Source: Geopseudomonas sagittaria
GTDB taxonomy: Bacteria > Pseudomonadota > Gammaproteobacteria > Pseudomonadales > Pseudomonadaceae
DNA: 64,000 nucleotides
Direction of reading: 5' to 3'
Assembly: GCF_900115715.1 (NCBI RefSeq)
Contig: NZ_FOXM01000001.1
Coordinates: forward strand, 186,001 to 250,000
Shown: piece after piece, positions 1-64,000 of the stretch
How the letters are laid out: every line of letters starts with the position of its first letter
Position numbering within the stretch: position 1 is the first letter of the stretch
The notes under the pieces: model-generated
What the model was told of the DNA's origin: nothing
Databases searched by the model: none
What the model saw: only the letters and a program-made list of their open reading frames with translations
Program-made: the position numbers and the translations under genes

Positions 1-397
1 GCAGCGGCGCATCATGGTCGGCACCTACGCGCTGTCCGCCGGCTACTACGACGCCTACTACCTGAAGGCGCAGAAAATCCGCCGGCTGATCAAGAACGAC
101 TTCGTCGCCGCGTTCGACGAGGTCGACCTGATCGTCGGCCCAACCACGCCGAACCCGGCCTGGAAGCTCGGCGAGAAGAGCAGCGATCCGGTGTCGGCCT
201 ACCTGGAAGACATCTACACCATCACCGCCAACCTCGCCGGCGTTCCCGGCCTGTCCATGCCGGCCGGCTTCGTCGACGGCCTGCCGATCGGCGTGCAGCT
301 GCTGGCGCCGTATTTCCAGGAGGCGCGCCTGCTCAACGTGGCGCACCAGTACCAGCAGGTGAGCGACTGGCACACCCGCGCCCCGGCCGGATTCTGA
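1..397 (+). CDS. gatA: Aspartyl/glutamyl-tRNA amidotransferase subunit A, C-terminal part
   Basis: C-terminal 131 residues of GatA, cut by the window edge; the reading frame begins at base 2. GatA is the amidase subunit of GatCAB, which releases ammonia from glutamine and passes it to GatB for conversion of misacylated Glu-tRNA(Gln) or Asp-tRNA(Asn). The visible part reads [19 protein letters not shown] and then VGPTTPN and [11 protein letters not shown], all typical of the amidase-signature family C-terminus. The Ser-Ser-Lys catalytic residues lie upstream of the window. gatB follows after 11 bases, so the two are co-transcribed. Confidence 0.97.
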
Positions 398-408
398 GGA
401 CGATACAC

Positions 409-1857
409 ATGCAATGGGAAACCGTGATCGGGCTGGAAATCCACGCCCAGCTCAGCACCCGCTCGAAGATTTTCTCCGGTAGCGCCACCACCTTCGGCGC
501 CGAACCGAACACCCAGGCCAGTCTGGTCGATCTGGGCATGCCCGGCACCCTGCCGGTGCTCAACGCCGAAGCGGTGCGCATGGCCTGCCAGTTCGGCCTG
601 GCGATCGACGCCGAGATCGCCGCCAGCAACGTCTTCGCGCGCAAGAACTACTTCTACCCCGACCTGCCCAAGGGCTACCAGACCAGCCAGATGGACCACC
701 CCATCGTCGGCAAGGGCTTCCTCGACATCACCCTGGAAGACGGCACCAGCAAGCGCATCGGCATCACCCGCGCGCACCTGGAAGAGGACGCCGGCAAGAG
801 CCTGCACGAAGACTTCCACGGCATGACCGGCATCGACCTCAACCGCGCCGGCACGCCGCTGCTGGAGATCGTCTCCGAGCCGGACATCCGCTCGGCCAAG
901 GAAGCGGTCGCCTACGTCAAGGCGATCCACGCCCTGGTGCGCTACCTGGGCATCTGCGACGGCAACATGGCCGAAGGCTCGCTGCGCTGCGACTGCAACG
1001 TCTCGGTGCGCCCCAAGGGCCAGGCCGCGTTCGGCACCCGCGCCGAGATCAAGAACGTCAACTCGTTCCGCTTCATCGAGAAGGCGATCAACTTCGAGGT
1101 GCAGCGGCAGATCGAGCTGATCGAAGACGGCGGTACGGTGGTGCAGGAAACCCGCCTGTACGACCCCAACAAGGACCAGACGCGCTCGATGCGCAGCAAG
1201 GAGGAAGCCAACGACTACCGCTACTTCCCCTGCCCCGACCTGCTGCCGGTAGTGATCGAGCGCAGCTTCCTCGAGGAAATCCGTGCCGGGCTGCCGGAGC
1301 TGCCGGTGCAGAAGCGCGAGCGCTTCGAGCGCGAGTTCGCCCTGTCGGCCTACGACGCCAGCGTGCTGTCCGCCAGCCGCGAACTGGCCGACTACTTCGA
1401 GGCCGTGCTCGCGGTCTGCGGCGACGCCAAGCTGGCCGCCAACTGGGTGATGGGCGAGCTGTCCAGCCTGCTCAACAAGGACAACCTGGAAATCGACCAG
1501 TCGCCGGTGTCCGCCGCACAGCTGGGCGGCCTGATCCTGCGCATCAAGGACAACACCATCTCCGGCAAGATCGCCAAGATGGTGTTCGAGGCCCTGGCCG
1601 CCGGCGAAGGCGCCAGCGCCGATGAGGTCATCGAGAAGAAGGGCCTCAAGCAGGTCACCGACTCCGGCGCCATCGAGGCGATGCTCGACGAGGTGCTGGC
1701 CGCCAACGCCGAGCAAGTCGAGCAGTACCGCGCCAGCGACGAAGCCAAGCGCGGCAAGATGTTCGGCTTCTTCGTCGGCCAGGCGATGAAGGCCTCCAAG
1801 GGCAAGGCCAACCCCGGCCAGGTGAACCAATTGCTCAAGCAGAAGCTCGAAGGGTAA
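409..1857 (+). CDS. gatB: Aspartyl/glutamyl-tRNA amidotransferase subunit B
   Basis: 482 residues, the normal length for GatB. It is the kinase/transamidase subunit of GatCAB that activates the misacylated Glu or Asp side chain with ATP and amidates it. The N-terminus has the family signature [10 protein letters not shown] (residues 8-17) and the [13 protein letters not shown] motif near residue 85. The last 150 residues form the YqeY-like tRNA-binding tail, ending in the usual [17 protein letters not shown]. The ATG is preceded by GAGGA overlapping the end of gatA. A UUCG-capped hairpin follows the stop codon. Confidence 0.98.
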
Positions 1858-1866
1858 GCCAACGCC

Positions 1867-1888
1867 AACGCCGGGTTCGCCCGGCGTT
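1867..1888 (+). terminator. Hairpin after gatB
   Basis: A perfect 9-bp stem (1867-1875 with 1880-1888) closed by a TTCG tetraloop, 10 bases after the gatB stop codon. No clear T-run follows, so it may act as a weak terminator or as an mRNA 3'-end stabiliser. The next gene starts 23 bases downstream. Confidence 0.6.
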
Positions 1889-1910
1889 GTGCCATCTACA
1901 GGTATCCCCG

Positions 1911-2285
1911 ATGAAACAACTGCTCCTCGCCACCCTGCTCATCCTGCTGGCCGGCTGTGCCAGCCGCGACCAGGCCGCCGACCCCGGCGGCTATCGCGGC
2001 GAAGGCAAGGCCTCCTACTACAGCAGCCGTCACCATGGCCGGCGCACCGCCAGCGGCGAGCGTTTCGACATGCACGCCCTGACCGCCGCCCACCGCCAGC
2101 TGCCGTTCGGCAGCCGGGTGCGGGTCACCAACCTGCACAACCAGCGCAGCGTGGTGGTGCGCATCAACGACCGCGGCCCCTACGCCCGCGGGCGGATCAT
2201 CGACCTGTCACGTGCGGCCGCCGAACGCCTCGGCATGCTGCGCAGCGGCGTGGCGCCGGTACGCGTCGAGCAGCTGGCGGACTGA
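1911..2285 (+). CDS. RlpA-like double-psi beta-barrel lipoprotein
   Basis: 124 residues. A short signal peptide ends in the lipobox LAGC, so mature Cys16 is probably lipidated. The rest is one RlpA-like double-psi beta-barrel domain: [22 protein letters not shown] near residue 35 and [19 protein letters not shown] near residue 84, holding the Glu and Asp that are catalytic in RlpA lytic transglycosylases. There is no C-terminal SPOR domain, so it is a minimal version rather than full septal RlpA. An upstream TTG could extend the frame to 1887, but the ATG at 1911 starts a proper signal peptide. Enzyme activity on denuded glycan strands is inferred from the family. Confidence 0.85.
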
Positions 2286-2391
2286 GCCGCCCGCCCACGC
2301 AGCACGCGGTAACACTCGACGGCCGGCAAACACTGGCGGCGTCACGATAAACCGTTAAGCTTGCGCAAATTTTTTGCGGAGTCTGCAAGCA

Positions 2392-3477
2392 ATGACCCTG
2401 ATGACCTTCGTCTACCTCATCGCCGGCCTGGTGCTGCTGGTCGCCGGCGCCGAAGTGCTGGTGCGCGGCGCCGCGCGCTTGGCCGCCCAGTTCGGCATCC
2501 CGCCGCTGATCATCGGCCTGACCGTGGTGGCGTTCGGCACCAGCGCACCGGAAACCGCAGTGAGCGTGCAGGCCGCGCTGAATGGCAGCGGCGACATCGC
2601 CATCGGCAACGTGGTCGGCAGCAACATCGCTAACGTCCTGCTGATCCTCGGCCTGTCGGCGCTGGTCGCGCCGCTGATCGTCTCGCGCCAGCTGATCCGC
2701 CTCGACGTGCCACTGATGATCGGCGCCAGCCTGGTGACCTGGGCGCTGGCCATGGACGGCAGTCTTGGCCGCCTGGATGGCGCCCTGCTGTTTGGCGGCG
2801 TGGTGGCCTACACCCTGTTCCTGATCATCGGCAGCCGTCGCGACAAGGCGGCCGCCAGCGGCGACGAGTTTGCCGACGAGTTCGGCCTGCACGAGACGCC
2901 CAAGCCCTACGCCTGGGCGATCAACCTCGCCCTGCTGGTCGCCGGCCTGGTGCTGCTGGTCGGCGGTTCCAACCTGCTGGTCGAAGGCGCCGTGACCCTG
3001 GCCAAGGCGCTGGGCCTGTCCGAGCTGGTGATCGGCCTGACCATCATTGCCGTCGGCACCTCGCTGCCGGAGCTGGCCACCTCGATGATCGCCGCCTTCA
3101 AGGGCGAACGCGACATCGCCGTCGGCAACGTGGTCGGCAGCAACCTGTTCAACCTGCTCTGCGTACTGGGCCTGGCCTCGCTGGTCTCGCCGCTGCCGAT
3201 CAACGTCTCGGCCAACGCCCTGTCGTTCGACTTCCCGGTGATGATCGCCGTGGCGGTGGCCTGCCTGCCGATCTTCTTCGCCGGCTACCGGATCAATCGC
3301 TGGGAGGGCGCCCTGTTCGTCGCCTACTACGCCATCTACACCACCTGGCTGATCATGCACAGCACCGACGCCCCCGGCCTCGGCATGTTCAGCCAGGCCA
3401 TGCTGTGGTTCGTCCTGCCGCTGACCGCGATCACCCTGCTGGTGATCGGTGGGCGGGCCTGGAAGCTGCAGCGCTGA
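2392..3477 (+). CDS. yrbG: Calcium/sodium antiporter, YrbG family
   Basis: 361 residues, entirely hydrophobic helices with two homologous halves. Each half carries the alpha-repeat of the cation/Ca2+ exchanger superfamily: GTSAPETAVSVQAAL with DIAIGNVVGSN in the first and GTSLPELATSMIAAF with DIAVGNVVGSN in the second. The acidic residues in these repeats bind the cation. It belongs to the inner-membrane K+-independent Na+/Ca2+ exchanger-like group. Start chosen at the ATG at 2392 with GCGGAG ten bases upstream. It ends facing the bactofilin gene across a strong shared hairpin. Confidence 0.93.
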   Translation: MTLMTFVYLIAGLVLLVAGAEVLVRGAARLAAQFGIPPLIIGLTVVAFGTSAPETAVSVQAALNGSGDIAIGNVVGSNIANVLLILGLSALVAPLIVSRQLIRLDVPLMIGASLVTWALAMDGSLGRLDGALLFGGVVAYTLFLIIGSRRDKAAASGDEFADEFGLHETPKPYAWAINLALLVAGLVLLVGGSNLLVEGAVTLAKALGLSELVIGLTIIAVGTSLPELATSMIAAFKGERDIAVGNVVGSNLFNLLCVLGLASLVSPLPINVSANALSFDFPVMIAVAVACLPIFFAGYRINRWEGALFVAYYAIYTTWLIMHSTDAPGLGMFSQAMLWFVLPLTAITLLVIGGRAWKLQR

Positions 3478-3484
3478 AGCGCCA

Positions 3485-3515
3485 GCCAATGCGCCCGGCA
3501 ATCGGGCGCATTGGC
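3485..3515. terminator. Bidirectional terminator hairpin between convergent genes
   Basis: A perfect 13-bp GC-rich stem (3485-3497 with 3503-3515) and 5-base loop, lying between the antiporter gene (plus) and the bactofilin gene (minus). It sits 8 bases after the antiporter stop codon and can serve both transcripts. Confidence 0.8.
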
Positions 3516-3537
3516 CTCGGGGTCACCGCGCGACTGC

Positions 3538-3954
3538 TCAGGCCTCCTGGGCCTGCAGATGCGGCAGCTCCAGCACCTTGGTCTCGTCGTCCAACCGGGT
3601 GAGCTTGCCGTCGACCACCGCGCCATTTTCCATGCTCAGCTGGCGATAGCTGATGTTGCCGCACACCCGTGCATTGGAGTGCAGCTCGAGCAGGTGCTCG
3701 ACCAGCAGATCGCCGACGATGGTGCCGTCGATCAGTGCGTCATAACTGCTCACATTGCCCTCGATGCGGCCTTCGGCGCTGAGCGCCAGCAGGCTGTGGG
3801 TGCCCGTCTTGTGGGTGATGTTGCCCTTGAACACACCGCTGACCTTGAGACCTTCCTCGAACTCCAGATCGCCGGTCATCGACACGTTGCCGGAGATCAG
3901 GCTGGAGAACTTGTCGATCGACACCCGTGAAGCCGACTTCTTACTGCTGAACAT
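3538..3954 (-). CDS. Bactofilin (polymer-forming cytoskeletal protein)
   Basis: 138 residues. The central part (about 20-115) is the DUF583 bactofilin beta-helix: repeated short strands with the signatures LISGNVSMTGDLEFEEGLKV and SAEGRIEGNV, flanked by polar unstructured tails. Bactofilins polymerise without nucleotide into filaments on the inner face of the membrane and position cell-wall enzymes. It is the last gene of a three-gene operon with a coiled-coil membrane protein and an M23 peptidase. The ATG at 3954 fits the GGGAG ribosome site better than the GTG three bases upstream. Confidence 0.93.
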   Translation of the reverse strand: MFSSKKSASRVSIDKFSSLISGNVSMTGDLEFEEGLKVSGVFKGNITHKTGTHSLLALSAEGRIEGNVSSYDALIDGTIVGDLLVEHLLELHSNARVCGNISYRQLSMENGAVVDGKLTRLDDETKVLELPHLQAQEA

Positions 3955-3972
3955 CACCTTGCTCCCGAATGA

Positions 3973-4335
3973 CTAGTGGTTGTTTTTCTGCTGACGGAAA
4001 AAGGCCAGATCCGTCTGCAAGCGCTTGACCTGCGCCGTCATCTGCGCAATCCGCCGCAACAGCTGCTCCTCGGTGGCCTTAGCCTCCTGTCGCTGCAGGC
4101 GGCTCTGTTCCAGCGTCGCCTTGAGGCTGCGATTTTCCTCGACCAGAGCAGCAAGCCGGGTCTCCTCGGCATTGCCGCCGTCGAGACGCAGCAGCAGCGC
4201 CGCAGCGATCAGGCACAGCACGAGGAACACCGCCCATCGCCACAGGCGGCCGCCGCGGGCGACCAGCAGGCGGTGCTCGGCACGCACCAGCTCGCGGGTG
4301 GAAGGCTTTCTAGTCGAGGGCCACAGCATCGGCAT
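3973..4335 (-). CDS. Small membrane-anchored coiled-coil protein of the bactofilin operon
   Basis: 120 residues, function not known. A basic N-terminal cytoplasmic stretch is followed by one membrane segment (WRWAVFLVLCLIAAALLL, about 32-49), then a long coiled coil (about 57-115) rich in Glu, Arg, Gln and Leu heptads. Topology suggests the coiled coil is periplasmic. The gene overlaps the end of the upstream M23 peptidase gene by 26 bases and ends 18 bases before the bactofilin start, so all three are made from one transcript. A GGAG site lies 5 bases before the ATG. A role as adapter between the peptidase and bactofilin is inference from position only. Confidence 0.85.
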   Translation of the reverse strand: MPMLWPSTRKPSTRELVRAEHRLLVARGGRLWRWAVFLVLCLIAAALLLRLDGGNAEETRLAALVEENRSLKATLEQSRLQRQEAKATEEQLLRRIAQMTAQVKRLQTDLAFFRQQKNNH

Positions 4336-5287
4336 CGCGCTCCATCTCGCCCAGCGCCAGGAAACGCTGCGGGTCGACGAAGCGACCGTGGCGCAGCACC
4401 TCGAAATGCAGGTGAGGCCCGGTGGAACGCCCGGTCGAGCCGACCGCCCCGATCCGCTGTCCCGGCGTCACCACCTCACCCTTGCGCACATCCATGCGGG
4501 AAAGATGGGCATAACGGGTCACCAGGCCATTGCCGTGGTCGATCTCCAGCAGCTTGCCATAGCCGCCATTGCGCCCGGCGAATCGGACCCGGCCGCCAGC
4601 CGCGGCCAGCACGGCGGCACCGGTGTGGATGGAAAAGTCCACCCCGGAATGGAAGGCCAGATGCCGGTTGAACGGATCGACGCGGTTGCCGAAGGCCGAG
4701 CCGAAGCGGGCCTGCGCCACCACCGGGCGGCGCGACGGAATCGTCATCAGCGCGGCATTGCGCTTGGCCACGCTCTCCAGCAGCCCGTCGAGCACGCTGC
4801 GCAGACAGCGCGTCGCCTCCTCGGTGCGCGGCAGATCCGCGAGAGAGGGCGCCTGCCCTTGCAGCGACTCGCCGGAGCAACCTTGCGGCGGCAGCAGCAC
4901 ACCGCCCTGGCCGGCCCCGCCGCGCTTGTCCGGCACCAACGCCGGCAGCAGCGCCGGATCCAGGCTCGATACCTCGCGGGTCAGCTTCTTGTGCTCGCCG
5001 AGCATTTTCCCCAGCGCCAACACATCCGACTCCAGCGACTTCAGGCGACCGACCAGGACACCGACGCGGTCGATGGCGAAGCGGTCTTCCGCGCTGGGCA
5101 CGGCCTCGACCTCGGCAAGCGGTGGCTGTGCCGGGCTCAGGCCGCGGCCAACCCAGACCCCCCCGACAAACACCCCGAGGTTCAACACGAGCAGCGCGCC
5201 CAGAGCCGGGGCCAGCAGACGACGCAAACTGACGACCTTGATGGCGTCGCGCGTCAGGGAGCGGCTCGACGGCGAAAATAACTTCAT
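4310..5287 (-). CDS. M23-family peptidase, membrane-anchored, bactofilin-linked
   Basis: 325 residues. A short basic cytoplasmic tail, one membrane segment (about 24-46), a periplasmic linker with coiled-coil character, then a LytM/M23 zinc peptidase domain. Metal and catalytic residues are all present: HSGVD (His213, Asp217), HLS (His261) and HLH (292-294). It should therefore be an active DD-endopeptidase or carboxypeptidase rather than an EnvC-type activator. The start is the ATG at 5287 with GGGGAG upstream; an in-frame ATG at 5347 lacks a ribosome site. First gene of the operon with the coiled-coil protein and bactofilin. Confidence 0.92.
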   Translation of the reverse strand: MKLFSPSSRSLTRDAIKVVSLRRLLAPALGALLVLNLGVFVGGVWVGRGLSPAQPPLAEVEAVPSAEDRFAIDRVGVLVGRLKSLESDVLALGKMLGEHKKLTREVSSLDPALLPALVPDKRGGAGQGGVLLPPQGCSGESLQGQAPSLADLPRTEEATRCLRSVLDGLLESVAKRNAALMTIPSRRPVVAQARFGSAFGNRVDPFNRHLAFHSGVDFSIHTGAAVLAAAGGRVRFAGRNGGYGKLLEIDHGNGLVTRYAHLSRMDVRKGEVVTPGQRIGAVGSTGRSTGPHLHFEVLRHGRFVDPQRFLALGEMERDADAVALD

Positions 5288-5578
5288 GGTGGACTCCCCA
5301 GAAAACAAAGCGGCCTGCCCGGTGGGGGGCAAGCCGTTGAGTACCAAGGGGGATTTTGCGCAAATGGCAGTTTTTTTCTGAGGCCTGCTGGGCGATTACG
5401 AGAATTTCCTGGCTTTCCTGGCGAAATAAGCTACCGGCAGGCGCTCTCAGCCGCCGCCCGCCGGCGCACGCTCGCGGGATCCAACCCACCCCGCCGGCAC
5501 GCCAGCCAGGCCCAGGATTCATTCACCCCTGGCGCCGACGCTCGCCCCTTAGCGGCCGGGAAGCCGGCGCTGCGTCGC

Positions 5579-6139
5579 TCAGCGGCGTACCGGACGCTTC
5601 TGCAGCTTGCGCTGCAGGGTGCGCCGATGCATGCCCAGGGCGCGGGCGGTGGCGGAGATGTTGCCGTCGTGCTCGGTCAGCACGCGCTGGATGTGCTCCC
5701 ACTGCAGGCGATCCACCGACATCGGGTTTTCCGGCACCAGGCTGTCGAGATCGGCATGTTCGGAGAGCAGTGCCGCCAGCACGTCGTCGGCGTCCGCCGG
5801 CTTGCACAGGTAGTTGCAGGCGCCACGCTTGATCGCCTCCACGGCGGTGGCGATGCTCGAGTAGCCGGTGAGAATCACCACGCGCATCTCGCCGTCCAGC
5901 TCGAGCAGCTTGGGCAGCAGCACCAAGCCGGAGTCGCCGTCCATCTTCAGGTCGAGCACCGCGTAGTCGGGGAGGTCGCGTTCGGCCAGCGCCAGCCCCT
6001 GCTCCGCCGAATTGGCCACCGACACGCGCAGGCCGCGTCGGCTCATGGCGCGCGCCAGCACGCGGGTGAAGGTCTCGTCGTCGTCCACCAGCAGCAGATG
6101 CGGCTGTTCTTCCGTATCGAACAGGGCTTCTTCGCTCAT
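5579..6139 (-). CDS. roxR: Redox response regulator RoxR (RegA/PrrA/ActR family)
   Basis: 186 residues: a receiver domain with the acidic pair at 20-21, phospho-acceptor Asp63 in YAVLDLKMDGDSG and Lys in CKPAD, then a short linker and a C-terminal Fis-type helix-turn-helix (about 140-183, GNISATARALGMHRRTLQRK). This is the compact architecture of RegA/PrrA/RoxR. In P. aeruginosa RoxSR controls cyanide-insensitive oxidase and other respiratory genes. It lies 28 bases after the sensor kinase gene, with GAGGAA before the ATG. Confidence 0.94.
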   Translation of the reverse strand: MSEEALFDTEEQPHLLLVDDDETFTRVLARAMSRRGLRVSVANSAEQGLALAERDLPDYAVLDLKMDGDSGLVLLPKLLELDGEMRVVILTGYSSIATAVEAIKRGACNYLCKPADADDVLAALLSEHADLDSLVPENPMSVDRLQWEHIQRVLTEHDGNISATARALGMHRRTLQRKLQKRPVRR

Positions 6140-6167
6140 TTCATTCCTCGCAAGGCAGGTTCGGCGT

Positions 6168-7430
6168 TCAGGCGACGCCGTAATTGCGCGGCAGGCGCAG
6201 CTCGGTGAGCGTGCCGCCTTCTTCGTGATTGTAGAGTTTCACTGTACCACCGACGCGGGTCACGCTGGCCTGACTGAGGAACAACCCCAGCCCGAAGCCC
6301 TTGCCGCGGCTCTTGGTGGTGAAGAACGGCTTGCCGAGTTGCTCGGCGATCGCCAACGGCACGCCGACGCCATGGTCGCGGATGCTCAGGCAAATCTCCC
6401 GCGCATCCCAGTCGAGGCGGATGTCGAGCTTGTCCGGGCAGGCATCGGCGGCATTGTTGAGCAGGTTGAGCAGCGCCTGGCTGAGATCGGTCGGCGGCAT
6501 CAGCCGCGGCGGCGTGCCGACGCCCAGGCACTGGTAGCGATAGGTCGCCTCGGGACGCATCAGGTGCCAGCGGCGCAGCACCGCCTCCAGCCATTCGTTG
6601 ACGCCCTGCTCGCTGATCGACTGGCGGCGCTCGGCCTCGGCGGCGCGCACCAGCTGCTGCAGGGTGTCCTTGCACAGCTTGACCTGCTCCTGCAGCAGGG
6701 CCAGATCCTCCTGCAGCGCCGGCTCGTCGCGGTGCTCCTGGCGCAGTTCCTTGAGCAGCACGCTCATGGTCGCCAGCGGGGTGCCCAGCTCGTGGGCGGC
6801 ACCGGCGGCCTGGGTCGCCACGGCGAGCAGCTGCTGGTCGCGCATGCCCTCCTCGCGACGCTCGGCGCGCAGCTGCTCCTGACGGCGCAGCCCCTCGGCC
6901 ATCTTGGCGACGAAGAAGGTGATCATCACCGCCGCCAGGGCGAAGCTCAGCCACATGCCGTAGATCACCAGGCTCTCGCGCGGACCGGCGGGGATCTCCA
7001 GCGGGTGCGACCAGAGCAGCAGCAGGGTGTAGCTGGCCAACGCCAGGCCGGCCAGGGTGAGGGTGTGCAGCCAGGGTAGGGTCGCCGCGGCGATGGTCAG
7101 CGGCACCAGGTAGTAAGAGACGAAGGGATTGCTCGAGCCGCCGGTGTAGTACAGCAGCAGGCTGTGAATCACCAGGTCGCAGCCCAGCTGCACCGCGTAC
7201 TCCAGCTCGGTGACCGGCCAGGAGGCGCGCAGGCGCAGGGCGGTGAAGATGCTCAGCAGCGCCGAAACGCCGAGGGTGATGCCCAGCTCGGTCCACGGCA
7301 GCTCGAGCTTGCCGGACAGCCAGGCAAAACCGACCGAGCCGGCCTGGGCGGCCAGCACGAGCAGACGGATCAACACCAGCCGGCCGAGGTTCTGCAGACT
7401 GGCGGAAAGTAACTGAACGGGCGCTTGCAT
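6168..7430 (-). CDS. roxS: Redox sensor histidine kinase RoxS (RegB/PrrB family)
   Basis: 420 residues. Six hydrophobic segments in the first 175 residues contain the family motif GGSSNPFVSYY (97-107), reported to bind quinone in RegB. The kinase core has the H-box AAGAAHELGTPLA (phospho-acceptor His213), a cysteine at 253 (KLCKDTLQQL) at the place of the redox-active Cys of RegB, then the N-box LLNLLNNAADA, DHGVGV and GKGFGLGLF. The frame extends 49 codons further upstream but the ATG at 7430 begins the conserved protein. It forms an operon with roxR; REP-like DNA occupies the upstream region. Confidence 0.94.
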   Translation of the reverse strand: MQAPVQLLSASLQNLGRLVLIRLLVLAAQAGSVGFAWLSGKLELPWTELGITLGVSALLSIFTALRLRASWPVTELEYAVQLGCDLVIHSLLLYYTGGSSNPFVSYYLVPLTIAAATLPWLHTLTLAGLALASYTLLLLWSHPLEIPAGPRESLVIYGMWLSFALAAVMITFFVAKMAEGLRRQEQLRAERREEGMRDQQLLAVATQAAGAAHELGTPLATMSVLLKELRQEHRDEPALQEDLALLQEQVKLCKDTLQQLVRAAEAERRQSISEQGVNEWLEAVLRRWHLMRPEATYRYQCLGVGTPPRLMPPTDLSQALLNLLNNAADACPDKLDIRLDWDAREICLSIRDHGVGVPLAIAEQLGKPFFTTKSRGKGFGLGLFLSQASVTRVGGTVKLYNHEEGGTLTELRLPRNYGVA

Positions 7431-7534
7431 GAGGGATTCCGGAAACTGGGCAGAGTATAACCAGCGCACCGGCCCGCCGGCTGCGGCAAATACGCGCGGC
7501 GCTACAGCTCGCCGCCCAAAATTACCGACAGCGT

Positions 7535-7680
7535 TGCCCCGAGGTCGGGGCTCCCAGCAGTAGCGCAAGCGCCGCATCGAACCTGTAGGAGGCGCGACCC
7601 GCGGCGAATGCGGGCCGCAGGGCCGCCTGCCGATTCAAACAAGCTTCGCCCTGAGGTCGAACCTCCCACAAGAGCAAGCG
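7535..7680. repeat. REP-type repeat pair in the roxS/SIMPL divergent region
   Basis: The 349-base gap between roxS and the SIMPL gene holds a partial element (about 7535-7572, CCCCGAGGTCGGGGCTCCCA) and a fuller inverted pair: GTAGGAGGCGCGACC from 7585 and the complementary-type GAGGTCGAACCTCCCACAA ending at 7671. The GTAG head followed by a GC-rich palindrome is the usual form of Pseudomonas REP sequences. The rest of the gap shows no open frame of note. Confidence 0.75.
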
Positions 7681-7779
7681 CCACCCCTGCTCGCCGCGGA
7701 ACCCGCGCCCCGGCGCCCAGTCCTATCCTCGATTGCCGGCTATCCTTGCCCGGTAACGTTCCGCCCGACAGGAGTCCCC

Positions 7780-8490
7780 ATGTCCCATCTGCCCCGCCTC
7801 GCCGCCCTGCTCGTCCTCGGCGCCAGCCTGCACAGTCTGCCGCTCCACGCCGAGGAGCAACCACGCTACAACCAGGTCAGCCTGCGCGCCGAGGTCAACC
7901 GCGAGGTGGCCCACGACCGCATGCACGTCACCCTCTACAGCGAGGCGCAACTCAACGACCCGAGCAAGCTGGCGGCGCAGATCACCGCCACGCTCAATCG
8001 CGCCGTGACCCGCGCGCGTGCCGTCAAGCCGGTCAGTGTCAGCCTCGGCAGCCGGCACAGCTATCCGGTCTACGACGAGAAGGGTCGCAAGATCATCGCC
8101 TGGCGCGAACGCGCCGAACTGCGCCTGGAAAGCGCCGACTTCGCCGCCCTTGCCCAGCTCAGCGGCGAACTGCTCGACGAGCTGCAGATGGCCGACATGC
8201 ACTTCAGCCTGTCCAGCGACAACCGCAAGCAGCACGAGGAGCAACTGCTCAAGGATGCCGTGGCCGCCTTCAAGGCCCGCGCCCAACTGGTCAGCGAAGC
8301 CATGGGCGCGCGCAGCTACCGGCTGGTACGCCTCGACCTCAACGCCAGCGGCGCCCCGCGCCCGCCGCTGATGCGCGCCATGGCGATGAAGGACATGAGC
8401 ATGGAAAGCGCACCGGCACCGCAGATCGAGGCCGGCAACAGCGAGCTGGCAGTCAACGCCGACGGCGTGATCGAGATACAGATGCCCTGA
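7780..8490 (+). CDS. Periplasmic SIMPL-domain protein (DUF541)
   Basis: 236 residues with a cleavable signal peptide (cut likely after LPLHA, residue 24). The remainder is one SIMPL/DUF541 domain: the YNQVSLRAEVNREVAHDRMH start, repeated alpha/beta pattern, and a central VSVSLGSRHSYPVYDEKG. The family is periplasmic and of uncertain role; E. coli YggE is linked to oxidative stress. A Met-rich stretch near residues 190-200 (MRAMAMKDMSME) is unusual and could bind copper or be oxidisable. AGGAG lies 6 bases before the ATG. It converges on phoH across a REP pair. Confidence 0.88.
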   Translation: MSHLPRLAALLVLGASLHSLPLHAEEQPRYNQVSLRAEVNREVAHDRMHVTLYSEAQLNDPSKLAAQITATLNRAVTRARAVKPVSVSLGSRHSYPVYDEKGRKIIAWRERAELRLESADFAALAQLSGELLDELQMADMHFSLSSDNRKQHEEQLLKDAVAAFKARAQLVSEAMGARSYRLVRLDLNASGAPRPPLMRAMAMKDMSMESAPAPQIEAGNSELAVNADGVIEIQMP

Positions 8491-8525
8491 GCGGACAGCC
8501 TCCCGCGGGCAGGCCATGGGAGGCC

Positions 8526-8610
8526 TGTAGGAGGCGCGAGCTCGCGGCGATACGGACCGCAGGCCCGCCGAAGGGCAAAGAGCTTCGCCCCGAGGTCGGG
8601 CCTCCCACAA
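8526..8610. repeat. REP-type inverted pair between SIMPL gene and phoH
   Basis: Two elements in opposite orientation: GTAGGAGGCGCGAGCTCGCG from 8527 and CCCCGAGGTCGGGCCTCCCA ending near 8608. Same family as those near 7.6, 17.65, 18.7-19 and 36.1 kb. It lies between convergent genes, the commonest REP location. Confidence 0.8.
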
Positions 8611-8625
8611 TCCGCCCCCGCGTCG

Positions 8626-10014
8626 CTACAGATGCGCCTCCGCATACTCCGCCAGCACCGAGCGCGGCACGCCCTGCAGGGTGATGTGCACGCCGTGGGG
8701 GAAGTCCTTGAAGCGCTCGGTCAGGTAGGTCAGCCCCGAGCTGGTGGCCGACAGGTAGGGCGTGTCGATCTGCGCCAGGTTGCCCAGGCAGACCACCTTG
8801 GAGCCGGTGCCGGCGCGGGTGATGATGGTCTTCATCTGGTGCGGCGTGAGGTTCTGGCACTCGTCGATGAGGATCAGGCTCTGCTGGAAGCTGCGCCCGC
8901 GGATGTAGTTGAGCGATTTGAACTGCAGCGGCACGCGCTGGAGGATGTAGTCGACGCTGCCGTGGGTGCTCTCGTCATCCATGTGCAGGGCCTCTAGGTT
9001 GTCGGTGATGGCGCCGAGCCACGGCTCCATCTTCTCCGTCTCGGTGCCCGGCAGGAAACCGATGTCCTCGTCCAACCCCTGCACACTGCGGGTGACGATG
9101 ATGCGCCGGTAGCGCTTGCTGACCATGGTCTGCTCGATGGCCGCGGCCAGCGCCAGGATGGTCTTGCCCGAACCGGCCGCGCCGGTCAGGTTGACCAAGT
9201 GGATGTCCGGATCGAGCAGCGCGTACAGCGCCAGCGCCTGGTAGATGTCGCGCGGCTTGAGCCCCCAGGCCTCCTGGTGCAGCAGCGGCTCCTGGTGCAG
9301 GTCGAGCAGCAGCATCTGCCGCTTGTCGACCTCCTTGATCCAGCCGACGAAGCCCTGTTCGTCGACGATGAACTCGTTGACGTGCACGTTCGGCAGGCTG
9401 CCGTTGAGCTGCACGCGGTGCACGGTGCGGCCGATTTCCTGGCGGGTGTCGACCTTGCCGACCTTCTGCCAGAACGAGCCGCCGACCTCGTGATAACCGC
9501 GCGGCAGCAGCGCCACGTCATCCACCAGCTGGTCGGTGTGGTAGTCCTCGGCCGCCACCCCGCAGGCGCGCGCCTTGAGGCGCATGTTGATGTCCTTGCT
9601 GACCAGCACCACCTCGACATCCGGTCGGCGACCCTGCAGTTCCACCAGTTGGTTGATGATCTTGTTGTCGTTGAGGTGTTCCGGCAGGCCGCTGAGGGCG
9701 GTATCCAGACGGCTCATGAGGATCGACAGACTGCCGCGTGGCGCGCCCTTGCCACGCTGGATCGGCACCCCCTGCTCGACCTGTTCCGGGTTGGCCTCGC
9801 CGAGCAGCTGGTCGATCAGGCGGATCGCCTGACGACACTCGGCGGCCACGCTGTGCTTGCCGGCCTTCAGATGATCGAGCTCCTCGAGCACGGTCATCGG
9901 AATGGCCACGTGGTGTTCCTGGAAATTCAGCAGAGCATTCGGATCGTGAATCAGGACATTGGTATCGAGCACATACAGCCGGGGATGCGTGGTTCTACTG
10001 GCACTTTTATCCAT
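8626..10014 (-). CDS. PhoH family ATPase with N-terminal PIN domain
   Basis: 462 residues in two parts. Residues 10-150 are a PIN-type ribonuclease domain (YVLDTNVLIHDP with metal-binding Asp, then Glu and Asp residues around 120-165). Residues about 250-462 are a PhoH P-loop ATPase with Walker A GAAGSGKT (278-285) and Walker B ILIDECQN. This PIN-PhoH arrangement is the YlaK/PhoH2 type, thought to be an RNA helicase/ribonuclease. It is distinct from the shorter PhoH next to ybeY. GAGGTG precedes the ATG. It is read alone. Confidence 0.93.
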   Translation of the reverse strand: MDKSASRTTHPRLYVLDTNVLIHDPNALLNFQEHHVAIPMTVLEELDHLKAGKHSVAAECRQAIRLIDQLLGEANPEQVEQGVPIQRGKGAPRGSLSILMSRLDTALSGLPEHLNDNKIINQLVELQGRRPDVEVVLVSKDINMRLKARACGVAAEDYHTDQLVDDVALLPRGYHEVGGSFWQKVGKVDTRQEIGRTVHRVQLNGSLPNVHVNEFIVDEQGFVGWIKEVDKRQMLLLDLHQEPLLHQEAWGLKPRDIYQALALYALLDPDIHLVNLTGAAGSGKTILALAAAIEQTMVSKRYRRIIVTRSVQGLDEDIGFLPGTETEKMEPWLGAITDNLEALHMDDESTHGSVDYILQRVPLQFKSLNYIRGRSFQQSLILIDECQNLTPHQMKTIITRAGTGSKVVCLGNLAQIDTPYLSATSSGLTYLTERFKDFPHGVHITLQGVPRSVLAEYAEAHL

Positions 10015-10259
10015 GGTCGGTCACCTCAATCCTGTCGGTCATGCGACGGAATGCCCGCAGGCGCTCCGCCACCCAGGTCGCCGTCCCGTCGTAGCGCGAC
10101 ATTCCGCGGCGACCAGTCCCCCACATAGCGTCCCAACGATTACAAGAAAGTTACCACCACCGAACTGCCGCTCCTCCTCCGTGAACTGTTGCTGATCTGA
10201 GTCTAGTCGCCCGCATGCCCCTGAGCGCAATTCCAGAGCGGCCATGCACCTTGAGCCTA

Positions 10260-10269
10260 CTGCTAGAAT
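10260..10269 (+). promoter_or_regulatory. Extended -10 promoter element upstream of yaaA
   Basis: The string CTGCTAGAAT contains TGC-TAGAAT, an extended -10 box, ending 26 bases before the yaaA start. No good -35 is seen, as expected for an extended -10 promoter. The same ten bases occur upstream of the BaiN-like gene and suhB. Confidence 0.5.
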
Positions 10270-10295
10270 CGCCCGACAGCCAGAGGAGACCCGCA

Positions 10296-11075
10296 ATGCT
10301 GATGGTGATTTCCCCCGCCAAGACGCTCGACTACACCACCGCGCCGGTGACCGCGCGGCACACCCTGCCCGAGCACCTCGCGCACTCCGCCGAGCTGATC
10401 GCCCAGCTGCGCGAGCTAACCCCGGCGCAGATCGCCGAGCTGATGCACCTCTCCGACAAGCTCGCCGGCCTCAATGCCGCGCGCTTTGCGCAGTGGTCGC
10501 CGGAGTTCACTGTGGAGAATGCCAAGCAGGCCCTGCTCGCCTTCAAGGGCGACGTCTACACCGGACTGGATGCCGAAAGCTTCAGCGAGAACGACTTCGA
10601 CTTCGCCCAGCAGCACCTGCGCATGCTCTCCGGCCTGTACGGCGTGCTGCGCCCGCTCGACCTGATGCAGCCCTACCGCCTGGAAATGGGCACCAAGCTG
10701 GCCAACGCCCGCGGCAAGGATCTCTATGCCTTCTGGGGCGAGCGGATCAGCGAGTGGCTCAACGAGGCGCTGGCCGCCCAGGGCGACGACATCCTGCTCA
10801 ACCTCGCCTCCAACGAGTACTTCGGCGCGGTCAAGCGCAAGGCGCTCAAGGCACGGATCATCGACACCGAGTTCAAGGATCTGAAGAACGGCCAGTACAA
10901 GATCATCAGCTTCTACGCCAAGAAGGCCCGCGGCCTGATGGCCCGCTACGTGATCCAGAACCGCCTGCGCGATCCCGAGGCGCTCAAGGGCTTCGACCTC
11001 GCCGGCTACGCTTACGCCCAGGCCCAGTCGAGCGCGGACAAGCTGGTGTTCCTGCGCGACGGCGCCGAGGACTGA
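10296..11075 (+). CDS. yaaA: Peroxide stress protein YaaA (UPF0246)
   Basis: 259 residues, the normal size. It starts with the signature [13 protein letters not shown] and keeps the conserved [26 protein letters not shown] and [12 protein letters not shown] blocks. In E. coli YaaA is induced by OxyR, lowers free iron and protects DNA during peroxide stress; the fold binds DNA. The ATG at 10296 follows AGAGGAG; longer in-frame starts have no ribosome site. A small membrane protein gene follows after 20 bases and is likely co-transcribed. Confidence 0.95.
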
Positions 11076-11095
11076 CACTCGCACGAGGAGACCCC

Positions 11096-11557
11096 ATGCT
11101 GATCGGCGCCCTGCTTACCTTCACCTGGCTGGTCCTGCTGGTCCGCTATCCGACCCGGGCCGTACCGATCTCGCTGGCCGCGCTGTTCGCCCTGGGCCTG
11201 GTGGCGCTGTGGGTGATCTGGCAGGACAACCGCGAGCAGCGCCGCCTCGAGCAGATCGAATTCAGGCTGGAACTGGACGGCAACTGTCCTGGCGACCGGC
11301 CGCTGCGGGCGCAGTTGCGCAACGGCAGCGATGCCGGCCTGCACGACCTGCGCTGGCAGGTCGGCGCCTACCAGCCCGGCGACAGCATCAACCTCGCCGA
11401 CAGCCGCTACGACAGCCCCCGCTACCGCGCCCCACACACCCTGCTGCCCGGCAGCGACTGGTCGGAGTGCCTGCCGCTGCCGCCGCTGCGTCCGGGCTAT
11501 CGTGCCGAATCGCTGGAGTTTCGTGCCGAGCGGCTGCGCGGACGCTTTGGCGAGTGA
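11096..11557 (+). CDS. Small membrane protein of unknown function downstream of yaaA
   Basis: 153 residues; I do not recognise the family by name. Two hydrophobic helices (about 2-17 and 22-44) are followed by a soluble domain of about 105 residues with alternating beta-type sequence (LRAQLRNGSDAGLHDLRWQV and RAPHTLLPGSDWSECLPLPP). The pattern resembles a small beta-sandwich in the periplasm. GAGGAG sits 6 bases before the ATG. Its position 20 bases after yaaA suggests one transcript. Confidence 0.8.
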   Translation: MLIGALLTFTWLVLLVRYPTRAVPISLAALFALGLVALWVIWQDNREQRRLEQIEFRLELDGNCPGDRPLRAQLRNGSDAGLHDLRWQVGAYQPGDSINLADSRYDSPRYRAPHTLLPGSDWSECLPLPPLRPGYRAESLEFRAERLRGRFGE

Positions 11558-11576
11558 ACCGTTTGCCGCTGGCGGC

Positions 11577-12065
11577 TCAGGATCGGTCGCCCAGGCTCGT
11601 CGAATCGCCCGCCTTGATCCGCCCAGGCACATCCGCCGGCGGCGAGGGAAACTTGGTCGAGGCATAGCGCACCACCAGCGTGGCCATCGCCAACAACAGG
11701 ATCGCGCCGCAGACCATGACGATGCCCATGTTCGGCTTGTGGTTGTGCTGGATATCGGCAATCAGCAGCCGGGTCAGCGCGGTGATCGCCACATAGATCA
11801 GAAAGCGCACCGGCATGTGGTTGGTCTTGAAGTAGATACCCACCATCGCGCCCAGCTCGAGATAGATGAACAGCAGCAGGATGTCGTCGATGGTCGCCTG
11901 GCCGCGCTCGAGCATGCCGAAAAAGGTCAACCCCGCCGCCCAGGCCACCGCCCCGCCGATGGCGAACAGCGCCAGATAGTGGAAGCCCTCCACCAGCAGG
12001 TTGCCCAGGGCATCGGCCTGGTTGTGCATGGCGTGGCGCAGGCGTTCGGCCCAATGCGGTTTCAT
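11577..12065 (-). CDS. PsiE-like phosphate-starvation-inducible membrane protein
   Basis: 162 residues with four membrane helices (about 28-48, 58-74, 82-102 and 112-132). The loop GQATIDDILLLFIYLELGAM and the helix LIYVAITALTRLLI match the PsiE family. PsiE in E. coli is induced by phosphate limitation, but its activity is unknown. GGGGGAAG lies 5 bases before the ATG. It converges on the small membrane protein gene with only 19 bases between them. Confidence 0.85.
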   Translation of the reverse strand: MKPHWAERLRHAMHNQADALGNLLVEGFHYLALFAIGGAVAWAAGLTFFGMLERGQATIDDILLLFIYLELGAMVGIYFKTNHMPVRFLIYVAITALTRLLIADIQHNHKPNMGIVMVCGAILLLAMATLVVRYASTKFPSPPADVPGRIKAGDSTSLGDRS

Positions 12066-12194
12066 GGTGCTTCCCCCGGAAGATTGATGAGGGAATCAGG
12101 CCATAGCGACTGGTGGAATGACAAGCCACCAAGCAGACAGAATCCCCCCTCATCTCGAAGCGCGCGAACATACCTCGCGACGGGCGCATGCTCC

Positions 12195-12887
12195 TTACGT
12201 GGCAGGGATAAAGTCTGTGACCTTCCGTGCCTCCAGATCGAAACAGACCGACCCAGTCTGGTAGGAGCTTTCAAGGTCCACACGCAGGCAGGAGCCGTTT
12301 TCAGCCTGGTCTCTGGTACGCAGAACCTTCATCAGTGCTTGGGAATCGCTGGGTAGTTCACGGTAGAGCTCCACTCGCTGCTGCAGTGGTGTCTCACCGT
12401 TGAGCAGCGCCCGGGTGTGCTGCGCGAGAAAATCGGCCTTGCTCGCCGGGACCTCAACATAAAAGAATTTCGGCGCCCAACCGGCTATATCCTCCAGAGC
12501 CTGGGATCCGAGCCCCGCCTGCCGGTAATCCTCGCGATTGAGCACGTAGAGGGTATCGAACACATGCACCACGACCAGCGGGCGGGCTTGGGAAACAACA
12601 TAACAGCCACCGACCAGCGCCAGCACCTGGAGCAGACCAATCACCGACAGGTCCCTGACCAGTTCCGCCCTCGGCTTGCACGGATTGAACACAATTAGGG
12701 TGAGGCAGGGACCAAGTACCAGATCCACTACGGCAATGATCCGTAGCCCCTCCCAGCCACCGGCGGCCAGGAACAAACCTCCCGGAAACAACCAGGAAAG
12801 TACTAACATGGCCAGCACAGCAAAGACCAGTAAGCTGGCCAGCAGATGGATCACAACAGCGCCCCAACGACTTACCGACTTCGTCAT
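12195..12887 (-). CDS. TfpX/TfpZ family type IV pilin accessory protein
   Basis: 230 residues. Several hydrophobic helices in the first 110 residues (VVIHLLASLLVFAVLAMLVL first), then a periplasmic C-terminal domain with a Cys pair near the end (GSCLRVD and GSVCFDL). This is the accessory protein encoded next to pilA in some P. aeruginosa pilin groups (TfpY/TfpZ); it modulates pilus assembly and retraction. Two close ATGs exist (12893 and 12887); 12887 gives the usual N-terminus just before the first helix. It follows pilA on the same strand, separated by a large hairpin. Confidence 0.85.
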   Translation of the reverse strand: MTKSVSRWGAVVIHLLASLLVFAVLAMLVLSWLFPGGLFLAAGGWEGLRIIAVVDLVLGPCLTLIVFNPCKPRAELVRDLSVIGLLQVLALVGGCYVVSQARPLVVVHVFDTLYVLNREDYRQAGLGSQALEDIAGWAPKFFYVEVPASKADFLAQHTRALLNGETPLQQRVELYRELPSDSQALMKVLRTRDQAENGSCLRVDLESSYQTGSVCFDLEARKVTDFIPAT

Positions 12888-12937
12888 ACCCATCTCAACC
12901 GAGACTCCAAACAGCTGCAAATTGAATCTTCCCCATA

Positions 12938-12973
12938 AAGCAGAAGCCCCCTTGTAGAAGGGGGCTTCTGCTT
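12938..12973 (-). terminator. Long hairpin between pilA and its accessory gene
   Basis: A perfect 16-bp stem (12938-12953 with 12958-12973) with a 4-base loop, 56 bases after the pilA stop. Only a short T-run follows on the minus strand. It likely ends most pilA transcripts while allowing some read-through into the accessory gene, and would protect the abundant pilA mRNA. Confidence 0.75.
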
Positions 12974-13028
12974 ATAGCAAGGTAAGTCGCGCCAGGCACT
13001 TAAGAAGATCAGACGCGACTCTCTCAGC

Positions 13029-13577
13029 TTAGCGGCACTCGCTCGGCGCGAACTGAGCCGGCAGGGCAACAGTTGCTGCGGTGATTACCGGCAGACTACG
13101 ACCAGTGCCGGATACGGCATTGGTGGAAGATGCACAACCCCAGTCGATGGAGCCGGTTACACCAGTAGTGAAGCTTGTAGCTACCGGAGTCGGAGTGCCG
13201 GCAGCGCCCATCACGTAAGGGGTATATACCAGAGCGGAGTCCGCCGGAATGTTACCGACGTTGGTTTCGTCGAACTGAACGGTCACTTCGCCAGTGGTAC
13301 CGTTAATCTGCACGGAGGTCACATACTTGCTGGTTGCACCAGCACCGCCGGCCTGGGCATTCCAGGTGGTAGCCGCGGCAGCCAGCTCGGTAGAAGTACC
13401 GGAGGCCTCCCCGATAATCTGCTTGGCGCTGGATGCCAGCCCCACGCCTTCAGTTACACGGGCGCGAATGGTGTAGTCTTGGTAGGCCGGCAGGGCAACG
13501 GCGGCCAGGATGCCGATGATCGCGACCACAATCATCAATTCAATCAGGGTAAAGCCTTTCTGCATTTGCGCTTTCAT
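13029..13577 (-). CDS. pilA: Type IV major pilin PilA
   Basis: 182 residues. A 7-residue leader ends at Gly, then the prepilin-peptidase site [20 protein letters not shown] with the invariant Glu5 of mature pilin. The hydrophobic N-terminal helix is followed by a variable globular domain. Two cysteines near the C-terminus (WGCASS and PSECR) bracket a 32-residue D-loop. It is longer than many P. aeruginosa pilins, in keeping with the TfpZ-associated types. AAGGAG lies 8 bases before the ATG, and a sigma-54 promoter sits upstream. The pilin is processed and N-methylated by PilD and assembled by PilB/PilC. Confidence 0.97.
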
Positions 13578-13629
13578 CGGTAGTGCTCCTTGGAAAGAGA
13601 GAGAGGTCTTGCGGACCTGAATGGATCAA

Positions 13630-13646
13630 TGCAGCCGGCGTGCCAA
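13630..13646 (-). promoter_or_regulatory. Sigma-54 promoter of pilA
   Basis: On the minus strand the sequence is TTGGCAC, five bases, then CTGCA, matching the -24/-12 consensus TGGCAC-N5-TTGC in all but one base. It predicts a transcript start about 40 bases before the pilA ATG. In Pseudomonas pilA is driven by RpoN with the PilS/PilR system; the regulators are outside this window. Confidence 0.85.
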
Positions 13647-13811
13647 CTTTTACAAAGGCGCATTTTAAGGCCTGGGCAGGACTGCACCGCAAGACGGCAG
13701 GTCAACCTGCGCCAGGAACTGCCGTTTTTTGTCACACAAAGCGCAGGGGTTTGGCAGCAGGACGGCATTGCGCTATAAGGCAGCCACCGGATTAGCAGGT
13801 TGCCCACCCCC

Positions 13812-15515
13812 ATGAACGACTCCATCGCCCTCACCGGCCTGGCCCGTCAGCTGGTATTCGCCGAGCTGCTGGATGCCAAGACCGCACAGCAGGCGCAGGC
13901 CGAAGCGCTGCGCAACAAGATCCCGCTGGTCAGCCATCTGGTGCAGAACAAGCTGGTTAAGCCGCGCGCGCTGGCCGAGATGGCCGCCGAGCAGTTCGGC
14001 CTGCCGCTGCTGGAGCTGAAGGCACTGGACAAGGAGCAGCAACCCAAGGAGCTGGTCAGCGAGAAGCTGATCCGTGAGCACCGCGTACTGCCGCTGCTGC
14101 GCCGCGGCAACATCCTGTTCGTCGGCGTCTCCGACCCCACCAACCAGCAGGCCATCCGCGACATCCAGTTCAGCACCGGGCTGACCGTGGAATCCCTGCT
14201 GGTGGAGGACGACAAGCTCGGCGAGGCCATCGACAAGTTCTTCGACAGCGGTGCCAGCGGCATGGAGGATCTCGGCGATGTCGACCTAGACGGGGTGGAC
14301 ATCGAGCAGGGTGGCGAAAAGAAGGAGGAGGCGGTGGCCGGCAGCGATGCCGACGACGCGCCGGTGGTCAAGTTCGTCAACAAGATGCTGCTGGATGCCA
14401 TCCGCGGCGGCTCCTCCGACCTGCACTTCGAGCCTTACGAAAAGAACTATCGGGTACGCTTCCGTACCGACGGCATGCTCCACGAGGTGGCCAAGCCGCC
14501 GATCCAGCTGGCCAGCCGTATCTCGGCACGCCTGAAGGTGATGGCTGCCATGGATATTTCCGAGCGGCGCAAGCCGCAGGACGGCCGGATCAAGCTCAAG
14601 GTCTCCGCCAACAAGGCCATCGACTTTCGCGTGAACACCTGCCCGACGCTGTGGGGCGAGAAGATCGTCATGCGGATTCTCGACCCCTCCAGCGCACAGA
14701 TGGGCATCGACGCGCTGGGCTACGAGGAAGTGCAGAAGGAGTTGTATCTCAAGGCGCTGAGCCAGCCGCAGGGCATGATCCTGGTCACCGGCCCGACCGG
14801 CTCGGGCAAGACCGTTTCCCTGTATACCGGCCTGAACATCCTCAACACCCCGGACATCAACATTTCCACCGCCGAAGACCCGGTGGAGATCAACCTGGAA
14901 GGCATCAACCAGGTCAACGTCAACCCCAAGCAGGGCATGGACTTCACCCAGGCGCTGCGTGCCTTCCTGCGCCAGGACCCAGACGTGATCATGGTCGGCG
15001 AAATCCGCGACCTGGACACCGCCTCGATCGCCGTCAAGGCCGCGCAGACCGGCCACATGGTGATGTCCACCTTGCACACCAACAGTGCCGCCGAGACCCT
15101 GACCCGCCTGCGTAACATGGGTGTGCCGTCGTTCAACATCGCCACCTCGGTCAACCTGATCATCGCCCAGCGCCTGGCCCGCCGCCTGTGCCCGGTCTGC
15201 AAGAAGGTCCACGACGTTCCGCGCGAGGCATTGCTGGAGGAAGGCTTCCCCGCAGAGCAGATCGGCAAGTTCAAGCTCTATCAGCCGGTCGGTTGCGATG
15301 CGTGCAAGGGCGGCTACAAGGGCCGAGTAGGTATTTATGAAGTGGTTAAAATCACGCCGGCCCTGCAGCGCATTATCATGGAAGAAGGAAATTCCATCGA
15401 TATCGCGGCCAAGGCTCGCGAGGAAGGCTTCAACGATCTGCGCACCTCGGGGCTGCTCAAAGCCATGCAAGGCATGACCAGCCTCGCGGAAGTCAACCGT
15501 GTGACCAAGGATTAA
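13812..15515 (+). CDS. pilB: Type IV pilus assembly ATPase PilB
   Basis: 567 residues. The N-terminal MshEN-type domain (about 1-150) is of the kind that binds cyclic di-GMP in related proteins. The ATPase core has Walker A GPTGSGKT (327-334), the Asp box, Walker B-type LRQDPDVIMVGEIRD and His box TLHTNSA. A tetracysteine zinc site (Cys460, 463, 495, 498) is complete. PilB powers pilus extension from the inner membrane. A TTG 12 bases upstream is in frame, but the ATG at 13812 is preferred. pilC starts 2 bases after the stop codon. Confidence 0.96.
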   Translation: MNDSIALTGLARQLVFAELLDAKTAQQAQAEALRNKIPLVSHLVQNKLVKPRALAEMAAEQFGLPLLELKALDKEQQPKELVSEKLIREHRVLPLLRRGNILFVGVSDPTNQQAIRDIQFSTGLTVESLLVEDDKLGEAIDKFFDSGASGMEDLGDVDLDGVDIEQGGEKKEEAVAGSDADDAPVVKFVNKMLLDAIRGGSSDLHFEPYEKNYRVRFRTDGMLHEVAKPPIQLASRISARLKVMAAMDISERRKPQDGRIKLKVSANKAIDFRVNTCPTLWGEKIVMRILDPSSAQMGIDALGYEEVQKELYLKALSQPQGMILVTGPTGSGKTVSLYTGLNILNTPDINISTAEDPVEINLEGINQVNVNPKQGMDFTQALRAFLRQDPDVIMVGEIRDLDTASIAVKAAQTGHMVMSTLHTNSAAETLTRLRNMGVPSFNIATSVNLIIAQRLARRLCPVCKKVHDVPREALLEEGFPAEQIGKFKLYQPVGCDACKGGYKGRVGIYEVVKITPALQRIIMEEGNSIDIAAKAREEGFNDLRTSGLLKAMQGMTSLAEVNRVTKD

Positions 15516-15517
15516 CC

Positions 15518-16735
15518 ATGGCGGCCAAACCGTTACAGAACAGCACCTTCGTCTGGGAAGGTACCGACCGCAAGGGCGCGAAGGTCAGGGGCGAGACCAG
15601 CGGTCTGAACCCCAACCTGGTCAAGGCCCAGCTGCGCAAGCAGGGCATCAACCCGCTCAAGGTCAAGAAGAAGGCCGGCTCGCTGCTCGGCAAGGGCAAG
15701 GCGATCAAGCCAATGGACATCGCCCTGTTCACCCGCCAGATGGCGACCATGATGAAGTCCGGCGTACCGCTGCTGCAGTCGTTCGACATCATTGCCGACG
15801 GCGTGGAAAACCAGAACATGCGCGCCCTGGTGCTGGAAGTAAAGCAGGAAGTCGCCGCCGGCAACAGCCTGGCGACCTCGCTGCGCAAGAAGCCGCTGTA
15901 CTTCGACGACCTCTACTGCAATTTGGTTGACTCCGGCGAGCAGGCCGGTGCATTGGAAGCCTTGCTGGATCGGATCGCCACCTACAAGGAAAAGACCGAA
16001 GCGCTGAAGGCCAAGGTCAAAAAGGCAATGACCTACCCGATCGCGGTACTGGTGGTGGCGCTGATCGTTTCGGCCATCCTGCTGATCAAGGTGGTGCCAC
16101 AGTTCGAGAGCGTGTTTGCCAACTTCGGCGCCGAACTACCGGCGTTCACCCAGATGGTGATCAACCTATCCGAGGTGGTGCAGGAGTGGTGGTTCATTTG
16201 GCTGATCGGGATCGTGGGAGCCCTCTTCGCGTTTAAGAAGGCTCACCAGCGCTCGGAAAAACTTCGCAATCAGGTGGATCGCTCCCTGCTGAAGCTGCCC
16301 CTGATCGGCGATATCACCTACAAGAGTGCGGTGGCGCGGTTTGCACGAACCCTGTCCACTACCTTCGCCGCCGGCGTCCCGCTGGTGGAAGCGCTGGACT
16401 CGGTAGCCGGTGCCGCTGGCAACGTGGTATTCCGCGATGCGGTCAATCGGGTCAAACAGGACGTCTCCACCGGCATGCAGCTGAACTTCTCCATGCGCTC
16501 CACGGGCGTATTCCCGGCCATGGCCGTGCAGATGACCTCGATCGGCGAGGAGTCCGGCTCGCTGGACGGCATGCTGGACAAGGTGGCCGAGTACTACGAG
16601 GCGGAAGTCGACAACATGGTAGACAACCTGACCACCCTGATGGAGCCGATGATCATGGCCGTTCTGGGCGTACTGGTCGGCGGCCTGATCATCGCCATGT
16701 ATCTGCCGATCTTCCAGCTGGGCTCAGTCGTCTGA
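15518..16735 (+). CDS. pilC: Type IV pilus inner-membrane platform protein PilC
   Basis: 405 residues, standard length. Two GspF-type cytoplasmic domains (about 70-190 and 270-390) with membrane helices at about 175-195, 225-243 and 375-400. The motifs FTRQMATMMKSGVPLLQS and ARTLSTTFAAGVPLVEALDS mark the two homologous repeats. PilC couples PilB/PilT to pilin insertion. The gene lies between pilB and pilD with gaps of 2 and 3 bases, a tight pilBCD operon. Confidence 0.97.
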   Translation: MAAKPLQNSTFVWEGTDRKGAKVRGETSGLNPNLVKAQLRKQGINPLKVKKKAGSLLGKGKAIKPMDIALFTRQMATMMKSGVPLLQSFDIIADGVENQNMRALVLEVKQEVAAGNSLATSLRKKPLYFDDLYCNLVDSGEQAGALEALLDRIATYKEKTEALKAKVKKAMTYPIAVLVVALIVSAILLIKVVPQFESVFANFGAELPAFTQMVINLSEVVQEWWFIWLIGIVGALFAFKKAHQRSEKLRNQVDRSLLKLPLIGDITYKSAVARFARTLSTTFAAGVPLVEALDSVAGAAGNVVFRDAVNRVKQDVSTGMQLNFSMRSTGVFPAMAVQMTSIGEESGSLDGMLDKVAEYYEAEVDNMVDNLTTLMEPMIMAVLGVLVGGLIIAMYLPIFQLGSVV

Positions 16736-16738
16736 ATC

Positions 16739-17611
16739 ATGAATATTGCCGAGCTTCTGGCCAGCAGTACGCTGGTTCTGGTTTTTTGCGTCACCGTGCT
16801 CGGCCTGATGGTCGGCAGCTTTCTCAACGTGGTGGTCTATCGCCTGCCGATCATGATGCAGCGCGACTGGCGATCCCAGGCGCGTGAAGTGCTTGAACTG
16901 GAGAGCGACGAGCCGAGCGAGCGCTTCAACCTGTTGCTGCCGGACTCCAGCTGCCCACACTGCGGGCACCAGATCCGCGCCTGGGAGAACATCCCGATCG
17001 TCAGTTGGCTGCTGCTGCGCGGTCGCTGCTCGGGCTGCAAGGCGCCGATCAGCAAGCGCTATCCGCTGGTGGAACTGACCTGCGGGGTACTCTCTGGTTA
17101 TGTCGCCTGGCATTTCGGCTTCACCTGGCAGGCCGGCGCCGTGCTGCTGTTGAGCTGGGGACTGCTGGCGATGAGCCTGATCGACGCCGACCATCAACTG
17201 CTGCCGGATGTGCTGGTGCTGCCGCTGCTGTGGCTGGGGCTGATCGTCAACCAGTCGGGCCTGTTCGCCTCGCCGAGCGATGCCTTCTGGGGCGCTGTGG
17301 CCGGCTATCTCAGCCTGTGGTCGGTGTACTGGCTGTTCAAGCTGGTGACCGGCAAGGAAGGCATGGGCTACGGCGATTTCAAGCTGCTGGCGATGCTTGG
17401 CGCCTGGGGCGGCTGGCAGATCCTGCCGCTGACCATCCTGCTATCGTCGGTGGTCGGCGCGGTGTTTGGCCTGATCATCCTGCGTATGCGCAGCGCCGAA
17501 AGCGGCACTCCGCTGCCCTTCGGCCCCTACCTGGCCATCGCCGGTTGGATCGCCCTGCTGTGGGGTGATGAGATCACCGGCAGCTATCTGCGCTTTGCCG
17601 GGATGAGTTGA
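16739..17611 (+). CDS. pilD: Prepilin peptidase/N-methyltransferase PilD
   Basis: 290 residues with eight predicted membrane helices. Four cysteines (72, 75, 97, 100 in CPHC and CSGC) form the zinc-binding cytoplasmic loop. The two catalytic aspartates of this GxGD peptidase are Asp149 (SLIDAD) and Asp213 (MGYGDFK), the same positions as in P. aeruginosa PilD. It cleaves and methylates PilA, minor pilins and type II secretion pseudopilins. It completes the pilBCD operon; a REP pair follows the stop. Confidence 0.97.
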   Translation: MNIAELLASSTLVLVFCVTVLGLMVGSFLNVVVYRLPIMMQRDWRSQAREVLELESDEPSERFNLLLPDSSCPHCGHQIRAWENIPIVSWLLLRGRCSGCKAPISKRYPLVELTCGVLSGYVAWHFGFTWQAGAVLLLSWGLLAMSLIDADHQLLPDVLVLPLLWLGLIVNQSGLFASPSDAFWGAVAGYLSLWSVYWLFKLVTGKEGMGYGDFKLLAMLGAWGGWQILPLTILLSSVVGAVFGLIILRMRSAESGTPLPFGPYLAIAGWIALLWGDEITGSYLRFAGMS

Positions 17612-17617
17612 GCGCGC

Positions 17618-17700
17618 CAGAAGATCAAGAGTTTCGCCCCGAGGGCGGGCCTCCTACAAGAGCAAGAGCCACCGCGGCTCTGTAGGAGGCCGCGTCGCGC
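17618..17700. repeat. REP-type pair between pilD and coaE
   Basis: CCCCGAGGGCGGGCCTCCTA (17637-17656) and, in the opposite sense, TGTAGGAGGCCGCGTCGCGC (17681-17700) form an inverted pair starting a few bases after the pilD stop. The 232-base gap shows no other clear feature apart from the coaE leader. Confidence 0.75.
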
Positions 17701-17843
17701 ACGAATCCCGTAGGCTTGCGCCTCCGTATGGATTGCACGGCCTTGCGGCGATGCCGGTCGCAGGACCATCCTCACGCATCTGCGGCTGGCTCCCCGTAGC
17801 CACGACAGGGATAATGCGTCCATAGCAGCAACGGACACTCCCC

Positions 17844-18455
17844 ATGAAACCCTGGATTCTCGGCCTGACCGGCGGCATCGGCAGTGGCAAGAGCGCGGCA
17901 GCCAGTCATTTCGGTAGCCTCGGCGTACATCTGGTGGATGCCGATCAGGCCGCCCGCTGGGTGGTGGAGCCCGGGCGGCCGGCACTTACCCATATCGTCG
18001 ACCGCTTCGGCGAGCAGATCCTCCAGGGCGATGGCGCGTTGGATCGCGCGGCGCTGCGCACACGGATCTTCCAGGCGCCGGAAGAGCGCCAGTGGCTGGA
18101 GCAGCTGCTGCATCCGCTGATCCGCGAGGAAATCCGCAACGTGCTGGACGAGGCGCGCTCGCCCTATGCCATCCTGGTCTCGCCGTTGCTGGTGGAGTCC
18201 GCCGCACAGCGGCAGATGAGCCAGCGCGTGCTGGTGGTGGATGTACCCGAGCAGGTGCAGATCGAGCGTACCGTGCAACGCGACCAGGTGCCGGAAGAGC
18301 AGGTACGCGCCATCCTGCAGGCCCAGGCCAGCCGCGAGGAGCGCCTGCGCCACGCCCACGACGTGCTGGTCAACGACCGCGACCTGGCCTGGCTGCAGCG
18401 CGAGGTGGAGCGCCTGCACGAATTCTATCTGAGCCTTCAAGGAGGCCAGTCATGA
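17844..18455 (+). CDS. coaE: Dephospho-CoA kinase
   Basis: 203 residues, normal length. Catalyses the last step of coenzyme A synthesis, ATP-dependent phosphorylation of dephospho-CoA. P-loop GGIGSGKS at residues 10-17, the conserved [10 protein letters not shown] block, HPLIREEI near residue 93 and the lid motif [19 protein letters not shown]. The stop codon overlaps the yacG start (ATGA), so the two are translationally coupled, as usual in Pseudomonas. Confidence 0.97.
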
Positions 18456-18658
18456 ACACGAAAAAGCCGCTGACCGTAGCCTGTCCGACCTGCGCCGCCC
18501 CGGTGGAGTGGAGCGCCGACAACCCCTATCGGCCGTTCTGCTGCGAGCGCTGCAAGCTGATCGACCTCGGCGCCTGGGCGGCCGAGGAGCATGCGATTCC
18601 CGGCGACAGCCTGGAGGATGACCTGTTCAGCGGAGAGCTGGACGCCCCACGGCACTGA
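18452..18658 (+). CDS. yacG: DNA gyrase inhibitor YacG (zinc protein)
   Basis: 68 residues. Four cysteines (11, 14, 30, 34; CPTC and FCCERC) form the treble-clef-like zinc site of the YacG family, and the [16 protein letters not shown] segment is conserved. E. coli YacG binds the GyrB C-terminal domain and inhibits gyrase. A strong AAGGAGG precedes the ATG, which overlaps the coaE stop codon. It is followed by the tandem REP array. Confidence 0.94.
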
Positions 18659-18676
18659 GCACCCGCGCCCGCTCGC

Positions 18677-18972
18677 GTAGAAGGCCTGCCCTCGGGACGA
18701 AGCCCTCGAGCCCTGGCGACCTCACGGCCGCATCGCCGCGGGGTCGCGCCTCCTACAAGGAACGATGCGGGCTCTTGCTCTTGTGGGAGGCCCGCCCTCG
18801 GGGCGAAGCTTTCGATCTCTGGAGACCCCACGGCCCATCGCCGCGGGGTCGCGCCTCCTGCAAGGAACGATGCGGGCTCTTGCTCTTGTGGGAGGCCCGC
18901 CCTCGGGGCGAAGCTCTTGAACTCTGGCGCCCCCACGACCGCATCGCCGCGGGGTCGCGCCTCCTACACGGT
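18677..18972. repeat. Tandem array of REP-type units
   Basis: Between yacG and the RIO1 gene lie two near-identical units of 105 and 106 bases (18731-18835 and 18836-18941), flanked by a partial unit before (from about 18677) and one after (18942-18972). Each unit contains an inverted pair, GGGGTCGCGCCTCCTACAAG and CTTGTGGGAGGCCCGCCCTC, about 25 bases apart. The units differ at only a few positions except at their junctions, so the expansion is recent. Nothing else was seen in this 333-base gap. Confidence 0.88.
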
Positions 18973-18991
18973 TCTCAGCACGCCCGGGCCA

Positions 18992-19879
18992 CTACAGCCA
19001 CGGCGGTGGCGGTTCCTCGCGCTGCGGCAGGGCATCTTCGGCTGCGAGGGCTGCCTGGCGGCGCTCCTCGTCGGCCAGCGCGGCGTTGATCTCGCGCATC
19101 ACCGCATCGACGTCGGCCTCTTCCTCCGGCTCCTCGAACTCGCCGGTCAGCTCGCTGGTCGGGGTCAGCTTGCCTTCCTCGTACAGTGCCCACATTTCCT
19201 TGGCATGCTTGCAGGTCAGCAATTCGGGCGCGAAGTGGCCGAAATAGGCGTTCATGTTGGCGACATCGCGCTCGAGCATGCTGAACGCATGGTTGTTGCC
19301 GGCGGCATCCACGGCCTGCGGCAGGTCGATCACCACCGGACCGTCCGGGCCGAGCAGCACGTTGAACTCCGACAGGTCGCCATGCACCAGCCCGGCGCAG
19401 AGCATCAGCACCACCTGGCGGATCATGAAGGCGTGGTACTCGCGGGCCTGCTCGGGCGTCAGTTCGACGTCATTGAGGCGCGGCGCGGCATCGCCATCGG
19501 CACCGGCCACCATCTCCATCAGCAGCACGCCATCGAGAAAGTCGTAGGGCTTGGGCACGCGCACGCCGGCGCTGTCCAGGCGGTACAGCGCAGCCACCTC
19601 GGCGTTCTGCCAGGCCTCTTCCTGCTCCTTGCGCCCGTGCTTGCTGCCCTTGGCCATGGCCCGCGCGTCGCGACTGTTGCGCACCTTGCGGCCTTCCTGG
19701 TACTGGGCCGCCTGGCGGAAACTGCGCTTGTTGGCCTCCTTGTAGACCTTGGCGCAGCGCAGCTGATTGCCGCAGCGCACCACATACACGGCTGCTTCCT
19801 TGCCGCTCATCAGCGGACGCAGCACCTCGTCGATCAGGCCGTCCTCGGCCAGTGGCTCAAGGCGTTTTGGTGTTTTCAT
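18992..19879 (-). CDS. RIO1-type serine protein kinase
   Basis: 295 residues with all RIO catalytic motifs: flexible loop SGKEAAVY (25-32), ATP-binding Lys44 (CAKVYKE), hinge LLMEMVAG, catalytic loop HGDLSEFNVL and metal-binding Asp in VVIDLPQAVD. The C-terminal tail is Glu- and Pro-rich (EEPEEEADVD, EEPPPPWL). RIO kinases act in ribosome maturation in archaea and eukaryotes; bacterial substrates are not established. It is read alone, convergent with yacG. Confidence 0.92.
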   Translation of the reverse strand: MKTPKRLEPLAEDGLIDEVLRPLMSGKEAAVYVVRCGNQLRCAKVYKEANKRSFRQAAQYQEGRKVRNSRDARAMAKGSKHGRKEQEEAWQNAEVAALYRLDSAGVRVPKPYDFLDGVLLMEMVAGADGDAAPRLNDVELTPEQAREYHAFMIRQVVLMLCAGLVHGDLSEFNVLLGPDGPVVIDLPQAVDAAGNNHAFSMLERDVANMNAYFGHFAPELLTCKHAKEMWALYEEGKLTPTSELTGEFEEPEEEADVDAVMREINAALADEERRQAALAAEDALPQREEPPPPWL

Positions 19880-20017
19880 CAGTTTTTATAGGGCTCGCAC
19901 TTGCCTGGAAAAATCCTGTCATCTTATACGGCAATTGGCCGGCGCGGCGTAGCAATTGCCGGCAGACTTGCTGCTTTGCCGACGAAAGCCGAAGCTATGC
20001 TCCATCAAGGAGCGCCC

Positions 20018-20323
20018 ATGAACATCGACGAACTGACCCGCCGCCTGCACGCCATCCGCGACCACAACGACTGGCGGCGCTTTCACAGCCCGAAGAACCT
20101 GGCCATGGCCGCCAGCGTGGAGATGGCCGAGCTGGTGGAAATCTTCCAGTGGCTGAGCGAGGACGAGGCGCGCAGCCTGCCGCCCGCCCAACTCGAGCAC
20201 GCCGGTCAGGAGATCGGCGACGTGGTGCTCTACCTCCTGCTGCTGTGCAGCGAGCTGGGCCTCGACCTGGACAGCGTGGTGCGCGCCAAGCTGGCCGACA
20301 CCGAACGGCGCTACAAGTCATGA
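20018..20323 (+). CDS. MazG-like nucleotide pyrophosphohydrolase
   Basis: 101 residues, an all-alpha NTP-PPase of the RS21-C6/dCTPase type. The metal-binding Glu/Asp pattern is present: SVEMAELVEIFQWL then EIGDVVLYLLLL (ExxE and ExxD). Such enzymes hydrolyse non-canonical or excess dNTPs to monophosphates; the substrate here is not known. The ATG follows CAAGGAG and its stop overlaps the start of cmoM (ATGA), so the two are coupled. Confidence 0.88.
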   Translation: MNIDELTRRLHAIRDHNDWRRFHSPKNLAMAASVEMAELVEIFQWLSEDEARSLPPAQLEHAGQEIGDVVLYLLLLCSELGLDLDSVVRAKLADTERRYKS

Positions 20324-21102
20324 GTGGCCCCGACATGCACCAGCCCGCCCACCACGACCGCCACTTCGACGAACTGGCCACCCGCTTTGCCGAGAAGATC
20401 TACGGCGGCGCCAAGGGCGCGATCCGCCTCGCCGTGCTGCAGGCCGACCTCAAGGAAGTGCTGCCCGCACGCCCGCTGCGGGTGCTCGACGTCGGTGCCG
20501 GCCTCGGCCACATGAGCCTGTGGCTGGCCGGCCACGGCCACCAGGTGACCCTCGCCGAGCCGGCGGCACCGATGCTCGACGGCGCCCGCGCGCGCTTTGC
20601 CGATGCGGGCTGCGAGGCGACCTTCGTCCAGGCACCCTGGCAGGAGCTGCTCGGCCAGTGCAGCGAGCCCTTCGACCTGGTGCTCTGCCACGCCGTACTG
20701 GAATGGCTGGCCGAGCCGCCGGCGATCCTGCCGGTGCTGCACCAGCTCACCGCCCCCGACGGCTGGCTGTCGCTGGCCTTCTACAACCGCGACGCGCTGA
20801 TCTATCGCAACCTGCTCAAAGGCCATTTCCGCAAGCTGCGCAAGGAGCGCTTCGCCGGCGAGGGCCAGAGCCTGACCCCGCAGTGCCCGCTCGACCCGCG
20901 CGAGCTGGCCGGACAACTCGACGACTGGTTCCGGGTCGAACAGCAGAGCGGCGTGCGGGTGTTCCACGACTACATGCCGGTCGAGTTCCAGGCCCGCGCC
21001 GAGCTGACCGACCTGCTGGAGATGGAGCTGGCACACCGTCGCCATCCCGCCTTCACCGGCCTCGGCCGCTATCTGCACTGGCTGTGCCGGCCGCAGCCCT
21101 GA
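20320..21102 (+). CDS. cmoM: tRNA 5-carboxymethoxyuridine methyltransferase CmoM
   Basis: 260 residues, a class I SAM-dependent methyltransferase. It begins with the conserved HDRHFDELATRFAEKIYGG, has SAM motif I VLDVGAGLGHMS near residue 55, and the CmoM block HAVLEWLAEP with FYNRDALIYRNLLKGHFRK. CmoM methylates cmo5U34 to mcmo5U in tRNAs after CmoA and CmoB. The start overlaps the MazG-like gene stop by four bases. Confidence 0.92.
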   Translation: MSGPDMHQPAHHDRHFDELATRFAEKIYGGAKGAIRLAVLQADLKEVLPARPLRVLDVGAGLGHMSLWLAGHGHQVTLAEPAAPMLDGARARFADAGCEATFVQAPWQELLGQCSEPFDLVLCHAVLEWLAEPPAILPVLHQLTAPDGWLSLAFYNRDALIYRNLLKGHFRKLRKERFAGEGQSLTPQCPLDPRELAGQLDDWFRVEQQSGVRVFHDYMPVEFQARAELTDLLEMELAHRRHPAFTGLGRYLHWLCRPQP

Positions 21103-21173
21103 GCGGCCATTGAAACCAGGGGCAGGTGGCCGCAAGCTGGGCGCTGCCCCACCCGATATCCGGAGGTGCCGCC

Positions 21174-21758
21174 ATGCCTGTCCGCGCCCCAACCCTGTTG
21201 CTGCTCGCCGTCCTCGCCGGCTGCCAGAGCAGCAATCCCTACACGGCCAGCCGCCTGCCCTATCCGCTGCCACCGCAGGACCCGGCGACCGCACGGCAGG
21301 CCGATCCCGGCAGCTATCCGCCGGCCACCCGCGACTTCAGCCTGTATCGCCACTGGCAGTGGGCCGCGGAGGTAGACGAGCTGCTGGCCGGCATCGTCAG
21401 CGCCGAACTCGACCAGCGCGGCCTGCGTCCGGCCTCCGCGCAGAGTCCGGCTACCCTGAGCCTGCGCGTGCAGCAGCGCAGCGCCACCCGTCAGCGCCAG
21501 ACCTATGACGACCCCTACCTCGGCGCCGGCCTGGGCTACTACCACCACCGCTACGGCTACTGGGGCGGCATGCCCTATTACCCTCTGGTGCGCACCGTCA
21601 CCTATCGGGTCGAGGAAGTGCAGCTGGAGTTCTTCGATATCCGTAGCGGCGAGCTGGTCTGGCAGAGCGTCGGCGAGGCCGAGCAGACCGGCCGTGGTGG
21701 CGCCGACACCCTGCGCCGCGCAGTACGCCGGGCGCTGGACGGCTTTCCGCCGCCTTGA
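21174..21758 (+). CDS. DUF4136 lipoprotein, copy 1
   Basis: 194 residues. Signal peptide with lipobox LAGC (mature Cys about residue 17). The body matches the DUF4136 pattern: a Trp-containing N-terminal strand, VDELLAGIVSAELDQRGLRP and C-terminal VEEVQLEFFDIRSGELVWQS. A Tyr/His/Gly-rich loop (YYHHRYGYWGGMPYY) near residues 122-137 is typical of one subgroup. The function of DUF4136 is unknown. CGGAGG precedes the ATG. A second DUF4136 gene follows 74 bases later. Confidence 0.88.
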   Translation: MPVRAPTLLLLAVLAGCQSSNPYTASRLPYPLPPQDPATARQADPGSYPPATRDFSLYRHWQWAAEVDELLAGIVSAELDQRGLRPASAQSPATLSLRVQQRSATRQRQTYDDPYLGAGLGYYHHRYGYWGGMPYYPLVRTVTYRVEEVQLEFFDIRSGELVWQSVGEAEQTGRGGADTLRRAVRRALDGFPPP

Positions 21759-21832
21759 CCGCAGCCTCTGCCGCGACCACTGTTATCGGTACGACGCCAA
21801 TCCCGGCGCCCCTTTGCTTCCGGGAGACCTCC

Positions 21833-22399
21833 ATGTTCCAGCGCCTCTGCCTTCTCGCCGCCCTGCTCGGCCTGGCCGCCTGCCAGAGCATCCAGGTCGA
21901 CAGCGACTACGACCCCCACCGCGACTTCGCCGCCCTGCAGACCTGGGGCTGGCAGGAACCGGCCGTGCAGTACCGCCCGAACGATCCGCGTCTGACCAGC
22001 GGCCTGACCGAACAGCGGGTGATGCAGGCCGTTGCCCAGCAACTGGAACAGCGCGGCCTGCGCCAGATCGCGCCCGGGGCGCCGGCCGACATCCGCGTGC
22101 AGGCCTTCCTGATCGTCGACATCCGCAGCGAGCAGATCGCCACCTACTACGGCAGCGACCTGATGAGCGACCGCTGGGGCGGTCTGTGGGCCTCGCCCGG
22201 CTACACCGAGGTGCGTACCCGCGACTTTCAGGTCGGCACCCTGCAACTGGATTTCCTCGATCGCGACGGCCAGCTGATCTGGCGCGGCAGCGGGGCGCAA
22301 CTGGTGCGGCGCAACCCGGGCTCGCCGCAGGAGCGCGCCGCGGCGATCCACGAAACCGTGGCGAAGATCCTCAGCCAATACCCGCCGCGGCGGCGCTGA
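21833..22399 (+). CDS. DUF4136 lipoprotein, copy 2
   Basis: 188 residues. Signal peptide with lipobox LAAC, then DSDYDPHRDFAALQTWGWQE, the common N-terminal signature of DUF4136, TEQRVMQAVAQQLEQRGLR, and a C-terminal LQLDFLDRDGQLIWRGSG. It is a diverged paralogue of the preceding gene; the two likely arose by tandem duplication. GGGAGA lies before the ATG. Location is predicted to be the outer membrane. Role unknown. Confidence 0.88.
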   Translation: MFQRLCLLAALLGLAACQSIQVDSDYDPHRDFAALQTWGWQEPAVQYRPNDPRLTSGLTEQRVMQAVAQQLEQRGLRQIAPGAPADIRVQAFLIVDIRSEQIATYYGSDLMSDRWGGLWASPGYTEVRTRDFQVGTLQLDFLDRDGQLIWRGSGAQLVRRNPGSPQERAAAIHETVAKILSQYPPRRR

Positions 22400-22406
22400 G
22401 ACCGGC

Positions 22407-22769
22407 ATGGGCCAGCGCATCCTGATTCTGGTCGCCAGCGGACCGAGCACGCCGCTGCGCTGCGCCGCGCCCTTCCACATCGCCACCCTGCTGGCCTGCA
22501 TGGACGCCGAGGTGACCCTGTTCCTCACCGGCGAGGGCGTGCAACTGGCGCGCCAGGAGATCGCCGACACCCTGCGCGCCATCGACGGCGGCGAGCCGGT
22601 CCGCCACTTCATCCGCCAGGCGAAGAGCGCCGGCGCGCGCCTGCTGCTGTGCCGCGCGCCCGGCGTGCCACTGCATGAATATCGGCTGATCGCGGAAGTC
22701 GACGAACCGGCCAGCGGCGGCGAGCTGGCGCAGATGATCCTCGAATACGATCGGGTGCTGACGTTGTAA
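22407..22769 (+). CDS. DsrE-like sulfur-relay family protein
   Basis: 120 residues with the DsrE/DsrF/TusD alpha-beta pattern: RILILVASGPSTP, a helix with AAPFHIATLLACMDAEVTLFLTGEGV, and the C-terminal LAQMILEYDRVLTL. Cysteines at 19, 31 and 82 are present, but I cannot assign a persulfide-carrying residue. The gene starts 7 bases after the DUF4136 copy 2 stop, and the GcvH-like gene follows. Family proteins move sulfur between carriers; the partner here is unknown. Confidence 0.78.
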   Translation: MGQRILILVASGPSTPLRCAAPFHIATLLACMDAEVTLFLTGEGVQLARQEIADTLRAIDGGEPVRHFIRQAKSAGARLLLCRAPGVPLHEYRLIAEVDEPASGGELAQMILEYDRVLTL

Positions 22770-22836
22770 GTGCCCTTCTTCCCCGGCCCCTCTCCCGCCG
22801 CGAGGGGCGCGGATCCGTCCCGAGCAAGGAGTGCCC

Positions 22837-23316
22837 ATGAGCGAAGCCCCTACCCTGCACGGCCTGCCCTTCCCCGCCGGGCTGCTGTACGCCCCGGCAC
22901 ACAATCTGTGGCTGCGCGAGGAGCCAGACGGCAGCGTCACCCTCGGCCTGTGCGCCTACGGCTGCGCGCTGTACGGCGAGATCTTCGCCTTCACCGCCAA
23001 GCGCGCCGGCCTGCATATCGACGCCGGACGCAGCTTCGGCGTGGTGGAGTTCGCCAAGGCCGCCAGCTCGGCACGCAGCCCGCTGGCCGGCGAGCTGGTC
23101 GAGGGCAATCCGCGCGTGCTGCAGCAGCCGGCGCTGATCAACCGCGACTGCTACGGGGCAGGCTGGCTGGTGCGCATCCGTCCCGACGACTGGCCGGCGG
23201 CGCGCGGCGACTTCGTCAGCGGCGCGGAAGCGCTGGAGGCCTTCGCCGAACAGATGCGCCTGGACAACTTCGATCCCGAGGCGCCGGGGGTGCAGGCGCT
23301 GCGGTGGAAAACCTGA
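22837..23316 (+). CDS. GcvH-like protein (possible lipoyl carrier)
   Basis: 159 residues, resembling glycine cleavage H protein but much diverged. The lipoyl-attachment region reads SFGVVEFAKAASSARSPLAGELVE, which parallels the H-protein motif with the lipoyl Lys at residue 74, followed by EGNPRVLQQPALIN as in GcvH. The N-terminal segment is unlike GcvH of the glycine cleavage operon. No gcvP or gcvT is nearby; a DsrE-like gene precedes it and selC follows tail-to-tail. AAGGAG precedes the ATG. Lipoylation is inferred, not shown. Confidence 0.82.
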   Translation: MSEAPTLHGLPFPAGLLYAPAHNLWLREEPDGSVTLGLCAYGCALYGEIFAFTAKRAGLHIDAGRSFGVVEFAKAASSARSPLAGELVEGNPRVLQQPALINRDCYGAGWLVRIRPDDWPAARGDFVSGAEALEAFAEQMRLDNFDPEAPGVQALRWKT

Positions 23317-23327
23317 AGGGTTGAAAA

Positions 23328-23423
23328 TGGCGGAAGGCAGTGAGAGTCGAACTCACCCGGGAACGGCTGCCGTCCCCAACCGGGTTTGAAGCCCGGCCGC
23401 GCCACCGGGCGCGATTGCCTTCC
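23328..23423 (-). tRNA. selC: tRNA-Sec, anticodon UCA
   Basis: 96 nucleotides on the minus strand. It has the hallmarks of bacterial tRNA-Sec: an 8-bp acceptor stem (GGAAGGCA with TGCCTTCC), anticodon TCA in the loop GGGCTTCAAACCC, a long variable arm (GGGACGGCAGCCGTTCCC), a T arm GTGAGTTCGACTCTCAC, discriminator G and an encoded CCA end. It is charged with Ser by SerRS and converted to Sec by SelA, then delivered by SelB. Both genes lie immediately upstream on the same strand. Confidence 0.97.
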
Positions 23424-23466
23424 TTGTCTCGCGCGGGCGGCGTGCCTGTCGGCACACCACCTGAAC

Positions 23467-25385
<1,919 letters not shown>

Positions 25386-25389
<4 letters not shown>

Positions 25390-26792
25390 GGTGCCGCTCC
25401 CGCGAGCTGCGCCAGCTGGGCGACGAAGGCCGGCTCGTCGTCGAGCTGGCGCAGGTCGAGCCACAGGGCGTCGTCGTCGAGACGGCCGATCACCGGCAGC
25501 GGCAGCAGGCGCAGCGCCTCCTCCAGCTGGCGCAGGGCGCGGCCGCGCAGGCGCCTGGGCTGCACGGGACGCAGGCACAGCGCGGCGCTGGGCAGACGCG
25601 CCACCGGCTGGGCGCCGCTGCCGATCATGCCCAGCGCGTCCGCGACGCTCACCTGCCAGCTCGGCCCCAGGGCGGCCTGCAGCTGCGGCGCCAGGCGCTC
25701 GGCCTGGGCGCGGATCTCCGCCTGCGGGCGGCTGAGCAGGCGCAGGGTCGGCAGCCGCTCGGCGAGACGCTCGGGATCGCGGTACAGGCCGAGCACCGCC
25801 TCCAGCGCGGCGAGGGTCAGCTTGTCGACGCGCAGGGCACGCTTGAGCGGGTGCTTCTTGATCTTGGCGATCAGCTCGCGCCGGCCGACGATGATCCCCG
25901 CCTGCGGGCCGCCGAGCAGCTTGTCGCCGCTGAAGGTGACGATATCGGCACCGGCGGCCAGCGCCTCCTGCACGGTCGGCTCGGCCGGCAGGCCCCAGCG
26001 GGTCAGGTCGACCAGGGTACCGCTGCCCAGGTCCTCGAGCAGCGGCAGCCCGTGGCCGTGGGCGATGGCGGCCAGTTGCCCGGTGGCCACGCTGGCGGTG
26101 AAGCCCTGCACGCAGTAGTTGCTGGTGTGCACGCGCATCAGCAGGCCGCTGCGCGGACCGATGGCCGCCTGGTAGTCCTTCGCATGGGTGCGGTTGGTGG
26201 TGCCGACCTCGACCAGCTTCACTCCGGCGCGGGCCATGATGTCGGGAATGCGGAAGGCGCCGCCGATCTCGATCAGCTCGCCGCGCGAGATGATGCCTTC
26301 CCTGCGCGCGCCGAGGGCGGCCAGCGCTAGCAGCACGGCGGCGGCGTTGTTGTTGACCACGGTGACCGCCTCGGCGCCGGTCAGCTCGCGCAGCAGGCCT
26401 TCGACCAGCTCGTCGCGGTCGCCGCGCCGGCCAGTGGCCAGGTCGTATTCGAGGTTGAGCGGGTAGCGCGCTGCCTCGACCAGCGCGTCGATGGCCGCCT
26501 GCGGCAGCAGGGCGCGGCCGAGGTTGGTGTGCAGCACGGTACCGGTGAGGTTGAACACCCGGCGCACGCGGCTCTGGTGGCGGGCGGCCAGACGCTCGCA
26601 GACGCGCCCGGCGAGCACCGCCTCGGAGAGCTCGACCTCCGCCAGCTGGCCGTGGCGGGCCGGCTCGCGCAGCTCGTCGAGCAGGTCGCGCAGGGTGACG
26701 AGCAGCGCCTCGCGGCCGTAGCGACGCTGCAACGGCGCCACCGCCGGACTGCGCAGCAGCTTGTCCACCGAGGGCAGGCGCAGGACAGTCAT
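25386..26792 (-). CDS. selA: L-seryl-tRNA(Sec) selenium transferase SelA
   Basis: 468 residues, normal length. PLP-dependent enzyme that converts Ser-tRNA(Sec) to Sec-tRNA(Sec) using selenophosphate. It has the N-terminal SelA tRNA-binding domain ([11 protein letters not shown]), [17 protein letters not shown], and PLP-binding Lys291 in [13 protein letters not shown]. The ATG overlaps the fdhE stop by four bases (ATGA), and its own stop overlaps the selB GTG, so fdhE, selA and selB are translationally coupled. selD is not in this window. Confidence 0.97.
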
Positions 26793-27712
26793 CCGTCGCC
26801 CCCGGGGATCAGCAGCAGGTTGGGCGCCTGGCGCAGGTAGCCCTGGCCATCCAGCAGCAGGTCGAGGTCGAGGCTGGCCAGGTCGGCGGATAGCGCCTCG
26901 CCGGCCGGCTCCAGCTCCAGGTAGAGCTGCTTGAGGTAGTGGCGGCACTCCGGGCAGGCCTCGGCGCGCACGCCATGCGGCGAGTGCTCGAGGTGCAGAT
27001 GGTCGAGCCGCTTGGTGCTCCGGCAGTGGTTGCACTTGAGGCGCACGTAGTGCCATTCGCAGGCGCACAGCGAGCAGACCAGGTAGCGCAGGCCGTTGCG
27101 CGAACCCTGGCCGTGGATCACCCCGGCCATCGGCAGCGCACCGCAGGCCGGGCAGGTCTGCTGGTCTTCGGCCTTGACGATGGCGGACAGGTCGAGGCCG
27201 AGCAGCCAGTGGCTCCAGGCCAGCTGCAGGGCGGCGCCGACGAAGGGTGCCACACCGGCCGGCACGCCGGCGAACTGGCCGCCGAGCAGCGCCACGCCCC
27301 AGGCCTTGCGCTGGCCGCCGGCGGCGTCACGCAACTGGTCGAGGACGGCGGCGAGGGATGGATTGACCGGCGCGGGCAGCACGAAGGCGGCCAGCCAGGC
27401 GTCGAGCAGCGCCAGCCAGGCCTCCTCGCGCACCCCGCTGTCGCAGGCCAGCGGCGGCAGGCCGTGGGCGATGGCCTGGGCGCAGCGCTGCGGATCGGGG
27501 GCGGCAACGGCCGGCGGCGCGTCCAGCACCTGCTGCTGGGCGTGACACACGGCGGCGAGCAATCGGAGGTAGTCGCCCAGCGCATGGCCGTCGGCAAGAT
27601 CGGCGAGGCGCTCGGCGCGCAGGGCGAACAGCTGGCGCGGCGGCAACTGGAGGAAGGCGGGCTTGCTGGCCGCGGCGGCGATCTGGCCGGGCTCGAGAAT
27701 GGTGCCTGGCAC
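26789..27712 (-). CDS. fdhE: Formate dehydrogenase accessory protein FdhE
   Basis: 307 residues. The C-terminal half has four Cys pairs, TCPACG, CSLC, CNHC and CPEC, which form the rubredoxin-like iron sites of FdhE. FdhE is needed for maturation of respiratory formate dehydrogenases. The best start is GTG at 27712, six bases after AAGGAG; longer frames run through repeat DNA. It overlaps selA by four bases, and is separated from the gamma-subunit gene by inverted repeats. Confidence 0.93.
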
Positions 27713-27835
27713 GCAGGACTCCTTCTGGGCTTGTTGTGGTTTTTCTGGGGCCTGAAGGCAAGCGTAGTAGCTGCGCTCGGGATTGCACGCCCACAGCGTG
27801 AGCCTGGTGGACAAGACCTGCGGTCGTTCTTTTCT

Positions 27836-27935
27836 CCCCTCTCCCGGGATCGGGAGAGGGGCCGGGGGTGAGGGTCGATGGGCGCAGCGGCTTTCCACCC
27901 TCACCCCAGCCCTCTCCCGCCAGCGGGAGAGGGGG
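27836..27935. repeat. Inverted pair of CCCTCTCCC palindromes between fdhE and fdnI
   Basis: Two palindromes in opposite orientation: CCCCTCTCCC/GGGAGAGGGG with a GGGTGAGGG tail (27836-27874), and CCCTCACCCC head with CCCTCTCCC/GGGAGAGGG (27898-27935). The whole unit can also fold on itself. This type of CCCTCACCCC-CCCTCTCCC element is widespread between genes in proteobacteria. It fills most of the 247-base gap within the cluster. Confidence 0.85.
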
Positions 27936-27959
27936 TATTCCCTGCCTGCCCTCCGCTTC

Positions 27960-28583
27960 TCACTTGCGCTGGCGCTCCACCTCCTTGAGCCAGCCCGCAT
28001 GGTGCTTGCGCGCCCAGGCGCGGCTGACCTTGCCGGTGAGCATCGCGCCCACCGAACCCTTGATCCAGATCGCCGCGTAGATGTGCACGATGATGCTGGT
28101 GATCAGCACGAAGGCCGCCAGGGCATGCGCGACGGCGGCCAGGCGGATCAGCTCGACGCCGAACAGGTGGCCGAAGTACTGCCGCCAGATGACGATGCCG
28201 CTGGCCAGCAGCACCAGCATGCTCAGCACCAGCACCCAGAACAGCAGCTTCTGCCCGGCGTTGTAGCGGCCGACTTCCGGCAGGCGCTCCTCGCGGTTGT
28301 TGAGCACGTCGCCGAGCTTGCCGAGCCACTGGCGGTCGTTGGCGTTCAGGCGGTTATGCCCGGCGAAGCGTATGGCCATGACCAGGAACAGCACGAACAT
28401 CGCCACGCCGAGGAAGGGATGCAGGATGCGCGTCCACACCCCGCCGCCGAACAGCTCGCTCAGCCAGAACAGCGCCGGATGGAACAGCGCCAGCCCGGAC
28501 AGCCCGGCGAGGAAGAACAGGATGGCCACGGCCCAGTGGTTGGACCGCTCCGAAGGGGTGTAGCGCTGGATCTCGTGTTTCAT
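27960..28583 (-). CDS. fdnI: Formate dehydrogenase-N gamma subunit (cytochrome b)
   Basis: 207 residues, an integral membrane cytochrome b556 with four helices. Histidines suited to bind two hemes are in SERSNHWAVAIL, RILHPFLGVAMF and IIVHIYAAIWIKG, the last matching the FdnI C-terminal helix. It passes electrons from the beta subunit to menaquinone or ubiquinone. The frame could be extended to 28742, but the ATG at 28583 gives the family N-terminus MKHEIQRYTPSER. A repeat element separates it from fdnH. Confidence 0.95.
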   Translation of the reverse strand: MKHEIQRYTPSERSNHWAVAILFFLAGLSGLALFHPALFWLSELFGGGVWTRILHPFLGVAMFVLFLVMAIRFAGHNRLNANDRQWLGKLGDVLNNREERLPEVGRYNAGQKLLFWVLVLSMLVLLASGIVIWRQYFGHLFGVELIRLAAVAHALAAFVLITSIIVHIYAAIWIKGSVGAMLTGKVSRAWARKHHAGWLKEVERQRK

Positions 28584-28616
28584 GCTTGTCTCCCGGAAGA
28601 GGTCGGCGTGGTGCCG

Positions 28617-28662
28617 GCCCCCTTCACCCCGGCCCTCTCCCCCGAGGAGAGAGGGGGGTGGT
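28617..28662. repeat. CCCTCTC palindrome between fdnI and fdnH
   Basis: CCCTCTC, six bases, then GAGAGAGGG, preceded by TTCACCCCGG. Same family as the pair at 27.84-27.94 kb. It lies in the 109-base gap between two subunit genes of one enzyme, on the same transcript. Confidence 0.75.
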
Positions 28663-28692
28663 TGGTGGCTGAGTCGACCCGCGGCGACAGGC

Positions 28693-29616
28693 TCAGGACG
28701 GCTTGTTCGGATCGACCACATGCACCGACGGGTCGATTTCATGCACCGTCGGCTCGCCGGGGTCCTCCTCGTCGACCTTGTTCGGCCCGACCCGCACGTA
28801 GTGGAAGAAGCCGGCCAGCACCGTGGCGCCCATGGCCAGCAGCGTCAGCGGCTTGGTGATGCCCTTCCACAGACTGACCATCGGGCTGATCGCCGGCGCG
28901 TCGGGCAGGCCGGCGTACAGCGACGGCTGGTCGGCGTGGTGCAGCACGTACATCACGTGGGTACCGCCGACACCTTCCGGGTCGTACAGCCCGGCCTGGT
29001 CGAAGCCGCGTTCCTTGAGGTCGGCAATGCGCCCGGCGGCGTGCACCTGCATGTCCTCCTTGCTGCCGAACACGATGGCCCCGGTCGGGCAGGTCTTCAC
29101 GCAGGCCGGCTCCAGGCCAACCGCCACCCGGTCGCTGCACAGGGTGCACTTGTAGGCCTTCTTGTCCTTCTGCGAGATGCGCGGGATGTCGAACGGGCAA
29201 CCGGTGATGCAGTAGCCGCAGCCGATGCACTTGTCCTGGTTGAAGTCGACGATGCCGTTGGCGTACTTGACGATCGCCCCCGGACTCGGACACGCGGCCA
29301 GACAGCCGGGCTCGGCGCAGTGCATGCAGCCGTCCTTGCGGATCAGCCATTCGAGGTTGCCGGTGCCCGGGTTCTCGTACTCGGTGAAGCGCATCAGCGT
29401 CCAGGAGTCGGCGCTGAGGTCGTTGGGGTTGTCGTAGGTGCCGGCGTTGTGACCGACCTCGTCGCGCAGCTCGTTCCACTCCGAACAGGCCACCTGGCAG
29501 GCCTTGCAGCCGATGCACTTGGAAGTGTCGATCAGCTTGGCCACCTCGCCGACCTGGCGCACCTGCGGCATCGGCGTGGTGGTGGCGGAACGGGCGATGA
29601 TGTCTTGGCTGGCCAT
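28693..29616 (-). CDS. fdnH: Formate dehydrogenase-N beta subunit (4x 4Fe-4S)
   Basis: 307 residues. Four ferredoxin-type cysteine groups are complete: [37 protein letters not shown] and CTLCSDR with ACVKTCP. A single C-terminal membrane helix ([20 protein letters not shown]) anchors the protein on the periplasmic side. It relays electrons from the Sec/Mo alpha subunit to the heme gamma subunit. The ATG lies one base beyond the fdnG stop codon. Confidence 0.97.
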
Positions 29617-29617
29617 G

Positions 29618-32600
29618 TCACACCTTCTCCACGTTCACGAGGAACGACTTGAACTCCGGGGTCTGCGTGTTGCCGTCGCCGACGAAGGGCGTCAGGGTGT
29701 TGGTGATGAAGCCGTTCTTGGCCACCCCGGTGAAGCCCCAGTGGATCGGGATGCCGACGTGGTGCACGGTCTTGCCGTCCACCGTCAGCGGCCGCAGGCG
29801 CTTGGTCACCACCGCCACCGCCTTGATGTAGCCGCGGTTGGAGGAGACCCTGACGCGGTCGCCGGCCTTGATGCCGAGATCCTTGGCCAGCGCCTCGCCG
29901 ATCTCGACGAACTGCTCGGGCTGGGTGATGGCGGCGAGCCGGCAGTGCTTGGTCCAGTAGTGGAAGTGCTCGGTCAGCCGGTAGGTGGTGGCGGCATAGG
30001 GGAACTCCGCCGCCTTGCCGAACACCTCCAGGTCGTTCTTGAATACCCGTGCCGCCGGGTTGCTGATCGCCTGGACGTTGCCGTGCAGCGGGTTGCGCCC
30101 GATCGGCGTCTCGAACGGCTCGTAGTGCTCGGGGAACGGCCCCTCGGCCATCTTGTCGACGGCGAAGAAACGCGCCACCCCTTCGGGGTTCATGATGAAC
30201 GGGTTCATGCCCTCTTCCGGCGCCGAGTCGGCCTTGAAGTCGGGCACGTCGGTGCCGCCCCAGCTCTTGCCGTTCCACCACACCAGGCGCTTCTTCACCG
30301 GATCCCACGGCCGGCCCGAAGGATCGGCCGAGGCGCGGTTGTAGAGGATGCGCCGGTTGGCCGGCCAGGCCCAGGCCCAGCCGAGAGTCTGGCCCATGCC
30401 GTAGGGATCGGCGTTGTCGCGCCGCGCCATCTGGTTGCCGGCCGCCGTCCAGGCGCCGCTGAAGATCCAGCAGCCGCTGGCGGTCGAACCGTCGGCACGC
30501 AGCTGGGCGAAGCCCGCCAGCTGTTCGCCGGCCCTGGCCAGCACGGCGCCGCTCACCGGGTCGCTGAGCTCGGCCAGCGCCTTGCCGCTGAACTCGCGGG
30601 CCAGCTCGTCCGGCCCCGGCTCATCCGGGCGCAGGTAGGACCAGTCGAGGTTGAGGATCGGCTCGGCGAAGGCACCGCCCTCCTTCGCGTACAGCGCGCG
30701 CAGGCGGTGGAACAGCCCGGCCATGATTGCGATGTCGGTGCGCGCCTCGCCGGGCGGCTCGGCGGCCTTCCAGTGCCACTGCAGCCAGCGCCCGCTGTTG
30801 ACCAGCGAACCGTCCTCCTCGGCGAAGCAGGTGGTCGGCAGGCGGAACACCGTGGTCTGGATACTGGCGGTGTCGACATCGTTGAACTCGCCGGCATTGC
30901 GCCAGAACTCCGAGGTGTCGGTGACCAGCGGGTCCATGATCACCAGGTACTTGAGCCGGGCCAGCGCCGCGCCGACCTTGGCCTTGTTGGGGAATGCCGC
31001 TATCGGGTTGAAGCCCTGGCAGAAGTAGCCGTTGATCTTGCCCTGGTACATCAGGTCGAACACCCGCAGCACGTCGTAGGCCGGTACATCCAGCTTGGGC
31101 AGCCAGTGGTAGCCCCAGTCGTTCTCCGCCGTGGCGCTCTTGCCGTACCAGGCCTTCATCAGGCTGACGTGGAACTTCTCGTAGTTCTGCCAGTAGGACA
31201 GCTGCCCCGGGCGCAGCGGCTTCTGCGTGCGCCTGGCGATGTAGGAGGCGTAGTCCTGCTCGGCGTCGCCGGCCAGGGTCAGGTAGCCAGGCAGCGAGTT
31301 GGACAGCAGGCCTAGGTCGGTGAGGCCCTGGATGTTGGAGTGGCCGCGCAGGGCGTTCATGCCGCCGCCGGGCATGCCGATGTTGCCGAGCAGCAGCTGC
31401 ACCATGGCGCCGGTGCGGATCATCTGCGAGCCCACCGTGTGCTGGGTCCAGCCCAGGGCGTACATGATGGTCATCACCTTGTCCGGCCGGGACGTCTCGG
31501 CGATGGTCTCCCAGACCTTGAGCATGGTTTCCTGCGGCGTGCCGCAGATGCTGCTGACCAGCTCCGGCGTGTAGCGGCTGTAGTGCTGTTTGAGCAGGTT
31601 GTACACGCAGCGCGGGTGGCTGAGGGTCGGGTCGACCACCGCGTAGCCGTCCGCGCCGATCTCGTAGCCCCAGGCGGACTTGTCCGGATAGCTGCGCTTT
31701 TCCGCGTCGTAGCCGTTGAACAGGCCGTCCGCGAAGCCGTAGGCCTCCTTCACCACGAACGCCAGGTCGGTGTAGTTGCGCACGTACTCGTGCTGGATCT
31801 TGTCATTGGCGATCAGGTAGTTGATCAGCCCGCCGAGGAAGGCGATGTCCGTGCCGGTGCGGATCGGCGCGTACAGGTCGGCCACCGAGGCGGAGCGGTT
31901 GAAGCGCGGGTCGACCACGATCAGGCGCGCCTTGTTGTGCGCCTTCGCTTCGGTCACCCACTTGAAGCCGCAGGGGTGGGCTTCGGCGGCGTTGCCGCCC
32001 ATGATCAGCACCAGGTCCGCATTCTGAATGTCGGACCAGTGATTGGTCATGGCGCCACGGCCAAACGTCGGGGCAAGACCTGCCACCGTCGGGCCGTGTC
32101 AGACACGCGCCTGGTTGTCGAACGCCAGCATGCCCAGCGAACGCACCACCTTGTGGGTGATGTAGCCCGCTTCGTTGGAGGACGCCGAGGCGGCCAGGAA
32201 ACCGGTGGAGAGCCAGCGGTTGACCGTCTGCCCCTGCTCGTTGCGCTCGACGAAGTTGGCGTCGCGGTCGGCCTTCATCAGCCGGGTGATACGCTCCAGC
32301 GCCTCGTCCCAGCTCAGCCGCTTCCACTCGCTGCTGCCGGCCTCGCGCACCTCGGGGTACTTGAGGCGGTTGGGGCTGTGCACGAAGTCCAGGAGGCCCG
32401 CGCCCTTCGGACACAGGGTGCCGCGGTTGACCGGGTGGTCGGCGTCGCCCTCGATGTGGATGATCTCCTGGGCGACGTTCTTGCCGCCGTCGCCCCGGCT
32501 GTACATGATCAGGCCGCAGCCGACCGAACAGTACGGGCAGGTGTTGCGCGTCTCGCGGGTGCTGGCCAGCTTGAAGTGGCGGATCGTCTCGGCAAAGGCC

Positions 32601-32689
32601 GGCGGCGGCGCCATGCCCAGCGCCGCCAGGCTCGACGCCCCAAGGCCTACACCGCAGACCTTGAAGAACTGCCGACGGTTCATGTCCAT
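29618..32689 (-). CDS. fdnG: Formate dehydrogenase-N alpha subunit, selenocysteine-containing
   Basis: 1023 residues when UGA at 32101-32099 is read as selenocysteine (residue 197). The flanking sequence [20 protein letters not shown] is the same motif as in E. coli FdnG. The N-terminus has a twin-arginine signal (NRRQFFKV, then a hydrophobic stretch to PAFA), so the enzyme is exported folded. A 4Fe-4S site (CPYCSVGC with LCPKG) and molybdopterin domains follow. Reaction: formate to CO2 in the periplasm. Start at 32689 with GAGGAAG upstream. Read without Sec, it would look like two separate genes; a standard caller would split it. Confidence 0.97.
32066..32101 (-). promoter_or_regulatory. Bacterial SECIS element in fdnG
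   Basis: Immediately after the UGA (bases 1-3), bases 11-21 pair with 27-36 leaving a bulged T at base 17 and one A-A mismatch; the apical loop is GGTCT (bases 22-26). The bulged U17 and the GGUC loop are the SelB-binding determinants in E. coli SECIS elements. Distances from the UGA match exactly. Confidence 0.92.
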
Positions 32690-32784
32690 CGTGTCTTCCT
32701 CATCAGGGACAGGGAAGCCCATGGCCTGGCAATACCACTGGCGAACCACTCGAACGGCCCGGGCAACTGCAACGCCTTAACCAT
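32680..32784 (-). CDS. Possible 34-codon leader ORF overlapping the fdnG start
   Basis: A short frame, MVKALQLPGPFEWFASGIAR and 14 more residues, begins 95 bases before fdnG and ends within the fdnG start (its TGA shares bases with the second fdnG ATG). The first 20 codons look coding in base composition, but the ribosome site is poor (GGAGG 13 bases upstream). It could be a translated leader or chance. I do not recognise the peptide. Confidence 0.3.
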   Translation of the reverse strand: MVKALQLPGPFEWFASGIARPWASLSLMRKTRWT

Positions 32785-32875
32785 AGTCCACTCTGTCCTC
32801 CCTGCCAGTGGCGGCTCGCCCTGACCGCTTGCGGCATACTATCGACCTGCCTGTCCCGTTCCGCGGAGTCGCACC

Positions 32876-33328
32876 ATGTCCTCGTTCAGCTGGTTCCTGC
32901 TCGCCCTGCCCCTGCTCTCCGGGGCCATGATGCCGATGCAGGCCGGCATCAATGGCCAGCTGGCGCGCCACATCGACAGCGTGCTGAGCGCCTCGCTGAT
33001 TTCCTTTCTGGTCGGCAGCCTGCTTCTGCTGGTCATCACCCTGGCCCAGCGCGAACTGCCCAGCAGCCTCTTGCCGTTCAAGGGCCTCAGCTGGTGGCAT
33101 TGGACTGGCGGCCTGCTCGGCGTGCTGTTCGTGGTCAGCGCCGCCTTCGCCGGCCCGCGCATCGGCGCCCTGCTGTTCATGTCGCTGGTGCTGGCCGGGC
33201 AGATGAGCGCGGCGGTGGTGCTCGACCACTACGGCTGGGCCGGCTTTCCCCAGGCCTCGGTGACCCCGGGCAAGATCGCCGGGCTGGTGCTGATCGTCGT
33301 CGGAGTGTGGCTGATCCGCCGCGGCTGA
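32876..33328 (+). CDS. DMT-superfamily permease, DUF606/YdcZ type
   Basis: 150 residues, five membrane helices, starting FSWFLLALPLLSGAMMPMQAGINGQLAR, the typical DUF606 N-terminus, with AAFAGPRIGALLFMSLVLAGQ in the middle. Such half-size permeases usually work as dimers or pairs; substrates are unknown. It is divergent from fdnG with 186 bases between, which must hold both promoters. It converges with the SdiA-regulated gene, 3 bases apart. Confidence 0.88.
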   Translation: MSSFSWFLLALPLLSGAMMPMQAGINGQLARHIDSVLSASLISFLVGSLLLLVITLAQRELPSSLLPFKGLSWWHWTGGLLGVLFVVSAAFAGPRIGALLFMSLVLAGQMSAAVVLDHYGWAGFPQASVTPGKIAGLVLIVVGVWLIRRG

Positions 33329-33331
33329 GGC

Positions 33332-34267
33332 TCAATCGCGACTCAGGCGATAGAACAGGTTCGGCTCGCTGACCAGGTAGAGGTGGCCGTCTCCGTCGAC
33401 GGTCATGCCCTCGGCCTGCGGCACACTGCGCTGCAGGCCGGCGAAGCCGCCCTGCAGCGAGCGGAAGCTGACCAGCTGGCCCTCGCCGTTCAACTCCATC
33501 ACCAGCCGCGACTCGTCGCTGAGCAGCAGCAGATGACCGCTGCGCTCGTCGAAGTGCACCGAAGACAGGTCGCTGGCGATCACAGCGTCGCCAATCCACG
33601 CCTGGCGGTCGATCACCTGCAGGTCGAAGCGGCCGTCCAGGCTGGCGCGCAGGCCGCGGATTTCGTAGAGCTTGCGCGGCGAATGTTCCTTGACCACAAA
33701 CAGCCGGTCGCCGGCGCGATCGTAGCCGAGGCCCTCGAAGCCGCTGTTCTCCGTGCCCTGCAGGCCCAGGGTCAGTGCCTGGTAGTCGTCGCGCCGCAAC
33801 GGGGCGCCCTGATCGGGCACCGGCACCACTACCAGCGCGCCGCGACGCTCCTCGGCCAACACCAGCAGGTTGTCGCCGAGGTAGGCGATGCCCTCGACAT
33901 CCTCGAAGCCCTGCAGCGGCCAGCGCCCGCGCAGCTCGCCCTCGCGGCTCAGCGCCAGCAGTTCGGGCGGGTTGTTGACCACCGCCCACAGCTGGCCGCG
34001 GCGCTCATCCCAGGTCAGCCCGGAGAGGTTGTCGTCGATGCCGGCCAGCGGACGCGCCTCGACCCGCACCCGATAGTCGGGCAGCCACAGGCTGCGCGCC
34101 TGCCACTCGTCGGCATGGCCGCTGGTGCGCAGCCACTGGTAGAGACGCTGGTCGAGGTGCAGCGCCTGCATCTGCCAGAGCAGCGCCACGACGCCCAGCA
34201 GCAGCGCCCAGTGCCATGCGGTGAGCAGCACCAGCCGTCCCGGCCGGCCCTTCAAAACAGTCATCAT
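33332..34267 (-). CDS. SdiA-regulated/YjiK-like beta-propeller protein
   Basis: 311 residues. One N-terminal membrane helix (about 12-32) then a periplasmic six-bladed propeller domain of the SdiA-regulated (YjiK) family, with repeated blocks LSGLTWDERRGQLWAVVNNP, GFEDVEGIAYLGDN, NSGFEGLGYDRAGDRLFVVK and QAEGMTVDGDGHLYLVSEPN. Acidic residues in these blades usually bind calcium or another metal. Function is not known. Two adjacent ATGs (34267 and 34264) are possible starts. Confidence 0.9.
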   Translation of the reverse strand: MMTVLKGRPGRLVLLTAWHWALLLGVVALLWQMQALHLDQRLYQWLRTSGHADEWQARSLWLPDYRVRVEARPLAGIDDNLSGLTWDERRGQLWAVVNNPPELLALSREGELRGRWPLQGFEDVEGIAYLGDNLLVLAEERRGALVVVPVPDQGAPLRRDDYQALTLGLQGTENSGFEGLGYDRAGDRLFVVKEHSPRKLYEIRGLRASLDGRFDLQVIDRQAWIGDAVIASDLSSVHFDERSGHLLLLSDESRLVMELNGEGQLVSFRSLQGGFAGLQRSVPQAEGMTVDGDGHLYLVSEPNLFYRLSRD

Positions 34268-34410
34268 CGGGATGTTCTCTGGGTTAGGGCAGCAGGCAGT
34301 CTGTGCGTTTCATGTTGCAGCCCGATTACCCTGGCAGGCGCCCTCCCGTGACCGGCACGGCGCAGCGGGATAGACTGCGCGCCCTTTTCAACAACCCACG
34401 GATCACGACC

Positions 34411-34690
34411 ATGCGCCTGGCCCTCGCCGCGCGAGCGACCGTGGCCGGCACCCGTTGCTGCGCGTCTGAAACAGACTCGCCATTGCCGAGACCCTTGCCT
34501 TCTCCAGCATAGTCGGAGTCGCCGCCAAGATCGGCTTGTGCGCCTCGTTCTGCATCGCAGTGGTGATCGCCTTCGCCTGGTCGGCGGCCGGCTGGAATCG
34601 ATGATCAACGCCACCAGCGCCGGCCGCATCGGCGTGCCCGACAAACCCGCCGCATCGACCATCTTCTGGAGTACTGAGCGAGCACCATGA
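34411..34690 (+). pseudogene. Frameshifted small membrane protein upstream of dinF
   Basis: Coding-like sequence continues through three frames: MRLALAARATVAGT from 34411, then RLAIAETLAFSSIVGVAAKI and a hydrophobic helix (LCASFCIAVVIAFAWSAAGW) ending at 34604, then MINATSAGRIGVPDKPAAST to a stop overlapping the dinF ATG (ATGA). Joined, they would give a protein of about 90 residues with one helix. Two indels separate them, so this is a decayed gene or contains sequence errors. Family not recognised. Confidence 0.45.
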
Positions 34691-36033
34691 ACAGTCTGCG
34701 CGACGCCTGGCAGCACGCTCCCACCCAACGCCAGGTGTGGGCGCTGGCCGGCCCGATGATCCTTTCCAACCTGTCGGTGCCGCTGGTGTCGCTGGTCGAC
34801 AGTGCGGTGGTCGGCCACCTGCCGCACGCCCACCAGCTCGGTGCGGTGGCGGTGGGCGGCAGCCTGTACAGCCTGCTGGTGTGGACCTTCGGCTTCCTGC
34901 GCATGGGCACCACCGGCTTCGCCGCTCAGGCCTGCGGGCGCGGCGACGGTGCGGCGCTGCGCGGTCTGCTGGCCCAGGGCCTGCTGCTGGCCGGCGGCCT
35001 GGCGCTGCTGTGCAGCCTGCTGGTGGTGCCGCTGCTGCCGGTGCTGCTGGCGCTGATGCAGCCGGGAGCCGAACTGGATGCCCTGGCCCGCGACTACCTG
35101 CACATTCGCCTGTTCGGCCTGCCGGCGGCGCTGGCCAGCTATGCGCTGATCGGCTGGTTGCTCGGCACGCAGAATGCCCGCGCCCCGCTGCTCATTCTGC
35201 TGACCGCCAACCTGCTCAACGTGGCACTCGACCTGTGGTTCGTCCTCGGCCTCGACTGGGGCGTGGCCGGCGCTGCCTGGGCCTCGGTGCTCGCCGAGTG
35301 GAGCGGTGCGCTGCTCGGCCTGGTCCTCGCCCGCCGGCGCATCGGAGAATATGCCGGGTGTGCCCACTGGCCGGCGCTGCGCCGCTGGGCCAGCTGGCGG
35401 CCGCTGCTGGCGGTCAACCGCGACATTTTCCTGCGCACCCTGGCGCTGCAGAGCGTGTTCCTGCTGATCACCGTGCAGGGCACCCGCCTCGGCGACGCCA
35501 CGGTGGCGGCCAACGCCCTGCTGCTCAACGGCCTGCTGCTCACCGCCCACGCCCTCGACGGCCTGGCCCATGCGCTGGAGGCGCTGTGCGGTCACGCCCT
35601 AGGCGCGCGCGACCGCCTGGCCCTGCGCCGCAGCCTGTGGGTGGCGGGGATCTGGTCGCTGCTCGCCAGCCTCGGCTTCGCCGCGCTGTTCCTGTTCGCC
35701 GGCCAGTGGTTCATCAACCTGCAGACCGACATCGCCGCGGTGCGCACCATCGCCCACGCCCACCTGGCCTACCTGGCCGTGCTGCCGCTGCTGGCGGTGT
35801 GGAGCTACCTGCTCGACGGCCTGTTCATCGGCGCCACCAGGGCGCGGGAGATGCGCGATGCCATGCTGCTGGCCTTCGCCCTCGGCCTGCCGCTCGCCTG
35901 GTGGCTGCAGGGCCTCGGCAACGCCGGGCTGTGGCTGGCCTTCCTCGCCTTCATGGCGCTGCGCAGCCTGATCCTCGCTGCCAGCGCCTGGCGCATCGCG
36001 CGGCGTGGCGGCTGGATCCCCGCAGATCGGTAG
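34687..36033 (+). CDS. dinF: MATE family efflux transporter, DinF type
   Basis: 448 residues and twelve membrane helices. The first half begins VWALAGPMILSNLSVPLVSLVDSAVVGHL with the conserved Asp, as in the DinF branch of MATE exporters, which use Na+ or H+ gradients to expel toxic compounds. The two halves share the MATE repeat (LAVNRDIFLRTLALQSVFLL in the second). The start overlaps the stop of the preceding frameshifted gene. Its own stop codon lies inside a REP head. Confidence 0.93.
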   Translation: MNSLRDAWQHAPTQRQVWALAGPMILSNLSVPLVSLVDSAVVGHLPHAHQLGAVAVGGSLYSLLVWTFGFLRMGTTGFAAQACGRGDGAALRGLLAQGLLLAGGLALLCSLLVVPLLPVLLALMQPGAELDALARDYLHIRLFGLPAALASYALIGWLLGTQNARAPLLILLTANLLNVALDLWFVLGLDWGVAGAAWASVLAEWSGALLGLVLARRRIGEYAGCAHWPALRRWASWRPLLAVNRDIFLRTLALQSVFLLITVQGTRLGDATVAANALLLNGLLLTAHALDGLAHALEALCGHALGARDRLALRRSLWVAGIWSLLASLGFAALFLFAGQWFINLQTDIAAVRTIAHAHLAYLAVLPLLAVWSYLLDGLFIGATRAREMRDAMLLAFALGLPLAWWLQGLGNAGLWLAFLAFMALRSLILAASAWRIARRGGWIPADR

Positions 36034-36113
36034 GCGGGCCGACCTCGGCGCGATACCTGGGGACTTTTGGCGGGCCTGCCGGCCCGTATCGCCGCGAGGT
36101 CGCGCCTCCTACA
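36030..36113. repeat. REP-type inverted pair overlapping the dinF stop codon
   Basis: GTAGGCGGGCCGACCTCGGC begins at 36030 and includes the dinF TAG stop; the opposite element TATCGCCGCGAGGTCGCGCC with CTCCTAC ends at 36113. The two elements face each other with about 30 bases between. Confidence 0.8.
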
Positions 36114-36173
36114 GCGCTGGCAGGGCAGCTGGAGCCAAGATAAAAGCGCCCTGCGTCAGCGCGGGACAGGCAG

Positions 36174-36183
36174 CTGCTAGAAT
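36174..36183 (+). promoter_or_regulatory. Extended -10 promoter element upstream of the BaiN-like gene
   Basis: CTGCTAGAAT, identical to the elements before yaaA and suhB. TGC-TAGAAT ends 30 bases before the start codon. No convincing -35. Confidence 0.5.
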
Positions 36184-36213
36184 GCCGTCCCTGTTTCCCA
36201 GCCGCCGCAGACC

Positions 36214-37461
36214 ATGCCCAGCACTCCTTCCGCTTCCTCCCCCCGCGTCGCCGTCATCGGCGGCGGCCCGGCCGGCCTGATGGCCGCCGAGATGCTCGCC
36301 GCCGCCGGCGCGCAGGTGGAGCTGTTCGACGCCATGCCCTCGCTGGGCCGCAAGTTCCTCCTCGCCGGGGTCGGCGGCATGAACATCACCCACGCCGAAG
36401 CCAAGCCGGCCTTCATCCAGCGCTATGGCGCGCGCGCCGCCGAGATTGGCCGCCTGCTCGAAGCCTTCGACGCCGATGCCCTGCGCGCCTGGATCCATGC
36501 TCTGGGCATCGACACCTTCGTCGGCAGCTCCGGGCGGGTGTTCCCCAGCGACATGAAGGCCGCGCCGCTGCTGCGTGCCTGGCTCAGGCGCCTGCGCGAG
36601 GCTGGCGTCGCGCTGCACACCCGTTCGCGCTGGCTGGGCTGGACTGACGCAGGCGCCCTGCGCATCGCCACAAGCGAGGGCGAGCGGCAGGTGCATGCCG
36701 ATGCCACGGTGCTGGCCCTCGGCGGCGGCAGCTGGGCGCGCCTCGGTTCCGACGGCGCCTGGACGGCGCTGCTCGAGCAGCGCGGCGTCGCTGTGGCGCC
36801 GCTGCAGCCGAGCAACTGCGGTTTCGAGGTGGCGGGCTGGAGCGCATTCTTTGCGGGCAAGTTCGCCGGCGCGCCGGTCAAGCCGGTGGCAATCGCCGTG
36901 GACGGCGAGGCCCCGCGCCAGGGCGAGTTCGTGGTGACGGAAAAGGGCGTTGAAGGCAGCCTGATCTATGCGCTGTCGGCAGCGATCCGCGAGCAGATCA
37001 ACCAAGGCGGCCGCGCGATCATTCACCTCGACCTGCTGCCCCACCGCAGCCGCGCACAGGTCGCCGCCGCGCTGAGCAAGCCGCGCGGCTCGCGCTCGCT
37101 GGCCAAGCACCTCGCCAGCCAGCTGGGCATCGACGGCGTGCGCGCCGGCCTGCTGCGCGAGCTGACCGACGCGGACACCTTCCAGGACATGGGCAGGCTG
37201 GCAGAGGCTATCAAGGCCCTGCCGCTGGAGCTGGTGCGCGCCCGCCCGTTGGACGAGGCGATCAGCAGCGCCGGCGGCGTGCCGTTCGCGGCGCTGGACG
37301 CCAACCTGATGCTGCGCCAGCTGCCGGGGGTGTTCTGCGCCGGCGAGATGCTCGACTGGGAGGCGCCGACCGGCGGCTACCTGCTCACCGCATGCTTCGC
37401 CAGCGGCCGGGCGGCCGGGCTGGGGGCGTTGCGCTGGCTGGCGCAACAGCGGGCCAACTGA
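36214..37461 (+). CDS. BaiN-like FAD/NAD(P) flavoprotein (HI0933 family)
   Basis: 415 residues. N-terminal dinucleotide-binding motif VIGGGPAGLMAAE (about 14-26), then the HI0933 signatures GRKFLLAGVGGMNITH and GSSGRVFPSDMKAAPLLRAW, and the C-terminal FAD motif GVFCAGEMLDWEAPTGGYLL. It belongs to the TIGR03862 subgroup. The homologue BaiN reduces bile-acid intermediates in clostridia, but that function is unlikely here; the role in Pseudomonas is unknown. Confidence 0.9.
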   Translation: MPSTPSASSPRVAVIGGGPAGLMAAEMLAAAGAQVELFDAMPSLGRKFLLAGVGGMNITHAEAKPAFIQRYGARAAEIGRLLEAFDADALRAWIHALGIDTFVGSSGRVFPSDMKAAPLLRAWLRRLREAGVALHTRSRWLGWTDAGALRIATSEGERQVHADATVLALGGGSWARLGSDGAWTALLEQRGVAVAPLQPSNCGFEVAGWSAFFAGKFAGAPVKPVAIAVDGEAPRQGEFVVTEKGVEGSLIYALSAAIREQINQGGRAIIHLDLLPHRSRAQVAAALSKPRGSRSLAKHLASQLGIDGVRAGLLRELTDADTFQDMGRLAEAIKALPLELVRARPLDEAISSAGGVPFAALDANLMLRQLPGVFCAGEMLDWEAPTGGYLLTACFASGRAAGLGALRWLAQQRAN

Positions 37462-37463
37462 CC

Positions 37464-37576
37464 GTGCCCACGCTCCCGCGTGGGCACGCCATACCGGGAC
37501 GCTCCGCGTCCCCGAACGGCGGAGCCAGGGGCGCGGGAGCGCCCTCCGCGGCGTTCCCACGCCGGAGCGTGGGAAC
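37464..37576. repeat. Two GTGCCCACG/GTTCCCACG palindromic repeats
   Basis: GTGCCCACGCTCCCGCGTGG with GCAC (37464-37487) and GTTCCCACGCCGGAGCGTGG with GAAC (37553-37576) are two related palindromes of 24 bases after the BaiN-like gene. They flank a GC-rich 65-base segment. This family is common between genes in pseudomonads and other proteobacteria. Confidence 0.8.
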
Positions 37577-37593
37577 GATCAACAGCGCCATGC

Positions 37594-37625
37594 AAAACGC
37601 CGCCGCCCTTGCGGGCCGGCGGCGT
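37594..37625 (-). terminator. Terminator after der
   Basis: On the minus strand an ACGCCGCC stem with inner GGCCCGC pairing and TTTT after the stem (37594-37625), 22 bases past the der stop codon. It ends the minus-strand run that begins near iscR. Confidence 0.7.
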
Positions 37626-37646
37626 CTTTAACTGCGGGACAGGGCC

Positions 37647-39140
37647 TCAGCGGCGCTTGTCCTTCTTCTTCTTCTCGGCCTTCTTGTGGTGGCTCATCAG
37701 GCGGCGCTTCTTGTTCACCTGGCGGGTGCTGAGTTCGTTCTTCTTGCCCTCGAAGGGGTTCTCGCCGCCCTTGAACTCGATGCGGATCGGCGTGCCGACC
37801 AGCTTGAGTACACGGCGATAGGTGTTCTCCAGGTAGCGCGAGTAGGCGCGCGGCACCGCGTCCACCTGGTTGCCGTGGATCACGATCAGCGGCGGGTTGG
37901 CGCCGCCGAGGTGGGCGTAGCGCAGCTTGATCCGCCGACCGTTGACCAGCGGCGGCTGGTGCACGCTGACCGCATCCTCGAGGACCTGGGTCAGGTAGCT
38001 GGTCGGCCAGCGGGTCACCGCCGAGCGGAACGACTCCTGCACCGACTTGTACAGGTTGCCGACGCCGGTGCCGTGCAGGGCGGAGATGAAGTGGATGTCG
38101 GCGAAGTCGACGAACTGCAGGCGGCGCTCCAGCTCGGTCTTCACCCGCTCGCGCTCGTGGTTGTCCATGCCGTCCCACTTGTTCAGCGCGATCACCAGCG
38201 CGCGGCCGGTTTCCAGCACGAAGCCGAGCAGGTTGAGGTCGTGGTCGACCACGCCTTCGCGGGCGTCCATGACGAAGACCACCACGTTGGCGTCCTGGAT
38301 CGCCTGCAGGGTCTTGACCACCGAGAACTTTTCCACCGCCTCGAAGATCTTGCCGCGGCGACGCACGCCGGCGGTGTCGATCAGGGTGTACTTGGCGTCG
38401 TCGCGTTCGAAGGGGATGTATATGCTGTCGCGGGTGGTGCCGGCCTGATCGTAGACGATGACCCGCTCCTCACCGAGCATGCGGTTGACCAGGGTCGACT
38501 TGCCGACGTTGGGACGGCCGATGATGGCGATCTTGATCCCGGTGCGCTCGTCCGGGCCGGGGAGGCGCTTCTGCGGCGCGGCCGCGGCGGCGCCCTCCGC
38601 CCCCTCGGCGGCTTCTCCCTCGGGGAATTCCTCTTCCTCGACTTCGTCCTTGGGGAACTCGCCCAGCGCGGCCTGCAGCAGCGCGGTGATGCCGCGGCCG
38701 TGGGCGGCGGCGATCGGCCAGGCGTCGCCGATGGCCAGCGGGCTGAACTCGGCGCGGGCGATGTCCGGGTCGACGGTATCGACCTTGTTGGCCACCAGGA
38801 AGGTGCACTTGTTCTTCTTGCGCAGGTGCTCGGCGATCATCTGGTCGGCGGCGGTCATGCCGGCGCGCGAGTCGACCATGAACAGCACGGCATCGGCTTC
38901 CTCGATGGCCTGCAGCGACTGCTCGGCCATCTTGGCGTCGATGCCTTCCTCGTCACCGGAGATGCCCCCGGTGTCGATGACGATGTAGGTGCGCCCCTGC
39001 CATTTCGCCTCGCCGTACTTGCGGTCGCGGGTCAGGCCGGAATAGTCGGCGACGATGGCGTCGCGGCTGCGGGTCAAGCGGTTGAACAGGGTGGACTTGC
39101 CGACGTTCGGCCGTCCTACCAGAGCGATAACGGGAACCAT
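37647..39140 (-). CDS. der: Ribosome assembly GTPase Der (EngA)
   Basis: 497 residues with two G domains in tandem, each with GRPNVGKST (from residue 9 and from about 208), DTGG or DTAG, and NKxD (NKVD, NKWD). A KH-like domain fills the C-terminus, which ends in a basic tail ([15 protein letters not shown]). Between the G domains there is an acidic, Ala-rich linker ([20 protein letters not shown]) longer than in E. coli. Der is needed for 50S subunit maturation. The ATG at 39140 starts the conserved [12 protein letters not shown]; the frame continues upstream without homology. Confidence 0.97.
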
Positions 39141-39172
39141 GCGGCTCTCCACGGTAATTCGGAAAAACACAA

Positions 39173-39201
39173 CGGCCGCTGCAGTGTAGATGCAGCGGCC
39201 G
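39173..39201 (-). terminator. Terminator hairpin between bamB and der
   Basis: A perfect 11-bp stem (39173-39183 with 39191-39201), 7-base loop, followed on the minus strand by TTGTGTTTTT. It stands 43 bases after the bamB stop and just before der, so der likely has its own promoter or depends on read-through. Confidence 0.8.
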
Positions 39202-39243
39202 CGATATGAACATGTACCGCGCCCCGCAGGGCGCGGCGGGCAA

Positions 39244-40386
39244 TCAGCGCAGGGTGTAGGCCACCAGCTTGCCACTGTTGCCGTAGGCGTACAGCCAGTC
39301 GCCGACCACCAGCGGGCGGGCGCGCAGGCCGTCGCTGTCGACGCGCACGCGGCCCACGAAGCGTCCGTCCACCTGGCTGAGCAGGTGCAGGTAGCCTTCC
39401 AGGTCACCCACCGCGACGTTGCTGGAGAACACCGCCGGGCTGGTCAGCTGGCGGCGGGCCAGCGAATCGTTGCTCCACAGTGCCGAGGTCGAGCGCTCGT
39501 CGATGCCTTCGACGCTGCCGCTCGCCTGGCTGAGGTAGACGTTGCCGAAGCCGGTGGCCACGCCGACGTAGCTGGATGCCTGGCGCTGCCACAGCGGGCG
39601 CCCGCTTTCCAGATCCAGTGCGGCCAGCTGGCCCTGGTAGGTCACCACGTACAGGGTGCCGCCGGAGAGCAGCAGGCCGCCGTCGATGTCGACCATGCGC
39701 TCCAGCTCGGAACGCCCCTGCGGCATGGCCACGCGCTGCTCCCATACCGGGATGCCGCGCTGCACGTCGACGGCGATCACCTTGCCGCTGGACAGGCCGG
39801 CCACCGCCAGGCGATTGGTCACCACCGGCGCACCGGTGCCACGCAGGGTCAGCACCGCCGGGGTGCTTTCGTAGCTCCAGCGCTGGTTGCCGCTGGCCGC
39901 GTCGAGGCCGACCAGACGGTCGTCCTGGGTCTGCACCACCACCACGTCGCCGTTGCTCACCGGGGCGGCCAGCACTTCACTGCCGACCCGCGCGCGCCAC
40001 AGCACGTCGCCACTGGCGCTGTCGAGGGCGATCACTTCGCCCTTGAGGGTGCCGACCAGCACTTGGCCGTAGCCGGCGCCGACGCCGCCGGAGACCGGCT
40101 TGTCCAGCTCCTGCTTCCAGAGCACCTTGCCGGTCTCGCGGTTCATCGCCACCACCAGACCTTCGATGTCGGCGGCGAACAGGCTGTCGCCTTCCGAGGC
40201 CAGCTCCAGCTGGTTCCAGGTCTCGCCCTGGCCTTCGCCGATGGAGCGGCTCCACTGCTTGTCCAGGCGCACTTCCTCGGCGAACTTCTCCAGCTCGGCC
40301 GGTGGCAGCTCCTTCTTGCCATTGCTGCTGCAGCCGACGGCGAGCACCGCGGTCGCCAGCATTACCGCATGAGTCCAGCGCATCAT
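39244..40386 (-). CDS. bamB: Outer membrane protein assembly factor BamB
   Basis: 380 residues. Lipoprotein signal with lipobox LAVGC (Cys19), then an eight-bladed PQQ-type propeller: [40 protein letters not shown] and later blades with the repeated ALDxxSG pattern. BamB is a periplasmic-side partner of BamA in beta-barrel assembly. The first of two adjacent ATGs is 7 bases after GGAG and overlaps the stop of the yfgM-like gene. Confidence 0.96.
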
Positions 40387-41030
40387 TGGGCTTCTCCGTC
40401 GGCCAGGTCATCCAGCTTGATCTGCAGCGTGCCGAGGCCCGCTTCCTGCGGCAGTGCCGCGCGCGCCTTTTCGTAGGCGCTGCGCGCCTCGCCAGCGCGA
40501 CCGAGCTTGACCAGCAGGTCGCCACGCAGCTCCTCGCGACCGGCCACGAAGGCCGGGGCGGCATCGCCGGCCAGCAGGGCCAGGGCCTCCTCGGTCTTGT
40601 CCTGGGCGGCCAGCACGCGCGCCAGACGCTGGCGGGCCACTTCGCCCATGGTCGCGTCGGCAGGCGCATCGAGCACCTTGCGCAGCTCGGCGGCGGCCTC
40701 GTCGAGACGCCCGCTGTCCACCGCCACGCGCGCCAGCAGCAGGCTGGCGTACTGGGCGTAGTGGCTGCCGGTGAAGTCCTTGTTCAGCTTGCCGGTCAGC
40801 TCGCCGACCTTGCCGGCATCGACTTCGCCGGGACTGTTGAGGGCGACTTCGACCAGTTGCTGATAGACCGCCGAGGCGGCATAGCTCTGATTGGTTTCAT
40901 ACTTCTGCCAGGCCTGCCAGCCGAGCACGCCAGCCAGCGCCAGGACGCCGCCGGTGAGCAGGGGCTTACCGTTGCGCTGCCACCAGTCCCTGATTACCGC
41001 CAGTTCTTCTTCTTCGGTACGCGAGGTCAC
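40383..41030 (-). CDS. yfgM: YfgM-like tetratricopeptide membrane protein
   Basis: 215 residues. A short cytoplasmic N-terminus (TEEEELAVIRDWWQRNGKP) is followed by one helix (about 24-42) and a periplasmic TPR domain rich in Ala and Leu. It matches YfgM/UPF0070, which in E. coli works with PpiD at the Sec translocon as a periplasmic chaperone. Stop overlaps bamB, and hisS lies 26 bases upstream: the hisS-yfgM-bamB order is conserved. Confidence 0.93.
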   Translation of the reverse strand: MTSRTEEEELAVIRDWWQRNGKPLLTGGVLALAGVLGWQAWQKYETNQSYAASAVYQQLVEVALNSPGEVDAGKVGELTGKLNKDFTGSHYAQYASLLLARVAVDSGRLDEAAAELRKVLDAPADATMGEVARQRLARVLAAQDKTEEALALLAGDAAPAFVAGREELRGDLLVKLGRAGEARSAYEKARAALPQEAGLGTLQIKLDDLADGEAQ

Positions 41031-41056
41031 CCGGTCACTCCCTTAATTGGTCAGGT

Positions 41057-42346
<1,290 letters not shown>

Positions 42347-42355
42347 GCGAATTCC

Positions 42356-43465
42356 TTAACTGCGGACGATCAGGCTGGCGTCGGCGGCGAGCTTCTCGGC
42401 CGCCTTGCGGCGGATCAGCTTCTCCAGCTCGTCCACCAGGTTGGCGTTGTCCAGCTTGTGCACCGGCTTGCCGTCGATGTAGACCAGGTTCGGCGTGCCG
42501 CCGGTGAGGCCGACGTGGGCCTCCTTGGCTTCGCCCGGACCATTGACCACGCAGCCGATCACCGCCACGTCGAGCGGCACCAGCAGGTCCTCGACGCGCT
42601 GCTCCAGCTCGTTCATGGTCTTGACCACGTCGAAGTTCTGCCGCGAGCAGCTCGGGCAGGCGATGAAGTTGATGCCGCGCGAACGCAGGCGCAGCGACTT
42701 GAGGATGTCGAAGCCGACCTTGATCTCCTCGACCGGGTCGGCGGCCAGCGACACGCGGATGGTGTCGCCGATGCCCTCGGCGAGCAGCATGCCCAGGCCC
42801 ACCGCCGACTTCACGGTGCCGGAACGCAGGCCACCGGCTTCGGTGATGCCCAGGTGCAGCGGCTGGTCGATCTGTGCCGAGAGCAGGCGGTAGGCGCCGA
42901 CCGCCATGAACACGTCGCTGGCCTTGACACTGACCTTGAAGTTCTGGAAGTCCAGGCGGTCGAGATGCTCGACGTGGCGCAGGGCGGATTCGACCAGCGC
43001 CTCGGGGGTCGGTTCGCCGTACTTCTTCTGCAGGTCCTTCTCCAGGGAGCCGGCGTTGACGCCGATGCGGATCGGGATGCCCTTGTCGCGGGCGGCGTCG
43101 ACCACCGCGCGCACGCGGTCTTCGCGGCCGATGTTACCCGGATTGATGCGCAGGCAGTCGACGCCCAGCTCGGCGACGCGCAGGGCGATCCGGTAGTCGA
43201 AGTGGATGTCGGCGACCAGCGGCACCTGCACCTGCTGCTTGATGCGGCCGAAGGCCTCGGCGGCGTCCATGTCCGGCACCGAGACGCGCACGATGTCGGC
43301 GCCGGCGCCTTCCAGGCGGCGGATCTGCGCCACGGTGGCGTCAACGTCGCAGGTGTCGGTGTTGGTCATGCTCTGCACCGAAATCGGCGCGTCGCCACCC
43401 ACCGCCACCTTGCCGACGAAGATCTGCCGCGTCTTGCGGCGTTTGATCGGGGATTCGCAATGCAT
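42356..43465 (-). CDS. ispG: 4-hydroxy-3-methylbut-2-en-1-yl diphosphate synthase (flavodoxin)
   Basis: 369 residues. Seventh enzyme of the MEP isoprenoid pathway; reduces the cyclic diphosphate MEcPP to HMBPP. TIM-barrel N-terminus ([19 protein letters not shown]), then the 4Fe-4S cysteines in [11 protein letters not shown] and [18 protein letters not shown]. The ATG at 43465 follows the rodZ stop by 1 base. An in-frame start further upstream lies inside rodZ and is not used by the family. Confidence 0.97.
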
Positions 43466-43466
43466 C

Positions 43467-44591
43467 TTACTGTCCCAGGGTGACGCGGGCGGTACCGCCC
43501 GAGTTGACACGCAGGTTGACCGGCGCGCCGTTGTAGCTCAGCTGCGCGCCGCGGGCAAAGCCCAGGCGCACTTCCAGCGGCGCCTTGCCGGCCACCTGCA
43601 GGGTTTCGCCCTTGCGCTTGACCGTGCTGACCAGCACGCGACCGTTGGCGTCGGTGACCTGGGTCCAGCAGTCGTCGCTGAAGCTGACCTGCACCAGGCC
43701 CTCGCCCGTGGCGACGCTCACCGGCTCGGCAGCCGGCGCCGGCGTGGCCGGGGCTGCCTCGGCGACGGGAGCGGCGGACTCTGCGGCCGCAGCCTGGGGC
43801 GCAACCACGCTCGGGACTACGGGTACTACGGGGGCGGATGCCGCGGGCGCGCTGGCCAGCGGGTTCGGCGCCACGGTGGCGGGCGGCAGTGCCGGGGCTA
43901 CGGCTGCGGCTGCCGCTGCGGGCGGCTCCGCCGCGAGCTGCGGGGCAGGCACAGGCGCAGATACCGCAGCGGGGTCGGCCACGGCGCTGCTGGTGGTGTC
44001 TTGCGGCTGGCCGGTCACGTTCGGCGCTATTTCCAGCGGAGTCTGCTCGTCAGGTTGCAGCGCCTCGGCCACCGCCTGGTCTTCCGGCTCCTCCAGCGGA
44101 TGGATCTCGGTGGTGCCGTCGGCGCTCTCCACCTCGATGTGCTTGAGGCCGAAGGCGCCCAGATCGGCCAGGCGCTCGGGACGCTCCTGCCACCAGAACC
44201 AGGCCAGCGCGAGCAGCAGGATCAGCAGCACGGCACTGGCCAGACGCAGCACGGTACGCGACAGACGCAGCGGCTCCGGCACATGGCCGAGGCTGTGCAC
44301 GGTGCTGCCGCTGGCATCGGTGCCGGTATAGTGATCGAACTGCGCAACCAGCGCGGCCTGATCGAGGCCCAGCAGCTTGGCGTAGGCGCGCACATAGCCG
44401 CGGGCGAAGGTATGTCCGGGCAGACGCTCGAACTGTCCGGCCTCCAGCTGGACCAGGGCGTGGGGAGCCAGGTTGAGCTGGCTGGCCACCTCGGCCACCT
44501 GCCAGCCCCTCTCCTCGCGAGCCAGCCGCAGGGTTTCGCCGGGGTTGCTCCGTGGCTGCGCGGCGACGGCTTCGGTGTGCGACATGGTCAT
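43467..44591 (-). CDS. rodZ: Cytoskeleton protein RodZ
   Basis: 374 residues. Cytoplasmic helix-turn-helix domain (about 17-85, [20 protein letters not shown]) that binds MreB, one membrane helix (115-134), a long periplasmic Pro/Ala-rich linker (about 190-285), then a DUF4115 beta domain ([20 protein letters not shown]) to the end. RodZ links MreB to the wall-elongation machine. The ATG overlaps the pilF stop (ATGA) with GGAG 5 bases before it. Confidence 0.95.
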
Positions 44592-45352
44592 TTCTGCTCC
44601 GCGAGGTATTGCTGATATTCAGGCGTGCCCGGGTACAGACGCCGCAACTGCATGGCGTAGTTGGAGGTCCGGTCGCGATCCTCGAAGACCTTGGCCAGAC
44701 GGATGCCGAGCAGCAGGCTGCGGGCGCTCTGCGCGCCCCTGCCGACGGTCAGGAAGCGCTCGTAGTAGCCACGCGCCGGCACATACTGACGATCTTCCCA
44801 GGACAGCTGGGCCATCTCCAGCAGCACCCGCGGCTGGTTGCGATTCAGGCGCAACGACTTGTCGAAATGCTCCAGCGCCTGCGGGCGCTGCTGCAGCTTG
44901 AGGGCGGTCAGGCCGAGGTTCTCGTAGACCCGCGAGCGCTCCGGATACAGGTTGTCCTCGGCGGCCTGCTGGAAGCGCGCGTAGGCTTCCGGGTAACGCT
45001 GCTCCTCGAACAGGAAGCCGCCGTAGTTGTTGAGGATGCGCGCGTCGCTGCGCGCCGACAGCGCCTTGCGGTAGTGCTCGTCGGCCAGCTGGGGCTCCTT
45101 CTCGGTCTGGAACACCAGCGCCAGCGCGGCGTGGGCGTCGGCATTCGAGCCGTCCAGCTCGAGGGCCTTCTTCAGCGGCACCTTGGCCTGCTCGGTACTG
45201 CCCTTCTGCAGGTAGCCGATGCCCAGCTGGATGTAGGCGTCGCGGGCGCCCTCGCGGCCCTCCGCACTCTTCATCGGATCCTGATGGCCCGTCGATACAC
45301 AGGCGCTCAGCAGGCCGCCCAGCAGCAGGAACATCGTGGTTCGCAACAACAT
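44588..45352 (-). CDS. pilF: Type IV pilus pilotin PilF (PilW)
   Basis: 254 residues. Lipoprotein signal with lipobox LLSAC (Cys18), then six tetratricopeptide repeats; for example ARDAYIQLGIGYLQKGSTEQ and ARILNNYGGFLFEEQRYPEA. PilF carries PilQ secretin to the outer membrane and is needed for its multimerisation. The ATG at 45352 is preferred over a GTG two codons upstream because GGAG is 7 bases away. Downstream rodZ overlaps by 4 bases. Confidence 0.95.
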   Translation of the reverse strand: MLLRTTMFLLLGGLLSACVSTGHQDPMKSAEGREGARDAYIQLGIGYLQKGSTEQAKVPLKKALELDGSNADAHAALALVFQTEKEPQLADEHYRKALSARSDARILNNYGGFLFEEQRYPEAYARFQQAAEDNLYPERSRVYENLGLTALKLQQRPQALEHFDKSLRLNRNQPRVLLEMAQLSWEDRQYVPARGYYERFLTVGRGAQSARSLLLGIRLAKVFEDRDRTSNYAMQLRRLYPGTPEYQQYLAEQK

Positions 45353-45367
45353 GTACACACTCCGTCG

Positions 45368-46516
45368 TCAGGTTCTAGGTCCGGCAGAACGGGGCTGCTC
45401 GCCTTCGTTGTCCAGCTGGCGCACGGCAATGTAGCGCTCGCTGCGACGCGTGCGGTCCATCACCTGGCCGACCAGCTGGCCGCAGGCGGCATCGATGTCC
45501 TCGCCACGCGTGGTGCGCGTGGTGACATTGTGCCCGGCCTGGTGCAGCAGGTCCTGGAAGCGGCGAATGGCGTTGTTGCTCGGCCGTTCGTAACCGGAGT
45601 GGGGGAACGGATTAAACGGAATCAGGTTGATCTTGCAAGGAAAATCCTTGAGCAATGCGATCATCTGCGCAGCGTGCTCGGGCTGATCGTTGACATCCTT
45701 GAGCAGGGTGTACTCGACGGTCAGCACGCGCTTCTCGCCCAGCCCGGAGACGTAGCGCCGGCAGGCGTCCAGCACCACGGCCAGCGGATACTTCTTGTTG
45801 ATCGGCACCAGCTGGTTGCGCAGCTCGTCGTTGGGCGCGTGCAGCGACAGCGCCAGGGACACGTCGATGACCTTGGCCAGCTCGTCGATCATCGGCGCCA
45901 CGCCGGAGGTGGACAGGGTCACCTTGCGCTTGGAGATGCCGTAGCCGAGGTCGTCCATCATGAGGTGCATGGCGGCGACCACGTTGTCGAAATTCAGCAG
46001 CGGCTCGCCCATGCCCATCATCACCACGTTGGTGATGGCGCGGTCGATCTTGGCCGGGACGGTGCCGAAGGATTTGTTGGCGATCCACACCTGGCCGATG
46101 ATCTCGGCGGCGGTCAGGTCGCTGTTGAAGCCCTGCTTGCCGGTGGAGCAGAAGCTGCAGTCCAGCGCACAGCCGGCCTGCGAGGATACGCACAGGGTGC
46201 CGCGGCTGCCCTGCGGGATGTACACGGTCTCGACGCAGCTGCCGGAATTCACGCGCACCACCCACTTGCGAGTGCCGTCGCTGGAAATGTCCTCGCTGAC
46301 GATCTCGGGGCCGCGAATTTCGGCGCAGGCCTTGAGCTTTTCGCGCAAGGCCTTGCCGATATTGCTCATGGCGTCGAAGTCATCCACGCCAAAGTGGTGA
46401 ATCCATTTCATCACCTGGCCGGCACGGAAGCGCTTCTCGCCGATCGACTCGAAGAACTGTTCCAGTTGCAGCTGGGTCAGCCCCAGCAGGTTCACCTTGC
46501 CGGTGTTTGCAGTCAT
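45368..46516 (-). CDS. rlmN: Dual-specificity 23S rRNA/tRNA methyltransferase RlmN
   Basis: 382 residues. Radical-SAM enzyme that methylates C2 of A2503 in 23S rRNA and A37 in some tRNAs. The 4Fe-4S motif CALDCSFC is preceded by the catalytic-region cysteine in LCVSSQAGC, and the second methyl-carrier Cys is in DIDAACGQL near the C-terminus. SAM-binding [12 protein letters not shown] is present. The ATG at 46516 follows GAGGG; the ATG 18 bases upstream has no such site. Confidence 0.96.
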
Positions 46517-46541
46517 GGATTCACCCTCGCTCATCCGTTAA

Positions 46542-46973
46542 TCAGCGGATGCGCGCGCACACTTCGGTGGCGGCAAAGAAGTAGGCGATTTCGCGGGCAG
46601 CGGAAGCCTCGGAGTCGGAACCGTGCACGGCGTTCTCGTCGATGGAAACGGCGAAATCGGCGCGGATGGTGCCGGCAGCAGCTTCCTTCGGGTTGGTGGC
46701 GCCCATCAGCTCGCGGTTCTTCAGAACGGCGTCTTCACCTTCCAGCACCTGGACGATGACCGGACCGGAGGTCATGAAGGCAACCAGGTCCTTGAAGAAG
46801 CCGCGCTCGCTGTGCTCGGCGTAGAAGCCGGCCGCTTCGCGCTCGGACAGCTGGAGCATCTTGGAAGCGACGACGCGCAGGCCGGCCTTCTCGAAACGGG
46901 TGGTGATTTCGCCGATCACGTTCTTGGCAACGGCGTCGGGCTTGATGATGGAGAAGGTGCGTTGCAGGGCCAT
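46542..46973 (-). CDS. ndk: Nucleoside diphosphate kinase
   Basis: 143 residues, the usual size. Starts [26 protein letters not shown]-binding residues are conserved, and the phospho-histidine is in [16 protein letters not shown] near residue 117. It balances NTP pools by gamma-phosphate transfer. It follows the isc terminator region, so it is transcribed from its own promoter, then rlmN and pilF may follow on the same mRNA. Confidence 0.98.
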
Positions 46974-47059
46974 GGAATAACTCCGAAAAGGCAGGGTTGA
47001 CGGTTAAACCGGAGCGCGCCGCCATCGGCAGGCGAGGCAGCGCGCAGAAAGTCCGCTAG

Positions 47060-47086
47060 ATAAAACCCGCGGATTATACGCGGGTT
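47060..47086 (-). terminator. Terminator of the isc operon, with TATAAT in its loop
   Basis: An 8-bp stem AACCCGCG/CGCGGGTT (47064-47071 with 47079-47086) followed on the minus strand by TTTTATC. It is the likely end of the isc transcript after iscX. The loop reads TATAATC on the minus strand, which could also be the -10 of an ndk promoter; a matching -35 is not obvious. Confidence 0.7.
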
Positions 47087-47171
47087 CGGGTGAAATGCGT
47101 ACCGGCGCGCCGGGCGGTGCAGCGCCGGCAGGCCACTCCTCACCCCTTCACGGGCAAGGCGCGACCGGGGC

Positions 47172-47372
47172 TCAGTCGGCCTCTTCCATCCACGCCAGTT
47201 GGATGGCTTCGAGCACCTTCTCGCCGCCGCGCTGCGGATCGTCGGCAAACCCCGGCAGGCTGACCACCCAGTTGTGCAGGTCGACGAAGTTGACGTAGCG
47301 CGGATCGACGTCCGGCTTGCTCTCGGCGAGCTGGATGGCGATCTCCAGCACATCGGTCCATTGCAGGCTCAT
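47172..47372 (-). CDS. iscX: Fe-S cluster assembly protein IscX
   Basis: 66 residues. SLQWTDVLEIAIQLAESKPD, VDPRYVNFVDLHNWVV and LEAIQLAWMEEAD are the family signatures, including the acidic patch that binds iron and IscS. It modulates cysteine desulfurase activity. Last gene of the isc operon, 21 bases after fdx. Confidence 0.96.
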   Translation of the reverse strand: MSLQWTDVLEIAIQLAESKPDVDPRYVNFVDLHNWVVSLPGFADDPQRGGEKVLEAIQLAWMEEAD

Positions 47373-47393
47373 GTTCGCTCTCCCGGCGGCAGG

Positions 47394-47732
47394 TCAGTGA
47401 CGTTCCGACACCTGGTTGATGGTGTACTTGGGAATCTCCACCACCAGATCCTTGTCGGCCACCTTGGCCTGGCAGGACAGGCGCGACTCTGGCTCCAGAC
47501 CCCAGGCCTTGTCGAGCATGTCGTCCTCCAGCTCGTCGGACGGCTCGAGGCTGCTGAAGCCCTCGCGCACGATCACGTGACAGGTGGTGCAGGCGCAGGA
47601 CATCTCGCAGGCATGTTCGATCTCGATGCCGTTGCGCAGCGCGGCCTCGATGATGGTTTCGCCGGCCTGGGCCTCGACCACCGCGCCTTCCGGGCAATGG
47701 TCGGCGTTGGGCAGAAAGACGATCTGCGGCAT
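47394..47732 (-). CDS. fdx: Isc-type 2Fe-2S ferredoxin
   Basis: 112 residues. Adrenodoxin-like: cluster cysteines in HACEMSCACTTCHVIV and the fourth in RLSCQAKVADKDLV. It gives electrons to the IscS/IscU assembly reaction. It follows hscA by 3 bases. Confidence 0.97.
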   Translation of the reverse strand: MPQIVFLPNADHCPEGAVVEAQAGETIIEAALRNGIEIEHACEMSCACTTCHVIVREGFSSLEPSDELEDDMLDKAWGLEPESRLSCQAKVADKDLVVEIPKYTINQVSERH

Positions 47733-47735
47733 GAC

Positions 47736-49595
47736 TTATTCCTCGATTTCGTTGAGCCGGCGCCCGGACAGGGCAGCCTTGACGCTGTCGTTCATGCGCC
47801 GCGCGGCGAAGGCGTCGGTGACCTGGCTGAGGCGCCGGACCTGCTGCTCGATGGCCGCGGTGTCGCTGCCGGCCGCGCGCTCGCGCAGTTCCTGCATCTC
47901 GTGGTCGATGGCGAGGCGCTCGTCGGCGTCGAGCAGACGCTCGCCGTCGACGGCCAGCGCCGCCTGCACGGCCTCGAGCAAACGCTCGGCCTCGACCTGC
48001 TGTTCGCGCAGGGCGCGGGCGTACTTGTCGTCGCCGGCATGGGCGAAGGAGTCCTGCAGCATGCGCGCGATCTCCTCGTCGCTCAGGCCGTAGGACGGCT
48101 TGACCTGGATGCTCGCCTCGACGCCGGAACCCAGCTCGCGGGCGGCGACGTTGAGCAGGCCGTCGGCGTCGACCTGGAAGGTCACGCGGATCTTCGCCGC
48201 GCCGGCGACCATCGGCGGAATGCCGCGCAGCTCGAAGCGCGCCAGCGAACGGCAGTCGCTGACCAGCTCGCGCTCGCCCTGCAGCACGTGGATCATCATG
48301 GCCGTCTGGCCATCCTTGTAGGTGGTGAAGTCCTGGCCGCGCGCCACCGGGATGGTGGTGTTGCGGGCGATGACCTTCTCCATCAGGCCGCCCATGGTCT
48401 CCAGCCCCAGGGAAAGCGGAATCACGTCGAGCAGCAGCAGCTCCTCGCCCTGCTTGTTGCCGGCCAGGGTATCGGCCTGGATGGCGGCGCCGATGGCCAC
48501 CACCTCGTCGGGATCGATATCGGTCAGCGGGGTGCGCCCGAACAGCTCGCCGACCGCCGCGCGCACGCGCGGCACGCGGGTCGAGCCGCCGACCATGACC
48601 ACCGCCTCGACCTCGTCCAGCTCGATGCCGGCGTCGCGTACGGCGCGGCGGCAGGACTTCAGGCTGCGGGCGATCATCGGCTCGATCAGCGCGTCGAACT
48701 CGCCGCGGCTCAGCGCGCCGGACCAGCCACCGTGAGTGACGCTCACGCTCTCGGCAGCGCTCAGCGCTTCCTTGGCGGCGCAGGCGGTCTGCAGCAGCTG
48801 GCGCTGGATGCCGGGATCGAGGTCGGCGGACAGACCGGCCTGGGCGATGATCCAGCCGGCGATGGCATGGTCGAAGTCGTCGCCGCCCAGCGCGCTGTCG
48901 CCGCCGGTGGCCATCACCTCGAACACCCCGCGCGACAGGCGCAGGATGGAAATGTCGAAGGTCCCGCCGCCCAGGTCGTAGACCGCGATGACGCCCTCGG
49001 CGCCCTTGTCCAGGCCGTAGGCCACCGCCGCGGCGGTCGGCTCGTTGAGTAGGCGCAGCACGTTGAGGCCGGCCAGACGCGCGGCGTCCTTGGTGGCCTG
49101 GCGCTGGGCATCGTCGAAGTAGGCCGGCACGGTGATCACCGCGCCGACCAGCTCGCCACCCAGGGTGGCCTCGGCCCGCTGGCGCAGCACACGCAGGATG
49201 TCGGCGGAGACTTCCACCGGGCTCTTCGGCCCCTGCACGGTGTCGATGAACGGCATCTGCGAGTCGCCGCCGACGAAGCGGTACGGCAGCTGCTGGCCGA
49301 GCTGCTTGACGTCGGCCAGGCCGCGGCCCATCAGGCGCTTGACCGAGATGATGCTGTTGAACGGGTCGCTGGCGGCGGCGGCGACGGCAGCATGTCCCAC
49401 CTCTATGCCATCGGCCAGGTAGCGGACCGCCGAAGGCAGGATGACCCGCCCCGACGCGTCGGGCAGCGGCGCGGTGCGGCCGCTGCGCACGGCAGCGACC
49501 AGGGAATTGGTGGTGCCGAGGTCGATTCCCACCGCCAGGCGGCGCTGGTGCGGCTGGGGACTGAGCCCCGGTTCGGCAATCTGCAGTAGGGCCAT
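47736..49595 (-). CDS. hscA: Hsc70-type chaperone HscA
   Basis: 619 residues, a DnaK relative. Nucleotide-binding domain with [50 protein letters not shown] and [14 protein letters not shown]; substrate-binding domain from about 390. HscA uses ATP to release clusters from IscU, recognising its LPPVK motif, with HscB as J-protein. Start at 49595; 42 bases downstream of the hscB stop. Confidence 0.97.
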
Positions 49596-49637
49596 GATCT
49601 TCGCGTTATCAGGCGCCGCCTTCGCAGGAGACGCGGG

Positions 49638-50156
49638 TTAATCGTCGAGGCGCTCTTCCAGCTCGCGCACCTCAAAGGCCAGCTTGTCGAGGAACTGCAT
49701 GCGGCGCATCAGGCGCTCGGCCCTCTCGCGCTCGCCAGGCTGATCCCAGCAGGCGGCAAAATCGCCTTCCAGCTCGGTCTGGGCCGCCTTGAGGCGCCGC
49801 TTGAAGGCGGCGACGCCGGCCAGATCGGCACTGTCCTGCAGCTCTTCGAGCTCCTCGCGCAGCATCATCTGGCGCAGCAGGAACTCGGGATCCTGCACCG
49901 TGGCTTCCAGCGGCAGCGTGTCGCCGCGCAGGCTGAGCAGGTACAGGGCGCGCCGGCTCGGACTCTTCAGGGTCTGGTAGGCGTCGTTGAGCTGCGCGGC
50001 ACGCTCCAGCGCCTGGCGCTGTTCGCGCGCAGGGGCATCGGCGAAGCGGTCCGGATGGGTCTCGCGGGCCAGCTCGCGGTAGCGCACCGCGAGCTGCTCG
50101 AGGTCGAGGGCGAAGGCCGGCTGCAGGTCGAACAGGGCGAAATGACAGGTGCTCAC
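49638..50156 (-). CDS. hscB: Fe-S co-chaperone HscB
   Basis: 172 residues. N-terminal J domain with the HPD motif (ETHPDRFAD) and a C-terminal helical domain that binds IscU ([18 protein letters not shown]). The start is GTG at 50156, five bases after GAGGG, giving [15 protein letters not shown] as in P. aeruginosa; no ATG fits. It follows iscA by 8 bases. Confidence 0.95.
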
Positions 50157-50164
50157 GGCAGCCC

Positions 50165-50488
50165 TCAGACGTTGAAGCTTTCGCCGCAGCCGCACTCGCC
50201 ACGCACGTTGGGGTTGTTGAACTTGAAGCCTTCGTTCAACCCCTCGCGGGTGAAGTCCAGCTCGGTGCCGTCCAGATAGGTCAGGCTCTTCGGGTCGATG
50301 ATCACCTTGACCCCGAAGCTCTCGAACACCAGATCCTCGGGCGCCAGCTCGTCGACGAACTCCAGCACGTAGGCCAGACCGGAGCAGCCGGTGGTGCGTA
50401 CGCCCAGCCGGATGCCCTCACCCTTGCCACGCCCTTCCAGCGAGCGCCGCACATGCTGTGCAGCGGCTTCGGTCATGCTGATGGCCAT
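50165..50488 (-). CDS. iscA: Fe-S cluster carrier IscA
   Basis: 107 residues, A-type carrier. The three invariant cysteines are in [15 protein letters not shown] and GECGCGESF. It moves 4Fe-4S or iron to target proteins. Within the isc operon, after iscU. Confidence 0.97.
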
Positions 50489-50504
50489 TGCGCCTCCCGG
50501 ATTC

Positions 50505-50891
50505 TCAGAGCAAGCCTTTCTTCTGCTTGTAGTCGCGCACGGCCGCCTTGATGGCGTCCTCGGCGAGCACCGAGCAGTGGATCTTCACCGGCGGCAGCGC
50601 CAGTTCCTCGGCCAGCTGGGTGTTCTTGATGGTCTCGGCCTCGTCGAGGGTCTTGCCCTTCATCCACTCGGTGGCGAGGGAACTGGAGGCGATCGCCGAA
50701 CCGCAGCCGTAGGTCTTGAACTTGGCGTCTTCGATGACGCCGGCGTCGTTGACCTTGATCTGCAGGCGCATCACGTCGCCGCAGGCCGGCGCGCCGACCA
50801 TGCCGGTGCCGACATCGGGATCTTCGGCGTCGAGCTTGCCGACGTTGCGCGGGTTTTCGTAGTGGTCGATGACCTTGTCACTGTATGCCAT
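50505..50891 (-). CDS. iscU: Fe-S scaffold protein IscU
   Basis: 128 residues. Cluster-binding cysteines and Asp in [24 protein letters not shown] and the HscA-binding [16 protein letters not shown]. The typical start [19 protein letters not shown] is present. Scaffold on which 2Fe-2S clusters are built with sulfur from IscS. Confidence 0.98.
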
Positions 50892-50921
50892 GACGGTATT
50901 CCTCGCTGAATCGATAGGGCG

Positions 50922-52136
50922 TCAGTGCGCCTGCCACTCGACCTTGGACAGGTCGACGCCTTCTTTGAACATGTCCCACAGCGGCGACAGTTCGCGCAGT
51001 TTGGTCACCGCCTCGCGCACCTTGGCGGCGGCGTAGTCGACCTCTTCCTCGGTGCTGAAGCGGCCGAAGGTGAAGCGGATCGAGCTGTGCGCCAGTTCGT
51101 CGTTGCGGCCCAGGGCGCGCAGCACGTAGGACGGCTCCAGGGAGGCCGAGGTGCAGGCCGAACCGGAGGATACGGCGAGGTCCTTGAGCGCCATGATCAG
51201 CGACTCGCCCTCGACGTAGTTGAAACTGAGGTTGAGGTTGTGCGGCACGCGCGCGGTGGCGCTGCCGTTCAGGTACACCTCTTCCATGCCTTCCAGGTGA
51301 GCCTGGAAGCGATCGGCCAGGGCCTTGATGCGCACGCTTTCGGCGGCCATCTCTTCCTTGGCGATGCGGAAGGCTTCGCCCATGCCGACGATCTGGTGGG
51401 TGGCCAGGGTGCCCGAGCGCATGCCGCGCTCGTGGCCGCCGCCGTGCATCTGCGCCTCGATGCGTACGCGCGGCTTGCGCTGCACGTAGAGGGCGCCGAT
51501 GCCCTTGGGACCGTAGGTCTTGTGGGCGGAGAAGGACATCAGGTCGACCTTCAGCGCCTCCAGGTCGATTTCCACCTTGCCGGTGGACTGCGCGGCGTCG
51601 ACGTGGAACAGGATGCCGCGGGCACGGGTCAGCTCGCCGATGGCGGCGATGTCGTTGATGGTGCCGATCTCGTTGTTCACGTGCATGATCGAGACCAGGA
51701 TGGTGTCGTCACGCAGCGCCGCCTCGACCATCGCCGGGGTGATGATGCCGTCTTCGCCGGGCTCGAGGTAGGTGACCTCGAAGCCTTCGCGCTCGAGCTG
51801 CCGGGTGGTGTCCAGCACCGCCTTGTGCTCGATCTTCGAGGTGATCAGGTGCTTGCCCTTGCTGGCGTAGAAGTGCGCGGCACCCTTGATCGCCAGGTTG
51901 TTGGACTCGGTGGCGCCGGAGGTCCAGACGATCTCGCGCGGGTCGGCATTGACCAGTTCGGCCACCTGGCGGCGGGCATTCTCCACCGCCTCCTCGGCCT
52001 TCCAGCCGAACAGGTGCGAACGCGACGCCGGGTTGCCGAAGTTGCCGTCCATGGTCAGGCACTCGCACATCTTCTGTGCCGCACGCGGATCGACCGGTGT
52101 GGTCGCGGAATAATCGAGGTAGATCGGCAATTTCAT
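50922..52136 (-). CDS. iscS: Cysteine desulfurase IscS
   Basis: 404 residues. PLP enzyme that takes sulfur from cysteine. PLP Lys is in [13 protein letters not shown], and the persulfide Cys in [15 protein letters not shown] on the mobile loop near residue 328. Start is ATG at 52136 with AGGAGA upstream; a TTG one codon earlier is not favoured. Supplies Isc, tRNA thiolation and other sulfur pathways. Confidence 0.98.
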
Positions 52137-52169
52137 CAAATCTCTCCTGTCAGGCTGGCTTCCGCGGCA

Positions 52170-52673
52170 TCAGTCGATGGCGGACGCTTCGATCTTTTCA
52201 AGCGGACTGGGCAACAGCCCCTTGCCATGCTGCTGGCGGCGCTGATCCTGCCGCTGCGCCACGTCCTGCACATCCTGGCGCTGGACCAGGTCGGCCAGGC
52301 TGATGCCGCTGAGGAATTCGTGAATCCGGTCGCTGAGGCCGCACCACAGGTGGTGGGTCAGGCAGACGTCGCCTTCGTGGCAGCCACCCAGCCCCTGGCA
52401 ACGGGTGGCGTCGACCGATTCGTTGACGGCGTCGATGACCTGGGCCACGTCGATGCTGGCCATCTCGCGCGACAGCTGATAGCCGCCACCGGGGCCGCGC
52501 ACGCTGGTCACCAGACTGCGGCGACGGAGCTTGGCGAACAGCTGTTCGAGATAGGACAGGGAAATGCCCTGCCGCTCGGAAATGTCGGCGAGGGACACCG
52601 GCCCGTTCTGCGCATGCAGCGCAAGATCGAGCATGGCTGTCACGGCGTAACGGCCTTTGGTGGTCAGTCGCAT
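52170..52673 (-). CDS. iscR: Fe-S-sensing transcription regulator IscR
   Basis: 167 residues. Rrf2 winged-helix domain ([20 protein letters not shown]) and the 2Fe-2S ligands Cys92, Cys98 and Cys104 with His107 ([18 protein letters not shown]). Holo-IscR represses its own operon at type 1 boxes; two candidate boxes overlap the promoter. First gene of iscR-S-U-A-hscBA-fdx-iscX. Confidence 0.97.
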
Positions 52674-52707
52674 GGGCTTGCACCACGATGATTCGGAAAG
52701 TGCCGGC

Positions 52708-52736
52708 AGTATGCTATTTCCGAGCAAAGCGGTCAA
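52708..52736 (-). promoter_or_regulatory. Promoter of the isc operon
   Basis: On the minus strand, -35 TTGACC, a 17-base spacer and -10 CATACT. The predicted transcript starts about 28 bases before the iscR ATG. An IscR box covers the -35 and spacer. Confidence 0.75.
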
Positions 52737-52767
52737 CTATAAGTCCGACCATTTCACTCGGAATAAG
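52714..52767. promoter_or_regulatory. Two inverted IscR-like boxes at the isc promoter
   Basis: Box B (52714-52740) on the minus strand reads ATAGTTGACCGCTTTGCTCG then GAAATAG. Box A (52738-52767) on the plus strand reads ATAAGTCCGACCATTTCACT then CGGAATAAG. They share GACCnnTTnnCTCGGAA and abut head to head. Box B fits the type 1 IscR consensus in its outer bases; Box A is a weaker fit. Confidence 0.65.
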
Positions 52768-52785
52768 GCCTGCCCGGCACAGGGC

Positions 52786-52807
52786 GGGGATCTTATAGCA
52801 GATCCCC
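52786..52807 (-). terminator. Hairpin between cysE and iscR
   Basis: GGGGATCT/AGATCCCC, a perfect 8-bp stem with a 6-base loop, 13 bases after the cysE stop codon. No T-run; it may be a weak terminator for cysE-trmJ ahead of the isc promoter. Confidence 0.6.
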
Positions 52808-52819
52808 CACCCACGCACC

Positions 52820-53632
52820 TCAATCGTTCGCGCGCGGCGCCGCGGGGGTGGCCTGGTCAACCGCCGCCACGGCGGACTCCGGCTTGACCCCGGCGAAGTC
52901 CTCGGCGCGCAGCACCGGCAGGTCCTTGGCGCAGTAGTCGCTGCCCAGCGCAGTGAGCGCCTTGCACATGCCTTCGAGGCGACCATCGACCGCCTGCAGG
53001 TGATCGAGCAGCTGGCCGATGGCGCGCGCCACCGGATCGGGCATGTCCTCGCTGACGCCGTAGGCGTCGAAGCCGATCTTCTCGGCCATCGCCTTGCGCC
53101 GCGCCTCCTGCTCGTCGTCGGGCTTGGCGATGATCCGCCCGGGGATGCCCACCGCGGTGGCGCCGGCCGGCACCGGACGGGTCACCACCGCGTTGGAGCC
53201 GACCTTGGCGCCGGCGCCGACGGTGAACGGACCGAGGATCTTCGCCCCGGCGCCGACGATCACGCCGTCCTCCAGGGTCGGGTGGCGCTTGCCCTTGTTC
53301 CAGCTGGTGCCGCCCAGGGTCACGCCATGGTAGAGGGTGACGTCGTTGCCGATCTTGGCGGTCTCGCCGATGACGATGCCCATGCCGTGATCGATGAAGA
53401 AGCGCCGACCGATCTTCGCCCCCGGATGGATCTCGATGCCGGTCAGCCAGCGGCTGATGTGCGACACCACGCGCGCCAGCAGCTTCCAGTCGGCGCTCCA
53501 CAGCCAGTGGGCCACGCGATGCAGCCACACCGCGTGCAAGCCCGGATAGCAGATGAGCACTTCCAGAGTGTTGCGCGCCGCCGGATCGCGATGGAACACG
53601 CTCTGGATGTCTTCTCGCATGCGCTCGAACAT
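52820..53632 (-). CDS. cysE: Serine O-acetyltransferase
   Basis: 270 residues. First step of cysteine synthesis. N-terminal helical domain, then left-handed beta-helix hexapeptide repeats with catalytic [20 protein letters not shown] and [20 protein letters not shown]. The C-terminal 80 residues are longer than the short plant-type form. ATG at 53632 overlaps the trmJ stop (TGATG). It sits directly upstream of iscR, linking cysteine supply and Fe-S assembly. Confidence 0.96.
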
Positions 53633-54405
53633 CAATCGTCTCTCCGCTTGTGGGGCTCGCCACGGGCGGCCTTCTGGGTTTCAGTGAGGATACCGCGCAG
53701 GATGTTCATTTCCAGCTTGCTGATGCCGCTGCGCCCGTACAGGCGACGCAGACGCGACATCAGGTGGCGCGGCTTCTCCGGATCGAGGAAGCCGATCGCC
53801 ACCAGGGTCTGCTCGAGATGCCCGTAGAACAGCTCCAGCTCCTCGGCGGTGACCGGCACCGTGTTGAGCATGGCGGTGGACTCCACCTTGGCCATCTTGG
53901 TCGGCTGGCCCTGCTGCGCCAGCCAGGCCATGCGCACCTCGTAGGTCAGCACCTGCACCGCGGTGGCCAGGTTGAGCGAGGAGAACTCCGGATCGGAGGG
54001 AATGTGCACGTGGAACTGGCAACGCTGCAGCTCCTCGTTGGTCAGCCCGGCGTACTCGCGGCCGAACACCAGCGCCACCTCGCCGCCCTGCTCCACCTGC
54101 GCCAGCGTGGTCTGCCCACACTCGCGCGGATCCAGCAACGGCCAGGGAATGCGCCGGTCGCGCGCGCTGGTGCCGAGCACCAGGCTGCAGCCGGCCAGCG
54201 CCTCCTCGAGGCTGTCGACCACCTGCGCGGCCTCGAGAATGTCGGTAGCCCCGGACGCCCGCGCATTGGCTTCGCCGCTGGGAAACTCCTCGGGCTGCAC
54301 CAGCACCAGGCGCGACAGGCCCATGTTCTTCATGGCCCGCGCCGCACCGCCGATGTTGCCCGGATGACTGGTATTGACCAGCACCACGCGAATCCTGTCG
54401 AGCAC
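53632..54405 (-). CDS. trmJ: tRNA (cytidine/uridine-2'-O-)-methyltransferase TrmJ
   Basis: 257 residues, SPOUT family. [20 protein letters not shown] is the conserved start, so the GTG at 54405, close after GGGAGA, is chosen over earlier ATGs that overlap suhB. SAM-knot motifs [15 protein letters not shown] and [19 protein letters not shown] are present. In P. aeruginosa TrmJ forms Cm/Um/Am32 in tRNA and is linked to peroxide resistance. Divergent from suhB. Confidence 0.95.
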
Positions 54406-54490
54406 GACTGCTCTCCCGCCAGTGAAAAAAGACTCGAATCTTACCCAAGCGTCGGCGCCGGCGCACGCACCCTTTATGGCCGAGGCTTTT

Positions 54491-54500
54491 CTGCTAGAAT
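54491..54500 (+). promoter_or_regulatory. Extended -10 promoter element upstream of suhB
   Basis: CTGCTAGAAT, identical to the elements before yaaA and the BaiN-like gene; ends 35 bases before the suhB ATG. Confidence 0.5.
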
Positions 54501-54535
54501 TGTCGGCTTTCTTTAACAACCCAGGTGACCCTTCC

Positions 54536-55351
54536 ATGCAGCCCATGCTGAATATCGCGCTGCGCGCGGCCCGCAGTGCCGGCGAACTCATCTTCCGCTC
54601 GATCGAACGCCTGGATGCAATCTCGGTCAACGAGAAGGACGCCAAGGACTACGTGACCGAGGTTGACCGCGCCGCCGAGCAGACGATCATCAATGTGCTG
54701 CAAAAGGCCTACCCGAACCACGGCATCCTCGCCGAGGAAAGCGGCCTGATCGAGGGCACCGGCGACGGCGCCGACTACCTGTGGATCATCGACCCGCTGG
54801 ACGGCACCACCAACTTCATCCACGGCCTGCCGCACTTCGCCGTCAGCATCGCCTGCAAGTACCGCGGCCGCATCGAGCACGCCGTAGTCCTCGATCCGGT
54901 ACGCCAGGAAGAGTTCACCGCCAGCCGCGGCCGCGGCGCCGCCGTCAACGGCAAGCGCATCCGCGTCAGCAGCCGCAAGAGCCTGGAAGGTGCCCTGCTC
55001 GGCACCGGCTTCCCGTTCCGCGACAGCCAGCTCGACCACCTGGACAGCTACCTGGGCATGTTCCGCAGCCTGGTCGGCCAGACCGCCGGCATCCGCCGCG
55101 CCGGCGCCGCCAGCCTGGACCTGGCCTACGTCGCCGCCGGCCGCTTCGACGCCTTCTGGGAGTTCGGCCTGTCCGAATGGGACATGGCGGCCGGCGCCCT
55201 GCTGGTCCAGGAAGCCGGCGGCCTGGCCAGCGACTTCACCGGCGGCCACGACTTCCTCGACAAGGGCCACATCGTCGCCGGCAACACCAAGTGCTTCAAG
55301 GCCGTGCTCACCGCCATCCAGCCGCACCTGCCGCCGGCGCTCAAGCGCTGA
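54536..55351 (+). CDS. suhB: Inositol-1-monophosphatase SuhB
   Basis: 271 residues. Begins MQPMLNIALRAARSAGELI. Metal-binding IMPase motifs: EEESG-type AEESGLIEG, WIIDPLDGTTNFIHG and SEWDMAAGALLVQEAGG. Besides the phosphatase, SuhB in E. coli joins rRNA antitermination complexes, and in P. aeruginosa it affects virulence switching. AGGTGA precedes the ATG; a terminator follows. Confidence 0.96.
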   Translation: MQPMLNIALRAARSAGELIFRSIERLDAISVNEKDAKDYVTEVDRAAEQTIINVLQKAYPNHGILAEESGLIEGTGDGADYLWIIDPLDGTTNFIHGLPHFAVSIACKYRGRIEHAVVLDPVRQEEFTASRGRGAAVNGKRIRVSSRKSLEGALLGTGFPFRDSQLDHLDSYLGMFRSLVGQTAGIRRAGAASLDLAYVAAGRFDAFWEFGLSEWDMAAGALLVQEAGGLASDFTGGHDFLDKGHIVAGNTKCFKAVLTAIQPHLPPALKR

Positions 55352-55372
55352 TCGACTGACTGCTGCACCAGA

Positions 55373-55400
55373 AACCCGGCCCTCGCGCCGGGTTTTTTAT
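55373..55400 (+). terminator. Terminator of suhB
   Basis: AACCCGGC/GCCGGGTT stem (55373-55380 with 55387-55394), six-base loop, followed by TTTTAT. A standard rho-independent terminator 22 bases after the stop. Confidence 0.88.
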
Positions 55401-55420
55401 TGCCGCGACGAAAGCCGGGC

Positions 55421-55446
55421 ATGAAAAAAGCGCCCGCAGGCGCTTT
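55421..55446 (-). terminator. Terminator of secF operon
   Basis: Minus-strand stem AAAGCGCC/GGCGCTTT (55427-55434 with 55439-55446) with a 4-base loop followed by TTT, 21 bases after the secF stop. It faces the suhB terminator. Confidence 0.85.
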
Positions 55447-55466
55447 CTTCGTTGCGACCACGAACC

Positions 55467-56378
55467 TTACGGCAGCTCGTCGACCTCGTCCTCGACCACC
55501 GGCGGAATCAGGTCCTCGCGGGTCAGCTTCAGCCAGATCAGCAGGATCGCCGCGATGTACACCGACGAGTAGGTGCCCACACCGACGCCGATGAACAGCG
55601 CCAGGGCGAAGCCCCACAGGCTCTCGCCACCGAACAGCAGCAGCGCACCGACCGCCAGCAGGGTGGACACCGAGGTGGCCATGGTGCGCAGCAGGGTCTG
55701 GGTGGTGGAGATGTTGATGTTCTCGATCAGCTCGGTCTTGCGCAGCAGGCGGAAGTTCTCGCGGATGCGGTCGAACACCACGATGGTGTCGTTCAGCGAG
55801 TAGCCGATGATCGCCAGCACCGCCGCCAGCACGGTCAGATCGAAGGGGATCTGGAAGAAGCTGAACACGCCGAGGGTGACGATCACGTCGTGCACCAGCG
55901 AGACGATGGCGCCGAAGCCGAACTTCCACTGGAAGCGGAAGGCCACGTAGACCAGCACCCCGGCCAGCGCCAGCAGCATGCCCAGACCGCCCTGATCGCG
56001 CAGCTCCTCGCCCACCTGCGGGCCGACGAACTCGACGCGCTTGAGGGTGAAGGGCGTCTCGGCGCTGACCTGGCGCAGCGCCGCCGCCACCTGGTTGCCC
56101 AGCTCCGGATCGTCGCCCTGCAGGCGCAGCAGGACGTCGGTGCTGGCGCCGAAGCTCTGCACGATGGCGTCCGGATAGCCGGCCTGGGCCATCTGGCTGC
56201 GCACCTTGTCGAGCTGCGCCGGCTGTTCGTAGCCCAGTTCGATCAGCGTGCCGCCGGTAAAGTCGAGGCCGAAGTTCAGCCCCTTGACCGCCAGACTCGC
56301 GAGCGAGGCCAGGGTCAGCAACACGGTCAATGCGAAGGCCGCATGCCGGATGCCCATGAAATTGATCACGCGTTTCAT
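55467..56378 (-). CDS. secF: Protein-export membrane protein SecF
   Basis: 303 residues, six membrane helices and a periplasmic domain between helices 1 and 2. Family signature FGLDFTGGTLIELGYEQPAQ and the transmembrane NDTIVVFDRIRENFR loop. With SecD it uses the proton gradient to help translocated proteins leave SecYEG. It follows secD by 12 bases. Confidence 0.97.
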   Translation of the reverse strand: MKRVINFMGIRHAAFALTVLLTLASLASLAVKGLNFGLDFTGGTLIELGYEQPAQLDKVRSQMAQAGYPDAIVQSFGASTDVLLRLQGDDPELGNQVAAALRQVSAETPFTLKRVEFVGPQVGEELRDQGGLGMLLALAGVLVYVAFRFQWKFGFGAIVSLVHDVIVTLGVFSFFQIPFDLTVLAAVLAIIGYSLNDTIVVFDRIRENFRLLRKTELIENINISTTQTLLRTMATSVSTLLAVGALLLFGGESLWGFALALFIGVGVGTYSSVYIAAILLIWLKLTREDLIPPVVEDEVDELP

Positions 56379-56390
56379 CGTCGGCAGTCC

Positions 56391-58253
56391 TCAGATCGAC
56401 AACTTCTTGATGTTGCGGCCACCGTAGATCAGGTTGACCATGGCGCGGGTGACGATGATCGCGGTGAACATCGAGGTAACGATGCCCAGCGACAGGGTCA
56501 CGGCGAAGCCCTTGATCGGGCCGGTGCCCATGGCGAACAGGATGGCGCCGACCAGCAGGGTGGTCAGGTTGCCGTCGACAATCGCCGAGAAGGCGCGATC
56601 GAAGCCCTCGTGAATGGCGCGCTGGATGGCCATGCCGTTGGCGATCTCCTCGCGGATCCGCGAGAAGATCAGCACGTTGGCGTCCACCGCCATACCCATG
56701 GTCAGCACGATACCGGCGATACCCGGCAGGGTCAGGGTGGCGCCGAGCAGCGACATCAGCGCCAGCAGCACCACCATGTTGAAGCACAGGGCGACCGTCG
56801 CCAGCACGCCGCAGAACTTGTAGAGCGCGACGATGAACACGGCGACCAGCAGGAAGCCCCACAGCGCCGCCTGCACGCCGAGCTGGATGTTCTCCGCACC
56901 CAGGCTCGGACCGATGGTGCGCTCCTCGGCGAAGTACATCGGCGCCGCCAGACCACCGGCGCGCAGCAGCAGGGCCAGCTCGGAGGATTCGCCCGGACCG
57001 TCGAGACCGGTGATGCGGAAGCTGTTGCCCAGTGGCGACTGGATGGTCGCCAGGCTGATCACCTGCTTCTCTTCCTTGAAGGCGGAAACCGCAACTTCCT
57101 GCTCGACGCCATCGACCACCTGCCTGACGTAGCGGGTCACCGGCTTCTGCTCGATGAACACCACCGCCATGCTGCGGCCGACGTTGTTGCGGGTGGCGCG
57201 GCTCATCAGCTCGCCGCCGTGGCCGTCGAGGCGGATGTTGACCTGCGGCCGACCGTTCTCGTCGAAGCTGGCCTGGGCATCGGTGACCTGGTCGCCGGTG
57301 ATGATCACCCCACGCTCCAGCGCCACCGGCGGACGACCCTCCTCACGGAAGTCGAAGGACTCGGTGCTGGCGCGCGGGGCATCCAGATCGGCGGCCAGGC
57401 GGAATTCGAGGTTGGCGGTCTTGCCGAGGATGCGCTTGGCTTCGGCGGTGTCCTGCACGCCCGGCAGCTCGACCACGATGCGGTTGGCGCCCTGGCGCTG
57501 CACCAGCGGCTCGGCGACGCCCAGCTCGTTGACCCGGTTGCGCACGGTGGTCAGGTTCTGCTTGATCGAGTATTCGCGGATTTCCGCCAGCTTGGCCTGG
57601 GTCAGCACCAGACGCAGGACCTGCAGGCCGTTGCGCTCGCTGACCTGCTGCTCGAAATCGGGGAAGTCCTTGCGGATCAGGCGGCCGGCCTGCTCCAGCG
57701 CCTCGACGTCGTTGAAGCCGAGCTGGATCGCCCCTTCCTGCGGCGGCAGCGAGCGGTAACGCGCGCGCTCCTTGCGCAGCAGGCTCTTCACTTCGCCTTC
57801 GTAGACCTTCAGCCGCGCACTGACGGCCTTGTCCATGTCCACTTCGAGCAGGAAGTGCACGCCACCGGACAGGTCCAGGCCCAGCTTCATCGGGCTGGCG
57901 CCCAGGCTGCGCAGCCAGTCGGGAGTGGTCTGCGCCAGGTTCAGCGCCACCACGTAGTCGTCGCCGAGGGCGCGGCGCACCACGTCCTTGGCCGGCAGCT
58001 GGTCTTCCTGGCGAGTCAGGCGCAGCAGTGCGCCCTTGTCACCCAGGCTGGCACCCTTGACCGCGATGCCGGCATCCTTGAGCGCCTGCTCGGCGCGCGC
58101 GATGTCGGCCTGCTCGACCTTCAGCGCGGTACTGGTGCCGGTGAGCTGGATGGCCGGATCGTCGGGATAGAGGTTGGGCGCGGAATAGATGAAGCCGATG
58201 CCGATCACCACGAGGATCAGCAGATATTTCCACAGGGGATACTTGTTGAGCAT
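56391..58253 (-). CDS. secD: Protein-export membrane protein SecD
   Basis: 620 residues. N-terminal helix (YPLWKYLLILVVIGIGFIYS), large periplasmic P1 domain with the SecD signature LGLDLSGGVHFLLEVDMDK, then five helices with GMAVDANVLIFSRIREE holding the proton-linked Asp. Start is ATG at 58253, giving MLNKYPLWKY; the frame extends 10 codons upstream without homology. yajC precedes by 62 bases. Confidence 0.97.
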   Translation of the reverse strand: MLNKYPLWKYLLILVVIGIGFIYSAPNLYPDDPAIQLTGTSTALKVEQADIARAEQALKDAGIAVKGASLGDKGALLRLTRQEDQLPAKDVVRRALGDDYVVALNLAQTTPDWLRSLGASPMKLGLDLSGGVHFLLEVDMDKAVSARLKVYEGEVKSLLRKERARYRSLPPQEGAIQLGFNDVEALEQAGRLIRKDFPDFEQQVSERNGLQVLRLVLTQAKLAEIREYSIKQNLTTVRNRVNELGVAEPLVQRQGANRIVVELPGVQDTAEAKRILGKTANLEFRLAADLDAPRASTESFDFREEGRPPVALERGVIITGDQVTDAQASFDENGRPQVNIRLDGHGGELMSRATRNNVGRSMAVVFIEQKPVTRYVRQVVDGVEQEVAVSAFKEEKQVISLATIQSPLGNSFRITGLDGPGESSELALLLRAGGLAAPMYFAEERTIGPSLGAENIQLGVQAALWGFLLVAVFIVALYKFCGVLATVALCFNMVVLLALMSLLGATLTLPGIAGIVLTMGMAVDANVLIFSRIREEIANGMAIQRAIHEGFDRAFSAIVDGNLTTLLVGAILFAMGTGPIKGFAVTLSLGIVTSMFTAIIVTRAMVNLIYGGRNIKKLSI

Positions 58254-58315
58254 GACACAGCCCGTTTGCAACGCGGGGCGCATTGCGCGCCCCGTCGATA
58301 TGGTGAGTCGGAAAC

Positions 58316-58651
58316 TCAGATGGCCTTCAGAGTGCCCTTGGGCAGGGTGGCGGCGATGGCCATCTTCTGGATCTTCAGCTCGACGGTGTCGGAGACCTCG
58401 ATCACCACGAAGTCGTCGGCCACCTTGACCACCTTGCCGGCGATGCCGCCGGAAGTCACCACCTCGTCACCCTTCTGCAGGCTGCCGAGCAGGTTCTTGT
58501 GCTCCTTGGCGCGCTTGGACTGGGGACGCCAGATCAGCAGATAGAAGATGACCACGAAACCGGCCAGCATCAGAAACTGCATGTACTCGCCTCCCGGTGC
58601 GGCGGCCGGGGCGGCATCGGCGGCATGGGCGGCAGAGATCAGAAAGCTCAT
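58316..58651 (-). CDS. yajC: Sec translocase accessory protein YajC
   Basis: 111 residues. Short hydrophobic start rich in Ala, one helix (QFLMLAGFVVIFYLLIWRPQ) and a small cytoplasmic domain (LLGSLQKGDEVVTSGGIAGK). Co-purifies with SecDF. GGAG lies before the ATG. In the conserved queA-tgt-yajC-secDF order. Confidence 0.96.
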   Translation of the reverse strand: MSFLISAAHAADAAPAAAPGGEYMQFLMLAGFVVIFYLLIWRPQSKRAKEHKNLLGSLQKGDEVVTSGGIAGKVVKVADDFVVIEVSDTVELKIQKMAIAATLPKGTLKAI

Positions 58652-58690
58652 GTACTACTCCTGTGGCAAAGTCTTGGAAACGCTCTGGAT

Positions 58691-60867
<2,177 letters not shown>

Positions 60868-61142
60868 GCGGGGGCTCTCGAAAGGCCGCACAGCTTACCG
60901 GAAATGCACTGCAGTCGCCACGCGAGCGGTCCGCTGCGCCGCCGTCAAATCCCCCTACTTGTCTACGGTTTTGATTCGACTAAAGAAGAACGGCGGGGGG
61001 CCAACCCAGCGTGTCAGGATAGCTACACCCTGATTAGTCCATGTTCCACAAGAACGCCGGGCACCCCAACCATAAAAAGTTAACTCGAGGTGGCCAGCGC
61101 GTGCTGCGCGGTCATTTCGCGACAAGTCTTTCAGGAGCCCCC

Positions 61143-62330
<1,188 letters not shown>

Positions 62331-62362
62331 CCGAACCCGCGCCGGCGGGAGTGCCTGTGCCG

Positions 62363-62396
62363 CGAAACCCGACAGCCCCCTGGGCGTCGGGTTTCG
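62363..62396 (+). terminator. Hairpin between ackA and pta
   Basis: A perfect 11-bp stem CGAAACCCGAC/GTCGGGTTTCG with a 12-base loop, 32 bases after the ackA stop. There is no T-run, so partial read-through into pta is likely. Confidence 0.6.
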
Positions 62397-62455
62397 CTCC
62401 GTCAGCCTCCGCCGGCCGCCCCGCTTCCTGCAGTCAGCTCCCCAAAGGAGAACCC

Positions 62456-64000
62456 ATGCACGCTCTGTTCCTCGCTCCCACCGGCTTTGGCGGTGGACTC
62501 AACTCCGTCAGCCTCGGCCTGATCCGCGCCCTGCAGCAGGCCGGCCTCAAGGTCGGTTTCTTCAAGCCGATCGCCCAACCCTTCCCGGCCGACCTGGGCC
62601 GCGAGCGCTCCTGCCTGCTGGTCGAGCGCACCCTCGGCCTCGCCAGCCCCGAGCCGCTGCCGCTCGAGCAGGTCGAGCGCCAGCTGGCCGACGGCGAGCT
62701 GGATCTGCTCCTTGAAGAGGTGGTCAGCCGCTTCCAGCAGGCCGCGGCCGGCAAGGACGTGGTGATCGTCGAAGGCATGGTGCCGACCCGCGAGTCCGGC
62801 TACACCGCGCGCATCAATGCCCAGCTGGCCAAGAGCCTGGATGCGGAAGTGATCATGGTCGCCGCCCAGGGCAGCGACAGCCTCAAGCAGATGGCCGAGC
62901 GCCTCGAGATCCAGGCGCAGCTGTTCGGCGGCGCCAGGGACCCCAAGGTGCTCGGCACCATCCTCAACAAGGTCAACAGCGAGGACGGCGTGCCGGCCTT
63001 CGTCGAGCGCCTGCAGCAGCAGCTGCCGCTGCTCGGCAGCGAGACCTTCCAGCTGCTCGGCGCCGTGCCGTTCGCCGCCGAACTCAACGCCCTGCGCACC
63101 TCCGACATCGCCGCGGCCCTCGGCGCCAAGGTGCTGAATGCCGGCGAAGCCGAGCAGCGCCGGGTCGGCAAGATCATCCTCTGCGCGCGCACCGTGCCGA
63201 ACATGGTGCAGCTGCTGCAGCCGGGCGTGCTGGTGGTGACTCCGGGCGACCGCGACGACATCATCCTCGCCGCCTGCCTGGCCTCGCTCAACGGCATCAA
63301 GCTGGCCGGCCTGCTGCTGACCGGCGACTTCGGCCCGGACCAGCGCATCCTCGAGCTGTGCAAGGCCGCGCTGGACGGCGGCCTGCCGGTACTCAGCGTG
63401 AGCAGCGGCTCCTACGAGACCGCCAGCAGCCTGTCCGGCCTGAACAAGGAAACCCCGGCCGACGACATCGAGCGCGCCGGCCACGTCACCGACTTCATCG
63501 CCCAGCACCTGCATCCCGAATACCTGCACACCCGCTGCAGCCTGCCGCGCGAGCTGCGCATGTCGCCGGCGGCGTTCCGCTACCAGCTGGTCAAGCGCGC
63601 CCAGGACGCCGACAAGCGCATCGTCCTGCCCGAAGGCAACGAGCCGCGCACCATCCGTGCCGCGGCCATCTGCCAGGAGCGCGGCATCGCCCGCTGCGTG
63701 CTGCTGGCCAAGCCGGAAGAAGTGCAGGCCGTGGCTGCCGAGCAGGGCATCGTCCTGCCGGCCGGCCTGGAGATCCTCGACCCGGCCAGCATCAGCGAGC
63801 GCTACGTCGCGCCGATGTGCGAGATGCGCAAGAGCAAGGGCCTGACGCCCGAGCAGGCCCGCCAGCAGCTCGAGGACACCGTGGTGCTCGGCACCATGAT
63901 GCTGGCCCTCGACGAGGTCGACGGCCTGGTTTCCGGCGCCGTGCACACCACCGCCAACACCATCCGCCCGGCCCTGCAGCTGATCAAGACCGCACCGGGC
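62456..64000 (+). CDS. pta: Phosphate acetyltransferase, 3' end missing
   Basis: First 515 codons; the gene runs off the window. It is the long form: N-terminal P-loop-like domain (HALFLAPTGFGGGLNSVSLG), a central DRTGG domain (about 210-330) and the start of the catalytic PTA domain from about 372 (PAAFRYQLVKRAQDADKRIV). It interconverts acetyl-CoA and acetyl phosphate. AAAGGAG lies 6 bases before the ATG. The usual P-loop motif is changed to PTGFGGGLNS, as in other Pta N-terminal domains. Confidence 0.96.
   Translation, partial: MHALFLAPTGFGGGLNSVSLGLIRALQQAGLKVGFFKPIAQPFPADLGRERSCLLVERTLGLASPEPLPLEQVERQLADGELDLLLEEVVSRFQQAAAGKDVVIVEGMVPTRESGYTARINAQLAKSLDAEVIMVAAQGSDSLKQMAERLEIQAQLFGGARDPKVLGTILNKVNSEDGVPAFVERLQQQLPLLGSETFQLLGAVPFAAELNALRTSDIAAALGAKVLNAGEAEQRRVGKIILCARTVPNMVQLLQPGVLVVTPGDRDDIILAACLASLNGIKLAGLLLTGDFGPDQRILELCKAALDGGLPVLSVSSGSYETASSLSGLNKETPADDIERAGHVTDFIAQHLHPEYLHTRCSLPRELRMSPAAFRYQLVKRAQDADKRIVLPEGNEPRTIRAAAICQERGIARCVLLAKPEEVQAVAAEQGIVLPAGLEILDPASISERYVAPMCEMRKSKGLTPEQARQQLEDTVVLGTMMLALDEVDGLVSGAVHTTANTIRPALQLIKTAPG

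Follow-up and report, generated by a model that had tools for sequence, protein, structure and literature searches.

Genes at the locus

We analyzed a stretch of 64,000 nucleotides from Geopseudomonas sagittaria, hereafter the window, and give all coordinates as positions within it. Its minus strand carries fdnG, which is crossed by an in-frame UGA codon at 32099-32101. On the same strand, 3' of fdnG, lie fdnH, fdnI, fdhE, selA, selB, and the gene for tRNA-Sec, in that order. The features are as follows:

29618..32689, minus strand: fdnG, formate dehydrogenase-N alpha subunit, one gene with a predicted selenocysteine (Sec) at residue 197 (TIGR01553, 1kqf_A)
32099..32101, minus strand: in-frame UGA, almost certainly read as selenocysteine (translation; TGA in 87 of 90 aligned loci)
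32056..32098, minus strand: predicted SECIS hairpin, from first to last paired base, with unpaired U17 and loop GGUCU (fold; Rfam RF01989)
28693..29616, minus strand: fdnH, formate dehydrogenase beta (Fe-S) subunit (TIGR01582, 459.3 bits, cut-off 334.7)
27960..28583, minus strand: fdnI, formate dehydrogenase gamma (cytochrome b) subunit (TIGR01583, 202.6 bits, cut-off 115.85)
26789..27712, minus strand: fdhE, formate dehydrogenase accessory protein, GTG start (TIGR01562, 329.4 bits, cut-off 187.65; frame checked)
25386..26792, minus strand: selA, L-seryl-tRNA(Sec) selenium transferase (TIGR00474, 602.6 bits, cut-off 267.9)
23467..25389, minus strand: selB, selenocysteine-specific elongation factor, GTG start (TIGR00475, 492.5 bits, cut-off 242.25; frame checked)
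23332..23423, minus strand: selC, tRNA-Sec with a UCA anticodon (RF01852, 81.2 bits, gathering score 47)

For each of the products of fdnH, fdnI, fdhE, selA, and selB, one or more NCBIfam equivalog models give a score above their cut-off; fdnI falls short of the cut-offs of two more narrowly defined models, and fdhE of one. ARAGORN places the tRNA-Sec at 23328-23423, with anticodon tca. Elsewhere in the genome, on contig C30, there is a selD gene (442.8 bits, cut-off 125). The genome holds selA, selB, selC, and selD, which is one mark by which a bacterial selenoprotein gene is recognized.

Several other features of the region were recorded. Three related 42-nt GC-rich palindromic repeats (of the CCCTCTCCC...GGGAGAGGG type) are present at 27822-27936 and 28618-28659: two are between fdnI and fdhE and one is between fdnH and fdnI. 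Compared with the reference copy, the other two show 62% and 74% identity, and the repeats look like dispersed intergenic hairpin repeats. A crude search for an Anr/Fnr-type box, using four simple patterns of the TTGA..TCAA type, found none of them in 32690-33000 on the minus strand. By eye, positions 34407-34686, between a minus-strand open reading frame (33332-34267) and a plus-strand one that begins at 34687, resemble a decayed short coding remnant.

One reading frame across the UGA

Without recoding, a mechanical caller of open reading frames reports two frames, 32099-32749 and 29618-32086, which abut the UGA. Translation places both in one reading frame across it. From the ATG at 32689, fdnG comprises 196 codons, the UGA, and then 826 codons up to the terminal UGA at 29620-29618; besides 32099-32101, this frame of 1,023 codons has no stop ahead of the terminal one. 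With the UGA decoded as Sec, translation would yield a single 1,023-residue protein. The start is likely to be the ATG at 32689 (or that at 32683), which would make Sec residue 197 (or 195).

The joined protein belongs to TIGR01553 by the family's own threshold: it exceeds the curated cut-off over its whole length (1471.9 bits, cut-off 814.2; residues 3-1022 against profile positions 2-1009 of 1009). The structure of E. coli FdnG (1kqf_A) aligns to residues 1-1022 with an E value of 0, and the homology is unbroken over the UGA. Residue 197 pairs with a residue marked X in 1kqf_A, which we take to be Sec196 of the E. coli protein. An orthologue from E. coli shares 66% identity with the protein (680 of 1,023 aligned columns). 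The first-pass annotation had proposed that the two open frames are a single FdnG if the UGA encodes Sec, and had pointed to alignment with E. coli FdnG as the check; the shared frame, the TIGR01553 score, and the alignment to 1kqf_A all bear this out. When the genome was searched with FdnG, there were nine matches, and only the window's fdnG had an internal stop.

A hairpin directly 3' of the UGA

We number the bases of the hairpin so that the U of UGA is 1. The UGA and the following 44 nt (47 nt in all) have a predicted folding energy of -25.5 kcal/mol, as compared to a mean of -17.06 kcal/mol (standard deviation 2.68) for dinucleotide shuffles of the same sequence (z = -3.15); just 1 of 200 shuffles folds as well, and the other 199 fold worse. 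The predicted structure has an unpaired U17 and, at its apex, the loop G22-G23-U24-C25-U26, just as the first-pass annotation had described it (a bulged U at base 17 and a GGUCU loop). That annotation had also named two outcomes that would count against it, namely no homology over the UGA or a fold that lacks the bulged U and the GGUC loop, and neither occurred. Its interval for the feature, 32063-32101, takes in the UGA and most of the hairpin, but the pairs run from 32098 to 32056, so part of the basal stem on its 3' side was cut off.

The Rfam model SECIS_3 (RF01989) matches 32104-32046 with 84.7 bits (gathering score 63; E = 1.1e-18 in a search of the 64-kb window). Every one of the 59 model positions is filled by the hairpin, none of its pairs is marked as non-standard, and it departs from the consensus by single letters only. 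With the model SECIS_2, this hairpin is the sole match in the genome at E values up to 0.001, and it scores under that model's cut-off. Prokaryotic SECIS elements conserve, for SelB binding, a U that bulges from the upper stem and, in the loop, a G next to a U, both unpaired, according to the part of the literature that we draw on here (PMC8704476). The predicted element directly 3' of the UGA has all of these features. The first-pass annotation did not give the strand of the gene. We also considered a hairpin on the plus strand (32099-32145), which was ruled out by its poor fold (z = +1.49).

Conservation among relatives

To compare the locus with its relatives, we selected the 80 best from at least 592 that were confirmed in genome contigs; these are mutually related, so they are not independent observations. 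The named relatives among the first 22 matches listed are all titled Pseudomonas or Stutzerimonas. The Sec codon is TGA in every one of these 80 nearest relatives (80/80, chosen as the best from at least 592), as it is in all seven FdnG loci of the genus, including the window's own. We aligned 90 loci in total: the 80 relatives, the window's locus, six other FdnG loci from the genus, and three loci with TGC. Across the alignment, the codon is TGA in 87 loci and TGC in 3, so the in-frame UGA stands where homologues have a predicted Sec or a Cys.

The hairpin is also conserved. U17, G23, and U24 are present in all 87 Sec loci, and position 17 is unpaired in the minimum-energy folds of all 87 (structures were read by eye). 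The stem arrangement is the same in 81 of these loci, with a reduced number of basal pairs or an extended upper stem in some; for the other six, the lower stem is rearranged in the minimum-energy fold. Since the hairpin is nearly invariant, covariation would say little at most pairs.

We asked how often relatives use the window's own codon where the amino acid is conserved; the relatives are interrelated, and this is a descriptive comparison. Mean codon identity is 0.84 at the 15 scored positions of residues 198-213 versus 0.68 at 653 positions elsewhere. Among 829 sliding windows of 15 codons, the three highest (0.92) start at residues 195-197, and the next highest (0.88-0.90) start at 543-547 and 499-501. 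The codon signal under the hairpin is the highest in fdnG, but not by a wide margin. Two rare codons lie within this stretch: CTT (2 of 82 leucine codons in fdnG) at residue 205 and GCA (4 of 112 alanine codons) at residue 203, each kept in 78 of the 80 relatives. Judged from codon usage, this constraint is the trace that would be expected of an RNA structure overlying coding sequence.

The neighbors tend to be shared as well: of the 80 kept loci, 80 have a match to fdnH, 79 to fdnI, 75 to fdhE, and 67 to selA, within up to 4 kb of flanking sequence per locus; contig ends cut some of these flanks, so a miss need not be an absence. Two of the 80 loci have a SelB match without a SelA match inside the fetched flank, and the order of sel genes may differ there.

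Cysteine paralogues and the spread of the SECIS signal

SECIS_3 has a second match in the genome, at G000:C22:179702-179760 (positions 1501-1559 of locus L002), with 39.5 bits, which is under the gathering score of 63. We rejected it as a SECIS element: the codon is TGC (Cys), and the RNA fold is unlike a SECIS. The encoded paralogue is 29% identical to FdnG over the aligned segment and 41% identical over residues 43-296. All three TGC loci (L002, L009, and L010) were taken in through weak SECIS_3 matches (33-40 bits). They are distant formate-dehydrogenase-like paralogues (27-29% identity) that, having Cys, require no SECIS, and all three fold differently, with position 17 paired. Their SECIS_3 scores are probably an effect of coding sequence, with an RNA model matching over a conserved protein motif.

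Within the genus, SECIS_3 scores above its cut-off in seven of eight genomes, including the window's own, and a search of the eighth (G001) found no SECIS_3 match, so the Sec trait is not universal. With 3.2 Mb, G001 is the smallest genome of the eight, which would fit with the Sec trait having been lost. Across 298 genomes drawn from the family, 161 have a SECIS_3 match above the cut-off, and among 14 control genomes, there were matches only in E. coli. Nine family genomes (G021, G074, G088, G132, G147, G182, G188, G197, and G244) each have two matches above the cut-off among the matches listed, which suggests two Sec-containing formate dehydrogenases per genome.

How the UGA is probably decoded

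For the window, we established the reading frame, its homology and conservation, the predicted fold, and the gene content; that SelB binds, that Sec is inserted, that the enzyme is active, and that the genes are co-transcribed we infer by analogy from established work in E. coli. Judging by the sequence, the UGA at 32099-32101 is almost certainly read as selenocysteine and fdnG is intact. SelB, with Sec-tRNA(Sec), would bind the hairpin 3' of the UGA via its bulged U and the GU in its loop, and would bring selenocysteine to the UGA in place of termination. The result would be a full-length FdnG whose active site contains Sec. Together with FdnH and FdnI, it would form a membrane formate dehydrogenase, whose assembly FdhE would assist. 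The decoding machinery would be supplied by SelA, SelB, and tRNA-Sec from the same cluster and by SelD from elsewhere in the genome.

We consider it close to certain that fdnG is a standard selenoprotein gene of this kind, with the UGA decoded as Sec via SelB and the hairpin to give full-length FdnG. That a naive caller yields two frames is what we would also see if fdnG were a pseudogene, disrupted where a Cys or Sec codon used to be, either by a nonsense mutation or through an error in sequencing. However, neither kind of accident fits with the same TGA in 80 of the 80 relatives that were kept (the best of at least 592), with a hairpin that is intact and constrained, with the lack of any further stop before the terminal one in 1,023 codons, or with the presence of the decoding genes, and we regard a pseudogene as extremely improbable.

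The UGA might instead be a regulated switch, such that a shortage of selenium leads to a 196-residue product with its own role and plentiful selenium leads to the full enzyme. Termination and Sec insertion do compete at Sec UGA codons, and this general rule is the basis for the idea. But most of the enzyme is missing from the short frame, and there is no sign in the sequence of a separate role for the short product, so a switch of this kind is hardly credible. A different way for the UGA to sense selenium is through polarity: poor read-through would lower the expression of selA, selB, and selC, giving a feedback loop. This is conceivable because these genes are downstream of fdnG on the same strand, but we think it very unlikely.

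Implications for annotation

The significance of this result is for annotation only: fdnG should be recorded as one selenoprotein and not as two fragments. The first-pass annotation expected automated callers to report a truncated gene or a pseudogene at this site. This is correct for the mechanical caller, which splits the gene, but it does not extend to a RefSeq record that we inspected for E. coli. Using blastn with 990 bases of the 5' third of fdnG as the query, we found a match in 5,377 of 5,426 E. coli genomes. The record for E. coli Nissle 1917, which is the only one we inspected, has a single coding sequence of 3,051 nt that spans the UGA, and its translation has a single internal U, at residue 196. 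RefSeq annotation can thus deal with such genes. According to the available portion of a review, automated tools often truncate or miss selenoprotein genes (PMC13188914).

Comparison with known systems

The closest characterized counterparts are FdnG of E. coli (PDB 1kqf) and its paralogue FdoG. The alignment is full length, with Sec196 there corresponding to Sec197 in the window, and U17 and G23-U24-C25 are at identical positions in the hairpin. The E. coli copy that we compared, to which the 66% protein identity refers, has A22 in the loop, whereas the window's fdnG has G22. (This copy has the name fdnG in RefSeq, yet it is followed by fdoH and fdoI.) The surroundings also differ: no sel gene is annotated in the 6.9-kb stretch from E. 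coli, while in the window, the sel genes come after the fdn genes in one cluster.

The arrangement in the window is closer to what has been described for its own order. As far as the consulted parts of a 2006 paper in Genome Biology go, FdhA is the only selenoprotein in Pseudomonadales, it is encoded near or beside a selA-selB-selC operon, and it is described as horizontally acquired (PMC1794560). The table of a 2005 prediction survey, from the portion we drew on, already includes a formate dehydrogenase for Pseudomonas putida KT2440 (PMC1242214). The layout of fdhA with selA-selB-selC, to the extent that those parts of the 2006 paper describe it, is the same as in the window, and we saw no difference between them. 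On the same portions of that paper, a Sec-containing FdhA beside its own sel cluster is already known in Pseudomonadales and has been in print since 2006 (PMC1794560).
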